Origin: Haloplanus ruber
GTDB lineage: Archaea > Halobacteriota > Halobacteria > Halobacteriales > Haloferacaceae
Reading direction: 5' to 3'
Assembly (NCBI RefSeq): GCF_024494725.1
Contig: NZ_JANHDK010000004.1
Span: 124,001 to 188,000 of the forward strand
Length of the DNA stretch: 64,000 nt
The notes beneath the pieces were generated by a model. The model worked only from the letters and a program-made list of their open reading frames with translations, was not told the origin of the DNA and made no database searches. Both the position numbers and the translations under genes were made by a program. Below, piece by piece: positions 1-64,000 of the stretch (positions are counted from its first letter, which is position 1; every line of letters starts with the position of its first letter).

Positions 1-2
1 AG

Positions 3-122
3 GAGATTTATTTCGGGTATATGTGGCGGTTGGAGATTGACACCTGCATAGAGCGGATTGCTGAGATCTACACCAACAGGGTCAGTACTCCCTGTCCCGA
101 AGCTTCGAAGTCGATTCCGTAG
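3..122 (+). CDS. 3' end of an unidentified gene (truncated by window edge)
   Basis: An open frame enters from the left edge and stops with TAG at 120-122, giving about 39 residues that include the stretch YMWRLEIDTCIERIAEIY. It ends four bases before the inverted-repeat end of the miniature element at 127, so the element may have inserted at or near the 3' end of this gene and supplied its present ending. I do not recognise the family. It could be chance coding. Confidence 0.3.
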   Translation, partial: EIYFGYMWRLEIDTCIERIAEIYTNRVSTPCPEASKSIP

Positions 123-126
123 AATA

Positions 127-402
127 GGCTTTGTTGAAATCCTCAGCAGCTGATAGTTTTTACTCCAATCGCTCAGTACAGGGTACATATTTCGCACTCT
201 AGTCAGTAGTGTATTGACACGGGGTTCGTTACAATTACAGCAGTTTCAGACAGGATTCGGTGTAGTGAAGCAAGGGATAGTACACTTGGATGATGGCCAG
301 CCGCTAGGTCCTGTTAGTATGGCCTACTGCTGAATTCGAAGTTCCCATCGATCGGCTGTTTCAGGTGCATATCTGTCTGAAGAATAGGATTTCAACAGAG
401 CC
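127..402. mobile_element. Miniature IS5-type element (MITE-like), 276 bp
   Basis: The left end reads GGCTTTGTTGAAATCCT (127-143) and the right end AGGATTTCAACAGAGCC (386-402). These are inverted repeats of 17 bases with one mismatch, of the GGCTCTGTTGAAAT type carried by haloarchaeal IS5-family elements. There is no transposase frame between them, so the element would depend on a related transposase supplied elsewhere. No target-site duplication is obvious. The hexamer AGAATA occurs just outside the left end (121-126) and just inside the right end (381-386). Related ends lie at 2328-2342 and 63929. Confidence 0.7.
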
Positions 403-519
403 ACACCATCGCAAAGTGGATTCTCATCACTAGATTTGGTCTGAAACAGCCGCTCAGTAGGTGTTCGAATCTACTGGTTCAATCTGTAATCAAATATTCA
501 GACTGGTGGCTTAACTGTC

Positions 520-1107
520 TCATTCATAGACTGTGCTGTTCGGGTCAAACCGCGACATCACACTTAGTGGGAGTAGCGAAAATATCCCTACAGCAAGCGT
601 AGATACGAAGAAATACACGGTGGTGAATCCGGGTGCAGACCCTTGTGCTAACGCGACTTTTGTACCTCCAAGCGCGCCTACCACAATTGCGCTCGAAAGG
701 AGGAGCATTGACATCGTGCGTTTTTCTTCACTAATGAGTATCCCTGAGATATAGCCTGCTGGAATTGGAAGCATGATGAGGGATAATTGAATTTGATTCC
801 CCACCAATAGAGGTATCGTCAGTGGAGTGCCATATTCGGGCGGTTGTATCCCCAAATCATAGTACATGACACCAACACCGACGACGAAGAGAACAATTAC
901 TGTCCCCAACGCATTCAAATATCCTTCCCGTGCGGAGATTGGCTGCAAAAGAGCGGTCAGAACGCCGAGTACGGTGTATCCAACCCCGATTCGGAGTAAT
1001 ATCGGGAGTGTCCCTTTTCCATAACCTGTAGAAAGACCTCCCATAGCAATAGAGACACACAAAAGTACAAGACCTACGCTGGATAACACGAGGGCTTGCT
1101 TATTCAC
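520..1107 (-). CDS. Multi-pass membrane protein, unknown function
   Basis: A 195-residue protein with about six hydrophobic segments: roughly residues 5-25, 34-55, 67-84, 98-120, 132-155 and 163-185. Polar loops are short and there is no recognisable motif. The first segment starts right after MNKQA and has no cleavable-signal features. It stands alone between the miniature element and a small lipoprotein gene on the same strand. A small haloarchaeal membrane family is likely, but I cannot name it. The even spacing of the helices makes a real gene more likely than chance. Confidence 0.6.
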   Translation of the reverse strand: MNKQALVLSSVGLVLLCVSIAMGGLSTGYGKGTLPILLRIGVGYTVLGVLTALLQPISAREGYLNALGTVIVLFVVGVGVMYYDLGIQPPEYGTPLTIPLLVGNQIQLSLIMLPIPAGYISGILISEEKRTMSMLLLSSAIVVGALGGTKVALAQGSAPGFTTVYFFVSTLAVGIFSLLPLSVMSRFDPNSTVYE

Positions 1108-1255
1108 GTTAAGTTACAGGTGGTATCGCATTAAGTGCCTTATGGGAAGTCTTTGTTTCCTTCTTTCACGATGTGATACCGGCCACCTCTGTACATGCCA
1201 ATACGTCTTCCCTCCATATCGACTGATTCAGGGAGCGGTCGTTCCCTCTGATAAT

Positions 1256-1546
1256 TCACTTGAAGACCGGATTACGAACCAAACTTCGATTATCTCGGTC
1301 ATTTTGGGGGAGGGAATTCTCGTAAAAGGCCTCGCTATCGGGTTCGATGCGCGGATTTTTCTCAAAGAGTGTTTCCCCTTCGCTTGAAACGACGGCAATC
1401 TCTACTGTATGCGGTTGAGTGTCTTCGTTTCGCACCTCGACGTCAACGCTGTTCCTACCTATTGAGCATCCGGCTAGAAGAGTGCTTGCGCCACCTGCTG
1501 CGGCCATGCCGAAGCGTAGCAGGCCGCGACGAGAGTGGTTGGTCAC
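1256..1546 (-). CDS. Small Tat-exported lipoprotein, unknown function
   Basis: A 96-residue protein. The N-terminus has a twin-arginine motif (SRRGLLRFG), a hydrophobic AAAGGAS stretch and the lipobox LLAGC with Cys at about residue 26, as expected for a Tat lipoprotein attached to the outer face of the membrane. The mature part holds a short beta-rich segment resembling the start of haloarchaeal surface Ig-like domains (EVRNEDTQPHTVEIAVV). The protein ends soon after, so it may be a 3'-truncated copy of a longer lipoprotein. Confidence 0.55.
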   Translation of the reverse strand: MTNHSRRGLLRFGMAAAGGASTLLAGCSIGRNSVDVEVRNEDTQPHTVEIAVVSSEGETLFEKNPRIEPDSEAFYENSLPQNDRDNRSLVRNPVFK

Positions 1547-1845
1547 ACAACAAATTCACATATTAAAAATAAATTCTTTGTGGGCCTCGGGTCACTCGCG
1601 AATCGACGAATTCACAATTACAAATGAAAGGAGTGCGGTCGGCAGCGGAAGTGCCCAACGGAGACCGAACTGGATCAGATGAGAGTGGTCTCTGCCTAAC
1701 CGGTTCCCTGTATCGTGGAGACTTCGTTTGTTTCATCCTCTCGGTACTGCGTACTCCGGTTACTGCATCATTCCGTAACCCACGATTGCGTTACAGAGGA
1801 ATACTCGCCAAGAGACTTATTGTCGTGCTCCTAAGTCGACCTGAT

Positions 1846-2283
1846 GTGCCATTGAAAGAATATTTCGCACAAATAGACCGAGCCACAGCCGGCCAGCTCG
1901 CGCTCTTTCTGATAGGAGTTAGTCTCATTATTGTAGCGCCAGCGGCAGAACCTTGGTCCGGCACGTTGCTTGAACTTGAAGATGGAGAACCACAAGACAG
2001 CGTTCCCGAAAACGCCTCAGTCATCGCATACCAAGACTTGCCATCCGGCATTCAGAATGCGTTTCAGACGGCTCTTGAGACCGACGAAAGCCAAGCTCAA
2101 CTTCAAGAAGGCGCAAGTGTAGGCACACTCTACAACTACGATTATATACGGTATCAAGGAGGGTACTACGAATTTTATTTCGTGGCCGTAGATAGAGCCG
2201 GCACGGCGCAGGTACTATTGGTCGGTGGGTTAGGTGTGACAGCGGTTGTGGCCGCTGGAATCTGGCGTTTAGGCTCCGCGTGA
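1846..2283 (+). CDS. Small membrane protein with two terminal helices
   Basis: Read from a GTG codon at 1846 (VPLKEYFAQ), this gives 145 residues. An upstream ATG at 1624 is also in frame, but the intervening sequence looks non-coding. The first hydrophobic segment is at residues 14-32 (ALFLIGVSLIIVAPAA) and a second is near the C-terminus (VLLVGGLGVTAVVAAGIW). Between them is an acidic extracellular-type domain containing DLPSGIQNAF and a Tyr-rich segment around YNYDYIRYQGGYYEF. This resembles the two-helix haloarchaeal proteins of unknown function with an external alpha/beta domain (DUF7979-like), from memory only. Start and family are both uncertain. Confidence 0.5.
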   Translation: MPLKEYFAQIDRATAGQLALFLIGVSLIIVAPAAEPWSGTLLELEDGEPQDSVPENASVIAYQDLPSGIQNAFQTALETDESQAQLQEGASVGTLYNYDYIRYQGGYYEFYFVAVDRAGTAQVLLVGGLGVTAVVAAGIWRLGSA

Positions 2284-2898
2284 TTACGAGAAGGGTTGTT
2301 GAGTGAATGGTGCCAATCACCTGCTGCGGATTTCAACAGAGCTTATTGCGTATATTTTGTGTGAAGACAGTGACCAGATTAGTAATTCCTCCGAAGGTGA
2401 ACACCTGCAACCACCACCTCCACCACGAGGTATCTATGTAGTGTTGACAACTACAAGGAAATCAGCTACGAACGCTGTAGTTCGAGACCTGCAGTACGCT
2501 CCGAATCAGTTGAACACAGAGATACGAACGAGAACGGCGCGCTCGCTACCGCCCATAACCTCAGGCACCAACCAGATCAGTCGTCGGAATGACGACCGAC
2601 TCTCAACGACTAATGGCAAGCCTGCGACATTAAGAGCCTGCTCCCAGTAGATATCACTACTTCTCACGGCAAGCGATACACCGTTGCTTCGTCCGCACTG
2701 AAGACGCAGCTATGTCTAACTCCCGGCGCGAACAGACAATCATCATACATCGTCTTCGACCACTGCCTCTCCCCATCCGCTGCATCGAGCGCGACGATCT
2801 CGTAGCGGTCATAGCTCACAGACAACATCTCCCGCGCGAACTAGCGGCTGTTTTCAGAGTGGAAGGTGTCGAACTGATACAATTTCAACAGAGATAGA
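2284..2898. other. Intergenic region with IS5-type terminal remnants
   Basis: No convincing gene in 615 bases. A solitary end GGATTTCAACAGAGC lies at 2328-2342. With the preceding CTGCTG it matches the inverted left end of the element at 127, which reads CTGCTGAGGATTTCAACA on the other strand. A weaker copy, AATTTCAACAGAG, is at 2881-2893. The open frames here have no recognisable protein features. The stretch looks like degraded IS DNA. Confidence 0.5.
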
Positions 2899-3519
2899 CT
2901 ATCTAGAATCTGAGTCGCGATCCTTGTCGTACGGTGGTGTCGGACTATCTTCTTGATCGGGTTCTGGGGGGTATTGCATGATACGCCATAGCCAGAAATC
3001 CTTATCATCAATATTTTCGAGTGGTTTGACTGACTGCTGCCGAAGAGCCTCTTTAACTGGTTCTGGATAGGCTGAAAAGGGCGGTAACATATCCTCGCCA
3101 CGTGTCTCGAACTTCGTCATTAAACTATCCACGCGAACATCACTCTCAAGTACCCAATCTAACCACTCTGTTTCGTTCCCAACCTGCTGTGTATATTCTT
3201 CTGATAGATTTCTGTATTTATTGACTATATTAACATATTCCGTATGAGCGTCATCTAATCCCAATTCTACCATTCCCCAATAACAGATCTCACCAGATGG
3301 AGTCAATTTGTTGGTGAAGCTAGTTCCAAGATCTGAAACAGCTTCTGTCTCGATCAATCCTATATTACGGGCTTCATCAACCCGGTTGGATACTGTGTCA
3401 TGGCTTACTGCTACTTGAGATACTATTTTTTTGAATCGTGCATTTTCAGGGCCAATTACGAGAATCAACCCAATAGCACCATCTCTCTTGAAGAAATCCT
3501 CGATTTGATTGTCCATCAA
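2899..3519 (-). CDS. Winged-helix-like DNA-binding protein
   Basis: 206 residues. The N-terminal 75 residues read as a winged helix: a first helix around DGAIGLILVIG, a recognition helix in VAVSHDTVSNRVDEARNIG and a wing ending in LTPSGE. The rest is acidic and helical with several Trp residues, ending in a disordered proline/aspartate-rich tail. Likely a transcriptional regulator of local genes; the ligand is unknown. The gene is AT-richer than most of the window and lies just upstream of, and divergent from, the IS4-type transposase, which fits acquired DNA. Confidence 0.6.
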   Translation of the reverse strand: MMDNQIEDFFKRDGAIGLILVIGPENARFKKIVSQVAVSHDTVSNRVDEARNIGLIETEAVSDLGTSFTNKLTPSGEICYWGMVELGLDDAHTEYVNIVNKYRNLSEEYTQQVGNETEWLDWVLESDVRVDSLMTKFETRGEDMLPPFSAYPEPVKEALRQQSVKPLENIDDKDFWLWRIMQYPPEPDQEDSPTPPYDKDRDSDSR

Positions 3520-3748
3520 CTGTGTCGTGGAGAGACATTGACTAAGATTTTGAGTCTACTCAGTATCTGAGTATTATCTGTTTCGGACTTGGTTCACCAG
3601 TTGAGGGAGATCAGAGCTGGAGCTCACTCAGCTAATTCTACTTATTTGACGGGAAGACCTCGTGACGTACATGAATCCGTTTCCGGAAACGACCTCTATA
3701 TGGCTCATTCAGATTCTGAGCCACTATTTAACAAGATAACATTTTGTT

Positions 3749-5512
3749 ATGAAGCTCCATGATCCCTCCTCTTCGCCGGATACGGGCCTTGGGAAGCAAG
3801 CAGATGAGATTATCAACGAAGAGACAGAATGGACAGATCTCGTTGAAAATCTTGACATCAGCCGATTTAAGCGACGGGACGGATATCCGGATTGGCATAC
3901 TTCTACACCGTTCCCACGGATGTTTCTCGCGTATATTTGGGCGAAAACAGAAAAGATTCCCTTGACAGCAATTCCTGATCAGCTTGAAGCGAATCCGGAA
4001 TTGGCTACTGCTATGGGATTTGATATTAGTACTCTTCCATCAGAGAGCACATTTAAACCGACTCGATTAGAGAACGGACGATTCGAGAACCTCCAGTCAA
4101 CGGTTGAACGGGGAGTGAAAGAGATTCGAAGAATTGCAGCTGAACGGGGCGCACCAATCGGCAATGATCTTCTCAAAACAGCGAACAGCGAGGACAAAAA
4201 GCCCCTGTCAAATCGAACCGTCCAACGCTTACTGCGAAAGAAGGGCCACCAGGTGCTTGATGAGCTAAAATCAGTAGCAATCCCCTCAATTTCACTCCCT
4301 CGACCGGATAACGCCATCTACGATGACGATGAGTTACTCGTCTTAGAAGCAATCGCGTCGATCAAGCAGAAGGCAGCAAACGATTCTGGGCAGAAGCTGG
4401 GTGACATGAAAAACCCAGATCCCGACATTAGTGGCCCGTTCTACGAGGACGGTCCGTCCGGTGAAACACTGTTGCAGGCCCTCAAGCAGATGTCTGTCGA
4501 GGAGATCACGACCGTGCTGAATTTCGCTCTACGAAAGACCTACACACGCGCGAAGCCCCGGCTTAAGGAGCTCGAACACGACAACGGCTCACGGTTTGGG
4601 ACTCGGGCGAAAGTCGCGCTGGACATCACGTATGTTGCCTACTATGGCGATCGTGACGAGATGAAGTGGGTGCAGGGAACACCTGACGACAAAGGATACG
4701 ACTGGTGTCACAAGTTCGCTACAGTCGTGATCGTCGGGGAGAACACGCACTTTGTCGTTGGTGTCTGTCCGCTCGGCAGTACCGAGTACGCGCCGACGGA
4801 CGCGTATTCTGGCAAAGATAGGAGCTACTATGTCGGGAACGTCACTCGGCGGCTGCTATCGATTGCGGACGAGTACGTGAACATTCGTCGCGTCTATGCC
4901 GACCGTGAGTTCCACGCTGTTGACGTGCTCCACGCGCTTGAAGAGCGAGACTTGGAGTACGTCATTCCGGCTAAGAAAGACAAGCACCGTGTTCGTTCGC
5001 TATGTAACCGCTTTGACCAACTCAAACGCGGATATCGTGAATCAGGAGACACCCCACTGTACGTGAAGAGAGATCACGTGATGCACGGTCGCGCGAAGGA
5101 CGGTGTCTCGAATGAGAAGGTGTACACGAATATCGTGATGCTGCCGCCGGATGAAGACGATGACGCGAACCCGTCAGGGTCACCTCAACCATTCCTGACG
5201 AATTTGGATGTGAGTGATGAAGTTGCACTGGATCGCCGGTGGGCGACGAAGCAGATCGAGGAGTACAACGATCGGGGAGCGATTGAGAATTCGTACTCGT
5301 CGATTAAGCAGTGTGCTGCGTGGACGACGTCGAAAGAATTCGAAGTGCGGTGGTTCCACTTCGCGTTCGGGTGTATCGTCTACAACATGTGGCTGCTCGT
5401 CGATTTCTTGACCCAGGAGCGTATCGGGGTGATTGAGACGCGGAAGAAGCCGCGAATCACCCTTTCACGGTTCTTAGACTGGCTGGATAGGGAACTGGTC
5501 ACACTCCTGTGA
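3749..5512 (+). CDS. IS4-type DDE transposase (intact)
   Basis: 587 residues, long for the family. The C-terminal half carries the IS4 YREK signature Y-x2-R-x3-E-x6-K in YNDRGAIENSYSSIK (about residues 508-522), followed by the usual aromatic helix WFHFAFGCIVYNMW. The first catalytic Asp is probably in ALDITYVAYYGD (about residue 293) and the second in VYADREFHAVDV (about residue 390). The N-terminal 200 residues would hold the DNA-binding part. The frame is uninterrupted. I could not find convincing terminal inverted repeats, so the limits of the element are open. The start at 3749 follows an AT-rich stretch. Confidence 0.85.
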   Translation: MKLHDPSSSPDTGLGKQADEIINEETEWTDLVENLDISRFKRRDGYPDWHTSTPFPRMFLAYIWAKTEKIPLTAIPDQLEANPELATAMGFDISTLPSESTFKPTRLENGRFENLQSTVERGVKEIRRIAAERGAPIGNDLLKTANSEDKKPLSNRTVQRLLRKKGHQVLDELKSVAIPSISLPRPDNAIYDDDELLVLEAIASIKQKAANDSGQKLGDMKNPDPDISGPFYEDGPSGETLLQALKQMSVEEITTVLNFALRKTYTRAKPRLKELEHDNGSRFGTRAKVALDITYVAYYGDRDEMKWVQGTPDDKGYDWCHKFATVVIVGENTHFVVGVCPLGSTEYAPTDAYSGKDRSYYVGNVTRRLLSIADEYVNIRRVYADREFHAVDVLHALEERDLEYVIPAKKDKHRVRSLCNRFDQLKRGYRESGDTPLYVKRDHVMHGRAKDGVSNEKVYTNIVMLPPDEDDDANPSGSPQPFLTNLDVSDEVALDRRWATKQIEEYNDRGAIENSYSSIKQCAAWTTSKEFEVRWFHFAFGCIVYNMWLLVDFLTQERIGVIETRKKPRITLSRFLDWLDRELVTLL

Positions 5513-6026
5513 AATCCGTTCTGGGTTAGCGTTTCGTGAGCAGCAGCAATCGGCAGTAACTCGTTTTCTCGGCAGATTCCCCGCTCCTAACCCTCTATTT
5601 CAGAGTACTGGTAGTTTGAGTAGCGTATTTTAGAGGTAGATCGGTGTGTGAGGTCGTGAGAATCCGGTTTCTCGTGAACGCTTTGACCGGCATTCGCAAC
5701 TCAACTTCTGGGAGTTAGTATAGCGGTATATAATTTAATGAATCTGTAGCTGTTGCTATCGACTGGCGGTTAGAGTGGTATTTCGAGGCCGTGGACCCCT
5801 GGTGTGAAGCCACGGAACTGGCACCGAAAAGGAGTCTATCGGAGATATCAGAACGGAGCGGGCGTGAGGCAGGTGTTTGGTGCTTGGGTCTACTAGCCCA
5901 GATTAGTATGGTTATCTGTGAATCTAGGCTATAGCAACGGTCTGACAACGGCACGACTCGTACCAGCGTCAGTTAACCCACGAATTGGATAGTTCCCATA
6001 TGTGGGGTAATATCTAATACTACTAT
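5513..6026. other. Intergenic region downstream of the IS4-type transposase
   Basis: No supported gene. The first part probably includes the right end of the IS element. A stem-like sequence (CCGGTTTCTCGTGAACGCTTTGACCGG, in two pieces around 5665-5690) is present but not convincing as a terminal repeat. The motif TGTGGGGTAAT occurs at 6002-6012, matching a copy at 6233 on the other side of the next gene. Confidence 0.35.
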
Positions 6027-6191
6027 CTACCGCTGTGAGTTATTCTGAGGACTCACGATCTCGTCACAAATCGGGCACTCTGCCCAGATTCCAGTCGTCC
6101 CATCGTCTTTCTCGTATTCGACCAAGACGTATGCGCTAGAGAGCTCCTCACCACACTTCGGACAGCGTCCCAGTGGTGGATCGTCAGTCAT
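6027..6191 (-). CDS. Small zinc-ribbon protein (DUF7837-like)
   Basis: 54 residues from MTDDPPLG. Two CPxC knuckles (CPKCGEE near residue 10 and CPICDEI near residue 42) frame a beta-hairpin (YVLVEYEKDDGTTGIW), the layout of haloarchaeal single-zinc-ribbon mini-proteins. The ATG at 6191 is preferred over an upstream in-frame start because homologues as I remember them begin at this position. The gene is bracketed by two direct copies of TGTGGGGTAAT (6002 and 6233). Probably binds one zinc; its role is unknown. Confidence 0.7.
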   Translation of the reverse strand: MTDDPPLGRCPKCGEELSSAYVLVEYEKDDGTTGIWAECPICDEIVSPQNNSQR

Positions 6192-6272
6192 TAGGGGAGA
6201 AGGGAGCGTGTGACATATCCCTTCCATCCGAATGTGGGGTAATGATTGGGTGTAAGCTTTGTGTGATATCGT

Positions 6273-6974
6273 ATGGTCGCGTTAACTTTGGCATCGATTC
6301 CACCAGACGGCGAGGGCTTGAAGCCACGTTTCTGCGGTCGTCGGCTCCACGTGTCTGAACGTATTTGAAAACGAAGAGGTTCGGCGTTTTACTTCTCTAA
6401 AGATACGTTCGACGGCATTCCGATTGCCATGGAGTTCGCATCTGCAATCGAGGTCGTGTCGGTCGAGGGCAGTTTTGAGCCACTGAGCATCGTCGACGAG
6501 AAATACGGCGGTTTCGACGTCGTGTTTCTCGTGTAATTCACTCAGGAAGATTTCGGTTAAGCCGGTCGTATACGTGCTAAAGAGCCGGATATGAAGGAAT
6601 TTGTTCGTTTCAGGATCGACGGCGGCATACAGCCAATACTGCTGTCCGTTGATTCGAATCACGGTTTCGTTGAGTGCAACGTGATTCGGGCTCGCACCGA
6701 CTTCGGGCTGTAGATCGGCCTTCTGCACCCAGTTGTGGACAGCCGTTCAAGAGCGTTCGACACCCAACCTTTCAAGAATAGAGATGGTATCCGAAAGTGA
6801 TAGTCCTGCCACGTGCATCTGAATACCGAGCCGCATCGCGAACTCGAGTATCCGCTGACGCTCCACAAAATCTAATTCGACCCAGTCGCTACCATCGCTG
6901 AGGCGGCTGATTTCGGGCATGAACAACTTAGAAATCAGCACGCCTCACTCTTCATGCTAACTTAACGCGACCAT
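6273..6974. mobile_element. IS6-type insertion sequence with inactive transposase
   Basis: Inverted ends ATGGTCGCGTTAA (6273-6285) and TTAACGCGACCAT (6962-6974) enclose a single transposase frame on the minus strand. Length is about 700 bp, normal for the small haloarchaeal IS6-family elements. The flanks show no 8-bp target duplication, so the copy is old or was formed by recombination. Confidence 0.8.
6282..6941 (-). pseudogene. IS6-family transposase with one internal stop codon
   Basis: Reading straight through gives about 219 residues: an N-terminal helix-turn-helix region (LSLSDTISILERLGVERS), then the DDE core beginning VALNETVIRINGQQYWLYAAVDPETN with catalytic Asp in the DPET motif, VFLVDDAQWL for the second Asp, and ERIFREVKRRTSSF for the Glu helix. 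The only defect is a TGA near 6747 where the family has Arg (ERS-R-TAVHNW), a CGA-to-TGA change. Both halves are otherwise in the same frame and well preserved, so inactivation looks recent. Confidence 0.85.
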
Positions 6975-7036
6975 GTCTCCTCCCTTTGGGTGGAAAGTCG
7001 TCTGGGGTATTTCAGCACAGAGCACTCACTGAACGT

Positions 7037-8131
7037 ATGGACGACCACAAACCCGGAGGGGATCGGGAGGACGCGATACACAGTGAGTTCCCCGAGCTCT
7101 ATGAAGAGCTAAATTCGTTATCGGTCACCGTCGAAGCGGTCTCGTTCGACGGAAGGCGTATCGAGACGGAACACCGGACGTTCGAGCGAACCATTATTCG
7201 TCTTCGCGGTCAAGGCGTAACTGGATTCGGAGAAGATGTCACCCGTTCCAGAGAGGCTCACGAGCGACTTCGCGACGAGGGACTAGCGCTTCCGACCGGT
7301 AACTGGACGATCGGAACGTTTTCGGGCGCTCTCGATGCCAATTTCTCGACACAGACTGCGTCCAGGGACGCTCCCGAGTATTTGCGCTGGGCGATCGAGA
7401 GTGCAGTTCTCGATCTGGCACTCAAACAGTCGGGGCGAACGCTGGCATCGGTACTTGACCGTACGTACGAACCGATGGTATTCGTCGTCAGTCTACAGCT
7501 CGGGGACCCACCACACATCCGTCCCGTGAACCGGTTCCTCGATGCGGATTCGGATATCGAGTTCAAGATAGATGTCCCCAACACACCGAGCGACGAGTTA
7601 CTCTCGGCCCTGTCGGATACCGGTGCGGTTCGAGTTCTGGACCTGAAAGGACAGTACGGTTCGGACGTCGGGGCTCCCGCTGACCCGGACCTCTACCGGC
7701 GGTTGTTCGAGACGTTTCCGAATGCACTCATCGAAGACCCGGCCGTCACGGATACGACACGACCTGTGCTCGACGAATATGCTGACCGAGTCTCCTGGGA
7801 CGCCCCGATAACGGATGTCGAAAGCATCCGGAACCTCCCGTGGGAACCAACTGCTCTCAACATCAAGCCGTGTCGGTCTGGGACGCTCGAATCACTCTGT
7901 CGTATTCTCGAATATGGCTTGCAACACGATGTCGAACTCTATGGAGGCGGAATGTTCGAACTCGACGCTGGCCGAGCGCACTCACAGGCGCTCGCCTCGC
8001 TGTTCTATCCGAACGGTCCAAACGACCTCGCACCACCTGCGTATCACACCTACCGAGCCGACAAATCCTATCCCTCGAGTCCACTGGAGCCACCAGCCCA
8101 ACCGACCGGAATCGGGTGGTATTCTAGGTGA
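7037..8131 (+). CDS. Enolase-superfamily (mandelate racemase/muconate lactonizing-like) protein
   Basis: 364 residues from the ATG at 7037; an earlier in-frame ATG at 6986 lies against the IS end and is less likely. The N-terminal capping domain includes VTGFGEDVTRSREAHE. The barrel shows the expected order: Lys in FKIDVPN, first metal Asp in VRVLDLKGQYG, Glu in LIEDP, Asp in SWDAPITD, Lys in ALNIKPCRSG, then GGGMFELDAGRAHSQALA. These are the ligands and catalytic lysines of the muconate-lactonizing subgroup, so a proton-abstraction reaction (epimerase, racemase or dehydratase) is likely. The substrate cannot be told. It lies 5' of the ABCE1-like gene in the same direction. Confidence 0.8.
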   Translation: MDDHKPGGDREDAIHSEFPELYEELNSLSVTVEAVSFDGRRIETEHRTFERTIIRLRGQGVTGFGEDVTRSREAHERLRDEGLALPTGNWTIGTFSGALDANFSTQTASRDAPEYLRWAIESAVLDLALKQSGRTLASVLDRTYEPMVFVVSLQLGDPPHIRPVNRFLDADSDIEFKIDVPNTPSDELLSALSDTGAVRVLDLKGQYGSDVGAPADPDLYRRLFETFPNALIEDPAVTDTTRPVLDEYADRVSWDAPITDVESIRNLPWEPTALNIKPCRSGTLESLCRILEYGLQHDVELYGGGMFELDAGRAHSQALASLFYPNGPNDLAPPAYHTYRADKSYPSSPLEPPAQPTGIGWYSR

Positions 8132-8209
8132 CTCCGAGTACGCTATCCTACGAGGGATACGGTGCCAGCGACGGTTCGAAGACACGAGTAACCGCAGAAA
8201 CGGCACTCC

Positions 8210-10001
8210 ATGACTAACTCTATGAATTCTCGAGACCAGAAATACATCGCGATTATTGACCAGGACAAGGTCACCGACGAGGTGCGGAACATCGCCGTCA
8301 AATACGATCCGCTGAATCGATCCGGCCACGAGGGGTTCCACGTCACCGAAGACGCAGAACTTCACATCGACGACGTGAACGTGATGCGCGAGCACAAACT
8401 CATCGAGAAGAAAATCCCGAACGACGCGATCAAAATCGTCCCGCTTCCATCCGAAACCGGCCAGCTTGTTCACCAGTATGGCGAGAACGGATTCCGGATG
8501 TACGACCTCCCCATCCCGGAGGATGGTAGAATCATCGGTCTTCTCGGTCCCAACGGAATCGGAAAAAGCACTGTGCTCCGCATCCTGGCCGGCAAGCTGG
8601 TGCCGAATTTCGGCACCACGAATGGGGAACTGGATTGGAATCAGGCTATCGAAGCCTTCCGTGGGACAACCCTGCAGACGCATCTCGAGCGGCTTCGAGA
8701 CGACAGCGTCACGATCAGTTACAAGCAGCAGCGAGTCGACTCGCTTCACGAAGCAAATGCCGAGACGGTGAGTGACTTGTTTGTTGCGCGTTCGGACGAC
8801 CCGGACCGGTTCGTTGACGACCTCGATCTTCGGTCGATCTGGGATCGTTCGCTGGCTGATCTCTCGGGTGGCGAACGGCAGCGGGTTGCGATCGGTGCCA
8901 CCTTGTCAACTGATGCGGATCTCTACCTGTTCGACGAACCGTCGTCGTTTCTAGATATCGAACAGCGGTTGTCAGTCGCGCAGACGATCCGCAGCCACGT
9001 CCAAGAAACGGATGCAGCGGCCCTTGTCGTCGAACACGACCTCGCGACACTGGACCTCCTCTCGGACGCGATCCACGTGTTGTACGGTGAACCAGGTGGA
9101 TTCGGTGTCGTCGCCCAACAACTCGCAGTTCGAACAGGCATCAACCAGTTCCTCGATGGCCGACTGAAAGAGGAAAACGTCCAGATTCGCCGCAACTCGA
9201 TCGACTTCCCCACGGCCGGTGAACGTGGCGTCCAGTATGGTGACCCGGTTCTCGACTATCCCCGGTTGGAAAAATCGTTCGAGGAGTTTTCGCTGACAGT
9301 CGAGTCCGGTCAGATACATACCGGTGAGTCAATCGGAATCGTTGGGGAGAACGCGCTCGGAAAAACGACATTCGTGAAATTACTTGCTGGGAGTGTTGAA
9401 GCCGACGAAAGAACGGTTCTGGGTGAGGTAACAGTATCGTACAAGCCACAGTACATCACGCCGGATAGCGACGAAACGGTTCGTGAGCGGTTCACAGCGG
9501 TCGCGGATCTTCACTCACAGTCATTCACGAGGCGGATCCAGGATCCGTTCGAGCTCGAGCCGTTGTACGATCGTTCGCTCGGTTCGCTCTCAGGGGGGAG
9601 AGTTACAGCGTACTGGGATTGCACTCTGTCTTGCACGCGACGCAGATCTCTATCTCCTGGACGAGCCCTCAGCATTCCTGGACGTCAGTCGACGTGTGTC
9701 CCTCGCCGATAAGATTCATCAGTTCAGCAAGCAAACTGACCACCCCGTACTGGTCGTCGATCACGACCTTTTCGTCATCGACCGTGTCGCAGACCGACTG
9801 ATCGTGTTCGATGGAGAACCGAGTCGTCACGGGCGGGCAAGTGGCCCACAAGCAATGCGGTCGGGAATGAACGCGTTCCTTGCCTCGCTCGAAATTACGT
9901 TCAGGCGAGACGAGCGGACCGGTAGACCACGAGTGAACAAGCCAGGGAGTCAACTTGACCGAAAACAGAAATCGAGTGGGGAATACTACTACAGCGGCTA
10001 A
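8210..10001 (+). pseudogene. ABCE1/Rli1-like twin ATPase lacking all Fe-S cysteines, frameshifted
   Basis: Archaeal ABCE1 recycles ribosomes, using an N-terminal two-[4Fe-4S] domain and two ABC ATPase domains. The whole layout is present: Fe-S-like domain (residues 12-80), NBD1 with Walker A GPNGIGKST (about 113) and LSGGERQRVAIG, hinge, NBD2 with GENALGKTT, and the family C-terminus RPRVNKPGSQ...GEYYYSG. The first 120 residues contain no cysteine: DKC becomes DKV, CPVNR becomes DPLNR, and the CxxCxxC segment becomes MREHKLIEKKIP. Around 9597-9601, in the NBD2 signature, one extra base shifts LSGG-ELQR out of frame, and the C-terminal third continues in the next frame to 10001. Either a recent pseudogene or a sequencing indel. 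If intact it would be a divergent ABCE paralogue. Confidence 0.85.
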
Positions 10002-10263
10002 CTGCTCATCTTGCCAGTCAGATCGCCTGCGATCCCTTATCATAAGTAGCAACACCGGGTGTTTGATCGCTATCGATTCAACTCCTTCAAATCGGGTCGG
10101 ATTGGCAAGGTCCTATACCTGAAAGAGAGGAGCCACCTCGAAGCAGAAACGAGTCAGACACCCTTGGGACTCGAACGATCGCGTAGTTCATCGATGCAAA
10201 AGCTGTGCCCACCGACGTGCGGGCCACTTTTCTCTCCAACCCACGAAATACGGTGGTAGGCGA

Positions 10264-11111
10264 ATGGGACCGATAACAGTCACCGCAGTCATCGATTTTG
10301 TGACAGTCGTCTTCGTGCTTGCGACGATGCTTTCGATGGGGCTTGTGTTGACGACCGACGAGATACTCATATCACTCGGACAACGGTGGCTGCTGACGAA
10401 ATCACTGCTCGTGAATCTCGTCCTCGTTCCGCTGCTGACGTTCGCATTCGTCCTTGCTGTTCCGATGGAGACCGGTCACGTCGTCGGACTCCTGTTGATC
10501 GTCATGGCCCCGGGAGCACCCTTTGGTCCGAAACTCGCCGAGATCTCGAACAGCGACGTCGCGTTCGCGAGCGGGCTGATGGCTGTACTGGGTGTCGTCT
10601 CCGTCGCGACGATACCAATTACGGTGGCACTCCTCATGCCCGGCGATGTCTCAGCTGAGCCGCTCGGAATCGCCCGAATCGTCGTCGTGACGCAGCTGAT
10701 CCCCCTGATCGGTGGCCTCGGCGTCAAGGCGCGCTTTCAGTCAGTTGCAACTCGATTGCATCCACTGATCCAGCGACTCTCGACCGTCTTGCTCGTTCTC
10801 CTGATTATCCTCTTGACGCTCGTCTATGCCGGCGAAATGCGCCAACTCGTCGGTACCGGGACACTGTTCATCTCGGTCGCTGTCGTCGGCGCTGCGTTAC
10901 TCCTCGGATACGCCCTCGTCGCCCGGGTAAAGGCACGCGAGAAGTCCTCGCCACGACGACCGCCGCGCGAAACGTTGCCATCGCGTTGCTCATCGCCACG
11001 ACGAGTTTCCGCGACCCAGGCGTGCTCACCATCATCGTTGCGTTCGGACTCCTCAGTCTCGTCATCTCGGGTCCGGTTGCGAGTTTCTGGGGCCGACCCG
11101 GCGAAGCGTGA
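10264..11111 (+). pseudogene. BASS-family (bile acid/Na+ symporter-like) transporter, frameshifted
   Basis: About 280 residues in two frames, with eight or nine hydrophobic segments and typical motifs VLTTDEILISLG, VPLLTFAFVLA and LLIVMAPGAPFGPKLAE. At about 10920 one base is missing: the first frame runs to LGYALV, and the continuation PGKGTREVLATTTAARNVAI is found in the -1 frame, through GLLSLVISGPVASFWGRPGEA and TGA at 11109. Homologues carry small organic anions or metalloids across the membrane. It follows the ABCE1-like pseudogene and is probably inactive too unless the base loss is an error. Confidence 0.75.
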
Positions 11112-11203
11112 CCCACTACAGCAGTGGTGCCTATCCGTCAAAGGAACCCTGTGATCCGAGCGACCGTGCGAACGTACAAACGGCTTTGTCCCGTAGAAGG
11201 ACT

Positions 11204-12061
11204 ATGGAAATCACCCTCGTCGGTACGGGAAGTCCCATCCCAATTCCCGAGCGTGGTGGCACGAGCATCGCCGTCGAGATCGCAGACGAACGCGTTCTGA
11301 TTGACTGTGGGCCAAACACCGTCTACGGCCTCATGGAAGCGCGGATTCCATTTGGAGAGATCGAGACGATGTTCTTCACTCACCACCACCTAGATCACAA
11401 CGCATCGTTCTTCCACTTCGCGTTCACGAGCTGGACCGAGGGCGACCGCGAATCGCTCACCGTCTACGGACCCGACGGCACCGATCGGCTCGTCGACGCG
11501 CTGTACGACGTCTACGCGGAGGATATCGAGTACCGCAAAGACATCTACCCGACAGATGGCATCTCGAACATCGAAACCGAACTCGTGACAGAGGAGTTCA
11601 GTCAGGAGATGGACGGTTGGGACGTCGACGCACTCCCAGTCGAACATTCCATCGAGACGTACGCATTCCGCTTCGAGGAACACGAAACCGGTTCATCGTT
11701 CGTCTTCTCCGGCGACACGCGGAAGATCCCGTCGCTCGCAGAGTTCGCTTCTGATGCGGACGTCCTCGTTCAGGACTGTAACACTGCCCCGGTCGATAAG
11801 GACCGCGTGCCGGACGAGGACGACCAGTTCGTCTGGCAACGGTATGCCGAGGGAGAACGGGACTTGGACCAATCGACGCTGACGGCCAATCACTGTGATG
11901 CCACAGACGCGGGAGAACTCGCACAGGACGCTGGCGTCCAGACGCTCGTTCTCACGCACATCATGCCGTACCGTGATCTCGAATCGATGCGGCGAGACGC
12001 CGAGTCAGAATTTGACGGCGACGTAATCGTGGCTGAGGATGGGCTTACCCTCTCTCCATAG
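11204..12061 (+). CDS. Ribonuclease Z-like metallo-beta-lactamase-fold hydrolase
   Basis: 285 residues from MEITLVGTG; the upstream in-frame ATG overlaps the previous pseudogene and is unlikely. The order is typical: GTGSPIPIPERGGTS, then the metal motif FFTHHHLDHN (about residues 63-72), a later His in LPVEHSIETYAF, Asp in VFSGDTRK, and a C-terminal His in LTHIMPYRD. RNase Z and related arylsulfatase-type hydrolases share this layout. Whether it processes tRNA or hydrolyses a small ester cannot be decided; haloarchaea normally have a chromosomal RNase Z, so this is probably a paralogue with another substrate. Confidence 0.75.
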   Translation: MEITLVGTGSPIPIPERGGTSIAVEIADERVLIDCGPNTVYGLMEARIPFGEIETMFFTHHHLDHNASFFHFAFTSWTEGDRESLTVYGPDGTDRLVDALYDVYAEDIEYRKDIYPTDGISNIETELVTEEFSQEMDGWDVDALPVEHSIETYAFRFEEHETGSSFVFSGDTRKIPSLAEFASDADVLVQDCNTAPVDKDRVPDEDDQFVWQRYAEGERDLDQSTLTANHCDATDAGELAQDAGVQTLVLTHIMPYRDLESMRRDAESEFDGDVIVAEDGLTLSP

Positions 12062-12120
12062 AAAGTCAAAATCTGGAGTTTAACAACGCTCCAAGGACCG
12101 TGAGTCTGTCGGTAGTCTGT

Positions 12121-12576
12121 TCAGTCCTGTTTGTATTCGCGTCTGAATCCACGGAACTCCGTACGGTGGGCTTCTTCGTCACTTAGAATTGTGACGGCGA
12201 GATCTTCGGTGACTGGGTCACCGGCATCAGTCGCGGCTGTAATGAGGTCGCGATACATCTGGATGGCGTCTTCTTCGGCGTCTAAGACGCCGTCGATAAC
12301 CGACACGACGTCGGTACTGTCCTCCGGCGGCTGAAGACTTTCTTGTCGCGCTTCGAAATCGGCTGACGCGGGCGGGCGCTCGTCGAGTTGCTTGAGCCGG
12401 TTGCCCAACAATTGGGCGTGATTAAGTTCCTCCTGAACATCGGCTTCGAGACTCTGTTTTACCTCCTCGGCACTGACTCCGTCGAGGACAATGGAGTTCG
12501 TCAAGTAGTTCATCACGGTCTCGATCTCGTCACTATACGCCCGCTGGAGGAGCTCGGTTACTCGTTCACTTGTCAT
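12121..12576 (-). CDS. Ferritin-like four-helix protein
   Basis: 151 residues, almost entirely helical. Candidate di-iron ligands are E17/E19 in YSDEIETVMNYL, E51 with H54 in DVQEELNHAQLL, E102 in LDAEEDAIQMYRD, and E133-H136 in LSDEEAHRTEF. The E...ExxH...E...ExxH pattern is that of the ferritin/rubrerythrin fold and fits iron or peroxide handling in the cytoplasm. No rubredoxin domain. Monocistronic. Confidence 0.75.
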   Translation of the reverse strand: MTSERVTELLQRAYSDEIETVMNYLTNSIVLDGVSAEEVKQSLEADVQEELNHAQLLGNRLKQLDERPPASADFEARQESLQPPEDSTDVVSVIDGVLDAEEDAIQMYRDLITAATDAGDPVTEDLAVTILSDEEAHRTEFRGFRREYKQD

Positions 12577-12692
12577 ACAGCGAAAATACGCCGCCTATCC
12601 GTTTATGGCTATGGGTGGTCAAATCCAAGAGGAGAGTTGAAGACTGACTACAATGCGTGTAGATTCAGGTGTAAATAATGATAACTAGCTGC

Positions 12693-13016
12693 TTAGTGGC
12701 CGCCCGAAACAGCGTGTAGACCAACGATCCCGACGACAATCACACCGATGAATGATATGCGGGCGAGAGTGGCGGGTTCATCAAAGAGAATGATTCCAAG
12801 CGTGGCCGTCCCGACTGCACCGATACCTGTCCAGACAGCATATGCTGTCCCGATTGGGAGGTCTTTGACTGCTTGTGCCAACAGTACCATACTGATGACG
12901 AGGGCGACAACAGTGCCGACCGTTGGCACTGGTTTCGTGAGTCCGTCCGAATATTCAAGTCCGACTGCCCAGCCGATCTCGAACAGGCCTGCGAGTATGA
13001 GTATATACCACGACAT
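12693..13016 (-). CDS. SMR-family exporter, SugE/Gdx-like
   Basis: 107 residues with four membrane helices. The conserved membrane Glu is in [14 protein letters not shown] (about residue 13), and the segment [15 protein letters not shown] is typical of the family. SugE/Gdx members export guanidinium and related cations as dual-topology dimers, whereas EmrE-type members export quaternary ammonium drugs. I favour the SugE/Gdx branch by overall similarity but cannot exclude the other. Start taken at the second Met (MSWYIL). A short AT-rich gap precedes it. Confidence 0.8.
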
Positions 13017-13261
13017 CACAGCTACGCCTACCTATCCAGTCAGTCTATAGCTTCTGCTATCCATCAGACAAGACAGAGTTAGCTATACTATCCGTTTGCT
13101 ATCGGTGCCGACACGCACTGTATTGACCGCCACTGCGCCCCAGTTGTATCACCTTCCCAGAATTGTAACAGAGTCGGCGAACAACAAATCATCCTCTTAC
13201 TGCTCAGGAACGTCGATACTGGAGACCATAGCTATCCTGGAATATCATCTCACCGGATGAC

Positions 13262-13450
13262 TTACTGCAGGGCACGATACCCGCCGTATTTCATTCCGAG
13301 CCAGAACGCGACCGCTGCGAAGATCACCATCGATGGGAGCACCATCATAAGTACCGTCTGAGTTGCCATGACGCCGCTGGCGACCAGCCCCCCGACCCCG
13401 ATTGCGATTATTGCAACAAGAATTCCGCCCGCTCTCGGTAGGTCAAACTC
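13262..13450 (-). CDS. Two-helix membrane mini-protein (DUF7333-like)
   Basis: 62 residues from MEFDLPRAG, with two hydrophobic helices (residues 9-27 and 34-53) and a short basic end YGGYRA. The motif GVMATQTVLMMVLPSMV is familiar from small haloarchaeal membrane proteins found near respiratory oxidase and NO reductase genes. An upstream in-frame ATG exists but the added residues look unlike the family. It is divergent from the nitric oxide reductase gene, so a helper role there is possible (inference). Confidence 0.6.
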   Translation of the reverse strand, partial: EFDLPRAGGILVAIIAIGVGGLVASGVMATQTVLMMVLPSMVIFAAVAFWLGMKYGGYRALQ

Positions 13451-13609
13451 CATATCGATCGGAGGGTTGTCTGGATAGTAATACATTATGAAATCGTAGC
13501 AGGAGAACGGTGATAGAATTCTACCGCAGTATAATAAGCGACGCGTGGCGCTCACAACCTTTCTTTTTCAGCACCACCATTATGTAGCGAAAGTGTGGGA
13601 GTGTAACAC

Positions 13610-15922
13610 ATGGAAGTCCGCAGGAAAACCCTTGCAAAGTTACTCCTCCTGGCGTTTGTCTTCAATCTAATCGTGATGGGGTCGGGGGCGTACTTCGCGT
13701 ACCAGGAATCGCCCGACCGCCCGGAGCGCATCGTCGGCCCCGACGGCGAGGTGATCACGACGAATGAACAGATCGTCGAAGGAAAGGCTGCGTTCCAGCA
13801 GAACGGCCTGATGAACCACGGGTCGATCCTCGGGAACGGCGCGTACTTCGGCCCGGATTACACGGCCGACGCCCAGGAACGACTGGTTTCGAACATGCGC
13901 GTGTACGTCGCCCAGGAACGCTACGACACGCCGTACGCAGACCTTCCCGAACCGGAGCAAGCGGCCGTGAACTCTGTCGTCTCGCGCCAGCTTCAGGAGG
14001 GCGAGCTAGGGACCACTCTCGAGCTCACCGCCGCGGAGTCGTACGCCTACGAACAGGTACAGCAATCATACGTCGAGCGGTACTACGGCGGTGCCGCCGA
14101 ACACGGCGTCCCAGAACAGTTCATCGAAACACGCTCGGACGCCCAGCGGTTCGCGGACTTCGCACTATGGACGGCACTGTTCTCGTCGATCGACCGGCCG
14201 AACAGCGACGTCTCCTGGACGAACGAGTGGCCGTACAACCCTGGCGCCGGGAATACGCCCACGACGTCCTCGCTGACGTGGAGCGTCATCGCGATGGTGC
14301 TCCTCGTCGGCGGGGGTGGCGCTGGCATCTGGCTGTACAACTCCGCCGAACTCCCGGAACCGGACACGAAGGGCGTCGACGTCCCCCATCCTAACGAGAT
14401 CGACCTCTACCCGAGCCAGTTCGCTGCAATTCGGTTCGTCCCAGTGGCGGCCGTGCTCTTCGTCGTCCAGACGCTTCTCGGGGGGCTGATGGCGCACTAC
14501 TACATTGAGAGGGAGGGCTTCTACGGCATCGCGGAAGCCCTCGGCGTCGACGCGATGGCGACCCTCCCCTTCGCGATCACGAAAGCCTGGCACATCGACC
14601 TCGCGATCCTCTGGATCGCCACCCTCTGGCTCGGCGTTGGCCTCTTCCTCCCGCCGCTGCTCACCGGGCACGAGCCGAAGAATCAGAAACGGTACATTCA
14701 CGTCTTGCTGGGGGCACTGGTCGTCGTCGTCGGCGGCGGATTAGTAGGTATCTGGCTCGGTGCCCAGGGCTACATCGATGGCGCACTCTGGTGGATCATC
14801 GGCAACGAGGGCCTCGAGTATCTCGAAGTGGGACGCCTCTGGCAGGCCGGTCTGCTCGCTGGGTTCATTTTCTGGGCAGCTCTCGTCGCACGGGGCTTCA
14901 AACCCCTGCTCGACCGGGAGGAGCGATACGGACTCGCCCATATGATTCTCTACGCGGGCGGGTCCATCGCGCTGCTCTTCTCCGCGAGCATGCTGTACAC
15001 ACCGCAGACTACGATGCCGGTGACGGAGTTCTGGCGCTGGTGGGTCGTCCACATGTGGGTCGAGGGCGCCTTCGAGTTCTTCGTCGTCGCCATCATCGGT
15101 ATCTCCCTCGTCTCAATGAACCTCCTCAAACGTCGCAGCGCGGAGAAAGCCGTCATGTTCGAGGCGCTGTTCGTGATGGGAGCAGGCGTCATCGGCGTTT
15201 CCCACCACTACTGGTGGGTTGGTATGGCCGACTACTGGATCCCTATCGGGAGTGTCTTCTCCACGCTGGAGTTCATCCCGTTGATCTTCATCCTCTACGA
15301 AGCCCTTCACGAGTACCGGGCGATGATGGGGGCAGGCAAGGACTTCCCGTATCGGCTGGCGTTCATGTTCATTATCGCCTCCGGGTTCTGGAACTTCGTC
15401 GGCGGTGGCGTCCTCGGGTTCTTCATCAACCTCCCGCTGGTGAACTACTACGAGCACGGCACGTTCCTCACGGTCGGGCACGCACACGGCGCGATGTTCG
15501 GCGCGTTCGGCTTCCTCGCACTCGGGATGGCAGTCTACGCCCTCCAGTTCACTACCAAAGCCGGGAAGTGGGATCAGACGAACCTCAAGCGTGCGTTCTG
15601 GATATTGAACGCCGGGCTCGCGTGGATGGTCTTCATCGGCGACGTCCCCGTCGGTTTCCTCCAGCTAGAGACCGTCTTCACGGCAAACTACGACGCCGGC
15701 CGCTCGCTCGCGTTCTACAGCCGCGACATCGTGCAGTGGCTCTTCTGGGCACGCCTGCCGGGCGACATCCTCATTATCGTCGGTGCGAGTCTGTTCGCCT
15801 ACGACGTTCTCAAGAAACGCTTCGTCCGCCGTGACGAACCTGATTCTATCTCCGACGGAACGATCATCTCCCGGCGGATCTTCGCCGAAGGAGACGCGGG
15901 TTCCGAACTCGACGACGATTAA
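13610..15922 (+). CDS. norZ: Quinol-dependent nitric oxide reductase
   Basis: 770 residues. Reduces two NO to N2O in the cytoplasmic membrane with electrons from menaquinol, a step of denitrification or NO detoxification. After one N-terminal helix comes a long extracytoplasmic domain (residues about 35-225), which replaces the cytochrome c subunit of the two-subunit enzymes, then about twelve helices. Haem and FeB ligand histidines are seen in ITKAWHIDLAILW, GVSHHYWWVGM and TVGHAHGAMFGAFGF. A single-gene unit; length and layout are normal for qNOR. No other denitrification gene is in the window, which favours NO detoxification (inference). Confidence 0.93.
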   Translation: MEVRRKTLAKLLLLAFVFNLIVMGSGAYFAYQESPDRPERIVGPDGEVITTNEQIVEGKAAFQQNGLMNHGSILGNGAYFGPDYTADAQERLVSNMRVYVAQERYDTPYADLPEPEQAAVNSVVSRQLQEGELGTTLELTAAESYAYEQVQQSYVERYYGGAAEHGVPEQFIETRSDAQRFADFALWTALFSSIDRPNSDVSWTNEWPYNPGAGNTPTTSSLTWSVIAMVLLVGGGGAGIWLYNSAELPEPDTKGVDVPHPNEIDLYPSQFAAIRFVPVAAVLFVVQTLLGGLMAHYYIEREGFYGIAEALGVDAMATLPFAITKAWHIDLAILWIATLWLGVGLFLPPLLTGHEPKNQKRYIHVLLGALVVVVGGGLVGIWLGAQGYIDGALWWIIGNEGLEYLEVGRLWQAGLLAGFIFWAALVARGFKPLLDREERYGLAHMILYAGGSIALLFSASMLYTPQTTMPVTEFWRWWVVHMWVEGAFEFFVVAIIGISLVSMNLLKRRSAEKAVMFEALFVMGAGVIGVSHHYWWVGMADYWIPIGSVFSTLEFIPLIFILYEALHEYRAMMGAGKDFPYRLAFMFIIASGFWNFVGGGVLGFFINLPLVNYYEHGTFLTVGHAHGAMFGAFGFLALGMAVYALQFTTKAGKWDQTNLKRAFWILNAGLAWMVFIGDVPVGFLQLETVFTANYDAGRSLAFYSRDIVQWLFWARLPGDILIIVGASLFAYDVLKKRFVRRDEPDSISDGTIISRRIFAEGDAGSELDDD

Positions 15923-16201
15923 CGCCTCCAGTCACTCGTGTTTCGCCGATATCGACGCTGTTGACGTTCTCTTCACGGCGTGCGATAATCGTGTTTCGGA
16001 TGGTCAATGTCGATCTCCGCGGCCCCCGAGAGCCGTTGGAGAATCGATCGTGCGCCGTCCGTCGTGATCGACGGCGGCCGAATGTCCTCATTCGAGGCTC
16101 ATTCACGAGACGCACCCCTTCGGTCATCCGCGTCGCTGAGAACGCGGCTGAATTATGCGGTGATCTTCGACTGATGTACTGTCTCTAGATGGTTACGTCC
16201 C
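15923..16201. other. Convergent intergenic gap
   Basis: Gap between the 3' ends of the nitric oxide reductase and the MATE pump genes. No supported gene, and no obvious repeat. Confidence 0.4.
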
Positions 16202-17671
16202 TCAATCACCGTCTGCTGGGGTTTCAGTGGTGACCTTGTTGAGGTCAACTCGAGAGTCCGTGAGAGTCGTCTCACGCCACGTCCCGCGTCGATACCATGC
16301 GAAGGCGATGATTGCCCCCGCGACGTTCGAGATGGCGAACGACAGCCAGATGCCGGGTTCTCCGAGCGATCCGGCAGCGACCCACGCAATCGGGAAGCGG
16401 ATGACACCGAGCATCAGCACGGAGATGGCTGCGGCAGTGAGCGTCTTTCCAGCACCCCGGAAGCTGCCCGTGTAGGCTCGCATGATTCCGATAAACCCGA
16501 AGGTTAGTGCGACGTACCGGATGAACTGAGTGGTGATCTCGACGACCTCTGGGTTCGTCGTGAACAGATCGGCGATCGGTGCTGCAGTCACCCAGACGAG
16601 GATGCCCGCGGCAGTGAGCACGCCAAAGAGCACCTTCGCTGCGAGCCCTGCCGCTTGTTCCGCTCGGTCCGGTTTGTTGGCCCCCATGTTCTGGCCGGTC
16701 ATCGTCTCCACCCCACGGGCGACGGCGATGGCTGGCAGGAAGATAACAGAGAACACGCGCGTCCCGATCCCGTAGGCAGCGACTACTGTGTCCGGGAAGA
16801 GCGCGACGATGATCAACAATAGGTTCATCGAGAGCGCCCGACCTGTGCCTTCGATCGACGCCGGCAGGCCAATACGACCGAGCCGACGGAGATACGAGAG
16901 ATCCGGCACCATGTCCCGGAGGTGAATCTGGACGCCCCGGTTCCCGCGGAACATGATCGCCAGCCCGACGACCAGGGCAAGTCCACGCGAGAATACCGTC
17001 GCGATAGCGGCGCCCTGAATCCCGAGTTCGGGGAAGGCGAGCGTCCCGACGACCGGCGCATTCTCGACCACCGTCCACCCGAAGATGAGGAACGGGTCGA
17101 TGATGATGTTGAGCACGACCGACCCGAACATGACGAGCATCGGCGTGATCGTGTCGCCGTACCCGCGCATGAGCGCAACGAACACGAAGAAACCGAACAT
17201 GAACAGCAGCCCCAGCGAGATGACCTCCATATAGCTGGTTGCCATCGGCAGGACGTCCTGCGATGCGCCCAATAGGCCGAGAAACATCTCGACGTTGAAG
17301 TAGCCCACGACGCCGAGGACGACCGAGACGATGACGGCGAACGTGACCGTCTGCGAGGCGGCGTACTCGGCTTCACGTTCCTCGTCTGCCCCGGTAAATT
17401 GAGCGACGAGGACGCTGCCGGCGACGGAGATGCCCATCCCGAGTGAGATGAGCAGGAAGACCATCGGGAACGCGAAGCTGATCGCCGCCAGAGCGTCCGT
17501 GCTGTATTGGCCGAGCCAGAACGTGTCTGCGAGGTTGTACGCCGTCTGGAAAAGGTTCGTCACGACGATCGGCATCGAGAGGAAGAACAGCGGTTTCCCG
17601 ATGCTGCCGGATGTCAGGTCGAATTCCTCGGGTCCCCTGAATAGGGAGCGAATGTGACTTCGAACTCCCAT
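16202..17671 (-). CDS. MATE-family multidrug efflux protein
   Basis: 489 residues, twelve helices in two pseudo-symmetrical halves. The N-terminus has PLFFLSMPIVVTNLFQTAYNLADTFWLGQ, and the second half starts at about LGRIGLPASIEGTGRAL. NorM/DinF-type proteins exchange cations (Na+ or H+) for drugs or metabolites. The start codon overlaps the stop of the upstream TetR gene (TAATG), so the two form one operon and the regulator most likely controls the pump. Confidence 0.9.
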   Translation of the reverse strand: MGVRSHIRSLFRGPEEFDLTSGSIGKPLFFLSMPIVVTNLFQTAYNLADTFWLGQYSTDALAAISFAFPMVFLLISLGMGISVAGSVLVAQFTGADEEREAEYAASQTVTFAVIVSVVLGVVGYFNVEMFLGLLGASQDVLPMATSYMEVISLGLLFMFGFFVFVALMRGYGDTITPMLVMFGSVVLNIIIDPFLIFGWTVVENAPVVGTLAFPELGIQGAAIATVFSRGLALVVGLAIMFRGNRGVQIHLRDMVPDLSYLRRLGRIGLPASIEGTGRALSMNLLLIIVALFPDTVVAAYGIGTRVFSVIFLPAIAVARGVETMTGQNMGANKPDRAEQAAGLAAKVLFGVLTAAGILVWVTAAPIADLFTTNPEVVEITTQFIRYVALTFGFIGIMRAYTGSFRGAGKTLTAAAISVLMLGVIRFPIAWVAAGSLGEPGIWLSFAISNVAGAIIAFAWYRRGTWRETTLTDSRVDLNKVTTETPADGD

Positions 17672-18270
17672 TAGTGGGGTGCCTCCGAGAGTTCCTCTGC
17701 GATCAGGTGTTTTTCAACGTACCGTGTGATCGTCTCGTGAAGTTGCTCGGATGAACACTCGACGGCTACACACCGCGTATGGGCACCCGTGATGATCGTC
17801 ACGAGAAATTCGGCAGCGACGGCTGGCTCGACTGTCGTGTCGAACTCTCCTATTTCGACGCCTGCAGCGATGATATCCTGTATCCGCTCGAAGAGTACCT
17901 CATCGAAGTTGGTGAGCCGTGTCTGGATGGCGTCGTTGTACGGCGCTTGCGCTTTCACTTCGAGCAGTGCGGTTCGAATTTCCTGATCCGGAGTGGTTTC
18001 CTCGTCAGTGAGGACCACATCGAGAAGCGCAGAGAGTTGTGCACGCGGTGTGCCTCCCTCAACTGACGGAAGCTGAGTCGTGTATCGCTCGTATAGAAAG
18101 TCGAGCAATTCGACGAAGAGATTCTCTTTGTTGTCGTAGTGGTAGTGTATGATTCCCTTGCTCCGGTCCGCCTCCTCAGCGATGTTCTCGAGAGTGAGTT
18201 CGGCGTACCCGTACCGGCAGAGAGCCCGATACGTTGCCTCCAGAATTTCAGTAGCTGTGTCCTCGTCCAT
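17671..18270 (-). CDS. TetR-family repressor of the MATE operon
   Basis: 199 residues. The HTH (residues 8-52) reads ILEATYRALCRYGYAELTLENIAEEADRSKGIIHYHYDNKE, with the family's G-x-HYHY-x-K signature. The C-terminal ligand domain is all helical. First gene of an operon with the MATE pump (one-base overlap). A palindrome ACTAACTGGTTAGT 21 bases upstream of the start is the likely autoregulatory operator. The paralogue at 18454 is close in layout. Confidence 0.88.
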   Translation of the reverse strand: MDEDTATEILEATYRALCRYGYAELTLENIAEEADRSKGIIHYHYDNKENLFVELLDFLYERYTTQLPSVEGGTPRAQLSALLDVVLTDEETTPDQEIRTALLEVKAQAPYNDAIQTRLTNFDEVLFERIQDIIAAGVEIGEFDTTVEPAVAAEFLVTIITGAHTRCVAVECSSEQLHETITRYVEKHLIAEELSEAPH

Positions 18271-18290
18271 TTCGGCTGCTACTCTAACTT

Positions 18291-18304
18291 ACTAACTGGT
18301 TAGT
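18291..18304. promoter_or_regulatory. Likely TetR operator, ACTAACTGGTTAGT
   Basis: Inverted repeat ACTAAC-TG-GTTAGT immediately upstream of the TetR/MATE operon start (18270). Arms are perfect over six bases. Position and symmetry fit autorepression. Related sequences lie at 19561-19578 and 19687-19697, upstream of the flavin-dependent monooxygenase gene. Confidence 0.6.
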
Positions 18305-18453
18305 CAAAGGTCTTTCGGGAGTACTAATAGATCACAGAAGAGAATTATAGAGCACGCTGTGAGACAATATCCCCGCTGATTGTCCAGTAATCAAAAAGGA
18401 CGCCCCTCGTAGGGTCATAATCGTTATCCAGCCATAGATAGAACCACCGCCTA

Positions 18454-19044
18454 ATGGTTGATCCATCGAATCGAACCTTCTCAGAATCTGACGAGGCGAT
18501 CATGGAGGCAACGTACCGGGCCCTTCGCAAACACGGGTACGCCGATCTCACGATACAACGGATTGCAGACGAATACGGAAAATCTACGGCTGCTGTACAC
18601 TACTATTACGACACGAAGGAGGAACTTCTTGCAACCTTCCTCGATTACCTCCTAGAACAGTTCGTCGATTCGATACACGATGTCGAGACAACCGATCCGG
18701 AGGAACGGTTGGAATTGCTGCTAGATGAACTTCTCGTCAAGCCCCAAGAGAACCCTGACCTCTCCGTTGCACTGTTGGAAATGCGAAGTCAGGCTCCGTA
18801 CAAGGAAGCGTTCAGTGAACGGTTCAAGCAGAACGACGAGTATATCCGGTATATGCTGAAGGCAGTCGTCAATCACGGAATCGACGAAGGCGTGTTCAAC
18901 GACGTCGATGCCGATTACGTAACCCGCTCACTGATGACGATCGTCGACGGGGGCCGGACACGGGCAGTGGTGTTGGACGATCTCGAATCACTCGAAACAG
19001 CACGGCAAACGGCGCGTGAGTACGTCGATGCGATGTTGCGGTAG
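18454..19044 (+). CDS. TetR-family regulator
   Basis: 196 residues. The HTH (residues 12-55) is IMEATYRALRKHGYADLTIQRIADEYGKSTAAVHYYYDTKEEL, close to the regulator at 17671, followed by a helical ligand domain containing ALLEMRSQAPYKEAF, also found in the paralogue as ALLEVKAQAPYNDAI. The two are clearly duplicated. Transcribed divergently from the TetR/MATE operon, so each may bind in the shared 180-bp intergenic region. Confidence 0.88.
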   Translation: MVDPSNRTFSESDEAIMEATYRALRKHGYADLTIQRIADEYGKSTAAVHYYYDTKEELLATFLDYLLEQFVDSIHDVETTDPEERLELLLDELLVKPQENPDLSVALLEMRSQAPYKEAFSERFKQNDEYIRYMLKAVVNHGIDEGVFNDVDADYVTRSLMTIVDGGRTRAVVLDDLESLETARQTAREYVDAMLR

Positions 19045-19288
19045 GGGTTGTCGAGTTGGCGGTTGGAATGGAGGTTCCAGAGAGTCTGAGTCTCACCTGC
19101 TTTCCCCGCATCAAGCACTTTCTCCGCACTTCACCGGTAGTACTGTGGTGGACGTCCGCCGAATTGCTAACTATTTATTCAGTGTGAGGACACTCTCAAA
19201 CGCAAATATTCGCACAAAGAGCGTGAATCCATCTATCAATTACTTATCGAACAGTTAGTTTTTGGTGAAGGAGAAGAGAGTGGTATGC

Positions 19289-19444
19289 ATGACGAGCTCA
19301 GTAAATCGCTCCCGAACGGATCGGTCAAACACACAAATGAGTGTACTTGGCTATCTAATCGCTGCGCCGATAGTTCTCATGATCCTACCCGTTCTCCCCG
19401 CACTGGGACTCCTCTGGATCGGAGACAAAATATCGCCGGAATGA
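19289..19444 (+). CDS. Single-helix membrane mini-protein (DUF7535-like)
   Basis: 51 residues from MTSSVNRSR, with one hydrophobic segment (VLGYLIAAPIVLMILPVLPALGLLWIG) ending in DKISPE. The pattern proline-rich helix followed by W(L/I)xDKI is recurrent in haloarchaeal membrane mini-proteins. Start chosen at 19289; a shorter start at MSVLGYL is possible. Function unknown. Confidence 0.5.
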   Translation: MTSSVNRSRTDRSNTQMSVLGYLIAAPIVLMILPVLPALGLLWIGDKISPE

Positions 19445-19560
19445 ACTATCTAAGAGGGGGCGGCCTGCTCGTCGATGTATCTCACGTAGGATCGAGTCTA
19501 TTGGGTCGAAGAGTCTCTATTGGGCGAGAAAAAGAGTGAGGAGGAGTGCCTCTGACACTA

Positions 19561-19697
19561 GCTAATTACTTGGTTAGCACAAAAAAGATTTTCAATTAGA
19601 GCGGTTTCTAAGCTGTATACGGGAAATATTGATGAATACTCTCTAAGTCGCCTCGTAGAAGGAACGTCAAAACGGCATCGAAAGAAGTTAGACTAAC
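19561..19697. promoter_or_regulatory. Two TetR-operator-like sites upstream of the monooxygenase gene
   Basis: GCTAATTACTTGGTTAGC (19561-19578) and the perfect palindrome GTTAGACTAAC (19687-19697), followed by CAAACCGTTAAC, share the CTAAC/GTTAG half-sites of the operator at 18291. They lie upstream of the luciferase-like gene at 19733, suggesting that it belongs to the same TetR regulon. Inference from half-site identity only. Confidence 0.45.
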
Positions 19698-19732
19698 CAA
19701 ACCGTTAACTCGCATCGCCGCCGAACTCGAGT

Positions 19733-20749
19733 ATGGATCTCTCCGTCGTCGACCTGTCTCCCGTGCCAAACGACGGGACAGCGAGTAATGCGTACGCCAA
19801 CACCATTGAGACCGCCAAACAGGCCGAAAAACTCGGCTACTCGCGGTTCTGGGTTGCTGAACACCACGGCATGGCGAACTCCATCGCTGGAGTGGCTCCC
19901 GAGGTGTTGCTCGGGCATCTCGCTGCCGAAACGAATTCGATCCGACTCGGATCAGGGGCAGTATTACTCAACCACTACAGTCCGTTCAAAGTCGCTGAAC
20001 AGTTCGGCGTCCTCAGTGCACTCGCTCCGGATCGTATCGACGCTGGACTCGGACGGGCGAACGGATCGCCTGCCGCTGATCGCGCACTCGGCACGGATCG
20101 CCACGTCCAGAATCCTGATGAGGACCATACAGAGAAGATCAAGGCTGTGGTCAATCACCTCTACGACGCCTATCCCGACGACCACCCCTACAGCGATCTG
20201 ATGATTCCGAGGTCAGGTCGGAGTGTCCCTGATCCGTGGGTGCTTGGTTCGAGTCCCTCCAGCGCGACTATCGCCGGTGAGCTAGGACTTCCGTATTGTT
20301 TCGCCGCGTTCATCCGACCGCAACTGGCCACACGCTCGTTCAAGGAGTACCGTCAGCACTTCCAGTCATCATCCCTCGCTGGCGGTGTGGACGAGCCACA
20401 GGGGATAGTCGCAGTAAATGCAGTGTGTGCGGAGACCGATCACGAGGCGGCACGACTTCGCTCGGTAGCCGAAGCGACCTACAAGCGGATGCAACGTGGC
20501 GTCGTCGGTACACGACCGTCTGTGGAGGAAGCGGTCAAGGAACTCGGTGGCGTACCCGAACCAACACCGGCGACGCTGGATGCGAACGAGTGGCCGCGTT
20601 CGATTTCCGGAAGCCCCGATACACTTGTCGGGCTCTTGGAACAACTTACTGAGCGCGTCGGCGTCAACGAGGTGATGATCCAACACACCGTCGCGGATCA
20701 CGAGGACGCGCTCCGTTCGCACGAATTGCTCGCCGATGGAGTCGTATAG
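19733..20749 (+). CDS. LLM-class flavin-dependent oxidoreductase (luciferase-like)
   Basis: 338 residues, TIM barrel. Typical features are AEKLGYSRFWVAEHHGM (residues 31-47), NSIRLGSGAVLLNHYSPFKVAEQF and DRIDAGLGRANG, as in the MsnO8-type branch of the bacterial luciferase family. Such proteins use reduced flavin supplied by a partner reductase. The substrate is unknown. The gene runs two bases ahead of a universal stress protein gene, forming a two-gene unit, and TetR-type half-sites lie in its promoter region. Confidence 0.88.
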   Translation: MDLSVVDLSPVPNDGTASNAYANTIETAKQAEKLGYSRFWVAEHHGMANSIAGVAPEVLLGHLAAETNSIRLGSGAVLLNHYSPFKVAEQFGVLSALAPDRIDAGLGRANGSPAADRALGTDRHVQNPDEDHTEKIKAVVNHLYDAYPDDHPYSDLMIPRSGRSVPDPWVLGSSPSSATIAGELGLPYCFAAFIRPQLATRSFKEYRQHFQSSSLAGGVDEPQGIVAVNAVCAETDHEAARLRSVAEATYKRMQRGVVGTRPSVEEAVKELGGVPEPTPATLDANEWPRSISGSPDTLVGLLEQLTERVGVNEVMIQHTVADHEDALRSHELLADGVV

Positions 20750-20751
20750 AC

Positions 20752-21702
20752 ATGACGACGACCGAAGAGCCAAGCGAAGAAGCGGAGAACTCCATTACTA
20801 CAGCCGATAGTATCCTCGTTGCGACCGACGGGAGCGATGCAGCGGAGCAGGCAACGAGACACGCGGTGCGGATTGCGGAGGTCTGCGGTGCAACAGTCCA
20901 CGCCTTACACGTCGTATCGCCGCGGCTGCTCGGATTCCTCGAAGACCGCACCGACCAAGCGATCGAGACCGAGTCGCTCGGGGCGGAGGCCCTTCGGGTG
21001 GCCAAGCGAATCGCCGACGAGGCAGAAGTGCCGATTCAGACGACCGTCGAGTACGGTAATCCAGCGGAGACGATTCTGTCGTATGTCGAGACCCACGACA
21101 TCGACCTCGTCGCGATGGGCACGCGCGGACGGACAGGCCTGCCGCGGTACCTCTTCGGGAGTGTCGCCGAGACTGTGCTTCGAACCGCGACCGGTCCTGT
21201 GCTGGCGACGCAGGCCAGCGAGCACTCGATGTCCTACGACGACATCCTCGTCCCGATCGCCGGTGAGAGGGAGAGTCGTGCTGTCCCGCAGATAGCGATC
21301 AACTTCGCAGAACAGTTCGACGCGACGCTCCACCTGTTTCACGTCGTCGACCGTCGTCTACTTGCGTCAGCGTATGATCTAGGCCCCGTGCGGTCCGACG
21401 TCGAGGCGACGCTGGAAGAACGCGGTGAGGACCTCCTCACGTCGGCGAAGACACCGTTGAAGACTGCGGGAATCGAGTTCGAGACGCACCTGAAGAGCGG
21501 TCTCCCCGTCTCGCAGCTCCGCGCGTTTGTAACGACCGCCGATGTCGATCTGGTAGTAATGTGGTCACACCGCCGACGCGGGTCCGACCGACTCCTGCGA
21601 GGCAGCGTTGCCGAGAGTCTACTGCGGTCGGTGACGACGCCAATGCTGATAGTCAACGGCGAGACGGGTGACAGTGACAGTGACAGTATCCCGCCCGAGT
21701 GA
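20752..21702 (+). CDS. Tandem universal stress protein (two UspA domains)
   Basis: 316 residues. Domain 1 (about 18-160) starts SILVATDGSDAAEQA and has the nucleotide-binding GTRGRTGLPRYLFGSVAETVLR. Domain 2 (about 165-305) starts DILVPIAGERESRAV and has a degenerate loop, MWSHRRRGSDRLLRGSVAESLLR. The first domain keeps the G-x2-G-x9-G-S/T ATP motif; the second keeps only part of it. Co-transcribed with the preceding monooxygenase gene. Confidence 0.88.
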   Translation: MTTTEEPSEEAENSITTADSILVATDGSDAAEQATRHAVRIAEVCGATVHALHVVSPRLLGFLEDRTDQAIETESLGAEALRVAKRIADEAEVPIQTTVEYGNPAETILSYVETHDIDLVAMGTRGRTGLPRYLFGSVAETVLRTATGPVLATQASEHSMSYDDILVPIAGERESRAVPQIAINFAEQFDATLHLFHVVDRRLLASAYDLGPVRSDVEATLEERGEDLLTSAKTPLKTAGIEFETHLKSGLPVSQLRAFVTTADVDLVVMWSHRRRGSDRLLRGSVAESLLRSVTTPMLIVNGETGDSDSDSIPPE

Positions 21703-21842
21703 ATCACCCGACAGAAGCGAAAGAAGAGGTCAAATCCAAGTAGATCGCAGACAGCGGGATCTGGCCCTCCCGTCGGATAAAGCGGGGGATATCTTTCTGG
21801 GTATTCCTGTGGAATAACCCCGGAATCGTCGTTCGAGTCCTT

Positions 21843-22965
21843 CTATAGTATCGGTGAGTCGGTCACACTATCGGGGAAGATGAGGTCTTCATAACCGGTT
21901 CGACAGCTAACGCACAATCCGATATGCGGGTAGTTATCCAATTTATTCAGAATCCCTGGTAACCGCCGATTCCACATTCTGGGGTCAGAGCTTTCATTCA
22001 GTGCATCAACCATCAATAGTGATCGAACACCGCGAGACTCGCCGAACGAATCCAACGCTCCCAAGAACTCCTCAGGCGTACAATCATAGACCAAGTCGCT
22101 CAATCATCTGAGCCCAGATATCTCGGTCTCTGAAGTTCTCAGCAAGGAGAAGAACCGTTGGATAGCCATCTTCCATCCTATTCTTAGCAACGTTGCAAAG
22201 GAGATGGGTTTTTCCTACACCCGCATCCCCGAGCACCTTCAAAACAGAATCTTCAGCAGCTTGAAGATCATTGCTGTCGAGATACCCCCTCAAATCGGCA
22301 ACGGCGCCTCGAAGTTGCCTGAGATCATACATTGCTGACCTCCCCAGGCCTTCTGTCTCACTCTTCTCTTCATCTGTTTCTTCCTTGAGTGCTCGGAGCT
22401 GCGGTGCTAATTCTCGTATTGCATTCTCTGCTTTCTCCCCGTTTTCACGTAGCTCCGTTAATGGAATATCCTCAGAAATTTGTTCAATATCCTCAAGCAG
22501 ATCGGGTAGGTTTTCTATTGCCTGACGAAGGTTTAGCGTGGCGTCTTTATCGACTTCCTCCAAGACTTCAACCCGTCTTTCCGTAAACAGCTTACTGGCC
22601 TTCTCGTTCAAATCATCAAGTAATTCATTCACCTTCTCCTCGAATGTCGGCGTCCTTCCTAGAGGTTCAAAAATATTCGCATTACCGGTATCTACGTGAA
22701 GTTCTGGACTATAGCGGTCTTTGGCATTAGAAATAGACACATCCATCTGATCCTGGAGCTTAGTGTCAGTAAGATGGTCTGAATTAAATCAGAAATAGAT
22801 CCTACCTTTGTGTTTATCTTGGCTAAGAAATGTTAGAAGTTCTGAATGCCCCCAGAAAACAAACTCCACATCCATACCCTCTTCCTCAGCCCATTTCTCC
22901 CATTTTCCTCCCGATCATTCCATTTCTCTAGGGCAGTTTTGATCCCCTCCCTCGGACTATGAGGT
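21843..22965 (-). pseudogene. Avs/STAND-like antiviral NTPase remnant
   Basis: Pieced together over three frames, the remnant reads: a segment with REGIKTALEKWNDREEN; a frameshift near 22905; then KWAEEEGMDVEFVFWGHSEL to KGRIYF; a TGA at 22789-22791 where Trp is expected; then NAKDRYSPELHVDTG and IFEPLGRTPTFEEK; a helical region; Walker A LGDAGVGKTHLLCNV; a one-base frameshift at about 22085; then CTPEEFLGALD, Walker B RSLLMVDALNES and LCVSCRTGYED. The sequence stops about 20 residues later. The WGxSEL, RYSPEL, GRTPxF and STAND P-loop/Walker B order matches Avs-type nSTAND anti-phage proteins. The N-terminal effector and the whole C-terminal sensor are missing. It is certainly dead. Confidence 0.75.
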
Positions 22966-23179
22966 CTATCACAGGGAACGCGTGACCGTGGAAGTTGAGA
23001 CTACAGCGGGTTTAGAAGGGCTGTGATGCGTGAATTTGACCGATTCGGTCAGCGGGTACTGCCCCAGATGGCCCTCCAAGCGGCCATTCTTGTCATACAC
23101 TCAACTATATGGGCAAATTTTCGAGACTTCCAGCAGCGTAGCCACTCAGACGGCACGCTAACCCGAACAGAGTTCCTCA
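22966..23179. other. Junk between defence remnant and transposase remnant
   Basis: No gene. It probably contains the 3' end of the IS4-type remnant. The 14-mer TGGAAGTTGAGACT at 22989-23002 recurs exactly at 42247-42260. Confidence 0.4.
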
Positions 23180-23897
23180 CTACCCGATTCCAGTTTCCTT
23201 CTTCAGCAGCGTCAGTGTGTTGTCCGATGTAATCACCGGTGAGTGCTCATACTCGCCAGTCAACTCGGCTTGGACGAGTAGATCGACAGCCCGCCAGATT
23301 GAGTAGAGGAGACGGGCGAATGCGAAGTAAAAGAACCTGAGCCCGAAATCTTTCGAGATCGTCGCAGCCATGAACCGCTTAATCGATTTGTACCGCTCTC
23401 GATCTCCCAGCGGTGGCCGTACTCCGTGAGGTGTCCACTCTCTCAATTCGTCATGAATACCGAGTACTGCCGGTGATCATCGTGCTCGGAGTCCTCTTTC
23501 CGACGGTAGATCAGCGTCGTCTCGTGCCATTCGTTCTTGCCCAGATGGAGTTTACGGTCGGTCTCGTATCGATCCCGGTCTCGTTGGAGCAACCGCTTGG
23601 CCTGGGCTTTCTCGCTGGTCTGCATCCGCTTGGGAACGACATACGATAGACCACGCTGGCTGAGCATCTCCAGGACGTGCTGGCTGTCGAACTCCCGGTC
23701 CATCAGTACGTTATCGACGTGGACAAGACTCTCTGCTGAGTCGAGCAGATCCTCGACGATTTCCTTGCGTGACTCGCCTCTTCGAACTGGCCGCGCATCA
23801 AGCACGAGTGGGACAGCGTTGCCGACCAACGCGCCTCTGGGAGGAGTGAAATATGACACCACTGCCAGGGTCCTCTCAACGAAAACTACAGAGTCCT
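23180..23897 (-). pseudogene. IS4-type (ISH3-like) transposase remnant
   Basis: 5'-truncated: the frame begins after a TAG at about 23898 and reads VVSYFTPPRGALVGNAVPLVLDA and HVDNVLMDREFDSQHVLEML (second catalytic Asp). A TGA at 23443-23445 stands after VFMTN, where Arg is expected. The frame then continues LTEYGHRWEIESG, and one base is missing at about 23391 before YKSIKRFMAATISKDFGLRFFYFAF. Joining the frames restores the YREK motif Y-x2-R-x3-E-x6-K. It is a different, more decayed relative of the transposase at 3749. Its truncated end touches the MFS gene's 3' end. Confidence 0.85.
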
Positions 23898-23901
23898 AGT
23901 G

Positions 23902-25193
23902 TTAATCACAAGTTCCTGTGTCCGGCAGAGTTTCGGTCGCGGGTGCTGGTGGTTCGTGGGTCCCGAAGTTAGGATGGGTCTCCTCCATCCAGACGTACAC
24001 GATTGTCCCCGATACGAACATCAGGAGTGCAGTCGCGTAGAACGCAGCCTCGGCACTCACGAACTCCATCGTGAGTCCAATCAGGATCGCGCCGACGCCA
24101 TAGCCAGAGTCACGCCACATCCGATAGACGCCCATCCCGGTCGCGCGCCATGTCGGGTGGGCCGCATCGCCCGGGGCTGTCATTAGATTCGGGTAGAGTA
24201 ATGCCATCCCGAGACCCGACACCCCAGAGAGCACGACCCACGGGAGATACCCGTCGACGAGAACCATCCTGAGGACGCCCATGCCGGCGAGGAACATCCC
24301 GGCAAGAACCGGCGGTCGGCGTCCGATGCGGTCAGCGAGTCCACCGGTCGCAATCTGGAGGAAGTACATCGCGCTGTGGACGGCCACGACGAATCCAATG
24401 GCCGCAATTCCGAGTCCCTGACTGGTGAGATACAGCGGGACGGCAAGCCAAAACAGCGTGTCGACGAACTTCTCGATATGACCCGCCTGTGCCGCGGCGA
24501 ATAGTGTCTTGTCGCCGTAGGTCGCCCGCTTTAGCACCTCGACGAACGGAAGATTCGCGTCATGGTGCCCGTCGTCATCGATTTCTATCTCTGCGAGCTG
24601 GACGGTTTCCTTGATTAGGAAGATGGAGATGAGAAACGCCAGCACGACGACGGCGGCGAGGAAGTAGAACGGTTCGGGTCGGAGGCTCGTCCGGGCCGCG
24701 ATGACGCCCGTAACCCAGGCACCGACGGCGACACCGCTGTACCCGAGCGCCTCGTCAATACCGACGGCTAAGCCTCGCTGTGAGGGGCCCGCAATATCGA
24801 TCTTGGCGTTGATCGCCATACTCCAGGTCAGCGCCTGATTAATCCCCAGCAGGACGTTCCCGAGGGTAATCCAGCCCCAATTCGGCGCAAAGATGAGGAT
24901 GATCGGGAGCGGAAGTGCGGTTGCCCATCTGAAGATGAGTACGGGCTTGCGGCCGTATTCACGCCCCATTTGCCGGCATAGAGATTGAAGAGTGCTTTGA
25001 CGAATCCGAACGAAACGACGAACGAGCCGATGACGAGGAGCGACTCGACACCGAGCACGTCGCGACCCAGAACCGGGACGACCGCCCGCTCAGATCCGAT
25101 GGTCAATCCGGTGGCGAACACGAGCAGGACGTGCAGTGAGAGCTGCCTGAGGTGCTCACGGATGCCCTGTTTGTGTGCGAGTTCCGTGCTCAT
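23902..25193 (-). pseudogene. MFS transporter, frameshifted
   Basis: From MSTELAHKQ at 25193 the first frame gives helices 1-2 and ALFNLYAGKW. One base is missing at about 24965, and the rest (EYGRKPVLIFRWA onward, ten helices) reads in the next frame to 23902. The joined product is about 430 residues with the MFS loop motif GRKP between helices 2 and 3 and GLADRIGRRPPVLAG between 8 and 9. The substrate is unknown; the position next to rhodanese-MBL genes suggests a sulfur compound. The frame is open upstream of the Met into a stub carrying LELGPNNCA. Confidence 0.8.
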
Positions 25194-25320
25194 GGATTGC
25201 TCAACGGCGCAGTTATTGGGACCTAGTTCCAGCTCGGCCAGTTCGTCGGCTGGGACCGATTCTTGTCCCACGTTCGTTCGCTTGACGCGCTGGAGGTTCG
25301 GTGGAACTCCGGAAATTCGT
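25194..25320 (-). pseudogene. C-terminal stub of a lost rhodanese-MBL gene
   Basis: In frame with, and directly upstream of, the MFS start, the sequence reads PPNLQRVKRTNVGQE...ELAELELGPNNCAVEQS. It aligns with the tail of the rhodanese-MBL protein at 30370 (PANYEDIIATNLGQQ...FELELGPNNCAAS). Only the last 40 or so codons remain, suggesting that a tandem copy was deleted and left its tail fused to the MFS frame. No promoter or start specific to the stub is visible. Confidence 0.65.
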
Positions 25321-25359
25321 GGTAGGAGTGGAGCTCCCTTGCCACGAAATTACGCGGCA

Positions 25360-25446
25360 TTAGTTCGCCGCGCAGTTGTTGGGCCCAAGTTCGAGCGCCT
25401 CGACATCGCTACCGGGCTGTTCTTTGCCCCAGTTGATTTGCTTGAT
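25360..25446 (-). other. Untranslated tail of the rhodanese-MBL gene beyond an in-frame TAG
   Basis: After the TAG at 25447-25449 the same frame stays open for 28 codons (IKQINWGKEQPGSDV then EALELGPNNCAAN) and ends at TAA 25360-25362. The content matches the C-terminal tail of the paralogue at 30370, so this was coding until a point mutation made the amber codon. See the gene at 25447. Confidence 0.75.
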
Positions 25447-26484
25447 CTAGTTGTAGTTCGCAGGCTCGTCCGAGAGACTCGCGAGGATAGTCTCGACGAA
25501 CGTCTCCTCGTCGCCGTCTTCAACGTAACTCAGGAGTACGTTCGTCGTCTCTGCCTGAAGATCGCCGAGTGCCGTCGCAAGCGGTCGGACGTCCTCATCA
25601 CTGAAGTGGCCAGGGAGGACAACGGTCTCGTCTGAGAGGTCGGTTAGCGTGGTGAGACTGTCGAACAGCTGGCTGGATGCCTCTCGAATGGCCTCTTCGG
25701 AACTGTTCTCAAGATCAGGCCGGCCGACGCTCCGCAGGAACAGCGTGTCTCCAGAGAGAAGTGCGTCGCCGAATCGGAACGAAACGCTCCCAGGCGTGTG
25801 GCCGGGCGTGTGTAGCACATTGAGCGCTCGGTCGCCGACGGAAATGGTGTCTCCATCGACGATTTCGGTGACCTCTTCGAGTTCGCCTGCATCCTCGGGA
25901 TGGAGGTAGTAGGGAATGTCGAGTTCGCCAGCGAGACGGCGGGCGCCGGAGATGTGGTCGGCGTGCGCGTGTGTGTCAGCGACCCCGATGATGTTGAGGT
26001 CGTTGTCGTCCGTGACGTTCAGGTACTCATCAATGCACTGAGTCGGGTCGACCACGACGGCTTCGTCACCATCGTGTGCGAGATAGGACACACAGCCGGT
26101 TCCGGGGCGGACAATCTGAAGGAGGCCATCAGTGCTAGTAACATCGTATTCGCGGTGGACACGCCCCCAAGCGTTCATGCCGTTGAGGATGGATTTCGCA
26201 TCGAATCCGTGGTCACAGAGAAATTCAGCAGCACGGGCAGACGTAACGCCTCCGACACAGACGACGGCAATCTCCTCATTCTCCGGAAGATCATCGAGAT
26301 GTGCCTCGAGCCCCGAGTAGTCGTACTCGAGGAGTTCGTCGTAGATCGGGATGTTCGTGCTACCCGGAATTTGCCATTCCTCGTGGGCATCCTTGTTGCG
26401 GACGTCAAGGACGAATATGTCCTCAGCGCCGTCTTCAGCGATACGGCGGGCAACTTCGGACGCCCCGACAGCAGTATTTCCCAT
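25447..26484 (-). CDS. Rhodanese-metallo-beta-lactamase fusion (persulfide dioxygenase-like)
   Basis: 345 residues from MGNTAVGASE; the longer frame starts before the TATA box. Rhodanese domain at about 5-112, with loop Cys76 in AVVCVGGVTSARA. MBL domain at about 120-330, with THAHADH (171-177), a later His in LHTPGHTPGS, Asp in LLSGDTLF and His in VLPGHFSD, the ETHE1-type mono-iron ligand set. ETHE1 enzymes oxidise glutathione or other persulfides to sulfite; the fused rhodanese would hand over sulfane sulfur. The C-terminal LELGPNNCA tail is cut off by a TAG. A CCAATACT motif sits between the TATA box and the start. Confidence 0.85.
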   Translation of the reverse strand: MGNTAVGASEVARRIAEDGAEDIFVLDVRNKDAHEEWQIPGSTNIPIYDELLEYDYSGLEAHLDDLPENEEIAVVCVGGVTSARAAEFLCDHGFDAKSILNGMNAWGRVHREYDVTSTDGLLQIVRPGTGCVSYLAHDGDEAVVVDPTQCIDEYLNVTDDNDLNIIGVADTHAHADHISGARRLAGELDIPYYLHPEDAGELEEVTEIVDGDTISVGDRALNVLHTPGHTPGSVSFRFGDALLSGDTLFLRSVGRPDLENSSEEAIREASSQLFDSLTTLTDLSDETVVLPGHFSDEDVRPLATALGDLQAETTNVLLSYVEDGDEETFVETILASLSDEPANYN

Positions 26485-26487
26485 TAT

Positions 26488-26499
26488 GTCCAATACTAC
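26488..26499. promoter_or_regulatory. CCAATACT motif at the rhodanese-MBL promoter
   Basis: GTCCAATACTAC lies 4-15 bases upstream of the ATG at 26484 on the minus strand, with a TATA-like ATATAAA at 26512-26518. An operator overlapping the transcription start would be expected to repress. The core CAATACT recurs at other sulfur genes in this window. Confidence 0.5.
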
Positions 26500-26666
26500 T
26501 CGCTCAATGGGATATAAATGTGTTGGATAGTAGATCACGGATACCACCAATATGCGCTTATCTGCGATCAATTAGTATTTTCAGGTGATCTCAATACTCC
26601 AAAGAAACAAACGAGACAATATTTGGGTCGCCAATTATTTCACACTACGCACATTACTATACACTC

Positions 26667-27230
26667 ATGGGGTATCACACATTCGACGCCGCCAAAGCGA
26701 AAAAGCTAGAGGATGCTGCGACACGCTATCGGTACATCTCGCGAGAAGAGCTTCTCTGGGCACTTGATCCGACAGCATCCGAGACAGTCGCTGATCTGGG
26801 TAGTGGAACTGGCTTCTACACAGATACCGTCGCACCTCACGTGGATCAGGTCTATGCAGTTGATATTCAGGAAGATATGCATGATTACTACCGTAAAAAG
26901 GGTGTTCCGAAGAATACGGAACTCGTCACGTCTGGCGTCGATAATCTTCCCTTCAAGTCAGGCGAACTGGATAAGGCAGTCTCGACGATGACATATCATG
27001 AGTTCGCGAGTGCTCAGGCACTTTCCGAACTTGCACGCGCTCTCGCTTCCGACGGCCGTCTCGTAATCGGCGATTGGTCAGCGGACGGCACCGGCGAAGA
27101 TGGCCCGCCACTGGAAGAACGCTTCACCACCGATGAGGTAACGTCAGCGCTTCGCGATGCCGGGTTCGAGATCGACTTCCGAGCAACACGACCGGAAACA
27201 TTCCTCCTGGTGGGCGTCTACGATGAGTAG
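26667..27230 (+). CDS. SAM-dependent methyltransferase (class I)
   Basis: 187 residues. Motif I is ETVADLGSGTGFYTDTVA (about residues 37-54), with acidic motif II VDIQEDMHD and SGVDNLPFKSGELDKAV. The Rossmann order is normal for ubiquinone/menaquinone-type or small-molecule methyltransferases. The end overlaps the start of a rhodanese gene by 8 bases, so the two form one operon, possibly methylating a sulfur or metalloid compound (inference). Confidence 0.85.
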   Translation: MGYHTFDAAKAKKLEDAATRYRYISREELLWALDPTASETVADLGSGTGFYTDTVAPHVDQVYAVDIQEDMHDYYRKKGVPKNTELVTSGVDNLPFKSGELDKAVSTMTYHEFASAQALSELARALASDGRLVIGDWSADGTGEDGPPLEERFTTDEVTSALRDAGFEIDFRATRPETFLLVGVYDE

Positions 27231-27591
27231 AATTGGACCATCGCGATTGGACGAGCGTCGGTCTAATGGCGAGATGTTCATCCTCGACGTCCGTCCAGAA
27301 CAGCAATACCAAGAGGACCATATTCCGGAAAGCTACAACGCACCAGTATACCACGATCTCCAACGAGGAAATATCGAGGCGCTCGATCAGTATCTGAACG
27401 CGATTCCAGATGACACGGAAATTATAACGGTATGCAAGGCTGGGATTGTTGCGCGAAAAGCGACTGAGTGCCTCGAGGAAGAAGGGTATACTGCTACGAC
27501 GCTTACTGGAGGATATACAGGGTGGCGACAGTACGAGCGAAATACAGTCCTGTACCGAATCGTCTCGTTCTTCCGAAAGGCAGTTTGGTAA
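27223..27591 (+). CDS. Single-domain rhodanese
   Basis: 122 residues from MSRIGPSRLD at 27223, inside the end of the methyltransferase gene (ATGAGTAG overlap). Typical features: EMFILDVRPEQQYQEDHIPES (residues 16-36) and the active loop VCKAGIVARKATECL, with catalytic Cys in VCKAG. The loop CKAGIVAR has the length expected of sulfurtransferases, not of Cdc25-type phosphatases. Confidence 0.85.
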   Translation: MSRIGPSRLDERRSNGEMFILDVRPEQQYQEDHIPESYNAPVYHDLQRGNIEALDQYLNAIPDDTEIITVCKAGIVARKATECLEEEGYTATTLTGGYTGWRQYERNTVLYRIVSFFRKAVW

Positions 27592-27703
27592 CTGTTAGAG
27601 CGAGATGCCCGGGTTTTGATGGTTCACACTACCTAAAATTGAGTCACTCGTCCTAGGTATTCTCACCCATCACAGGGCTATAACTCAATTGTGAAACGTC
27701 GAA

Positions 27704-28108
27704 CTAGCTCTCAGCCGATGCGGCAGGCTGCGGTTCGTTCTCGTATTTCTCTTCGAACTCACCGATGAGCTGCCCCATTTTCGCGTACCAGTCATTGAGC
27801 GTTCGCTGCATCTCGTTCGTGATCTCCTCAGCATCGCGTGGGTGGTAGACGTGGTAGTAGCCACCCTGTTCATAGTTCACCTGTTCCTTCTGGATGAAGC
27901 CAGCCTGGAGCAGGCGCTGAACGCTACGATACGCGGTTGACCGTTCACGGTCAATCTGTTCCGCGATTTCGTCGACGGTGAGTGGTTCCTGATGGTCTTG
28001 AAGCAGCTGGAAGATGTCCTTATCAATCTCCTTGAGATCGTGGAAACACTCCAGCAGCCCCTCACACTGCATGTCTTTCCGGAGCATCTCGCTCATTGAG
28101 TTAGCCAT
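27704..28108 (-). CDS. Winged-helix regulator with CX5C pair, candidate sulfide/persulfide sensor
   Basis: 134 residues. The N-terminus has C15 and C21 (MQCEGLLECFHDL), then a winged helix (residues 25-85) with the recognition helix in RERSTAYRSVQRLLQAGFI, and an acidic tail. The fold is TrmB/MarR-like. Two cysteines spaced by five residues at the edge of the DNA-binding domain recall persulfide- or disulfide-switched repressors of sulfide oxidation (SqrR, BigR), though those belong to a different subfamily. It lies amid the sulfur genes, and a CACAATACTGT motif is 50 bases upstream of its start. A regulatory role for the cluster is inferred. Confidence 0.7.
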   Translation of the reverse strand: MANSMSEMLRKDMQCEGLLECFHDLKEIDKDIFQLLQDHQEPLTVDEIAEQIDRERSTAYRSVQRLLQAGFIQKEQVNYEQGGYYHVYHPRDAEEITNEMQRTLNDWYAKMGQLIGEFEEKYENEPQPAASAES

Positions 28109-28156
28109 TACTAACGGTAGATAGGAGATACAGCCTCAAAAGTGTTTGTTTAGTTG

Positions 28157-28170
28157 GCACAATACTGTAC
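28157..28170. promoter_or_regulatory. CACAATACTGT motif upstream of the winged-helix regulator
   Basis: GCACAATACTGTAC at 28157-28170, upstream of the regulator start at 28108. The 11-mer CACAATACTGT is identical to that at 39453-39463 in front of cydA. A good candidate for an autoregulatory site. Confidence 0.5.
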
Positions 28171-28174
28171 CGAT

Positions 28175-29173
28175 CTATGACGTGGTGAGTCGACACCACA
28201 TTCCAGTCTCGTCGTTCCGGAGTCGACAGATAGCAGCGAGGACAACAGCGCTGCTGACGAGGAGCGCAGCCCCGAAGATGAGTACGGTACTCACTGTATT
28301 GAGAAAGTCAATACCGTAAACCGCCCCTATCTTATTCGAGGCGACTGCAACGCTCCCGGCGAGCAGCATCGCAGCGAAGTATCCCTTGATTTCGTCTTCA
28401 TCGACAAGATTCGTCGCCCCTGCCCCGATGCGTGCGCCGAGCGCACTTCCGATGAGCAAGAAGGCGACGACAGGTACCGCAACAGATCCAGACCGTGCGT
28501 ACGTGAACGCGCCGAACGCTCCCGAAATCGTGATCTGGAGGATGTCAGTTCCGACCGCGATAGCGGCAGGGACACCGAGTCCGTACATCATCGCCGGCAT
28601 CAGGAGGAACCCACCGCCAACGCCGAGGAATCCTGAGAGGACCCCAATAACGAGCCCAATCCCGAAGATTATCGTCGCAGAGACGCGGACACCACCACGT
28701 AGCGTCACCATCGGCGGAATGTGGATCGACTGGACTCGATCTGCAAGGTCATTACTGGCTTCGGTGGTCTCAGCATCGGACCATGCGTCCCGTAGCGTGA
28801 GCAACCCGACCGCGGCGAGAAGTCCGACGTAGGCGACGTTGATGAGGAGATCAGCCATCCCAGTGGCCTCCAGGAAGAACACGACACTCTTCCCACCCTC
28901 GATGCCAAGCGTCATCGCGACCGTCATGATTACCGCGAGCTTGTAATCGACCTGCCCGTGGTCACGGTGGCGCAGCGCACCGATAACGCTCGTCCCGAAG
29001 ACGAACGCGAGGCCGCTCCCTACAGCTACCGTCGATGGATAGCCCATGACGAGCAACGCGGGCGTCACGAGGAACGACCCACCCATCCCGAAAAACCCGA
29101 AAAGGGTCCCGATGAGTAGCCCGAACCCAATGAAGACCGCGACCATCACGAGGCTCATGCCGAAGATGGCCAT
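28175..29173 (-). CDS. TSUP-family (TauE/SafE) sulfite or sulfonate exporter
   Basis: 332 residues with eight or nine helices and the two glycine-rich repeats of the family: IGTLFGFFGMGGSFLVTPALLVMG (near residue 20) and VIGVLSGFLGVGGGFLLMPAMM (near residue 180). Related proteins move sulfite, thiosulfate or sulfonates across the membrane. It follows a DUF7512-like mini-protein by two bases on the same strand, and the YeeE/YedE pair lies further upstream. This suits export of sulfite produced by the persulfide dioxygenase-like enzymes (inference). Confidence 0.88.
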   Translation of the reverse strand: MAIFGMSLVMVAVFIGFGLLIGTLFGFFGMGGSFLVTPALLVMGYPSTVAVGSGLAFVFGTSVIGALRHRDHGQVDYKLAVIMTVAMTLGIEGGKSVVFFLEATGMADLLINVAYVGLLAAVGLLTLRDAWSDAETTEASNDLADRVQSIHIPPMVTLRGGVRVSATIIFGIGLVIGVLSGFLGVGGGFLLMPAMMYGLGVPAAIAVGTDILQITISGAFGAFTYARSGSVAVPVVAFLLIGSALGARIGAGATNLVDEDEIKGYFAAMLLAGSVAVASNKIGAVYGIDFLNTVSTVLIFGAALLVSSAVVLAAICRLRNDETGMWCRLTTS

Positions 29174-29175
29174 CT

Positions 29176-29325
29176 TTAGGCACCCCCGATAGCGTCGATC
29201 ACAGCTGATCCGACCGTACTACTGAGCACACCGTACACGGCGTACAGGGCGATAGCCTCCGCAAGGACAAGTCCCACGGTGGCGACAGCCTGTGCTGAAC
29301 CGCTCATACTCTCGAGTCCGAACAT
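29176..29325 (-). CDS. Membrane mini-protein of the TSUP operon (DUF7512-like)
   Basis: 49 residues, MFGLESMSGSAQAVATVGLV followed by LAEAIALYAVYGVL and ending IDAIGGA. A single helix of about 25 residues with the glycine/alanine pattern of a small transporter subunit. It stops two bases before the TSUP start, so the pair is translationally coupled. The family is known next to TSUP exporters in haloarchaea as I recall. Probably an accessory subunit. Confidence 0.7.
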   Translation of the reverse strand: MFGLESMSGSAQAVATVGLVLAEAIALYAVYGVLSSTVGSAVIDAIGGA

Positions 29326-29367
29326 GTTATGCGATCTCCTTAATCCTGTTTTGTAATTCCATTATTA

Positions 29368-29380
29368 CACAATATTACTG
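29368..29380. promoter_or_regulatory. CACAATATT motif upstream of the TSUP operon
   Basis: CACAATATTACTG at 29368-29380 lies about 43 bases upstream of the mini-protein start (29325). It matches the CAATAYT core seen at the other sulfur promoters. Confidence 0.4.
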
Positions 29381-29417
29381 ACCTGCGTCGATTCTGTGAG
29401 GGGGCGAAACCATTGGG

Positions 29418-29870
29418 TTAGCTGCCTCCAGTATTGCCGCCTATGAGCGAACGGACATGCCCTTGGGCGTATGCGCCGAGGAACATCCCCGCGATTGCCC
29501 AGAGAATGGGGTAGTTGCCGACCCCGAAGCTGGCGTAGGCCGCGCCGGGACAGATTCCAGAGAGCCCCCATCCGACACCGAAGATCACGCCGCCAACGAC
29601 GACGTTCCGGTCGAACTCTTTCACACGCCGGGTGTACTCGCTAGCAGTGAGCGGCGCGCGGTTAAGATATCGCGTCGCAACAGCGAACGTGACACCCGTA
29701 ACGGCGGCCGCTCCTCCCATGACGAACAGGAGGCCGAAGTCCTCGAATTGGAGGAAGTCCAGCACGACTTCCGGACGAGCCATCCCGCTGATGGCCAGCC
29801 CAAGGCCGAAGATTAGTCCCCCGACGTAGATGACGGGGAGGAACCACGGGCTTTGAGTCTCATTGCTCAT
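29418..29870 (-). CDS. YeeE/YedE-type sulfur transporter half (second)
   Basis: 150 residues from MSNETQSPWF. It carries the half-transporter signature GLGLAISGMARPEVVLDFLQF and the repeat motif GVGWGLSGICPGAAYASFGVG, with Cys in SGICPG. YeeE/YedE (TsuA-like) proteins pass thiosulfate ions via cysteines lining the pore. Its start overlaps the stop of the next gene upstream by four bases, so the two halves probably pair. Confidence 0.85.
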   Translation of the reverse strand: MSNETQSPWFLPVIYVGGLIFGLGLAISGMARPEVVLDFLQFEDFGLLFVMGGAAAVTGVTFAVATRYLNRAPLTASEYTRRVKEFDRNVVVGGVIFGVGWGLSGICPGAAYASFGVGNYPILWAIAGMFLGAYAQGHVRSLIGGNTGGS

Positions 29871-30367
29871 GGTGATACCCCCAGTGCTTGGACGAGTTGC
29901 GCGGTTCCGATGGCGAACACCATGAAAGTCGCGACGTTCACGAGCGACGTGTTCGAGAGCGAGCCGACGCCACAGACGCCGTGCCCGGACGTACAGCCCT
30001 TCCCAAGACGAGTCCCGACGCCTACCAAGATACCGCCGCCGAGCAGCCGCCACCACTGGACATCAGTCGTCCAGATCGTTGGATCGGGGGCGAGCACGAG
30101 TCCCCAGATGGCGGCGCCACTGACGATGCCGAGCGTGAACACGACCCGCCAGTTCCGTGACTGAACGTACTTGAACCGGTTGAACCGGTCGACATCCGAG
30201 ACGTACGAGAGCGTCGACTCAAGGAACGTACTCGCACCCGCAATGATCCCGGTCGCGAGATAGATAACCGCCGCGCCGAGCCCGACGAGCAACCCGCCGA
30301 GGAGGTACGGCAGTATACCTCGCGGGAAGAAATCGCTGACTGCGAGTAGTGGGACGAGTGTCTCCAT
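29867..30367 (-). CDS. YeeE/YedE-type sulfur transporter half (first)
   Basis: 166 residues. The conserved motif is GVGTRLGKGCTSGHGVCGVGSLS (about residues 116-138), with Cys in GCTSGH and GVCG, which in TsuA relays thiosulfate by S-S hydrogen bonding. An N-terminal cluster of two helices precedes a cytoplasmic loop. Translationally coupled to the second half (4-base overlap) and two bases after the rhodanese-MBL gene stop, so the operon runs rhodanese-MBL, half 1, half 2. It may import thiosulfate or persulfide for the enzyme. Confidence 0.85.
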   Translation of the reverse strand: METLVPLLAVSDFFPRGILPYLLGGLLVGLGAAVIYLATGIIAGASTFLESTLSYVSDVDRFNRFKYVQSRNWRVVFTLGIVSGAAIWGLVLAPDPTIWTTDVQWWRLLGGGILVGVGTRLGKGCTSGHGVCGVGSLSNTSLVNVATFMVFAIGTAQLVQALGVSP

Positions 30368-30369
30368 CG

Positions 30370-31563
30370 TTAGTTCGTCAACGCCTCTTCGCTCGCGGCA
30401 CAGTTGTTCGGACCAAGCTCCAGCTCGAACGCTTCTTCGTCGTCAGGAGTCTGCTGGCCGAGGTTCGTCGCGATGATGTCCTCGTAGTTCGCTGGCTGCG
30501 GCGGCATATCAGCGACGATGAACTCGACGAACTCGTCCTCGTCCATAGTGAGTGCATCCATCCGCTCAACTAGGTCCCTTAGTTCCGCTGTATAGGTTCC
30601 ATCGTCGTTCGAGGTCGCCGAGTCACTGAAGTGAGCGGGCGCGACGATCGTATCCTCGGGAAGCGTCAGAACTTGCTCCTGGAGGCTTTCGTAGAGCGTC
30701 CGAGCTGCATCCTTCGCAGCCTCAGGGTCCTCGAGGTCCGGGCGAGCCACGCTCTCGGTAAAGAGACCGTCACCGGTGAACAGGACGTTACCGACTTTGT
30801 ACGTGGTCATTCCGCTCGTATGACCGGGTGTCGAGATGACCTCGATCTCCGTATTGCCGAGAGGGAGCGTGTCAGTATCCGTGACGGTCTCGTAGGGTTG
30901 GTCGTACTCGACACCGCGCTCGACGGCCGCCTCGGGAAGCACGGCGGTCGCGGCTGTCTCGTCGGCGAGGTCGCGGACACCGGAGATGTGGTCGGCGTGG
31001 ATGTGTGTATCGAGCGCGTACACAAGGTCGGCACCGATGACGCGTGCGTCCTGCTCGTATTCGTCGGTGAACGCCCGAAGTGGGTCAATAACGGCCGCCT
31101 CACCGTCCGAAGCGACGAGGTAGGCAAGACAGCCACTGGACGGCCGCCGGTACTGGGCGATTGTGGCGTCGGCAGCCACGTCGAACTCCTGATACTCGTA
31201 GATGCGCGCCCACCCCTTCATACCACGGGCGAGGTGATCTACGTCGTAGCCGTCCTCCTCGAGATATTCGGCAACGAGTTCACTCGATCCACCCTTCGCA
31301 CAGAGAACCGTAATGCGCTGGTCGTCAGGGAGCTCGGCATCGAGATCTTCTGGAATCCCGTCGAGCAGCTGGAAGTACGGGTAATTCACGATCTCGACGT
31401 TCTCAGCGTCGATATGCCACTCTTCGAAGTCACTCTCCGAACGCACGTCGAGGATGAGTACCTCCTCGCCGCTGTCGATTCGCTCCTTGAGTTCCGTCGG
31501 CGTCGTCGATGCGACCGTTGCGTCCGAGTTGGACTCTTCCTTTTCGGTCATCGTCATCCTCAT
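30370..31563 (-). CDS. Rhodanese-metallo-beta-lactamase fusion with LELGPNNCA tail
   Basis: 397 residues. Rhodanese domain at about 18-130 with Cys88 in TVLCAKGGSSELVAE. MBL domain at about 135-370 with THIHADH (186-192), the His of STPGHTSGM, Asp in LFTGDGLF and His in VAPAHFSD. The tail FELELGPNNCAASEEALTN is separated by an acidic linker. Function as for the paralogue at 25447: probable persulfide dioxygenase coupled to sulfur transfer. The tail Cys is conserved in all three copies of this window. First gene of an operon with the YeeE/YedE pair. The promoter faces tusA. Confidence 0.87.
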   Translation of the reverse strand: MRMTMTEKEESNSDATVASTTPTELKERIDSGEEVLILDVRSESDFEEWHIDAENVEIVNYPYFQLLDGIPEDLDAELPDDQRITVLCAKGGSSELVAEYLEEDGYDVDHLARGMKGWARIYEYQEFDVAADATIAQYRRPSSGCLAYLVASDGEAAVIDPLRAFTDEYEQDARVIGADLVYALDTHIHADHISGVRDLADETAATAVLPEAAVERGVEYDQPYETVTDTDTLPLGNTEIEVISTPGHTSGMTTYKVGNVLFTGDGLFTESVARPDLEDPEAAKDAARTLYESLQEQVLTLPEDTIVAPAHFSDSATSNDDGTYTAELRDLVERMDALTMDEDEFVEFIVADMPPQPANYEDIIATNLGQQTPDDEEAFELELGPNNCAASEEALTN

Positions 31564-31612
31564 CTACCTACTGCTCACAAATAAGGCTTTGTATAGTAGT
31601 GCATTCACTATG

Positions 31613-31740
31613 CAACACTATTGGGGACAGTATCGCTTTTTAACCATGAATCGGGCATGATTCTTAATAACTCGCGTATAGGGTATTGCTGAATATACGA
31701 ACTACTACCGATATACTTTTCTACTGTCGACCAATATTGG
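31613..31740. promoter_or_regulatory. Divergent promoter region between rhodanese-MBL and tusA with CAATATTG palindrome
   Basis: The AT-rich interval contains the perfect ten-base palindrome CCAATATTGG at 31731-31740, 17 bases upstream of the tusA ATG (31758), and a related half-site AACACTATTGG at 31615-31625 toward the minus-strand gene. A TATA-like GATATACTTTT lies at 31710-31720. It is the most symmetrical copy of the CAATAYT motif and is well placed to be a repressor site. Confidence 0.55.
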
Positions 31741-31757
31741 GTAATGAAGTCAATACC

Positions 31758-32000
31758 ATGACGCAGTACGAAGCCACTGAGACTCTCGACGTAAAGGGCG
31801 AAAACTGTCCGATGCCGGTCGTCAAGACGAAGCAGAGTATCGACCAGCTCGCTGAAGGCGAGATCCTCGAGGTCCTTGCGACTGATCCAGGTAGCATGAG
31901 CGACCTGGGCGGCTGGGCCGACACGACTGACGGCGTCGAACTGGTCGATCAACAGGAGGGCGACGGCGTGTACACGCACTACGTGCGCAAGACCGAATGA
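31758..32000 (+). CDS. tusA: TusA-family sulfur carrier protein
   Basis: 80 residues from MTQYEATE. The sulfur-accepting motif is GENCPMPVVKTK (CPxP, Cys at about residue 17), followed by the usual alpha/beta core. TusA relays persulfide sulfur from a sulfurtransferase to DsrE-type partners. The stop overlaps the next start (ATGA), so it is coupled to the DsrE-like gene. Divergent from the rhodanese-MBL operon, which would be its likely donor. Confidence 0.9.
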   Translation: MTQYEATETLDVKGENCPMPVVKTKQSIDQLAEGEILEVLATDPGSMSDLGGWADTTDGVELVDQQEGDGVYTHYVRKTE

Positions 32001-32575
32001 CGATGAGTGCAGACACTCCCGACGCGTCACCCGACGACGCACCCTCGCGTGCAGAACTGGCCACACGTGTCGACGAACTCGAAAACGCGCTCGAGGAGGC
32101 CACCACCGAGGACGACGGCAAGAAGATGAGCATCATCGCCACGAAGGGAACGTTAGACATGGCGTACCCGCCACTTATCCTCGCGAGTACGGCAGCAGCG
32201 TTCGGCTATGAGGTGACGGTCTTCCACACGTTCTGGGGGCTCGACATCCTCCACGAGGAACGCTCCAAGAACTTGCAGTTGAGTTCGGTCGGCAACCCCA
32301 ACATGCCGGTCCCGAATGCCATCGCTGCGCTCCCTGGGATGGACCGCGTGACGACGAAGATGATGGAAAAGAAGATCGAGGACAACGACACGGCTACGAT
32401 CGAGGAACTGATCGACACGTCGCTCGAGATGGGCGTCGAATTCCAAGCGTGTCAGATGACCATCGACCTAATGGACTACGACGAGGACGACTTCTACGAC
32501 GGCGTGACGACAGGTGTCGGTGCCGCAACGGCCATCCAAGATATGGCCGACGCCGACATCCAGCTCCTCATCTAA
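31997..32575 (+). CDS. DsrE2-like peroxiredoxin-family sulfur relay protein
   Basis: 192 residues; an N-terminal acidic coiled segment (about 1-40, ELATRVDELENALEEAT) precedes a DsrE/DsrF fold starting KKMSIIATKGTLDMAYPPLI. The conserved Cys is in EFQACQMTIDLM (about residue 152). DsrE2 proteins receive sulfane sulfur from TusA. The start overlaps the tusA stop by four bases, giving an operon tusA-dsrE2. The genuine initiation may be MTMSADT or MSADT. Confidence 0.85.
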   Translation: MTMSADTPDASPDDAPSRAELATRVDELENALEEATTEDDGKKMSIIATKGTLDMAYPPLILASTAAAFGYEVTVFHTFWGLDILHEERSKNLQLSSVGNPNMPVPNAIAALPGMDRVTTKMMEKKIEDNDTATIEELIDTSLEMGVEFQACQMTIDLMDYDEDDFYDGVTTGVGAATAIQDMADADIQLLI

Positions 32576-32650
32576 TTCTGAAGTTTCTTCGGTTCCAGTC
32601 GTAGGCCCAGGCAAGCGTATGGTCGAGCCCTATGCGTGAAATTTATGAAT

Positions 32651-32687
32651 TAGTATTGTGTAGTCTTGCTTGTATTAACCAATACTA
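32651..32687. promoter_or_regulatory. Inverted CAATACTA pair upstream of a rhodanese
   Basis: TAGTATTG at 32651-32658 and CAATACTA at 32680-32687 are exact inverted repeats 21 bases apart, overlapping the likely start region of the rhodanese at 32666. This would bind one dimer on each half-site or a looped tetramer. It matches the other sulfur-promoter motifs. Confidence 0.5.
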
Positions 32688-33022
32688 TAATCTCTCCGGA
32701 AGAAGTGAAGTCCCGCCCTGACGACGTGTTCATCCTTGACATTCGGCCAGCATACAGTTTCGAGGAAGAACACATCGATGGGAGTTACAATCTCCCGGTT
32801 TACGATCAACTCAAAGGAAAGAACTTCATTGGGCTGGACGTCTCAGCAGTAGAGCTGCCTGATGACCAGGAGATTGCCGTGGTCTGTTTCAGTGGGTCAA
32901 ATGCCGCGATTGCTGCGTCCCGACTTCGTGAACACGGCTTCAATGCAAAGCGAATGATCGGAGGAATCAACGGCTGGCAATCCGAGACTACTGGGACTAT
33001 CCAGACCGCTCAAACGGTCTGA
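32666..33022 (+). CDS. Single-domain rhodanese
   Basis: 118 residues if read from the TTG at 32666; a later start near 32705 (VKSRPDD) would leave the domain intact. Motifs: DVFILDIRPAYSFEEEHIDG and the active loop EIAVVCFSGSNAAIAASRL, with Cys in VCFSGS. The operator-like repeat overlaps the 5' end, so the true start may be downstream of it. Lies between the DsrE2-like and DUF302 genes in the same direction. Confidence 0.75.
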   Translation: MLVLTNTIISPEEVKSRPDDVFILDIRPAYSFEEEHIDGSYNLPVYDQLKGKNFIGLDVSAVELPDDQEIAVVCFSGSNAAIAASRLREHGFNAKRMIGGINGWQSETTGTIQTAQTV

Positions 33023-33089
33023 AGCGGTGACCATACATTCCCCACCGAGCCCATTCGCAGTAGCCATCTTTTCTCCGTTACCGGTCAGG

Positions 33090-33123
33090 CGCAATACCTA
33101 TTAGCAAGGTGATTATATTGGAT
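33090..33123. promoter_or_regulatory. CAATACCT/ATATTGGATAGT sequence before DUF302 gene
   Basis: GCAATACCTATTAG (33091-33104) and TATATTGGATAG (33113-33124) flank the presumed start of transcription of the DUF302 gene. They are degenerate copies of the CAATAYT motif, in opposite orientations. Confidence 0.3.
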
Positions 33124-33126
33124 AGT

Positions 33127-33522
33127 ATGCCCTATACTCTGGATAAGCATGTTGATGGCGAGTTCGATGAGGTAATCGATCAGACGATGAATACACTGTC
33201 CGAGGAGGGATTCGGAGTTCTCTGTGACATCGACGTCCAACAGACGCTCAAGGAGAAACTGGACGAAGAGTTTCGTCAGTATCGAATCCTCGGTGCGTGC
33301 AACCCGCCGCTCGCGCATCAGGCCCTCGAAGAAGAACTACAGTTGGGGACGCTTCTTCCCTGTAACATCGTTGTGTACGAGACCGACGATGGCGAAACCG
33401 GCGTGAGCGCAGTCGATCCCGAAGTCGTGCTTTCCGTAGCCGAGAACTCTGAACTAGACTCAATCGCAGCAGACGTGCGGGAGCGGTTTGAACGCGTCCT
33501 CAACGAACTGCCGGAAGCCTAG
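33127..33522 (+). CDS. DUF302-family protein
   Basis: 131 residues from MPYTLDKHV. The characteristic motifs are EEFRQYRILGACNPPLAHQAL (Cys at about 58) and LLPCNIVVYETDDG (Cys at about 80). DUF302 proteins are small alpha/beta domains found beside sulfide and thiosulfate oxidation genes; biochemistry is not settled. The two Cys are near the loops of the fold and could carry sulfur. Its own motif-bearing upstream region suggests coordinated control. Confidence 0.85.
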   Translation: MPYTLDKHVDGEFDEVIDQTMNTLSEEGFGVLCDIDVQQTLKEKLDEEFRQYRILGACNPPLAHQALEEELQLGTLLPCNIVVYETDDGETGVSAVDPEVVLSVAENSELDSIAADVRERFERVLNELPEA

Positions 33523-33564
33523 CGCCATATAGACAGATAATATGCTCACTTCCACTTACCATCG

Positions 33565-34275
33565 ATGACTGGACCTGCCTCAGAGGATGTAGACCCGACC
33601 GATCCCGAGTATCGAGATGTCGGTGAAGGATTACTGGACGAAGAGATGGGGCCCAGTTCCGCGATGGCGCACCTGTATCGCGGCGAGATCCATCGGATGA
33701 AGCTGTGGCGAGAGCGTCTCGACCGGACGACAAACTGGGCCGTTATCGTCATGGCCGCGATTATCACATGGGCATTCTCCAGCCCTGACAACCCCCACTA
33801 CATTCTTCTTATCGGTGTCGCGACTCTTTCGGTCTTCCTCGTGGTGGAAGCACGTCGCTACCGCGGGTACGAAATCTGGCGTACTCGGGTTCGGATTCTC
33901 CAAGAGAACGTGTGGGCGTACGGGCTTGATCCATCAGCTGGCGTCGTTGATCCAAATTGGCGAGAAAAGCTCAGCGAAGATTATCGAACACCGACCATCA
34001 AAATCAGTGCTGAAGAGGCAATCGCTCACCGGCTTCGGCGCATATATCTTCCCCTATTTGGAATACTGTTCGCTGCGTGGCTCGTCCGTATTACAGCATT
34101 CTCTCCTGAGCCGTGGATAGAGAGTGCAGCAATCGGCATGATTTCGGGTACCGTGGTGCTCGCGACTGTCGGACTCTTCTACCTCACCGCGCTCCTCATC
34201 GCGTGTCGGCCGCGGACGTGGCATGCGAAAGGGGAACTTCGAGCCGAGGATCTCCGGGAACAGCGACGCAAGTAG
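33565..34275 (+). CDS. DUF2270 membrane protein
   Basis: 236 residues. Begins with an acidic cytoplasmic stretch, then MAHLYRGEIHRMKLWRERLDRTTNW, two helices (about 57-93), a polar middle with ARRYRGYEIWRTRVRILQENVW and two more helices (about 158-212), ending in a basic tail. This matches DUF2270, an uncharacterised membrane family common in haloarchaea. Follows DUF302 by 42 bases; a structural link to the sulfur genes is context only. Confidence 0.8.
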   Translation: MTGPASEDVDPTDPEYRDVGEGLLDEEMGPSSAMAHLYRGEIHRMKLWRERLDRTTNWAVIVMAAIITWAFSSPDNPHYILLIGVATLSVFLVVEARRYRGYEIWRTRVRILQENVWAYGLDPSAGVVDPNWREKLSEDYRTPTIKISAEEAIAHRLRRIYLPLFGILFAAWLVRITAFSPEPWIESAAIGMISGTVVLATVGLFYLTALLIACRPRTWHAKGELRAEDLREQRRK

Positions 34276-34324
34276 TCGCCGCACAAAAACAGTGTTTTGA
34301 GGATAGCTTCACGATACTACCGGG

Positions 34325-34663
34325 ATGAAAGCCGTCTTTCACCACTCGAACGACGCTCAAGAACTTCACGCTCGTGTCGTCGGGAACATCGCGAATCTAT
34401 TGGATGACGAAACCATCGACGTCGAAGCCGTCGCACTTGTCGCAAATAGCGGCGGGCTAGAACTCCTGAAAGCTACGTCACAGCAGCGCGAGCAAATCAG
34501 GGACCTAATCGACCGTGGCGTGAGAGTCAAGCAATGCAGCAATACGATCGAAGGAACCGATATCTCAGAAAACGATCTCATCGAAGGCGTCGAACTCGTG
34601 TCGTCCGGCGTCGGCGAGTTAACCCGCCTCCAGAATAAGGGATACGCATATATCAAACCCTAA
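34325..34663 (+). CDS. DsrE-family protein
   Basis: 112 residues, a single DsrE/F-like domain: MKAVFHHSNDAQELHARVVGNIANLL, then VALVANSGGLELL, and Cys in VKQCSNTIEG (about residue 75). One of two DsrE-type proteins in the cluster. Could form hexamers or heterohexamers as DsrEFH proteins do, acting as sulfur acceptor. It stands 50 bases after DUF2270, and a TSUP gene is convergent on its other side. Confidence 0.8.
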   Translation: MKAVFHHSNDAQELHARVVGNIANLLDDETIDVEAVALVANSGGLELLKATSQQREQIRDLIDRGVRVKQCSNTIEGTDISENDLIEGVELVSSGVGELTRLQNKGYAYIKP

Positions 34664-34667
34664 CGCG

Positions 34668-35588
34668 CTAGAAAAGCTTCGGAATCGTATTCCGAAAGAT
34701 GTTGAGCGAGATGACCAACAGCAGAGTAATGACGAACCAGTTGAATTTCTGCTCGTCGACCTCGAGCCGGCGCAGATACGTCCCGAGGAGGAGCCCCACA
34801 ATCGTAATAACTGCAATAACAGATCCGAGCCAGAGCCGGTACGTGGTCATGAGATCAGTAAAAAGCGCCATCTGAAGAATGCGGACCGTGAAGATGATAC
34901 CCAGAACCATAGAGAGCCCGCCGATATAGCGCTCGGTATCACGCTCGAACGTATGGAAATACGCCGGAAGTAGTGGACCGAGGTTGGATGCTGCGAGCAG
35001 GAATCCCTCGAGGAATCCAGCGGTGCTGAGTGCGATTGGGTGGTGTGCTTCTTCGATTGTCACAAAATTCTGAACGACTTGGAACACGACGTATGCGAAG
35101 ATAATCACGCCAATGAGGAACGGCACAATCGGTCCAGCGGTGTACTGTGCAAGGAAGTAGACGCCAGTGATTGACCCGACAATTGCCAGCAAGATGAGTA
35201 TCCATTCCTGGCGAATAAACGAGATTCCGGTCTTGGTCTCGCCAATCTGGAACATATTGATCATCCAGGGCGGGATTGCGAGAACGACAACTGCAAGCGT
35301 CGGGTCGATGACAGACGCAAAAATGGGCGTCGTAATGAGTGCGTACCCGAAGCCTATCATTCCCTTCACGACGCCAGCGACAATAGCGACGACAGCAAAT
35401 AGGAGGAATAATTCGGTCGAGACATTCGACTGGACACCTTTCGTAGCGTTCTCCCAGCCAGGGAAGAAGACGATCGAGCTCGTGAGAACTGCAAGCGTCG
35501 CAAACATCATCGTGACTTCTCGATACCGGAATTGAAGCAGGTGCTCAATGAACTGTCGAGGATTAACTCTGGATTTACGTGTACTCAT
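34668..35588 (-). CDS. TSUP-family exporter (second copy)
   Basis: 306 residues from MSTRKSRV; the frame opens 37 codons earlier, but those residues are not typical. Repeats: VVAIVAGVVKGMIGFGYALITTPIF (about residues 50-74) and STAGFLEGFLLAASNLGPLLPAYF (about 190). Differs from the exporter at 28175 in having a longer, Arg-rich N-terminus. Substrate probably a sulfur oxyanion, by context. Convergent with the DsrE gene (4-base gap). Confidence 0.8.
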   Translation of the reverse strand: MSTRKSRVNPRQFIEHLLQFRYREVTMMFATLAVLTSSIVFFPGWENATKGVQSNVSTELFLLFAVVAIVAGVVKGMIGFGYALITTPIFASVIDPTLAVVVLAIPPWMINMFQIGETKTGISFIRQEWILILLAIVGSITGVYFLAQYTAGPIVPFLIGVIIFAYVVFQVVQNFVTIEEAHHPIALSTAGFLEGFLLAASNLGPLLPAYFHTFERDTERYIGGLSMVLGIIFTVRILQMALFTDLMTTYRLWLGSVIAVITIVGLLLGTYLRRLEVDEQKFNWFVITLLLVISLNIFRNTIPKLF

Positions 35589-35920
35589 GAGATGGGGGAG
35601 TCTACTGATAGCTAACAGTAGCTGGACGTGTAATTCAGTGTCCCCCTCGGCAACGTACTCATACAGGTGTGACGAGTCGATAACTGCAATTCTCACCATT
35701 TCCTCGGTAGACGAGCGATATTATAGGGTTTTTAGAATCCAGAGATGTCGCACATATCGGCTAATTTTGCCATTGATTATCCCAATATTAGCTGATTCAG
35801 TCAATCACCAACGAATCAATAAGATGGGTCTAGCGGGTTTCTATGCACTGAGGAGTACTCGTCTGACTGCTCGATATAGATCCCAGTCTCATATAAGAGT
35901 CTCAACACTGTAGCATTCTG
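35589..35920. other. AT-rich spacer upstream of TSUP gene
   Basis: 332 bases without a supported gene. A CCCAATATTA at 35781-35790 is a possible copy of the CAATAYT motif, about 190 bases upstream of the TSUP start. Confidence 0.3.
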
Positions 35921-36208
35921 CTAGATGTTCTGTTGTTCCGGATCAAGCATAACAGATCGTAAAATCAGCAACATTCCAATAGAGACGAGTGCCGCTTGAA
36001 CGAGCGCGGCTGAAAATAGCGACGTGTTGAACGTGTTGAGAATGAGTCCTTCACAAACTGCGCCGATCCCGATAAAGACGAATCCAACCGAAACATGGAA
36101 CATGGGATTGCTTTCGCTCCGTCGATACGCATAGAACGCAAGATACGCAACAGAGAGACTCAGCGAGAGCGCGATCAGCTTTATGGCGATGATCGGGATG
36201 CTAATCAT
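35921..36208 (-). CDS. Three-helix membrane protein (DUF7521-like)
   Basis: 95 residues with three hydrophobic helices (about 5-27, 38-58, 66-86) and a middle YRRSESNPMFHVSVG, typical of the DUF7521 haloarchaeal family. The start overlaps the stop of the upstream winged-helix gene by four bases (ATGA-type), an arrangement conserved in that family: membrane protein paired with a winged-helix regulator. Possibly the membrane sensor for that regulator. Confidence 0.75.
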   Translation of the reverse strand: MISIPIIAIKLIALSLSLSVAYLAFYAYRRSESNPMFHVSVGFVFIGIGAVCEGLILNTFNTSLFSAALVQAALVSIGMLLILRSVMLDPEQQNI

Positions 36209-36564
36209 ATATTCTCGCGAAAATTGTTCCAGAGCGTGGTGAAGTTGTCGGCGAGCTCGTCCCGAGTCTCGACTGACAGTTCGAGCTCACCGTCGGAAAT
36301 GGCAACTTGAAGCGTTTCAATTGTCGTTTCAAATAATTGTTTGTGTTCGCCACCGGAACCGATCGTCGAATGGACTCTGATGAGGTCGTGTTCCTGTAGG
36401 GTGGAGATACGTCGGTAGATTGTCGCCAACGACGCATCACATCGCCGACTGAGCTCTTTCGCCGTTCTGGGGGATTCATCAGCAGCTAGCAAGATCTCCC
36501 GAGAGTAGTCGTCCGCGAAAAGCTCCAAGAGGGCCGCAGACTGGCTGTTTTCCCCTGTCGTCAT
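36205..36564 (-). CDS. ArsR/winged-helix regulator paired with DUF7521
   Basis: 119 residues. HTH (residues 10-70): LLELFADDYSREILLAADESPRTAKEL and SLATIYRRISTLQEHDLI. A wing region IRVHSTIGSGGEH follows. One Cys only (CDASL). First gene of a two-gene unit with the DUF7521-like protein. Confidence 0.8.
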   Translation of the reverse strand: MTTGENSQSAALLELFADDYSREILLAADESPRTAKELSRRCDASLATIYRRISTLQEHDLIRVHSTIGSGGEHKQLFETTIETLQVAISDGELELSVETRDELADNFTTLWNNFRENI

Positions 36565-36730
36565 ATGGTTATATTACGCGTTCATCTGCAAAGAAGCGAC
36601 GATTTGGCCACACTAAACGTATCATTGCTATGAACAACAAAACGGAACTCCCACGAAATCGAATCAGCTTTTCTACGAACGAGCAAACAGACGGCCTGCT
36701 TTATTTGCCGGAGATCGAAACGAAAGAGAG

Positions 36731-37171
36731 ATGCGATCGCGATCAAGACGCTATCTAAAAGCAACGATCATCAGTACCGGTGGTTTCGTGCTCTTTGGGA
36801 TTGTCACGGGCTTGATTTCGAATCCTCTCTACATTCGGCAGGTACCACGAACGCCGCTGGATTATCTCTTTCTCACCACTACTGCGGCCTTCTTGGGAGT
36901 ATACACCTTCCAACGAACCGACAACCAGCGCAATGACGACAAGACAGCTACTGCAGGAACAGTGGTGGGCTTTCTGGCGTTCGGCTGTCCAATCTGTAAT
37001 GCGTTTCTGCTCGCCTTGTTTAGCAGCTCCGCACTAATGACGTATTTCGACCCGTTACGACCCCTCTTAGGTATGGGAAGTATCGTATTCTTTGCAGGAC
37101 TTCTTTACAGCCGTTCACAGAGTTCATGTGACGCCTGTAGCATAGAAGAACAGGGGAGTCAAACTCACTAG
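36731..37171 (+). CDS. Membrane protein with CPIC motif (thiol- or metal-handling?)
   Basis: 146 residues with four hydrophobic segments (about 9-29, 45-61, 75-92, 112-125). A CPIC motif sits in the third segment (FGCPICNAFLLALFSSSAL), and a CDAC near the C-terminus (SSCDACSIEEQ). Two CxxC motifs suggest a redox or metal relay role at the membrane, resembling the CPxC helices of MerT- or VKOR-like proteins. First of a run of five genes ending in CcdA. Confidence 0.6.
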   Translation: MRSRSRRYLKATIISTGGFVLFGIVTGLISNPLYIRQVPRTPLDYLFLTTTAAFLGVYTFQRTDNQRNDDKTATAGTVVGFLAFGCPICNAFLLALFSSSALMTYFDPLRPLLGMGSIVFFAGLLYSRSQSSCDACSIEEQGSQTH

Positions 37172-37183
37172 CAAACATACAGA

Positions 37184-37444
37184 ATGACAGATACTGCAAC
37201 AGGCGAAGCTGAAGACGCGGACTCGAAGAACAGATGGCCATTAATCGGGCTTGGCGGTGCCGTAAGTCTCTGCTGTCTCTTTGCGGCACCAGCAGCGACA
37301 GGTGCAGCCGGAGCCACCGTTGCTGGAGGGGCTACAGCGGCTTTCGGTGGCGGCATAATTCGAATCCTTGTCTCAGCCATAGCCGTTGGGATTGTTGGCG
37401 TTGCCATCCAACTGTGGCCCTCTTCGTCGTCCTGCGAACGATAA
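37184..37444 (+). CDS. Small membrane protein with vicinal Cys pair
   Basis: 86 residues, two helices. The first contains the vicinal cysteines SLCCLFAAPAA (about residue 30), the second ends SSCER. The glycine/alanine-rich pattern and CC pair recall MerT/MerC-type metal transport fragments, but it is much shorter than MerT. Starts 12 bases after the previous gene, so likely one transcript. Confidence 0.55.
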   Translation: MTDTATGEAEDADSKNRWPLIGLGGAVSLCCLFAAPAATGAAGATVAGGATAAFGGGIIRILVSAIAVGIVGVAIQLWPSSSSCER

Positions 37445-37518
37445 ACACAGACCCACCTTCTTTGCTGGCGGTGCAAAACGCCAGACGATACTTGTTCGGA
37501 TGATGGTAAGCCCCGGAT

Positions 37519-38205
37519 ATGGATCGACGAAGGTATTTACAGTCGATCGCCGCAGCCGGGACAACCGCAAGCGTCGCTGGTTGCCTCGGCGTACTTACTG
37601 AATCTGGCGCTGAGGGAACAGTCCTTGGCCCGCCTGAACAGGATCTAAGTGAAGCCGCCCATCCGAGCTACGGCGACGAGATGCCCGAGTTCACCGTCCC
37701 CGACCCGATTACGGGTGAAGATATTTCAACGACTGATTTTGAAGGGGAGCGAACCATCCTCTGGACATCGTTCTACACGAATTGTCCGGACGGTGTCTGT
37801 CCCGCTCTCATTCTCCGACTGCGGCGGGCACAGGAAGTCGCTACCGAGGGTGGGTACGGCGACGCCGCCGCCTTTCTCGCACACACCTTTGACCCTGAGC
37901 GCGACACGGCCGATGTCCTCCGCGAGTACGCCCGCCAGCAGGGGGTTAATCTCGACGCCGGCAACTGGCACTTCCTTCGGCCGGAGAGCTACGAAGCGGG
38001 ACAGGAACTGCTAGAAGAACAGTTCGGGCTGGTCATCGAGAAGCGACCTGCTGAGGATCTCGAGAATCTGGAGTATCAGTTCCCACACTACGGGCTGATC
38101 CTCCTCGTGAACGAGCGTGGCATCGTCGAACGGGCGTACCCGAACGGTGCGTCGGTCGATGTCGAGACCGTCGAAAACGATTTCGAGCAGGTGGTCACGG
38201 CATGA
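37519..38205 (+). CDS. SCO1/SenC-like thioredoxin-fold lipoprotein
   Basis: 228 residues. Tat/lipobox N-terminus RRRYLQSIAAAGTTASVAGC (Cys at about 22). The thioredoxin-fold motif has CPDGVC (about residues 93-98), the SCO signature CxxxC, preceded by ILWTSFYTN. SCO proteins carry copper to cytochrome oxidase or act as thiol oxidoreductases outside the cytoplasm. Its stop overlaps the next start by four bases. Confidence 0.8.
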   Translation: MDRRRYLQSIAAAGTTASVAGCLGVLTESGAEGTVLGPPEQDLSEAAHPSYGDEMPEFTVPDPITGEDISTTDFEGERTILWTSFYTNCPDGVCPALILRLRRAQEVATEGGYGDAAAFLAHTFDPERDTADVLREYARQQGVNLDAGNWHFLRPESYEAGQELLEEQFGLVIEKRPAEDLENLEYQFPHYGLILLVNERGIVERAYPNGASVDVETVENDFEQVVTA

Positions 38206-38750
38206 AGCGTCGGAACCTCCTTGCTGGACTCGCTAGTGTCGGGGCAATTGGTGGCGCTGGGCTCGTCGCGACCGGGACAATTCCTGACACCTTCAGCAAC
38301 AGGAACGAGACACCGGAGCCAGTCGAGCCGACGACACTCGACACGATCGAAGCGCCAGGAAGCCGCGATGGTGAGGTAACGATCCCCCCAGATAATCAAG
38401 CCACATTCGTCGACTTCTTCGGAACTTGGTGTGCGCCCTGTGTGGAACAGATGCCAGCACTCGGTGAGGCTGAGGACCGGATTGGAGATGAGGTACTATT
38501 CGTCTCAGTAACAACTGAAGACGTTGGTGGGTCGGTCAGCGAGGAAACGGTCGTTGAGTGGTGGAGTGAAAACGACGGTGATTGGTTGGTCGCTGCCGAT
38601 GTAACTGCTGAACTTGCGGCGAAGCTAAATGTGGGAGCCTATCCAACTGCTGTGGCGCTCGATCCAACTGGCCGAATCCAGTGGTCTGAGTCCGGCATTC
38701 ACACCGCCGACGAGATTGTCACAGGAATCGAGATCGCCCTCAACGCATGA
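38202..38750 (+). CDS. TlpA-like thioredoxin, Tat-exported
   Basis: 182 residues. Tat signal MKRRNLLAGLASVGAIGGAG. Thioredoxin fold with WCAPC (TFVDFFGTWCAPCVEQMPAL, about residue 73) and cis-Pro in VGAYPTAVALD. Extracytoplasmic thiol-disulfide reductant, which would be recharged by CcdA of the next gene (4-base overlap). Working with SCO, it may mature copper or haem centres. Confidence 0.88.
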   Translation: MKRRNLLAGLASVGAIGGAGLVATGTIPDTFSNRNETPEPVEPTTLDTIEAPGSRDGEVTIPPDNQATFVDFFGTWCAPCVEQMPALGEAEDRIGDEVLFVSVTTEDVGGSVSEETVVEWWSENDGDWLVAADVTAELAAKLNVGAYPTAVALDPTGRIQWSESGIHTADEIVTGIEIALNA

Positions 38751-39412
38751 TCAGCGAGACGCTTCTGACAAACGTCTCGTTCGCGCTCACAGCGGGTGTA
38801 GCAACGTTCTTTTCACCGTGTGCCTACCCCCTGCTGCCGGGCTACGTTGGCTTCTACGTGAACTCTACGAACACCGAAAGCGCCTCTATCACAGGGGCGG
38901 GGATTCGAGGAGTGGCAGCCGCATTGGGCGTACTTGCGACGTTTGCGTTGCTGGGTGGGGCCACGACGTGGGTCGGCCACGAGGCACTATCAGATATTAC
39001 TATTTTTGAGACACTGGTCGGCGGATTGCTCATCATCTTCGGATTACTTGTCGCATTCGACCGCGCTCCGTCACTGTCGTTATCACTTCCAAAGCGCCGA
39101 TCAAGCGTTCTCGGCTTCGGTCTTTTTGGCGCGGGATACGCATTAGCTGGTGCCGGATGCGTCGCCCCAGTCTTCCTCGCAGTTGTAGCCCGGGCTATCA
39201 CCCTCTCGACCGAAGCAGCGATGCTCGTATTAGGAGTCTATGCCGGTGTTGTTGCTGTACTAATGGCTGCAACAACCGTCGCAACCGGAGTCGGTATCAT
39301 CAGTAACGCAAATCGCGTAATGGCTCATGCTGGATGGCTCAAGCGGCTCGCCGGCGTTGTGATGATCATCGCTGGGATCGGTCAACTCTATCTGTCAGTT
39401 ATCGTATACTGA
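38747..39412 (+). CDS. ccdA: CcdA-type membrane thiol-disulfide carrier
   Basis: 221 residues, six helices. The two redox cysteines lie in helix 1 (FFSPCAYPLLPGYVG, about residue 26) and helix 4 (LAGAGCVAPVFLAV, about 140). CcdA moves reducing power from cytoplasmic thioredoxin across the membrane to TlpA-like partners. Overlaps the TlpA gene by four bases. Confidence 0.9.
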   Translation: MISETLLTNVSFALTAGVATFFSPCAYPLLPGYVGFYVNSTNTESASITGAGIRGVAAALGVLATFALLGGATTWVGHEALSDITIFETLVGGLLIIFGLLVAFDRAPSLSLSLPKRRSSVLGFGLFGAGYALAGAGCVAPVFLAVVARAITLSTEAAMLVLGVYAGVVAVLMAATTVATGVGIISNANRVMAHAGWLKRLAGVVMIIAGIGQLYLSVIVY

Positions 39413-39452
39413 TACGGCGATTGAGGTGTACAAATAGTATGGTTCTAATAAC

Positions 39453-39463
39453 ACAATACTGTT
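39453..39463. promoter_or_regulatory. CACAATACTGT motif upstream of cydA
   Basis: Identical over 11 bases to the site before the CX5C winged-helix regulator (28158-28168). It lies about 68 bases upstream of the cydA start. Suggests that bd oxidase expression is tied to the sulfur cluster; bd oxidases are known to resist sulfide. Confidence 0.5.
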
Positions 39464-39530
39464 GTGGTGAATGCTCCAAAGTAGGAACTGTTGGGCTACT
39501 CATAAGCTATTGTGCCGTAGCGCAAGGTGA

Positions 39531-40979
39531 ATGAGTCCAATCACACTACTGAGTGCCGTCGACCCAGTATGGGTGGCGTTCCTCTCTCCGGAAGTCGCGA
39601 GTCGTATGCAGTTCGGATGGACGATCTCCGTTCACATCATCTTCGCATCCCTTTCGATCGGGCTCGCACCGTTTATTATATACTTCACCTGGAAAAACGT
39701 GCGGACGAACGAAGAGCGGTATGCGCGATTGCGCTCGTTCTGGGTGAAGGTTTTCGCCGTCGGCTTCGTGATGGGTACAGTCACCGGGATTCCGATGAGC
39801 TTCCAGTTCGGTACAAACTTCCCGCAGTTCGCCGAGGTGGCAGGGGAACTGATCGGCGGGCCACTGGCCTTCGAGGCGAAGATGGCGTTCTTCTTGGAGG
39901 CCGTCTTCCTCGGCGTGTTGCTGTACGGTCGCGAGCGCGTCACGGACCGAACGTACGTCCTCTCCTCGGTCCTTGTCGGCGTCGGCGCCTGGCTGTCGGG
40001 GTTCTGGATTTTGATCGTGAACGCGTGGATGCAGACACCTCGGGGCTACGAGATGGTCACCCGTAACGGGATGGAGGTCGCCAAACTCACAGACCCCGTC
40101 GCCGCGTTCCTCACTCCGCGAATGCCCTGGATGTACGTTCACATGATGAACGCGTCGGTGATATCGGTCGCACTGCTCGTTGCGGGCGTCTCGGCGTACA
40201 TCGTCTGGAAGAAGCCTGACACGGACGCCTGGAACTCCGCGCTCAAGCTAGCGGTGGTGCTTCTGCTCGTCTCTGCCCCGTTCCAGGCGATTCATGGCGA
40301 CGCGTACGGCCGTCACGTCGAGGATACCCAGCCACAGAAGTTTGCCGCGATGGAGGCCCACTACGAGACGGGGCAGGCCGACCTACACCTGCTCGCGTTT
40401 CCAAAGTCACCTGAGGCACTTACCGACCCGCGAGCCGAGAACCTGTTCACCGTGAGCCTTCCCGCAGTCGGGTCGTTCCTCGCCAGTGGCGGGGACTTCG
40501 ACGCCGAGGTCACCGGACTGAACGAGTACGAGGAGAACCCGCCCGTGGCGCTCGTGTTCTGGTCGTTCCGTTTCATGATCGGGCTCGGGTTCCTGTTCAT
40601 CGGGCTCGCGCTCTGGGGCGGGTTCCTCATGTACCGAGGCCGGTTGGCTGACAGCACACGCTACCTGAAGGCGATGATCGCTGCATCGCCGTTCGGCTAC
40701 GCTGCGTTGCTCACCGGCTGGTACGTCACCGAGATCGGTCGGCAGCCGTGGGTCATCCAGGGCGAGCTCAAGACGAGCGAGGCGGTGTCATCGACGCTCA
40801 CCGGGGCCGAGGCGACACTGACCCTGGTCGGGTTCGTCGTGCTCTACGTCGGGCTGGTGCTGACTGCGCTGTACATCCTGAAGTGGCTGGTCCGGGAGGA
40901 ACTCCGGTCACTCGGCGTCCGCGAGTCGAGTGCCGGGCGCTGGCGCGGGCCGCTCCCGTGGGTGACTGGCGATGACTGA
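39531..40979 (+). CDS. cydA: Cytochrome bd-type quinol oxidase subunit I
   Basis: 482 residues. N-terminal helix FGWTISVHIIFASLSIGLAPF carries the His ligand of haem b595, KMAFFLEAVFLGVLLYG the Glu ligand, a further His is in PWMYVHMMNAS, and the conserved GRQPWVIQGELKTSEAVS is near the C-terminus. Oxidises quinol and reduces O2 to water without proton pumping; tolerant of sulfide, NO and low oxygen. Length fits the short-Q-loop class. Coupled to cydB by an 8-base overlap. Confidence 0.93.
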   Translation: MSPITLLSAVDPVWVAFLSPEVASRMQFGWTISVHIIFASLSIGLAPFIIYFTWKNVRTNEERYARLRSFWVKVFAVGFVMGTVTGIPMSFQFGTNFPQFAEVAGELIGGPLAFEAKMAFFLEAVFLGVLLYGRERVTDRTYVLSSVLVGVGAWLSGFWILIVNAWMQTPRGYEMVTRNGMEVAKLTDPVAAFLTPRMPWMYVHMMNASVISVALLVAGVSAYIVWKKPDTDAWNSALKLAVVLLLVSAPFQAIHGDAYGRHVEDTQPQKFAAMEAHYETGQADLHLLAFPKSPEALTDPRAENLFTVSLPAVGSFLASGGDFDAEVTGLNEYEENPPVALVFWSFRFMIGLGFLFIGLALWGGFLMYRGRLADSTRYLKAMIAASPFGYAALLTGWYVTEIGRQPWVIQGELKTSEAVSSTLTGAEATLTLVGFVVLYVGLVLTALYILKWLVREELRSLGVRESSAGRWRGPLPWVTGDD

Positions 40980-41967
40980 CCCGCTGATTCCCGTCGACGC
41001 GTACCTCGTCGAGTCCCTGCCGGAAATCTGGCTTGGCGCGGTGCTGTTCGCACTGGGGATGTACGTCGTCCTCGACGGGTTCGACTTCGGTATCGGAATG
41101 CTGTACGCAACGCGGTCGGACGAACACGAGCGGGAGACGTTCCTGGCGGCGTTCGGACCGGTCTGGGACGCGAACGAGGTGTGGGTCGTCGCCTTCGGGA
41201 CGATGCTGCTAGCGGCGTTCCCGCGCGTGTACTCGCGCCTGCTGGCGGACAACTATCTGCTCGCGCTCGGGTTCGTCGTCGCGTTGGTGTTCCGCGGCCT
41301 CGGTCCGGAACTCCGCGAGCAGCGCGACGACGAGCGCTGGAAGCGCTACACCGATTACGCGTTCATCGGCGGGAGTGTGTTCGCGCCGCTCCTGTTGGGG
41401 ATGCTCGCGGGGCGCTGGCTGTTCGGCGGGGCGACGCTACCAGTGGCGTTGACTGGCGTCGGCCTGGTCGCCGTCTCGATAGCCACGGGGGCGGCGTTCC
41501 TCGCAGCCAAGACCGAGCCCGGTCTGGCATCGGAACTGCGAGCGTACGGCATCGGTGCGACACTGGCGTACCTTGGCGGTGTGGTCGTGCTGCTGGGAAC
41601 CGTCGTGCTGACCGATGCGGGCGGCGCTGCCGACGGGGTGCTCTCGCTGCCCGTCGCTGCAGTCGTCGTTCTCTCGATCGCCGTCGGGCTGGGCGGGAGC
41701 GTACTGGCCAGACGCGGCCGGTACCGAGCTTGGCTCGCGAGCGCGCTGGCGCTGCCCACACTGTTGACGATCTTGGTCGCAATTCTGCTGTACCCGACGA
41801 TTTATCCGCCGACCGGGCTGTTGGTTAGAGAAGCGGTCGTGTCGCCACTAGCGCTGAACCTCGTGACCGTCCTCGGGTTTCCGGTCCTGCTGCTGGTACT
41901 GTGGTACTTCAAGTTCCTCTACGGCGTGTTTAGCGGCCCAATCGAGGGTAAGGGCTACGGGGGGTAA
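40972..41967 (+). CDS. cydB: Cytochrome bd-type quinol oxidase subunit II
   Basis: 331 residues, eight or nine helices. The family motif is LDGFDFGIGMLYATRSDEHERETFLAAFGPVWDANEVW (about residues 35-72), in two pieces around GIGML. Partner of CydA; the start lies within the end of cydA. The operon ends here with no obvious cydX. Confidence 0.92.
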   Translation: MTDPLIPVDAYLVESLPEIWLGAVLFALGMYVVLDGFDFGIGMLYATRSDEHERETFLAAFGPVWDANEVWVVAFGTMLLAAFPRVYSRLLADNYLLALGFVVALVFRGLGPELREQRDDERWKRYTDYAFIGGSVFAPLLLGMLAGRWLFGGATLPVALTGVGLVAVSIATGAAFLAAKTEPGLASELRAYGIGATLAYLGGVVVLLGTVVLTDAGGAADGVLSLPVAAVVVLSIAVGLGGSVLARRGRYRAWLASALALPTLLTILVAILLYPTIYPPTGLLVREAVVSPLALNLVTVLGFPVLLLVLWYFKFLYGVFSGPIEGKGYGG

Positions 41968-42309
41968 CCTCACCAACCTCTCGTCGTTCCATTCTCCGCT
42001 CAGTACTGGTGACTCTCCGATCGGGGATGTGTACGATATGATGGAATCACATCCTCGTGATAGTGTATCTCTCTCGGTGTCACACGTCACTAGTGCCGGC
42101 GCCTTGAACGCGACAGAGCGTATCGGCTTCGGACTGCCGAGGACCGTATTGTGTCGCAGTTTGTTGAGCAGACACTCTAGCTGGGGCCATCGAAGGAAGC
42201 TAGTTCCATATGCATTGAGAAGGTCAGTCTCAACTACTGCGCGACCTGGAAGTTGAGACTTCGTTCAGAAGAAGGTGTAACGCGTAGAGACGTGAGTACT
42301 CGAAAGTAG
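41968..42309. other. Gap with TTGAGAC/GTCTCAA repeats
   Basis: No supported gene. A 41-base sequence CCATATGCATTGAGA...TGCGCGACC occupies 42206-42246 and recurs at 43132-43172, on the far side of the toxin-antitoxin locus. Within and after it, AGTCTCAACT and AGTTGAGACT (42226-42235 and 42251-42260) form a perfect ten-base inverted repeat. See the repeat entry. Confidence 0.5.
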
Positions 42310-42660
42310 CTACCGTAATTCTTTGACGAGAGCAGTAGTCGCGTTATCGACGATACCATCTGCCAGACGGCCCTGCCAAAAATTGATATCCTCGTGGCCT
42401 ATCGATTGCACACTCCATGGAACGATCCGGCTCTCGTCTGGCGTACCGCCACGAAGCCAACTCTCCTCGGGAATGTCGATGAGCCCGTCCATCCAAGACT
42501 TCGACGTTAGTGTTACCGCGATATACTGCTCGCCGTGGAAGGGACGGCCTTCGTGGTTCGAGAGGATAAGCTAGGGGCGAGCGTCTTCTTCGCCTTTGAA
42601 CGGGTCATGGCCGTAGACGACATCGCCACGCTCAAAGATCGGTTCCCCTTCGTCGGTCAC
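42310..42660 (-). pseudogene. MazF/PemK-like toxin with in-frame TAG
   Basis: Reading from a GTG at 42660 that overlaps the antitoxin stop (GTGA): EPIFERGDVVYGHDPFKGEEDARP, then TAG at 42571-42573 where Trp is expected (TGG to TAG), then LILSNHEGRPFHGEQYIAVTL, GGTPDESRIVPWSVQSI and the C-terminus VDNATTALVKELR. The MazF/PemK beta-barrel order (GDVVY, RPWLILSN, IAVTLT) is clear. These are sequence-specific mRNA ribonucleases. The single stop truncates the toxin at about 30 residues. Confidence 0.8.
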
Positions 42661-43028
42661 TGTTCATCCTCGACGCTTGGGTGGGGCTTCTGCGGTGCGT
42701 GCTCGCGCCACGCCTGCTTATCCTCTGTACCGAGTTGGTCGTTGAACAGGGCGGTCGCCCGTTCGTAGCCGCTGTATCCTTCGAGGCGCTCGACGTCGTC
42801 GGTTATCGCCCAGTACGTCGCCTTGTGTTCGACCAGACCGCGGTCCTTCAATCGTGAGAGTGCAGTGCTCACCGCCCCCTCGTCAACGCCGATCTGAGAG
42901 GCAATTTCGCGCGCCTTGAACGCCCGATCCTCGTTGGCGGCGAGAAACCCGAGGACCTGATCAGGGACCGAAAGATCCGCGAGTTCTTCCTTGCTCGTGT
43001 TCTCGAATGTGTCTCGGTCGATGGACAT
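42657..43028 (-). CDS. Winged-helix (MarR-like) partner of the MazF-like toxin
   Basis: 123 residues from MSIDRDTFENT. Winged helix at about residues 20-78: SVPDQVLGFLAANEDRAFKAREIASQIG and EGAVSTALSRLKDRGLVEHKATYW. Overlaps the toxin start by two bases. Such HTH plus MazF/PemK pairs are common in haloarchaea; the HTH protein likely autorepresses and may neutralise the toxin. It survives although the toxin is dead, so it may now serve only as a regulator or be in decline. Confidence 0.8.
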   Translation of the reverse strand: MSIDRDTFENTSKEELADLSVPDQVLGFLAANEDRAFKAREIASQIGVDEGAVSTALSRLKDRGLVEHKATYWAITDDVERLEGYSGYERATALFNDQLGTEDKQAWREHAPQKPHPSVEDEQ

Positions 43029-43224
43029 CGTTGAAAGGAGGTACGTCATCCGCTGTAAAGAGCGTTAGGAGTGAAAGCTACGTAAACGCCGAAGAAGAAC
43101 GAGTCCTATCGACCACGAAGCACTTCGAGAACCATATGCATTGAGACGACCGGTCTCAACTATTGCGCGACCGGCCGTTCGGGTCCTGTTCCAAGAAAAT
43201 CGCGAGACAGCAAGCAGATAGCTT

Positions 43225-43252
43225 ATTACACAATCTACATAATGTACAATAT
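43225..43252. repeat. TACATAATGTACA-type repeat downstream of par genes
   Basis: TTACACAATCTACATAATGTACAATATG lies beyond the 3' end of the partner gene and shares ACAATCTACATAATGTAC with the repeat block upstream of parA. A possible second binding array for the partition system. Confidence 0.45.
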
Positions 43253-43294
43253 GCCCGAAATCTGAATGGTGGAGAAAATAGGCCAAATCAAATG

Positions 43295-43780
43295 TTAGTC
43301 GTTCGTAGCTTGCTCGCTCAGCATATCCACAACTTCCTGTATACGGTCCTCATCAGCTTCGATACCACGCTCTCGGAGGATCTGAAGGGCGACCTCATCA
43401 CCGTGGTCCGCAATTATCCGGAGACACGCGTCCTGAAACTCTCTTCCCTCAAATTCGGGAACATCAAACATAGAGCACGCAGCAGTTACCGATGATCGCA
43501 TCCGGGTGACGCCATTCCACGTTTCTTCCCGGACATAGAAGCCGTGCATATCGGTCTCGTCAAATGAGAAGGCCGGGCCACCGGTGGATTCGTCCACATC
43601 CTCCTCATTCTGCTCAGGAGTGGACTCGGTCTCCGACCCTGTGTCCTCAGTAGTGATCTCCTCATCCGGTTGTGGTTCACCTTGAGAGTCACCACGTTCG
43701 TCGTTGTTCGATTCGACTCCTTCTTCCGTTTGTTTGAGCTGTTCAGCGACGTCCCCGAAACGGTCGTCCTCATTAGGCAT
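43295..43780 (-). CDS. Small partner protein of ParA
   Basis: 161 residues. The N-terminal 80 are acidic and low complexity (SETESTPEQNEEDVDEST). The C-terminal half is structured: FYVREETWNGVTRMRSS and a helical EFEGREFQDACLRIIADHGDE. Its start overlaps the parA stop by eight bases, the usual arrangement of a partition ATPase with its centromere-binding adaptor. No ParB-type HTH is visible; the adaptor class is not one I recognise. Confidence 0.65.
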   Translation of the reverse strand: MPNEDDRFGDVAEQLKQTEEGVESNNDERGDSQGEPQPDEEITTEDTGSETESTPEQNEEDVDESTGGPAFSFDETDMHGFYVREETWNGVTRMRSSVTAACSMFDVPEFEGREFQDACLRIIADHGDEVALQILRERGIEADEDRIQEVVDMLSEQATND

Positions 43781-44645
43781 GGCTGTGTTCCTCCACGAGG
43801 TCCGCTAAGTGGTCGAAATGCGGGATCTGGTCACAATCTTCGTCGAACTCCGAGATGGGCATTCCTTGCTTGAAGGCGCGAGAAATTGCGGTCCGTTCGC
43901 GAATCCCTGGCTTCGGGATACTATCAATGGTGCGTCCCGGATCATCGAGGGCATCGAATATCTCCGGGTCGACGCGAGCGTACTCAGGGACGAACGAACC
44001 GAACTCTCGGTTGAGATTTTCAACGAGAGTCCGATGCTCGTTGTGTTGCCCCATCGTTTCGCGAATCATATTCGGGGTAACTGCGAGGATATCTAATCCA
44101 ATATTCTGCCGGATTGGGGAGATCTGGCGCTCAATCATCTTATTGAGCCCATTGATTGAGCCAGCACGCGGAATCAGCGGAACTATGACGCGCTGGACGG
44201 CGATGAGGGCATTATCGGAGAGTTTCCCACGGCCACCTGCGGCATCAATAATCACGTAGTCATATCCGTTTTGGATGAGCGGATCAACGACGTTCCGCCG
44301 AAGCTTCACGTCTGCGAACCGTTCGTCTTTCAGCCTCGTCTCGACGTTCTCGAGTTCGTTGCTCGACGGGAGGAGATGAACGCCGAAGTCCGTCTCAATA
44401 AGCAGGTCTTCGGGGTCCTCACCATCGATGAGGGCGTCACCGAGGTTCGCATCTCGGTCGTACGCATCGTCGTACCCAAGCTGGGTCGTCATGTGCCCGT
44501 CCTTATCCAGGTCCAGTAGGACTGTCTCATGGTCACGAGCAGCGAGTCGATCAGCGATGTTGAGTGCGATCGTGGATTTTCCTACACCACCCTTTAGCAA
44601 CGAGACAGCTGCCCCAGGGAGTCCCTCAAATTCGTCAGCACTCAT
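43773..44645 (-). CDS. parA: ParA-family partition ATPase
   Basis: 290 residues. Deviant Walker A SLLKGGVGKSTIALNIADRL (about residues 14-33), then TVLLDLDKDGHMTTQLGY (Walker A' Asp) and YVIIDAAGGRGKLSDNAL (Walker B, about 130). ParA forms ATP-dependent gradients that separate plasmid or secondary-replicon copies. Repeats of the TACATAATCTACA type upstream are the likely centromere. Confidence 0.88.
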   Translation of the reverse strand: MSADEFEGLPGAAVSLLKGGVGKSTIALNIADRLAARDHETVLLDLDKDGHMTTQLGYDDAYDRDANLGDALIDGEDPEDLLIETDFGVHLLPSSNELENVETRLKDERFADVKLRRNVVDPLIQNGYDYVIIDAAGGRGKLSDNALIAVQRVIVPLIPRAGSINGLNKMIERQISPIRQNIGLDILAVTPNMIRETMGQHNEHRTLVENLNREFGSFVPEYARVDPEIFDALDDPGRTIDSIPKPGIRERTAISRAFKQGMPISEFDEDCDQIPHFDHLADLVEEHSHA

Positions 44646-45060
44646 AGGTCAGTACCCTCCGCAAGAGGCGAATTTTGTACATTTTGTATGTAATGTACAT
44701 TGGGCAAGTATTATTGGTTGTGTGAGTTTTGTGAATAATGTAAGTTTTGCTCTGTACATACGCGGCCAATGAAGCTCGTCCAACTTAATTCTACGTCAGA
44801 CAGATTGTGTACACTACCTACACAATCCACATTTTGTAGATTGCCAATACAATCCTCATTCGTCATAATCACTGCCAGCCCTACATAATCTGCATAATGT
44901 GTATTTTCTGCACTCCAGACGTATTCATCCCGATCACCGCCATCCACATCAAGAGCTAATTCTCGGAACACGCAATTTACATAATCTACATAATCTACAT
45001 TACTCAGGTTGTGCAGGTTACTTATGCTATCTACATAGTCCAGTCATTCAATAAGAGATC
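44646..45060. repeat. Par-upstream AT-rich repeats (candidate centromere or iterons)
   Basis: Copies of a TACA(T/C)AATCTACA-like motif occur in tandem or inverted form: TGTACATTTTGTATGTAATGTACAT (in two pieces, 44676-44700), CTACATAATCTGCATAATGT (44881-44900), TTACATAATCTACATAATCT followed by ACATTAC (44977-45003), and shorter pieces around 44810-44840 and 45030. Position between parA and the next gene suits ParA/partner autoregulation and centromere function. No initiator gene is present, so an origin is not claimed. Confidence 0.6.
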
Positions 45061-45143
45061 CTGAGTGGTGGAACTTAGTCAGAGCCACTATACCGTTCTC
45101 CAGTAAGACTTTCAACTACTATCGGATTATTGGTAACCACCAG

Positions 45144-45329
45144 ATGTATGAGGTGCTCGACGACACGGCGGCTCAGACCATTCTCGCCATCGAGGGTGGT
45201 GACTCCATCCGCCGTGTTGCCCAACACCTCCACACGCCCTACGAGACAGTGAGAGAGGCTGTCAACCGACTGGAAGACGCAGGCTACGTTTCCTATGACG
45301 GCGGCCTCAATGTCGTCGACGAGCGCGTA
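45144..45329 (+). pseudogene. HTH regulator, 3' part lost
   Basis: MYEVLDDTAAQTILAIEGGDSIRRVAQ, HTH with TPYETVREAVNRLEDAGYV, then VVDERVRDAA, after which coding sense ends in the other gene's fragment. Haloarchaeal homologues I recall run on for more than 70 further residues. It is fused at about 45330 to an ABC ATPase fragment in another frame, a chimeric deletion junction. Confidence 0.6.
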
Positions 45330-45534
45330 CGCGACGCAGCCCGCGCTCGTCGACCTGATTCGCGGGCTGACCGACGAGGGTATCACGTTCGTGGTCTCCA
45401 CGCACTATCCGGGGTTCGCCTCGACGGTCGGTGACGCGTGCACCATCCTCGACGGCGGGCAGGTTGCGTACCGTGGCGATACCCTCGACGGCGTCGACGC
45501 CGAGACGTACGGCTTGCGTCGATTTAGCGTATGA
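45330..45534 (+). pseudogene. C-terminal fragment of an ABC transporter ATPase
   Basis: In a frame different from the HTH: ALVDLIRGLTDEGITFVVST, HYPGFASTVGDACTILDGGQVAYRG, ending GLRRFSV with TGA at 45532-45534. This is the end of an ABC ATPase from the D-loop region through the H-loop His (STHYPG). Walker A and B are missing, so it is inert. Confidence 0.7.
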
Positions 45535-45787
45535 GTTGTGCCATGGTGGCAAAAGACCGATCCTATCCGTCGTTTGCTACGGGTTGAGTGATCGCTCGTG
45601 ACCCGGTCCGTCGGAGTGAGTACTCGCCAACAAAGGCGTCGCTCGCCGGCACCGCCAGTTTGGAGCACGGGACCGAAGCCCGACGGGTTGTCCGGAGTCT
45701 GAGAGGGTTGGAACGCACCCTCACGGAGAGTTTTCCATCGTATGCCTCACATCGTGGGAGGTCACGAACGGCCGGTCGGGAGGACGA

Positions 45788-46840
45788 CTACTCGAAGTGG
45801 ACGAGCGGCTTGATGATGTCGTCCGCTTTTTCGTCCATCAGGTCGAACGCCGTCTCGATTTCCTCGAAGTCGAACTCGTGAGTCGTCATCTTCGTCGGGT
45901 CAACGAGGTCGTTCTCCAGCATCCGAAGCATCCGGCGGATTCGCAGGCCTCCACCGGGACAGAGGTCGGTGACGATGTCGATTTCTGCCATGCCGACACC
46001 CCACTCCTCTCGGGGAATGTGCCGGAACTCACCGTCACCGTGGTAGCCCACGTTCGAGACGGTCCCACCGGGTTTCGTGACCTTGATGCAGTCTTTGAGC
46101 GTCTGGTCGGTGCCGAGTGCCTCGATTGCGGCGTCGACGCCTCGGCCGTCGGTGAGCGACATGATCTCTTCGACGGGGTCACCTTCGGCGAAGTCTACGA
46201 CGTGGTCCGCGCCGTACTCGCGGGCGAGTTCTTGACGCTTCTCGACGGTTTCGACGGCGATGACCTCGCCAGCGCCCTGCAGTCGCGCCCCTTTCGTGGC
46301 CATCAGTCCGACCGGGCCCTGCGCGAAGACGGCAACGGTTCCCCCCATCGGGATGTCCGCGTTTTCCGCCGCGGCGAATCCCGTACTCAGCATGTCCGCG
46401 GTGTAGGCCGCCTCGTGGTCGCTCACGCCGTCAGGGACGTGTGCCATGTTGCCGTCCGCGTCGTTGACGTGAACGTACTCCTGGAAGACGCCGTCTTTGA
46501 CGTTGGCGAACTTCCAGCCACCGAGCGCACCGTTCGACTGTGAGGGATGGTCGTCCTGTGCGGCCTCCGAGTTCCAGTCGGGTGTGATCGCACCGACGGC
46601 AACACGGTCACCGGGTTCGAACCTCGTCACCGCCGACCCGACTTCCTCGACGATGCCGACGACTTCGTGGCCGAGCGTCAGGTCGTCGCGCTCACCGAGC
46701 GCGCCGTGTACCGTGTGGCAATCCGACGTGCAGACCAGTCCTTTCGTCGGTTTCAGGATCGCGTCTAGCGGGCCCGCCTCGGGCTTCTCTTTCTCAACCA
46801 TCCCGGTCTCGCCGACCCTCTCCATCACGAACGCCTGCAT
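45788..46840 (-). CDS. NAD(P)-dependent zinc alcohol dehydrogenase
   Basis: 350 residues, medium-chain dehydrogenase. Catalytic zinc ligands: Cys37 in LVCTSDCHTVHG, His59 and Glu in LGHEVVG, Asp150 in YTADMLSTGFAAAE, as in the isopropanol dehydrogenases of Clostridium beijerinckii and Thermoanaerobacter. The four-Cys structural zinc lobe is absent, also as in that group. Rossmann motif AVFAQGPVGLMATKGA at about 170. Oxidises or reduces secondary alcohols and ketones. Monocistronic. Confidence 0.88.
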   Translation of the reverse strand: MQAFVMERVGETGMVEKEKPEAGPLDAILKPTKGLVCTSDCHTVHGALGERDDLTLGHEVVGIVEEVGSAVTRFEPGDRVAVGAITPDWNSEAAQDDHPSQSNGALGGWKFANVKDGVFQEYVHVNDADGNMAHVPDGVSDHEAAYTADMLSTGFAAAENADIPMGGTVAVFAQGPVGLMATKGARLQGAGEVIAVETVEKRQELAREYGADHVVDFAEGDPVEEIMSLTDGRGVDAAIEALGTDQTLKDCIKVTKPGGTVSNVGYHGDGEFRHIPREEWGVGMAEIDIVTDLCPGGGLRIRRMLRMLENDLVDPTKMTTHEFDFEEIETAFDLMDEKADDIIKPLVHFE

Positions 46841-47184
46841 GGCTCGACTTACAACTGTATGAAATATAAATGTATGTGCGCTGTTTCAGTGATGCCCTGA
46901 TTTTCGAAGATGCCGATATCCTCGGCGGCATAGGCATCAAGTTCCGGAGCGAACTCCCCGATTACGCTGATGTTCTCGTACAGTGTCGTCCGAGGACCGC
47001 GGCGTTTGATAGGGACAGCGTCGGCGACTCCCGCCGTCGAGATGACGGACGACGGGTACGCTCCGGTAACCCACACATCGCCTCACCCACTCTATTCGTC
47101 TTGCCGACACAACTAACAATATCGTCGAAAGTATAGAGTGATCGTACGCAGCCGACGAATCGGTATCTAGAGAGGTATCCTACG
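46841..47184. other. Gap before mobA, possible gene remnant
   Basis: No supported gene in 344 bases. The minus frame at about 46870-46970 reads ENISVIGEFAPELDAYAAED in a plausible way and may be the end of a lost gene next to the alcohol dehydrogenase. Confidence 0.3.
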
Positions 47185-47847
47185 ATGACAGACAAGACCG
47201 CGATCTCGCGAGGCGTGGTGCTTGCGGGGGGAACAAGCACCCGCTACGGATCGACCGAGGAGGACAAAGCCCTCTCCAGAATCGACTCCAAGAGCTGCTT
47301 GGTGCGAGTTCTGGATACCCTACGGCGAGCGACCGAGCCCCCGCCGGTTGTCGTCGTTCGAACACCCGATCAGCGAGCTCGGTACGCTGCGATCGTCGAT
47401 ACGATCGAGGTCGAATTCACGTTCGATTCATCTAGGTTCGAAGGGCCACTATCAGGAATCGTCGGGGCGGCCGTGGAAACCGAGACGCCGTGGCTGTTCT
47501 GCTGTGGCTGCGATATGCCACTTCTCGCGAGAGCTGCGATCAGGTGGATGCTCCAGCGATTGGCACACCGAGCGGACGTCGGTGACGAACGGGTCGACGC
47601 CGTCGCAATCGAACAGTCGGATGGAACGCTTGAGCCGTTACACACGCTATATCGCCGTGAGAGCGTCTTGGAGGTGACGGAGTCGATACCCCGTGCCGCC
47701 GGCCTTCAGGCACTGCTCTCCGAACTGGACGGTGTCTACACCATTTCGTCCCGTTCCATCCCAGACTCTGTTCCACTCTCACGCTCGAAGACGAACGTCA
47801 ACACACGCGAAGATCTGGAACACGTTCGGAGTCAGCTGATCGAGTAA
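47185..47847 (+). CDS. mobA: Molybdenum cofactor guanylyltransferase
   Basis: 220 residues. N-terminal nucleotide-binding VVLAGGTSTRYGSTEEDKAL (residues 11-30) and CDMPLLARAAIRWML (about 109), the Asp coordinating Mg. Makes the guanine dinucleotide form of molybdenum cofactor for the DMSO-reductase family, which includes formate dehydrogenase. It precedes the formate dehydrogenase region, which suggests dedicated cofactor supply. Confidence 0.88.
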   Translation: MTDKTAISRGVVLAGGTSTRYGSTEEDKALSRIDSKSCLVRVLDTLRRATEPPPVVVVRTPDQRARYAAIVDTIEVEFTFDSSRFEGPLSGIVGAAVETETPWLFCCGCDMPLLARAAIRWMLQRLAHRADVGDERVDAVAIEQSDGTLEPLHTLYRRESVLEVTESIPRAAGLQALLSELDGVYTISSRSIPDSVPLSRSKTNVNTREDLEHVRSQLIE

Positions 47848-47895
47848 GAACAACCACAACCACCGAAGCAGGTGGAAACGAAGCGTTCGGTTGCG

Positions 47896-49182
47896 TCAGT
47901 CCGTCGTTGCTGCGCCGGCGTCTCTGGCCTGACTCGCGTTCTGGAGCTTTCCGATCCGCCAGCGGAGGACGAGCACAGTCACGAGCCCAGCGACGAGGGC
48001 GGCGTTCATCACGTACAGCGCGTTGGTGTAGTTTCCGGTCGATTCGAGGACGAACGATGCGAGCTGTGGACCAACGACGCCGGCGATACCCCACGCCGTG
48101 AGGGCGTAGCCGTGAATTGCGCTGACCTCCTTGGTTCCGAAGAGGTCACTGAGATACGCCGGGAGGCAGGCGAAGCCGCCACCGTAACACGTAATCACGA
48201 GGAACATGGCCCCCGCGAGGATCCAGACCCCAGCCAGCTCCGGCATCACGAAGAAGGCGGCGATCTGAATGACCATGAATCCCGCGTACGTCGTCGTCCG
48301 GCCGATATAGTCCGACAGCGTGGACCAGAAGATCCGGCCGCCACCGTTGAAGATGCCGATGTAGCCGGTAATGAACGCGGCCGTCGTCGCGGTCGCCCCG
48401 CCGATCTGCTGGAGCATCGGAGAGGCGAAGGCCAGCAGCATGATCCCCGCGGAGACGTTGATGAAGATGATGAGCCACACCATCCAGAAGCGCGGCGAGG
48501 TGCGTGCTTCGGCGGCCGTGAGGTTTTCGAGCCCCGCGAGCGCGCTTTTCGCTTTCTCGTGTGCGTCTTCTTCGTCCGACATTCCATCGGGGAGCCACAT
48601 CTCAGGTGGCTTGGCGAGGTAACTCGCACCGAGTGACATCAGAACGAAGTACAGCGCGCCGAGCGCGTAGAACGCCATCGCAACGCCGAAGTTCTGGATC
48701 AAGTAGTTGCCCAGCGGACCGGTCAGTAGCGCGCCGGCACCGAAGCCCATGACCGCGAGGCCCGTCGCCATCCCCCGTCGATCGGGGAACCACTCGACGA
48801 GTGTCCCGATCGGTGAGATGTAGCCAAGTCCGATCCCCATCCCGCCGATGACGCCGAACGTGGCCAAGAACATCGGGAGACTCCCGAACTGGACACTGGC
48901 CCCCGAGCCGAACATCCCGAGACCGTACAGGACGGCCGCGGCGAACCCGGCTTTTCGTGGGCCGTACTCCTCAACGTATCGCCCTAGGAACGCCGCCGTG
49001 AACCCCAGTACCAGCACCGCAATCGAAAAGGCGAGTGTAACCCTCCCCGTGCTCCAGCCCTGTGCCTCGTTCAGTGGAATCTGATAGATACTGTACGCGT
49101 AGATGCTCCCAATTGACAGGTGGATCGCGACTGCGGACAACGCAATGAGCCACCGGTTCTTGTTCGCTTCCGTTGTCGACAT
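47896..49182 (-). CDS. OFA-type MFS carrier (oxalate/formate family)
   Basis: 428 residues, twelve helices. Features of the oxalate:formate antiporter branch: IHLSIGSIYAYSIYQIPLNEAQGWS (N-terminal), LGYISPIGTLVEWFPDRRGMATGLAV and the second-half GGGRIFWSTLSDYIGRTTTY. Placed between mobA and the formate dehydrogenase operon, it is a good candidate for formate uptake or oxalate/formate exchange. Transcribed divergently from the operon. Confidence 0.85.
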   Translation of the reverse strand: MSTTEANKNRWLIALSAVAIHLSIGSIYAYSIYQIPLNEAQGWSTGRVTLAFSIAVLVLGFTAAFLGRYVEEYGPRKAGFAAAVLYGLGMFGSGASVQFGSLPMFLATFGVIGGMGIGLGYISPIGTLVEWFPDRRGMATGLAVMGFGAGALLTGPLGNYLIQNFGVAMAFYALGALYFVLMSLGASYLAKPPEMWLPDGMSDEEDAHEKAKSALAGLENLTAAEARTSPRFWMVWLIIFINVSAGIMLLAFASPMLQQIGGATATTAAFITGYIGIFNGGGRIFWSTLSDYIGRTTTYAGFMVIQIAAFFVMPELAGVWILAGAMFLVITCYGGGFACLPAYLSDLFGTKEVSAIHGYALTAWGIAGVVGPQLASFVLESTGNYTNALYVMNAALVAGLVTVLVLRWRIGKLQNASQARDAGAATTD

Positions 49183-49379
49183 AGTTCATCATGGTCGATC
49201 ATAGGGGAATAAATGTGGTTTTAGAGGAGTGATTACCCTTCTAGAAAAGATTTATTTATCATGACGAAATACGAAACTTTTGGGAGTTACATAATGAATC
49301 AACTACGGTATCTCGAAACCGCATTTCCACGCATCATTTATGATGCAGTGGGTTCGCACACTACGATAGACAATATCAA
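49183..49379. promoter_or_regulatory. Divergent promoter region with GCATCA...TGATGC palindrome
   Basis: GCATCATTTATGATGC (49331-49346) is a perfect six-base-arm inverted repeat 33 bases upstream of the formate dehydrogenase operon start. AT-rich TTTATTTATCATG at 49250-49262 is a TATA candidate. A shared regulator of the operon and the carrier is plausible. Confidence 0.45.
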
Positions 49380-50864
49380 ATGACAGTCACAAACGCTAAT
49401 CGTGAACCGATCATCCGAGTCTCCGATTCCGGCCCGGATCGGAGCCTCCCGACATCGGTGTCTACCAGCGACACCATCGTCGAGGTAGGATCGACGGGGT
49501 TCACCACGATCGAACCGCTTGTCATGGTCACTCGTAACGGGACGACCTCGTTCTATCCCCAGTGCTCGTCAGCGAAGCTCGAGGATATCGTCTCCGCTGT
49601 CAACGAGACCGGCGACGTCACAGCGGCAGAGCCGGACGCCACCGTTGACCACGACCCCGAGACGAGTCAGTTACCCGTGCCCGAGGGCATAGGGTTGGAA
49701 CCCGGCGTCCGTGACGTCACCGGGGCCTGTGGATGGCGCCGACCGACGTCCCCGGCCGACCACAAAGCGGCGGGCGGATTCGTGGAGCCGGACCCCGAGG
49801 CTGTGTTTGATCTTGGCGACCAGCTCCGAGGACGCGGGTGGGGTGACCTCTGCCACGACAGTTCGCTCACGGAGACTTGGGAAGCCGTTCGCGCCGGAGA
49901 CGGCGAGAAGACGATCGTCGTGAACGCACAGGGCCCCGACGCGGACAAACTCCTGCTCGGTAGTGCGCCCTTCGAGGTGCTGGACGGAGCGGTCGCGCTC
50001 GCCCACGCCGTCGGGGGTGACCAAGTCGTCGTCTACACCTCAACGGAGAACCGCCACACCATCGAGACGGTCCGTGAGGCGGTCTCGGCGTACCCGGACC
50101 TCTCACTGCCCGTCGATATCGCCACCGGGCCGGCCGAGCACCGGGCCGCCGAACCGACGATGGCCCTCGAGGCTATCGAGGGGAACCACCGTCTGGAGGC
50201 TCGCATCGGCCCACCCGGACCGGAGTCCGCCGGACTGCACGGACAGCCGACGCTCGTGCATACGCCACGGACCCTCGCCCACCTTTCGGTGGCGTTCCGA
50301 CACGGAGAACCGCGGAATACGCGGATGGTAACGGTGCGGGGAGACGTCGAAGCACCTGCAACCGTCGAGGTTCCGGAGACGGGGACGCTGAAGACGGCCG
50401 TGGACGCCGTCAAGCTTACGGGCGAGTTCAAGGCTGCCTCCGTGGGCGGTCAGTTCGGCGGCATCACGGACGACCTCGACATCGGTGTCGACCCAGCGGC
50501 GCTGTCCGAGGCGAATCTCGGGACCGAAGGGGTCGTCCATCTGCTCGCGGACGAACGCTGCGTCGTCAAGTTCGTCGGCCAGCGTACACGGTATGCCGCC
50601 GAGGAGAACTGCGGCCGGTGCGTTCCGTGCCGTGAAGGCACCACACAACTCGCTGACCTCCTGCGCGACGTATACGACGGCACGTACGAACCTAGCAAGA
50701 TGAGAGAGCTGACCACGGTAATGGAGACGTCGAGCATCTGTGCGTTCGGTGTCGAGGCGGGGCGGCCGGCCCGAACCGCGGTCGCAGAGTTCGAAGCGGA
50801 GTTCGAAGCGCACGCCGACGGTCGATGTCCGGCCGGGAGCTGTCTCGAGACCCTAGAGGTTTGA
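49380..50864 (+). CDS. NuoF-like flavoprotein subunit of formate dehydrogenase
   Basis: 494 residues. N-terminal Trx-like/[2Fe-2S] region is degenerate; the FMN/NADH core appears as VVNAQGPDADKLLLG and VALAHAVGGDQVVVY; C-terminal N3-type [4Fe-4S] ligands in CGRCVPCREGT with a further Cys in SSICAFG (about 452), as in NuoF/HoxF. The usual GxGxYICGEETAL glycine-rich NADH loop is not visible and reads TMALEAIEGNHRLEA instead, so the electron acceptor may not be NAD. It starts the operon after a divergent carrier gene. Confidence 0.82.
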   Translation: MTVTNANREPIIRVSDSGPDRSLPTSVSTSDTIVEVGSTGFTTIEPLVMVTRNGTTSFYPQCSSAKLEDIVSAVNETGDVTAAEPDATVDHDPETSQLPVPEGIGLEPGVRDVTGACGWRRPTSPADHKAAGGFVEPDPEAVFDLGDQLRGRGWGDLCHDSSLTETWEAVRAGDGEKTIVVNAQGPDADKLLLGSAPFEVLDGAVALAHAVGGDQVVVYTSTENRHTIETVREAVSAYPDLSLPVDIATGPAEHRAAEPTMALEAIEGNHRLEARIGPPGPESAGLHGQPTLVHTPRTLAHLSVAFRHGEPRNTRMVTVRGDVEAPATVEVPETGTLKTAVDAVKLTGEFKAASVGGQFGGITDDLDIGVDPAALSEANLGTEGVVHLLADERCVVKFVGQRTRYAAEENCGRCVPCREGTTQLADLLRDVYDGTYEPSKMRELTTVMETSSICAFGVEAGRPARTAVAEFEAEFEAHADGRCPAGSCLETLEV

Positions 50865-50868
50865 TTAC

Positions 50869-51846
50869 ATGAGTTCAGAACACCACGACACCGCCGACGC
50901 ACCGCCGCTGACGGAGAAAATCGCTCCGGGAACAGCCTCGGACCCCTCTACCGGCAGTGACGCGCCCGCAACCGTCACCGTCGATGGACAGGAAGTTTCG
51001 GTCACCGCCGGGTCGACACTCATCGACGCCATCGAGGCCGTCGACACCGATGAGTACGTTCCCGCGCTGTGTCACTATGGCCGCGAGGGCATCGGGCCGC
51101 GAAGCGAGTGTCGAACCTGTATGGTCGACACCGACGCGTACGGCGTCGTGCCCGCGTGCAGTTTTCCGGCCGAGGACGGACTGCGCGTCGAGACTGACGC
51201 TTCGGAGGCGTCGCAAGCACGCGACGTGAACTTCGACCTCGTCCTCTCGAACCACAACCTCCGGTGTACGACCTGTGGGAAGAACGGCCGATGCGAACTG
51301 CAGGACGGCGCTATCGAGCAGGAGATCGAGGAGCCGCGCTACGGCGTTCTCGACGACCGCGACGAGTACGAACCCCTTGACGACTCCTCGTCGTTCATCC
51401 AGATCGACCGCAACAAGTGCATCCTCTGCAATCGCTGTGTCGAAGCCTGCAACGACGTGCAGGTCGAGGGCGTCCTGAGGGTGGAGGGCTCGGGTAACGA
51501 CACCCGAATCGGCTTCCAGAGCGACGTCGAGACGATGGAGGAGTCGACGTGTGTCTCCTGTGGACACTGTGCGACGGTCTGTCCGACGGGGTCGCTCGTG
51601 GAGAAAGGCATCGAGGACGCGACGACGATTCCGCTACCCGGATTCACTCAAAAAAACAGCATCGGCAAATCGCACGAAAACACCGGCAAAACCAAGGGAC
51701 CAATGACACCGAAGAAACGACAACAGGAGACGACCGAACCACAGATGGACGGCGGCAACGATCTCGTGGCGTCGGCCGACGCGGCCGCGACCGAGGACAA
51801 CAGCCCGACCGACAACTGGGACGATGGGGAGAGTGACTGGCCATGA
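50869..51846 (+). CDS. NuoG/HoxU-like Fe-S subunit
   Basis: 325 residues. Order: [2Fe-2S] plant-type ferredoxin (VTVDGQEVSVTAGSTLIDAI and LCHYGREG...CRTCMVDT), the C-terminal CTTCGKNGRCELQDGAIE cluster motif, then two [4Fe-4S] ferredoxin motifs (CILCNRCVEACNDVQ and CVSCGHCATVCPTG). This is the Fe-S wiring between catalytic molybdopterin and flavin subunits. The last 80 residues are acidic and low complexity. Stop overlaps the next start by four bases. Confidence 0.88.
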   Translation: MSSEHHDTADAPPLTEKIAPGTASDPSTGSDAPATVTVDGQEVSVTAGSTLIDAIEAVDTDEYVPALCHYGREGIGPRSECRTCMVDTDAYGVVPACSFPAEDGLRVETDASEASQARDVNFDLVLSNHNLRCTTCGKNGRCELQDGAIEQEIEEPRYGVLDDRDEYEPLDDSSSFIQIDRNKCILCNRCVEACNDVQVEGVLRVEGSGNDTRIGFQSDVETMEESTCVSCGHCATVCPTGSLVEKGIEDATTIPLPGFTQKNSIGKSHENTGKTKGPMTPKKRQQETTEPQMDGGNDLVASADAAATEDNSPTDNWDDGESDWP

Positions 51847-54125
51847 AGGGTGGAAACGACGGCGATGACCTAGACGGCGTCGCGGGCTATATGCAGCAAG
51901 CGAAACAGGAGGCGCTACAGAACGTCGAACACGTCGCCGAGGGTGTCGCCGCCGAGACGCTCTCGGAGGGTAATCTCTTCGAGATCGCACAGTCTATCGG
52001 CGACAAGCGACTCAAGGACCTGAACGTCGCCGACACGACCTGTGGCTACTGTGCGGTCGGCTGTCGCTTCGACCTCTACTCCGACGGCGAGGAGATCCTC
52101 GCTGCACGACCGACCGAGGAAGAAGACGCACCCGTCAACGGCATCTCGACCTGCGTGAAGGGGAAGTTCGGCTACGACTTCATCAACTCTGACGACAGGC
52201 TGACGGCGCCGCTCGTCCGAGACGAAACCGGTGAGTTCCGTGAGGCGACGTGGGACGAAGCGCTCACGCGCGTTGCGGAGGGTCTCGGACAGATCAAAGA
52301 ACAACACGGCGGAGAGGCACTGTCGGTCATCGCCTCCTCCAAGGCGACGAACGAGGAGAACTACCTGATGGGGAAGTTCGCCAGACAGGTGTTGGGCACA
52401 AACAGCATCGACAACTGCAACCGTCTGTGTCACTCCTCGACCGTCGCCGGCCTCGCGAAGACGTACGGCTACGGGGCGGCCTCCATCAGTACCGACGACT
52501 TCGAGCTCGCCGACTGTATCCTCCTGACCGGTTCGAACACGACCGAGGCACACCCGGTACTTGCAACGCGCATCAAACAGAACGTCCGCGACGGCGCGGA
52601 CCTCCTCGTCTTCGACCCCCGAGAGATACAGATCGCGGAGTACGCCACCCAGTACAGTCAGATCAACCCGGGGTACGACGCGGTGTGGATCAACGCCATC
52701 ACGCGCCACATCCTCAACAACGACCTCCACGACGAGGAGTTTGTCGAGGAGCGCACCACCGGGTTCGAGGAAATAAAAGAATCGGTTCAGGAGTTCACAC
52801 CCGACGTCGTGGAGGATGTGACCGGCATTCCCCACGCGGAGATCGTCTCGGCCGCCGAAACCATCGCCGAGGCCGACCGTTGCGTGTTCGGCTGGACGCT
52901 CGGCCTCACCGAGCACTCCCACGGGACGGAGAACGTCATGGCGATGGCGAACCTCGCGGCCGTCACGGGTAACTTGGGCAAGCCCGGTGCGGGTGTCTCC
53001 CCGTTCCGCGGGCAGAACAACGTCCAGGGTGGCGGCGGCGATATGGGGCCGCTCCCGGACAACTTCCCGGGCTATCAGGACATCGCTGACGACGAGATCC
53101 GCGCGAAGTTCGAGGACGCGTGGGACTGCGAGATCTCGCCCGAGTACGGCTACTACACGACACAGATGTTCCTCGCGGCCGACGAGGACGACATCCGCGG
53201 GATGTACATTATCGGCGAGAACTCGGCGCTATCCGAACCGGGGGTCAATCACGCCGAAGCGGTGCTAGAGGATCTGGAGTTCCTCGTCGTTCAGGATCTC
53301 TTCGTCAACGAGACCGCCCAGTACGCGGACGTCGTTCTCCCCGCCTGTTCGTTCGTCGAGAAGACGGGGACGTTCACCAACACCGACCGCACGGTGCAGA
53401 TGGTGAAGCAGGTGATGGAGCCGAAAGGCGGCTCCCGCCCCGACTGGAAGATTCTGCAGGACCTCGCGAACCGGATGGGCCGCGAGTGGGACTACAGCTC
53501 CACAGCCGAGATCATGCGCGAGGTGAAATCGCTGACGCCTATATACGGTGGCATCTCTCAAGAGCGCGTTGATCGCGAAGGCGGCGTCCAGTGGCCCTGC
53601 TGGGACGACGATCATCCCGGCACTGTCCGGCTCTACGAGGACGAGTTCAATACGGATGACGGCAAGGCCCACCTTCAGGCGGTCGGTTACAGCGAACCGG
53701 CCGAACTACCGGACGAGGAGTACCCCTTCACGCTCACGACGGGGCGCGTCCTCTATCAGTACCACACAGGGACGATGACCCACCGCGAGGAGGGCATCAT
53801 GCAGTACACCCCGAGCGACTTCATCGAAATCCACCCCGAGACGGCCGTGAACCACGGCATCGAGAGCGGCGACCTGGTCCGCGTTACGTCACGTCGAGGT
53901 GAGGTCGTGGTCCCGGCACAGGTGACCGACCGTGTCGGCCCGAAAAACGTCTTCATTCCGATTCACTTCGCCGAGAGCGCGGTCAATCGGTTGACGGATG
54001 AAGAACACCTAGACCCTACTGCGGCGACGCCGGAGTTCAAGGTGTCCGCCGTCCGAGTCACGCCCTACGAGGGGGGAGCCGAGTCCGTGTCGACCGCCGA
54101 CGTTGCAACGGGGGGTGACGACTGA
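51843..54125 (+). CDS. fdhA: Formate dehydrogenase catalytic subunit (molybdopterin)
   Basis: 760 residues, DMSO-reductase family. N-terminal [4Fe-4S] ligands in TCGYCAVGCRFDLYSDGE and STCVKGKFGYDF; the Mo-coordinating residue is Cys in NCNRLCHSSTVAGLAKTYG, as in Cys-type FdhA. Oxidises formate to CO2, passing two electrons to the Fe-S subunits. The C-terminal MGD-binding domain includes LTTGRVLYQYHTGTMTHRE. Tightly coupled to its neighbours (overlap 4 bases upstream, 2 bases downstream). Confidence 0.92.
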   Translation: MKGGNDGDDLDGVAGYMQQAKQEALQNVEHVAEGVAAETLSEGNLFEIAQSIGDKRLKDLNVADTTCGYCAVGCRFDLYSDGEEILAARPTEEEDAPVNGISTCVKGKFGYDFINSDDRLTAPLVRDETGEFREATWDEALTRVAEGLGQIKEQHGGEALSVIASSKATNEENYLMGKFARQVLGTNSIDNCNRLCHSSTVAGLAKTYGYGAASISTDDFELADCILLTGSNTTEAHPVLATRIKQNVRDGADLLVFDPREIQIAEYATQYSQINPGYDAVWINAITRHILNNDLHDEEFVEERTTGFEEIKESVQEFTPDVVEDVTGIPHAEIVSAAETIAEADRCVFGWTLGLTEHSHGTENVMAMANLAAVTGNLGKPGAGVSPFRGQNNVQGGGGDMGPLPDNFPGYQDIADDEIRAKFEDAWDCEISPEYGYYTTQMFLAADEDDIRGMYIIGENSALSEPGVNHAEAVLEDLEFLVVQDLFVNETAQYADVVLPACSFVEKTGTFTNTDRTVQMVKQVMEPKGGSRPDWKILQDLANRMGREWDYSSTAEIMREVKSLTPIYGGISQERVDREGGVQWPCWDDDHPGTVRLYEDEFNTDDGKAHLQAVGYSEPAELPDEEYPFTLTTGRVLYQYHTGTMTHREEGIMQYTPSDFIEIHPETAVNHGIESGDLVRVTSRRGEVVVPAQVTDRVGPKNVFIPIHFAESAVNRLTDEEHLDPTAATPEFKVSAVRVTPYEGGAESVSTADVATGGDD

Positions 54126-54127
54126 CG

Positions 54128-54865
54128 ATGGCAAAGCCGACCGACACATACCCCGAGACAGCGACCCACGGCGCGACCAAACGGGAGACGAACGGCGAGG
54201 GGGACGCAGCCTTACAGGAGTCACTCTCCGCACACGGTGAGACGCTCGCCGAGGCGCTCGAGACGACCGACGAACTTCAGGACGCCCTCACGACCGCTAT
54301 CCTGATCGCGGCCAGCGCCGACGAGGAGGAACTCGATCATATTACCTCTTCGGCCGCCAACCTCGTCGAAGCCGCCGATGGCCTCTCGACCGACGGAGCG
54401 GCAGCACTGGCGACCGACCTCGGAAACAACGCCGAGGAGCTCTCGCCGGCCCTCGACAGCGTCCTCGACCTCCAGCGGGAGGGACATCTCGACGATTTGG
54501 TGGCGATCGCGACGGCGTTCACCAAGTCGCTCTCCCCCGAAGAGGTGGAGGAGCTCTCGACCATGCTCGAGAAAAATGGCGGAGAGCTCGTCGGCGCCCT
54601 CGATACCGTCCTTGAGCTCCAACGAGAAGACCACCTCGACGGACTCGTCAGCCTCGCGACGACGTTCTCGACGCTGGATGTCGGCGAGGATACTGCCCAA
54701 GGGGTGAATACCTTCCTTGCGAGCGTCGGCGACGCACAACGTGAGGCCGAACCGGTCGGGCTCTTCGGGATGCTCCGTGCGCTCGGCGGCCGTGACGCGC
54801 GCGCCGGGCTCGGCTACCTCCTCGCACTACTGAAGTCACAGGGACGGCGAATCAGCGATCGATGA
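54128..54865 (+). CDS. DUF1641 protein of the formate dehydrogenase operon
   Basis: 245 residues, all helical and acidic, with an internal repeat: SVLDLQREGHLDDLVAIATAF and TVLELQREDHLDGLVSLATTF. The C-terminal GLFGMLRALGGRDARAGLGYLLALLKSQGR is typical of DUF1641 (YrhD in Bacillus subtilis), which sits beside formate dehydrogenase there as well. Probably a structural or maturation subunit. Confidence 0.85.
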   Translation: MAKPTDTYPETATHGATKRETNGEGDAALQESLSAHGETLAEALETTDELQDALTTAILIAASADEEELDHITSSAANLVEAADGLSTDGAAALATDLGNNAEELSPALDSVLDLQREGHLDDLVAIATAFTKSLSPEEVEELSTMLEKNGGELVGALDTVLELQREDHLDGLVSLATTFSTLDVGEDTAQGVNTFLASVGDAQREAEPVGLFGMLRALGGRDARAGLGYLLALLKSQGRRISDR

Positions 54866-54880
54866 GAGGATGATCCGCGG

Positions 54881-56860
54881 GTGACTGACCAGTCATCGGA
54901 CAAACGGGGCGACGACGTCGAGACGGTCTGCCCGCTCTGTGCAGTCGGGTGTCGGTTGCAACCCGGAAGCGGATCACGCGCACGCGGAGTCGCCGGCCCG
55001 GCGAATCCGAAGGGGCGCCTCTGTCGAAAGGGCGTTGAAGCCTTCGACGGACGGCCCGACGACCGGCTCACAGAGCCGATGGTTCGACGAAAGGGAGAGC
55101 TGACCCCCGTCTCGTGGGAGGCCGCCTACAATCGCATCTCTGAGCACGTCCAGCGCATTACCGACGAACGTGGCCCTGACGCGCTTGCGTTCCTTGGGGC
55201 ACCACACTGTACGAACGAAGAGAACTATCTCCTTCAGAAGCTTGCACGGTCACTGGGGACGAACAACGTCGACAATCGTGCACGACTCTGCCACGTCTCG
55301 TCTGCGCGTGCGCTCACAGACCGCGTGGGATGGCCAGCGACGACAAACAGCCTCGCGAATCTGTCGGACGCGGACGTTATCTTCGTCGCTGGGGCCAATC
55401 CAGCCGAGCGCCAGCCCGTCGCGTTCAACAGCTTCATCAGGCCAGCGGTTGGTGCCGGTTCAACGCTCATCCACGTCGACCCCGTGGGAAACGAGACGAC
55501 GCGGCTCGCAGATATCCACGTGGCGCCGCGACCGGGCATGGACGCGCTGGTGTTCGATCTTCTGAGCGGACGCTTACTCGACGACGGCGCTGGTGTCGAC
55601 CGGGGCTTCGTCTCCGAGCGAACGCGAGGATTCGAGGCGTTCGAGGCGTCGATGGCTGACCGCGACGACGACACGATGCGAAGGGCTGCCGGAGTCGACG
55701 CCGATATCGTGAACGGCGTCGTTGACCGTCTGGCCGCCGCCAACAGCGTCGCCGGACTGGTGGGAACCGGAATCGAGAACTCGGCCGAGGGGACGAACGC
55801 GTCCGCGGCGCTTCTCAACCTACTCTTACTGACGGGCAACTTCGGGAGTTCAGGCTCGGGACTGTATATCCTCCGCGGTCTCGCCAACGAACAGGGTGCG
55901 ACGGACGCCGGCTGTGCCCCCGACCGACTTCCCGGCCATCTGCCAGTGACCGACGAGGCGGCTCGAAGACGAGTCGCGTCGGAGTGGGGGGTCGAGCCAC
56001 CACGCTCTCCAGGGAAGACGGCGAAGGAACTGCTCGCATCGTTCGGCAGCGATGTTCGCGGCGCGCTCGTCGTTGGCGAGAACCCCGCCATCTCGAAGCG
56101 CGACCCGACGTGGCTTCGAGAGCGACTGGACGCCCTCGATCTGCTCGTCGTGGTCGATCTCGTCTCCAACGAGACGACCCGACACGCTGACGTGGTCCTT
56201 CCGGCCGCCAGCGGGATCGAGAAGACCGGGACGTTCACCAACCTCGAACGTCGAATCCAGCCGGTTCGTCCTGTAACCGAACCGCCGACTGGGGTGCGCT
56301 CCGACCTCACCATTCTGACCGACTTGGGGAAGCGACTCACCAACCACCCCGAGGCGTTCACCTACGCCGATGTCTCGATGGTGTTCGACGAACTGTGTCG
56401 CGTCGCGCCGACCCACGACAGCTTCTCGTGGGATACGTTGGGCCCCGAGGGGGCACAGTGGCCCGCCGGAGAGGAGGGGGCCCTCTACCGGGAACGCTTC
56501 GAGACCGCGGACGGTCTCGCCGTCTTCGGGTCGGCACAGCCGCTTGCGACATCCGAGCTCCGAGACGGACTGTTGTTGGTGACGGGTGGGCGCCTGAGTG
56601 ACTCGCAGCAAGACCGACCTTCGCCCGGTCATGTTCGTATCAATCCGACTGATGCGGCCACACGGGATATCGAGCCCAATCAGACCGTCGTTATCTCTCA
56701 CGAGGAGACGGCCGTCCGGACGGTCGCCGATATCGACGAGAACGTCCGTCACGGAACGGTGTTCCTGCCCGCCTCCGTCGCTGATCCGTTGCTCCGACGA
56801 GACGCCACCACCGTCGCAGTCGAGCCATCCGCTGCCCATACACCCGAACACGAGCGGTGA
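54881..56860 (+). CDS. Second molybdopterin oxidoreductase subunit
   Basis: 659 residues from a GTG. [4Fe-4S] ligands in VCPLCAVGCRLQPG and RLCRKGVEAF; the region NNVDNRARLCHVSSARALTD matches the Cys-ligand segment of FdhA; the C-terminal MGD domain is shorter. It is a diverged paralogue of the catalytic subunit at 51843; possibly a second formate dehydrogenase-like isoform or a partner subunit. The only in-frame initiator near the spacing to DUF1641 (15 bases) is GTG. Confidence 0.85.
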   Translation: MTDQSSDKRGDDVETVCPLCAVGCRLQPGSGSRARGVAGPANPKGRLCRKGVEAFDGRPDDRLTEPMVRRKGELTPVSWEAAYNRISEHVQRITDERGPDALAFLGAPHCTNEENYLLQKLARSLGTNNVDNRARLCHVSSARALTDRVGWPATTNSLANLSDADVIFVAGANPAERQPVAFNSFIRPAVGAGSTLIHVDPVGNETTRLADIHVAPRPGMDALVFDLLSGRLLDDGAGVDRGFVSERTRGFEAFEASMADRDDDTMRRAAGVDADIVNGVVDRLAAANSVAGLVGTGIENSAEGTNASAALLNLLLLTGNFGSSGSGLYILRGLANEQGATDAGCAPDRLPGHLPVTDEAARRRVASEWGVEPPRSPGKTAKELLASFGSDVRGALVVGENPAISKRDPTWLRERLDALDLLVVVDLVSNETTRHADVVLPAASGIEKTGTFTNLERRIQPVRPVTEPPTGVRSDLTILTDLGKRLTNHPEAFTYADVSMVFDELCRVAPTHDSFSWDTLGPEGAQWPAGEEGALYRERFETADGLAVFGSAQPLATSELRDGLLLVTGGRLSDSQQDRPSPGHVRINPTDAATRDIEPNQTVVISHEETAVRTVADIDENVRHGTVFLPASVADPLLRRDATTVAVEPSAAHTPEHER

Positions 56861-57165
56861 CATGGTGATCTATCGAGCGTAACATCAATTGGCACCCGTC
56901 ACAGCCGACGTTGATACCGTATACCGGGTAACCGCGGCTGGTAACGCGGTCTCTCTGTTCGGGCTGAAGGCTGGAACCACCGCTAAGACCCTCGTTCAAC
57001 TCACTACACTCATCGGGTGAGTGGATGACTTCGATATCGAATACATCACGACCAGTAAATTCACCGCTCGCCAACACAGTATTCACCCCTTCGTCCCCCG
57101 CCACCCGAGCACCGTCCCATATCATAGAAACGTTGATTATATTTGGGTTAGAACTCCGGCTGTAG
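56861..57165. other. Gap between formate dehydrogenase operon and universal stress gene
   Basis: 305 bases without a supported gene. Contains the promoter for the next gene: an AT-rich GATTATATTTGGG at 57133-57145 is the TATA candidate, about 20-30 bases before the start. Confidence 0.4.
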
Positions 57166-57594
57166 ATGTACGACAACATACTGATCCCGACGGATGGAAG
57201 CGACGAAGTAGCGGAAGCGGTTGACGAGGCGATCGGTATGGCGGAACTCTGTGGTGCGACGCTCCACGTGATCAACGTCGTCGACACCACCGAGATCTCG
57301 GTCGCTCACGACGTCGAATTAGCGGAAATCGAACAGGGCTTAGAAGGTGCTGGGAGCGACGCGGTCGATGCAGTGGTTTCACGCGCCTCCGAGCAGGGAC
57401 TGGATACCCAGTCTGCGATCCTTCGTGGCCCCCCGGCAAAGAAAATTATCGAGTACGCGGATGAGAACGATATCGACCTCATCGTCATGGGGACACGGGG
57501 TAACACTGGCATGGATCGCATCCTCTTGGGAAGCGTCGCTGAGACCGTCATCCGAAACGCCGCCCAACCCGTGACGGTCAAACGGTCGGCGTGA
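57166..57594 (+). CDS. Universal stress protein (UspA)
   Basis: 142 residues. MYDNILIPTDGSDEVAEAVDEAI, and the ATP-binding G-x2-G-x9-G-S/T motif in GTRGNTGMDRILLGSVAETVIR. Single-domain, unlike the tandem protein at 20752. Monocistronic. Confidence 0.9.
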   Translation: MYDNILIPTDGSDEVAEAVDEAIGMAELCGATLHVINVVDTTEISVAHDVELAEIEQGLEGAGSDAVDAVVSRASEQGLDTQSAILRGPPAKKIIEYADENDIDLIVMGTRGNTGMDRILLGSVAETVIRNAAQPVTVKRSA

Positions 57595-58077
57595 TGTGAT
57601 CGCGACCCGCCCGCCACAGGCGTCTCACTCGGAGTCAGAAACGCGTGTTCTTTCGGGAACCCGCGAACCCAGCGAAGCGAAAGCGCGTCGGTCCCTCTAT
57701 CGGCAGAGTTACAGCGGTAGCAAGGAGAAAGCTCACTCCTTCAGGGGTGGGAGGATGTCAATGGATTCCTACACGCTCGTCCGAACCGTCGAGCGGGTCG
57801 GCAGAATCGGCAGCTAAACGTCGCTGGGAGGCAACTGTAGGCCGCTACGATCCACCGCGATACGTTTCACCTTTCGTCACGGGGTCGTATGTTCGGACTG
57901 TGGTCACGAACAGACAGCCGCCGGCGCTCGCACCCGCGGACGGGAGTCCTGATAGGATTCGAAGCCGTTGTACTGAAGATCAACCCAGTAGAGTCTCCCC
58001 TTGTATCGAACGGGATTCAGGATAACGACGTTAATGTGGACGGTGCCTGGTCGAATCAGGAAACCGGTCGCACGCCG
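57595..58077. other. Region upstream of OB-fold gene
   Basis: 483 bases without a supported gene. The frame of the next gene runs open from 57889, but the residues before 58078 do not look like the family. Confidence 0.4.
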
Positions 58078-59193
58078 ATGAGCGGCGGTGTGACGGTCGG
58101 ATCGGAAGTCGCAACGACGGCGTTCAAGGACGCCAACGAGACGGAAGGCGGGATGATCGTCGGCGATGTGGGCGTCGAAGCCGAGGTCCGTCGGCGTGAA
58201 TCCCGACGTGCACCGCGGGGATTCGACGACCCCGACATGGACGCCAAGTCGTATACGCTCGTCACGCAGGAACGCATCGAGGGCGAAGCAGAGGCCGACC
58301 GTCGCTCAGACGCACTCGCCGAACGGTTCGAAGGCGTTCGCGAGTCGGCCGCAGACGAGGGCGTCGAAATCGAAGGTCGCGCCGAGCGATGCAGAGCCGA
58401 AGTGACCTCCGGGACGCACTACGAACGGACCTCGTGCGACGAACGTCCCGATGTCGGGCCCGAGTTCGAAAATCCCTTCGAGGAACTCACGCAGGATCAG
58501 TTGGCGAAGGTCAATCAGCAAGCGGCGAAGATGGAAGGCGAATTCGGTCCCAATTGCCATCTGGGCCGCGCGTCGTTCGCCAACCTGCTCGCTCGACGTG
58601 TCGCCGAAGGCAGTACGGTCCTCGACGCAACCCTCGCTGTGAAGGAGGCCGTCCTTCAGTTCCCCGACGTGGAGCAACCAATCGCGGACATCGACCCGTT
58701 CGATCAGTACCAGACGACGGTCGAAGGCACCATCGACGTTCTCTGGGAGCCGAAGGGCAAAGGCCAGTATCAGGTCGGTCTGATCTCGGACGACTCGGAC
58801 GAACGTGTGAAAATCACGGTGTGGCAGAAGTCGGGCAAAAAGCCCCTGCTGAAGGAAGGCGACAAAATTCGGGCCGAGCGCGTCAAGGTGAACGCGTATC
58901 AGCGCGGTGGGGAGTGGGAGACGACGCTCGCGGTGGATGCGGAAGCGGAGATTCACCACGTCGAACACGGGGATGGCGACGCGCCCCGGATGCGAATACA
59001 TCACGACGAGCACGAACCCCCGGCGTGGCGGGCCGACTCCAAGACGCACAAGTGGCTCATCGAGTCGGATGTCCAGGAAGGCGGCGACGAGGCGGACCTC
59101 GATGACGCGAAAACGGAGGCCATCAACGCGTGGATCCGTGGGGAGATCACCGAGGGCGAAATCGACGAGTACGCGGCTTCGCTCAAGAAGTAG
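58078..59193 (+). CDS. OB-fold single-stranded-DNA-binding-like plasmid protein
   Basis: 371 residues from MSGGVTVGSEVATT. The N-terminal 150 residues are a charged helical region (VEAEVRRRESRRAPRGFDD, IEGEAEADRRSDALAERFEG). The middle is the family motif FENPFEELTQDQLAKVNQQA. C-terminal half is an OB fold: TVEGTIDVLWEPKGKGQYQV, RVKITVWQKSGKKPLLKEGD and VNAYQRGGEWETTLAV. Resembles the RPA-like DNA-binding proteins on haloarchaeal plasmids. A T-rich terminator follows. Confidence 0.8.
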   Translation: MSGGVTVGSEVATTAFKDANETEGGMIVGDVGVEAEVRRRESRRAPRGFDDPDMDAKSYTLVTQERIEGEAEADRRSDALAERFEGVRESAADEGVEIEGRAERCRAEVTSGTHYERTSCDERPDVGPEFENPFEELTQDQLAKVNQQAAKMEGEFGPNCHLGRASFANLLARRVAEGSTVLDATLAVKEAVLQFPDVEQPIADIDPFDQYQTTVEGTIDVLWEPKGKGQYQVGLISDDSDERVKITVWQKSGKKPLLKEGDKIRAERVKVNAYQRGGEWETTLAVDAEAEIHHVEHGDGDAPRMRIHHDEHEPPAWRADSKTHKWLIESDVQEGGDEADLDDAKTEAINAWIRGEITEGEIDEYAASLKK

Positions 59194-59212
59194 GGGTCGG
59201 GCCGGCGCGGCG

Positions 59213-59223
59213 CTTCTTTTTTT
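59213..59223 (+). terminator. Poly-T terminator after the OB-fold gene
   Basis: CTTCTTTTTTT occurs 20 bases past the stop codon (59191-59193) after a GC-rich stretch, the usual form of an archaeal intrinsic terminator. Confidence 0.55.
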
Positions 59224-59261
59224 GCCCAGTCGATATGCGCCCCGCCCGCCGAGGCCGGAGT

Positions 59262-59310
59262 CCCGAATCAAAGATTCGGGCCTCCCCCTCCTCGCGAATC
59301 AGAGATTCGC
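59262..59310. repeat. Paired GAATC...GATTC hairpins
   Basis: Two perfect stem-loops: CCCGAATC-AAA-GATTCGGG (59262-59280) and GCGAATC-AGA-GATTCGC (59294-59310). They have the same core. No gene begins or ends here except the OB-fold gene about 70 bases upstream; they may be decayed protein-binding repeats or RNA-level structures. Confidence 0.5.
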
Positions 59311-59677
59311 TCGGCTGCGCCAGACACCTCACATCCCCCGGGGAGACTCGCCCGCCGGCTCACCGACTAGACGTTCAGACAGTTTCTGTCCCTCGAATTG
59401 TAGTAGAAGGGAATGCTGGGAATCGAGAATCACGACGACTTGTTGTTCCCCCACGCGTCGGAGCCTTTCATCCTCTCGTTCCTGAATAGGACCGTACGTT
59501 CGGGAATGTACTGTCAGGTGATCTTCTCACGGCACGATTGAGGCGTTTCTCGGTGACCCTGCAGAGGCCAAAATCGGCCGGCTCTCATTATTGCCGTGAA
59601 CACTCCGTGTACCGAGTGACATGTCTCTCCTCGCTGAGCAGGGAGCAGTAACAGACCAGCGGTCGGGATTGAGTTTG

Positions 59678-59717
59678 TTACCCCACACAGTTGGATATAT
59701 TGCTAGTTGTGGGGTAA
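59678..59717. repeat. Inverted TTACCCCACA/TGTGGGGTAA pair
   Basis: TTACCCCACA at 59678-59687 and TGTGGGGTAA at 59708-59717, separated by 20 AT-rich bases with a TATA-like GATATATTG. The same ten-mer flanks the zinc-ribbon gene at 6002 and 6233. The 707-base interval 59194-59900 has no other supported gene. Confidence 0.5.
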
Positions 59718-59876
59718 TCAATAGCCCCACTAACGTCGACGACGTTCGAATCGGAACGGCCGCCAGCTGGTTCCTCGAGAAAATGAACGCACAGGACGAC
59801 GGCTGAGACTGGCGGGACGGTCCCGTCAGGAGGCCTGATGTGCAAGCTCTGTGCAAACGCCGAAACGGTTATCACT

Positions 59877-59899
59877 CTATGTGCAGAACTTGCACATAG
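59877..59899. promoter_or_regulatory. Operator of the RHH/PIN toxin-antitoxin operon
   Basis: CTATGTGCA-GAACT-TGCACATAG is a perfect nine-base-arm palindrome ending one base before the antitoxin ATG (59901). Extra TGTGCAA half-sites lie at 59840-59846 and 59850-59856. Typical for autorepression by a ribbon-helix-helix antitoxin. Confidence 0.65.
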
Positions 59900-59900
59900 A

Positions 59901-60269
59901 ATGAGCGCAAGCGACGATCCACGACGGGTCCATTTCCAGTCGCCAGAGTATCTCGTCGACCGGCTGGATGCGATCGCGGAGCTCTTCGACAAGGATCGGA
60001 CGGATCTACTTGTCGAGGCGATTCGCGAGTACATCGAGGACACGGCCGACAGCGAGACGTTCCAGAAACTCGTCGCGACGAAGTACTACGACGACCAGCT
60101 TGAGTTCGAGACGGTCAAGCAGCTGGTCGGCGCCGAAACCGCCCAGCGCCTCCGTCTTCTCAAGGCGGATCTCGAGGATGAAGCACTCGATCTCGCTGCT
60201 CCCGACGACGTCGACATCTACGATGGCGACGCGACGGCGGCCGAGACCGCAGCCGACGATGAGCGATGA
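59901..60269 (+). CDS. Ribbon-helix-helix antitoxin
   Basis: 122 residues from MSASDDPRR. N-terminal RHH: RRVHFQSPEYLVDRLDAIAELFDKDRTDLLVEAIREYIED (beta strand then two helices, residues 8-47). The C-terminal half is acidic and helical, the likely toxin-neutralising part. Overlaps the PIN gene by four bases. The palindrome at the start supports autoregulation. An earlier in-frame ATG at 59838 would put the operator inside the gene. Confidence 0.8.
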   Translation: MSASDDPRRVHFQSPEYLVDRLDAIAELFDKDRTDLLVEAIREYIEDTADSETFQKLVATKYYDDQLEFETVKQLVGAETAQRLRLLKADLEDEALDLAAPDDVDIYDGDATAAETAADDER

Positions 60270-60850
60270 GCGGCCGGCGACTGCGAAAGGTCGTCGCCGA
60301 CACTAGTGCGCTCGTCAGTCTCGCCGTGCCTCGTGCGGATGCAACTGTCAGTACCGATGCCCCGGACCCGTTTCAATATCTACTCACGTCGTGTGAGGTG
60401 TTCGTACCACCAGAAGTGGCCGCGGAACTCCGTGACATCACGCAGTACCAAGACATCCACGCCGCGGCCGCGAACAACGTCCTCGCGGCCCGCAGCTACT
60501 ACACGATTGAGGACCCCTACAAGCGTGAGGATACACCGGACTCCCGGCCGACGTTCGGGCTCGATGACGGTGAAACCGACGGCATCGTCCTCGCAAACGC
60601 GCTCGATGTAGACGGGTTTCTCACCGACGAGTTCGGCGGGACGAACTTCCCACTAATTCACGCCGTGCTGCAGAGCCCGCGGATCGTCCCGACACCGCGG
60701 CTCATCGTCGACTACGCCCGGAACGGGCATCTGAGTCACGAGGCGGCTCGAACGCTGATCACGACAATTAGCCCGCATCGGAGCTGGGAGAACAGTCCGT
60801 ACGTCACACAATTGCTCCACCGTCTCGAAGAGCAACCGGCCTCCGAGTAG
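60266..60850 (+). CDS. PIN-domain toxin ribonuclease-like protein
   Basis: 194 residues. Metal ligands: Asp in KVVADTSALVSLAV (residue 12), Glu in VPPEVAAELRDI (about 53), Asp in LDDGETDGIVLANAL (about 110) and Asp in GFLTDEFGG (about 125), the four acidic positions of PIN nucleases. Longer than VapC (about 135 residues) by an extra C-terminal helical segment. Forms a toxin-antitoxin pair with the preceding RHH gene. Confidence 0.82.
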   Translation: MSGRRLRKVVADTSALVSLAVPRADATVSTDAPDPFQYLLTSCEVFVPPEVAAELRDITQYQDIHAAAANNVLAARSYYTIEDPYKREDTPDSRPTFGLDDGETDGIVLANALDVDGFLTDEFGGTNFPLIHAVLQSPRIVPTPRLIVDYARNGHLSHEAARTLITTISPHRSWENSPYVTQLLHRLEEQPASE

Positions 60851-61624
60851 CGACGCCGAACACCCAGCGCCGGAGACGACACTCGAAAGTCCTCGGCCGC
60901 TCAGCATCCCGCGACCACCGCTGCGCTCCTCGTCCCTGCGGTGCTTGCGGGGTCCGGGGGACGACCGAGGCAGCCTCGCCTTTTTTGAGTCCGTCAGGAC
61001 GATAGCTGGATCGCCGAGTGTCGCGGCCGGCTGGACAGGTGTGTACGTGACGGCCCGCCCCGCTCGCCGCTACCGCCCTCCGCGTCGCTCGCGCCCGACC
61101 ATTCCGGGCGGTCTGCCTGCAGTAGCGCGGACTACCGGGCGAAAGTGCATGTGCCATCGACGTTAGCGCTTCACCCGTTCGGATCCTGCGGACCTCGGCG
61201 AAGCCGATCGCGACTACAGCACCATCCTCAATCACCCAAACGCTCCTCTATACGATGAGGCTAAAAACGCCGATCGGATTTCTTCGCGCCCCCGTCCGGC
61301 ACAGAGTGAATCCCAACGAACCGTAATCCGGTCGCCAGCGTACATTCTAAACGCTTACCGCCAGCGTTGTGAACAAGCCCTCCACCTCTGAACGTTAGGA
61401 CCATGACCCCCTTGACGGCACGATTTATTCCTGAGCCCAGAGAACGCCCGGCCGATTCATATGCCATGTGCAGCTCGAGAAAGCAAAAAAGGCGGATTCG
61501 GGGCGGAATTGTGTTATAAATCGCCGATTGCCACGCTATCATTGGATTAACAGAGTATAAAACAACGAAAAGAGAATTTTCCTATCGAATGTAGGAGACT
61601 ACAAACAGAATTTTAGTTCAGAAC
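60851..61624. other. 774-base region with no supported gene
   Basis: The first half is unusually GC-rich, with a short T-run CCTTTTTTGAG at 60977-60987. The second half (61440-61620) becomes AT-rich and serves as the downstream flank of the large MBL gene. A minus frame at 61261-61542 has no recognisable features. It is probably old decayed sequence. Confidence 0.4.
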
Positions 61625-63841
61625 TCATTCCAGAAGGACTCGTTCGAGCGCAGCCTCCACTACCGCATTTCGGGTTTCATAGGGGCTTGCATCGTTCTCA
61701 GCGACGGCAGCAAGGTGAGCCGACAACGAGCCTGAATCGTGAAGCGTAATCTCTCGAACTTCCTTGTCGAGGCCTGCCGCTTCTTTAAGCAGGTTGAGTG
61801 TGAGTTTCTCCATACTATCAATATGCTTCTCCGTAGCGACTCGCGCGAGGAGCTCTTCCAGTGCGGCATCCACCTCAAGATCAAGCGAACGTTCAATAGG
61901 CGCTGTGTCCGCCCATGCATCCGTTCCTCGAAGGATATCTGAAATATAGCTCTCGACAGTAGATTGAACAAATATGTCTAGCGAATTATCTACCTCCTCG
62001 GCATGCTGTCGCGCGAGCTCCCGTACAGCAGGGTCAACTTCGACCGTGAACGACGATTTTTCCGAGGTATCCTCTTGTTCTTCGAGTTGGGTCACTGTTG
62101 TCGCTTCCAATTCAGCTGTCCCGTGTTCAGTAGATTGCTCCTTGACGTCTTCTTCACTCGTTTTTTCACCTCCCGTTTCTGCGTCTGGCTCGGACTCCTC
62201 CTCATTTGTTTTCTCGGTGTGAATCTCCCTGGCTGTTGATTGTAGCCGTGAGTCTTCGATTTCAGTCTGCCCAGGTGGCTGGATAGTGTCGATAAGTCCC
62301 TCAACGGATGTTTTGAGGTCTGAATCACCGAGTCCTATTTCTGAGCTTCGTGTTATCGATTTCTCTGGAAGTTCTGGCCCTATCGTTGGATAGAGACGAT
62401 TATGATTGGCCTCCACGTTCCTGTTCGTATCGGGGGAAGCAGCCTCCTGCCCAGCTGTGTTCGGTGACGATCCGATATGAAGACGTTCCTTGATAGCAGT
62501 CGTCTTGACTCCCTCTTGACTAAGATCGATATCGTTCCGGCGGCCTATCTCTGGAATCTCCTCAACAGCGTCTAAGAGTGCAGCATCTGCACGGGACGTA
62601 TCGACTTGTCCCTCACGATTCCGGACCTGCTGTTCGATATAGGTATTCACCCATGGTGGCGCGATGTACTGTCCATCCCGGTAGAGGGTCTCTTCACCCT
62701 CCGAACCGGTCGCCCAAGAGAAAGAATTCCACTTGTCTTTGTATCGCTGGAGGCTGTCGCCCTGCTGATGCTCGATGACAGTATGAATTGGCGACACGGA
62801 TTCGACAACATCGCTCAGAACCTCCTCCGGTGGGTGGTTCGAAAACTCGTGCGCCGAGACGGTGCCGGCGAAATCGCTCTGAGTCTTGGCTTCCGTAGCT
62901 CCTCCCTGTATCTGAATGAGGGTCGCGCTGGCGTCGTCCTTGATAGACTCAAATAGTCGGCCACTGCTTCCATCTACTGGGACTTCGGGGCCAGCAATAG
63001 TGACTCCCCCGTGTTCGAAACACTCGGCTGTTGAGGTGAATTCGGGGACTGACGTGACATTCCCGTGGTCGTATCCGAGCGCATCGTACAGCTTGGCGAC
63101 GTGCCCGGCGAGAATGACGGGAATGGAAACATCAAGTTCGTCCTCGACGGCTGCAAATAGCGTTGCCAAGTGAACGCCGGTCAATCCGCTTGCGGTACAG
63201 AGTGTCTTGGACCCTGCATTCGTTCGTGCGGTAACTTCGCCGACGATCTCGGTCAGCTGGGCCTCCATCTCTTCGTTCGTGGCAGCAGTAAGAAAGAGGA
63301 TATCCACTTCTGGATACGCGTTTGGTTCCAACCCTGGATAGCCAGCGGCGTCACGTCCCGTGAAATCTCCCGTTGCAAGGATCCGTACTTGCTGTTCTCC
63401 GTCCGAAATATGGATCAAGAAGCCACAGGCTCCGGGGGCGTGGCCGGTGGACACTGGATGAACCTTTATGCTATCACCGAGGATATCGTGCCATTCAGAA
63501 ATAGGTTCGACGCGTCCGAGTAATTGGTCAGTATTTGAAAGATCGTATCTGCGTTCGCCTTCGGTGAACACATTGTTGAGAACAGCCGCCGTATCAGGGC
63601 TGGTAATAATCGGGGCACCGTGGCGATGAGCATCGTCGATTGATTTGTAGTGATCTAGATGTGCGTGGGTGAGGAGAATCGCCGATAGGTGCTCGTCCGC
63701 CCCGAGCAATGCGTCTAGGTCTACCCCGTCTCCGGCATCAACAAGAAGACAAGAGGTAGACTCCACATGGTTCTCGCTGATACGGATAACATATGACTCG
63801 TTACCTTTCCTTGGGTTGGCATGTTCATACGAGATATCCAC
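61625..63841 (-). CDS. Large metallo-beta-lactamase (beta-CASP-like) protein with acidic linker and C-terminal RHH-like domain
   Basis: 738 residues. MBL motif LLTHAHLDHYKSIDDAHRHGAP (about 56-77), later His in VSTGHAPGA and Asp in LATGDFTG. A beta-CASP-like insertion follows (LTGVHLATLFAAVEDEL, then VILAGHVAKLYDALGYD). Residues about 470-610 are low complexity and acidic, without a fixed fold. The C-terminus has SFTVEVDPAVRELARQHAEEVDNSLDIF, resembling a ribbon-helix-helix or helical oligomerisation unit. RNase J/CPSF relatives are nucleases; this one may be a plasmid nucleic-acid enzyme, but the evidence for activity is limited to the ligands. Confidence 0.7.
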   Translation of the reverse strand: MDISYEHANPRKGNESYVIRISENHVESTSCLLVDAGDGVDLDALLGADEHLSAILLTHAHLDHYKSIDDAHRHGAPIITSPDTAAVLNNVFTEGERRYDLSNTDQLLGRVEPISEWHDILGDSIKVHPVSTGHAPGACGFLIHISDGEQQVRILATGDFTGRDAAGYPGLEPNAYPEVDILFLTAATNEEMEAQLTEIVGEVTARTNAGSKTLCTASGLTGVHLATLFAAVEDELDVSIPVILAGHVAKLYDALGYDHGNVTSVPEFTSTAECFEHGGVTIAGPEVPVDGSSGRLFESIKDDASATLIQIQGGATEAKTQSDFAGTVSAHEFSNHPPEEVLSDVVESVSPIHTVIEHQQGDSLQRYKDKWNSFSWATGSEGEETLYRDGQYIAPPWVNTYIEQQVRNREGQVDTSRADAALLDAVEEIPEIGRRNDIDLSQEGVKTTAIKERLHIGSSPNTAGQEAASPDTNRNVEANHNRLYPTIGPELPEKSITRSSEIGLGDSDLKTSVEGLIDTIQPPGQTEIEDSRLQSTAREIHTEKTNEEESEPDAETGGEKTSEEDVKEQSTEHGTAELEATTVTQLEEQEDTSEKSSFTVEVDPAVRELARQHAEEVDNSLDIFVQSTVESYISDILRGTDAWADTAPIERSLDLEVDAALEELLARVATEKHIDSMEKLTLNLLKEAAGLDKEVREITLHDSGSLSAHLAAVAENDASPYETRNAVVEAALERVLLE

Positions 63842-63928
63842 GTGCTACATCACATTCTCAACTATCATTAAGTATATGATCATCAGGTTGACTAGAACCG
63901 GTCGACACAATTTATTATCTTGTTCTCA

Positions 63929-64000
63929 GGCTCTGTTGAAATTCTCAGATCTAATACTTCCCCGTGAGATGCTCTGTCGCAAATCGAATTTCATACTTGA
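63929..64000. mobile_element. Left end of another IS5-type element (runs off the window)
   Basis: GGCTCTGTTGAAATTCTCAG at 63929-63948 matches the left end of the element at 127 (GGCTTTGTTGAAATCCTCAG) with two differences in 20. The rest lies beyond the window edge, so size and transposase content are unknown. Confidence 0.6.

Follow-up and report, generated by a model that had tools for sequence, protein, structure and literature searches.

A cysteine-bearing C-terminal tail as a signature of YrkH-type rhodanese-MBL proteins

Introduction

In the haloarchaeon Haloplanus ruber, the peptide LELGPNNCA, with a single cysteine, recurs in a short stretch of DNA that encodes rhodanese-MBL proteins. 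Is this peptide a genuine part of these proteins, and what might its cysteine do? The original prediction described a swinging arm that passes sulfane sulfur between the rhodanese Cys and the iron site. We address these questions using the window, a stretch of 64,000 nucleotides from contig NZ_JANHDK010000004.1, and a wider set of related proteins. The rhodanese-MBL family is uncharacterized and occurs in nearly every haloarchaeon that we examined as well as in Bacillus, where YrkH, encoded in the yrkEFHIJ cluster, has been named a hypothetical second PDO (PMC9918477). The open literature that we searched yielded no biochemical description of YrkH and no paper with the letters of the motif.

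Results

A degenerate-codon search of the whole window gave three minus-strand matches to LELGPNNC(A), at positions 25207-25232, 25370-25395, and 30398-30423, compared with a chance expectation of 0.01 (mean over shuffled sequence). All three are preceded by the spacer P(A/P)N...N(L/W/V)G and an acidic linker, and the codon search and translations thus confirmed both the places and the spacers that had been predicted. The motif is indeed common to the three tails, but they are not three working copies: a nonsense codon severs one from its gene, and another is a relic; only the tail of the gene at 30370 belongs to an intact gene. A fourth copy elsewhere in the genome forms the end of a family gene at C3:382830-383951, with the terminal sequence FELELGPNNCAADG.

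The intact gene (30370-31563, minus strand) encodes a YrkH-type rhodanese-MBL protein of 397 amino acids, as judged from its Pfam Rhodanese and Lactamase_B domains, the family alignment, and an AlphaFold model. The protein comprises a rhodanese domain (residues ~21 to 119), an MBL domain (~144 to 311), a helical segment (~328 to 367), and the tail (370 to 397). The codon search and family alignment place the tail motif at residues 381 to 389 (30397-30423, minus strand), with the Cys388 codon at 30400-30402; the codon for the rhodanese active-site Cys88, within a CAKGGSS loop, lies at 31300-31302 on the same strand. The order of rhodanese before MBL, together with an E-x-G-x-N-x-C tail, is found in this protein and in the C3 paralog, and in the product of the 25447 gene solely when its TAG codon is ignored. 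Next to the intact gene, domain searches identified a TauE/SafE gene and two genes for sulfur transport of the YeeE/YedE type (28175-30367, minus strand), in an order identical to that on the Halobacterium noricense plasmid (L216) that served as our comparison relative, and divergently oriented sulfur-trafficking genes for TusA, DrsE_2, and a single-domain rhodanese (31686-33022, plus strand). Positions 28175 to 33022 therefore form a compact sulfur-handling island of TauE, the YeeE pair, rhodanese-MBL, TusA, DrsE_2, and rhodanese, an arrangement shared with the H. noricense plasmid and, to some extent, with the Bacillus yrk cluster. TusA, DsrE-like, YeeE, TauE, and single rhodanese proteins recur as neighbors at other family loci, with TusA present within 6 kb at 47 of 80 related loci and DrsE_2 at 44 of 80.

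The second rhodanese-MBL gene (25447-26484, minus strand) probably starts at the ATG at 26484, although its listed open reading frame begins at a TTG at 26571, and is cut by a TAG codon at 25447-25449 when compared with its intact ortholog (L216:15054-16178). Translation and ortholog comparison show that the former tail (25360-25446, minus strand) stays open past this codon to a TAA at 25360-25362, with LELGPNNCA at 25369-25395. The orthologs have Glu at the TAG site (EPANYNEIKQINWG), encoded by GAG in L216, and the codon is thus a lone GAG-to-TAG nonsense mutation or a sequencing error and not a case of recoding. Pyrrolysine insertion or other recoding was rejected because the supposed set contains all three stop types, the orthologs read Glu, and no pyrrolysyl-tRNA synthetase (PylS) was detected above the family cut-off in the genome. 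With no PylS above cut-off, translation of the second gene should stop short of its tail, provided that the TAG base is genuine. A conserved stop readthrough, suggested by single in-frame stops that a first family search returned for many relatives, was also rejected, as these are normal terminal stops just past GPNNCAA. Hence the motif does lie beyond an in-frame TAG, as had been described, but in a gene that is broken by mutation or misread by sequencing.

The third copy had been described as a stub fused to an MFS gene. The in-frame join is present, but the stub is what was left of the C-terminus of a third rhodanese-MBL gene after a deletion. This relic (25194-25314, minus strand; PPNLQRVKR.NVGQESVPADELAELELGPNNCA) was recognized from intact orthologs elsewhere and is in frame with the MFS start. 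A complete rhodanese-MBL gene with the end PPNFERVKRTNVGQESVPADELAELELGPNNCAAE* directly precedes the MFS gene in L216 and many other genomes, and intact orthologs of the third gene lie immediately upstream of the MFS gene at L048, L052, L055-L057, L066, and L216:17047-18159. In the relic, the stop codon has changed from TAA to CAA, so that its frame continues into the MFS ATG. Alignment to L216 by blastn located the deletion junction at 25315-25359, where 45 bases stand in place of about 1.86 kb; window position 25360 corresponds to L216 position 16178 and window position 25314 to L216 position 18041. The deleted segment (L216 16178-18041) held an HTH gene and most of the third rhodanese-MBL gene. 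The MFS transporter gene itself (23902-25193, minus strand; identified by domain search) is disrupted near 24963, where a single base present in L216 has been deleted. Three lesions, namely, the MFS frameshift, the TAG at 25447, and the 1.86-kb deletion, thus fall within a 1.5-kb zone, and the MFS/25447 region is decaying. The decaying segment is flanked by transposase-like open reading frame fragments (23180-23862), which are possible mediators of the deletion.

To what proteins does the motif belong? A loose codon pattern applied to 60 haloarchaeal genomes gave 108 sites, 107 of which are the C-terminus of a family protein, while a reversed control pattern gave none in the same genomes. The remaining site (G006:C1:1440863) lies in what a deletion has left of a family gene, a rhodanese start joined to the tail, and we therefore rejected an occurrence of the motif in unrelated proteins; the predicted specificity for rhodanese-MBL proteins held. 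This locus (L108, G006:C1:1439000-1442500), an internal-deletion relic that retains the rhodanese start and LELGPNNCA, is a second independent case of a leftover tail. Complete members that the loose pattern missed carry the one-residue variants EMELGPNNCA, EAELGPNNCA, and IELGPNNCA, all with the Cys kept, and one damaged family gene reads GPINCA. The family extends across Halobacteria, Chloroflexota, Actinomycetota, Bacillota, and Aenigmatarchaeota (one Aenigmatarchaeon), some of these labels being taken from the named record used as the center. A restriction of the motif to archaea was accordingly dropped, since Chloroflexota, Actinomycetota, and Bacillota carry the tail.

The predicted conservation of the cysteine was likewise borne out in the family alignment of 209 near-full-length members, in which all 209 have Cys88 and all 207 intact tails have Cys388; the two members without it are the TAG-truncated gene of the window and one that runs into a contig end. 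These two are the only universal cysteines in the family. The tail Cys is also present in 117 of 117 members found without motif bias and in 24 of 25 representatives after clustering at 50% identity, the exception again being a contig end. Among 22 alignment columns that are never substituted, 4 lie in the tail (E382, G384, N386, and C388), and the remainder are mostly catalytic; the tail residues N387 and A389 tolerate change, while Cys388 tolerates none. We conclude that the tail is a genuine family signature, which defines the C-terminus of YrkH-type rhodanese-MBL proteins.

The tail is coupled to the N-terminal rhodanese domain. It is present in 208 of 208 complete rhodanese-MBL proteins and in 0 of 37 relatives that lack an N-terminal rhodanese (MBL-only, MBL-rhodanese, type I, and type II), in which two apparent exceptions proved to be frameshifted rhodanese-MBL genes. 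The relatives on viral contigs were all of type I or II and had no such tail. When the MBL parts were compared, only R140, E382, N386, C388, and A389 were near-invariant in the family yet rare in MBL-first relatives. If tail Cys and rhodanese are functionally linked, one expects family specificity, absolute conservation of the Cys, and co-occurrence with an N-terminal rhodanese, all of which were seen; conservation and co-occurrence thus support the view that the two are probably functionally tied.

Both domains appear to be catalytically equipped. The rhodanese has an active-type CxxGxxS loop, with C88 joined by G91 in 193 and S94 in 202 members, and is predicted to be competent for sulfur transfer. 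The MBL ligands H187, H189, D191, H192, H248, D265, and H311 are unchanged in 209 of 209 members, and R274, which we take from the alignment and the ETHE1 numbering to be the equivalent of ETHE1 R163, is conserved in 208 of 209. The family therefore has both the metal-ligand set and the Arg expected of a persulfide dioxygenase, and we regard the MBL domain as persulfide-dioxygenase-like, with a putative dioxygenase activity and presumably iron as the metal. In the family alignment, the glutathione-binding Tyr that follows the final ligand His in PAHDY has been lost, and position 313 is usually occupied by Ser, Ala, Thr, or Gly.

An AlphaFold model of the full protein (mean pLDDT, 93.3) was used to assess the tail. 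Residues 371 to 380 have a pLDDT of ~94 and include a helix at 375 to 381, residues 381 to 390 are at ~80, and residues 391 to 397 are at 76. With the rhodanese domain removed, the helix persists and the values are 95 for residues 366 to 375, 86 for 376 to 385, and 59 for 386 to 395, which is weak evidence that the Cys end depends on the rhodanese domain, as pLDDT is a proxy for contact and the compared blocks are out of register. The linker measures 12 to 15 residues (14 in 156 of 209 members). This near-fixed length and the predicted docked helix do not favor a freely flexible arm, and together with the moderately ordered Cys end they led us to abandon the swinging-arm part of the original prediction; small movements of the tail are possible.

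Discussion

Tentatively, we regard sulfane-sulfur transfer to the metal site as the best single explanation for the tail Cys. A YrkH-type enzyme consists of an N-terminal GlpE-like rhodanese and a persulfide-dioxygenase-like MBL domain, with the tail as a defining part that is predicted to be ordered. The short acidic helix is predicted to dock onto the MBL domain and would place the E-x-G-x-N-x-C end at or near the rhodanese interface. There, Cys388 would accept sulfane sulfur from Cys88 and present the resulting protein persulfide to the metal site, probably iron, replacing in tethered form the low-molecular-weight thiol (glutathione) of type I enzymes. For this uncharacterized family, a role of Cys388 as a tethered persulfide acceptor between Cys88 and the metal site is a plausible but tentative proposal that falls somewhat short of probable. 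It is favored by the universality of Cys88 and Cys388, the obligate pairing of tail and rhodanese, the intact MBL ligands, the rhodanese-dependent pLDDT of the Cys end, and the sulfur-related neighbors; the near-constant linker and the helix docked in the model argue against it to the extent that it would need large swings. Taken by itself, the invariance of Cys388 is just as compatible with a structural or redox role.

The normal substrates of persulfide dioxygenases are persulfides of small thiols, glutathione persulfide among them, and no use of glutathione is known in haloarchaea. Given this and the loss of the glutathione Tyr, the delivery of sulfane sulfur in organisms without glutathione would be explained by a built-in Cys that is as invariant as the catalytic residues. 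A more specific reading, that the thiol cosubstrate is built into the enzyme, with the tail Cys persulfidated by the in-cis rhodanese and oxidized at the metal site, is unlikely as it stands. If true, such organisms would need no free thiol, and the tail would take the place of glutathione persulfide in protein-tethered form.

The first alternative is that the tail is a structural clasp that fastens rhodanese and MBL domain, or one subunit and another, to each other, with the Cys retained for packing. The ordered, docked helix predicted by AlphaFold is in keeping with this, as are the dimer role of the C-terminal extension of P. aeruginosa PDO (PMC12856154) and the invariance and family specificity of both E382 and R140, which suggest a salt bridge; with no R140 substitution in 209 members, an R140-E382 contact is a testable guess. 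Packing, however, rarely demands a Cys, and no Ser, Ala, or Val replaces it in 207 sequences from five phyla, while the adjacent N387 and A389 vary. We therefore consider a clasp rather unlikely.

Cys388 might instead act as a redox or regulatory thiol, a disulfide, mixed disulfide, or persulfide of which switches the enzyme. Such a role has been proposed for type I enzymes, whose C-terminal Cys (hETHE1 C247 and AcPDO C224) is strictly conserved and needed for activity, AcPDO C224 being thought to pair with C87 (PMC6060420). A C-terminal thiol can thus matter in an MBL fold, even though the positions do not align. The VPxNxxCG motif that carries the type I Cys is not found in the family: hhalign pairs N367 with its Asn, and the aligned stretch that follows has no Cys. 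Since the profile alignment puts the type I Cys ~20 residues earlier, the tail Cys is not supported as a positional equivalent of ETHE1 C247. Moreover, the sole frequent candidate partner, Cys145, is replaced by Asp in 17 members in which the tail Cys is retained, and a Cys388-Cys145 disulfide was rejected as a universal role. A redox switch is thus distinctly unlikely. Finally, a docking peptide that exchanges sulfur with another protein encoded nearby, for example TusA or DsrE, is highly improbable, because the tail, despite the frequency of these neighbors (47 and 44 of 80 loci), is unchanged at many loci that lack them and follows the protein's own rhodanese domain.

The tethered-acceptor proposal can be set against known systems. 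The nearest solved folds are CstB, 3TP9, ETHE1, and BpPRF, each of which covers the MBL part only, with a query TM of about 0.5. The CstB/3TP9 type offers the nearest solved MBL domain but places MBL before its rhodanese domains, the type III order, unlike the N-terminal rhodanese of our family, and lacks the Cys tail. BpPRF (persulfide dioxygenase-rhodanese fusion, 5VE3-5VE5) likewise combines an MBL dioxygenase with a rhodanese, but the latter is C-terminal and no such tail follows. Type I ETHE1 shares the metal ligands, the R163-equivalent Arg, and a conserved C-terminal Cys; it differs in lacking a rhodanese, in the aligned position of that Cys, and in its PAHDY Tyr. Bacillus YrkH is similar in its N-terminal rhodanese, MBL domain, tail, and DsrE, TusA, and TauE neighbors, while the halophile copies have added YeeE neighbors and several paralogs. 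A Lysinibacillus plasmid copy of the YrkH type ends in EMEIGPNRCAVR, and a Chloroflexota clade has Asp in place of the MBL GC-motif Cys145 (PARGD) and GKNICA in place of GPNNCA.
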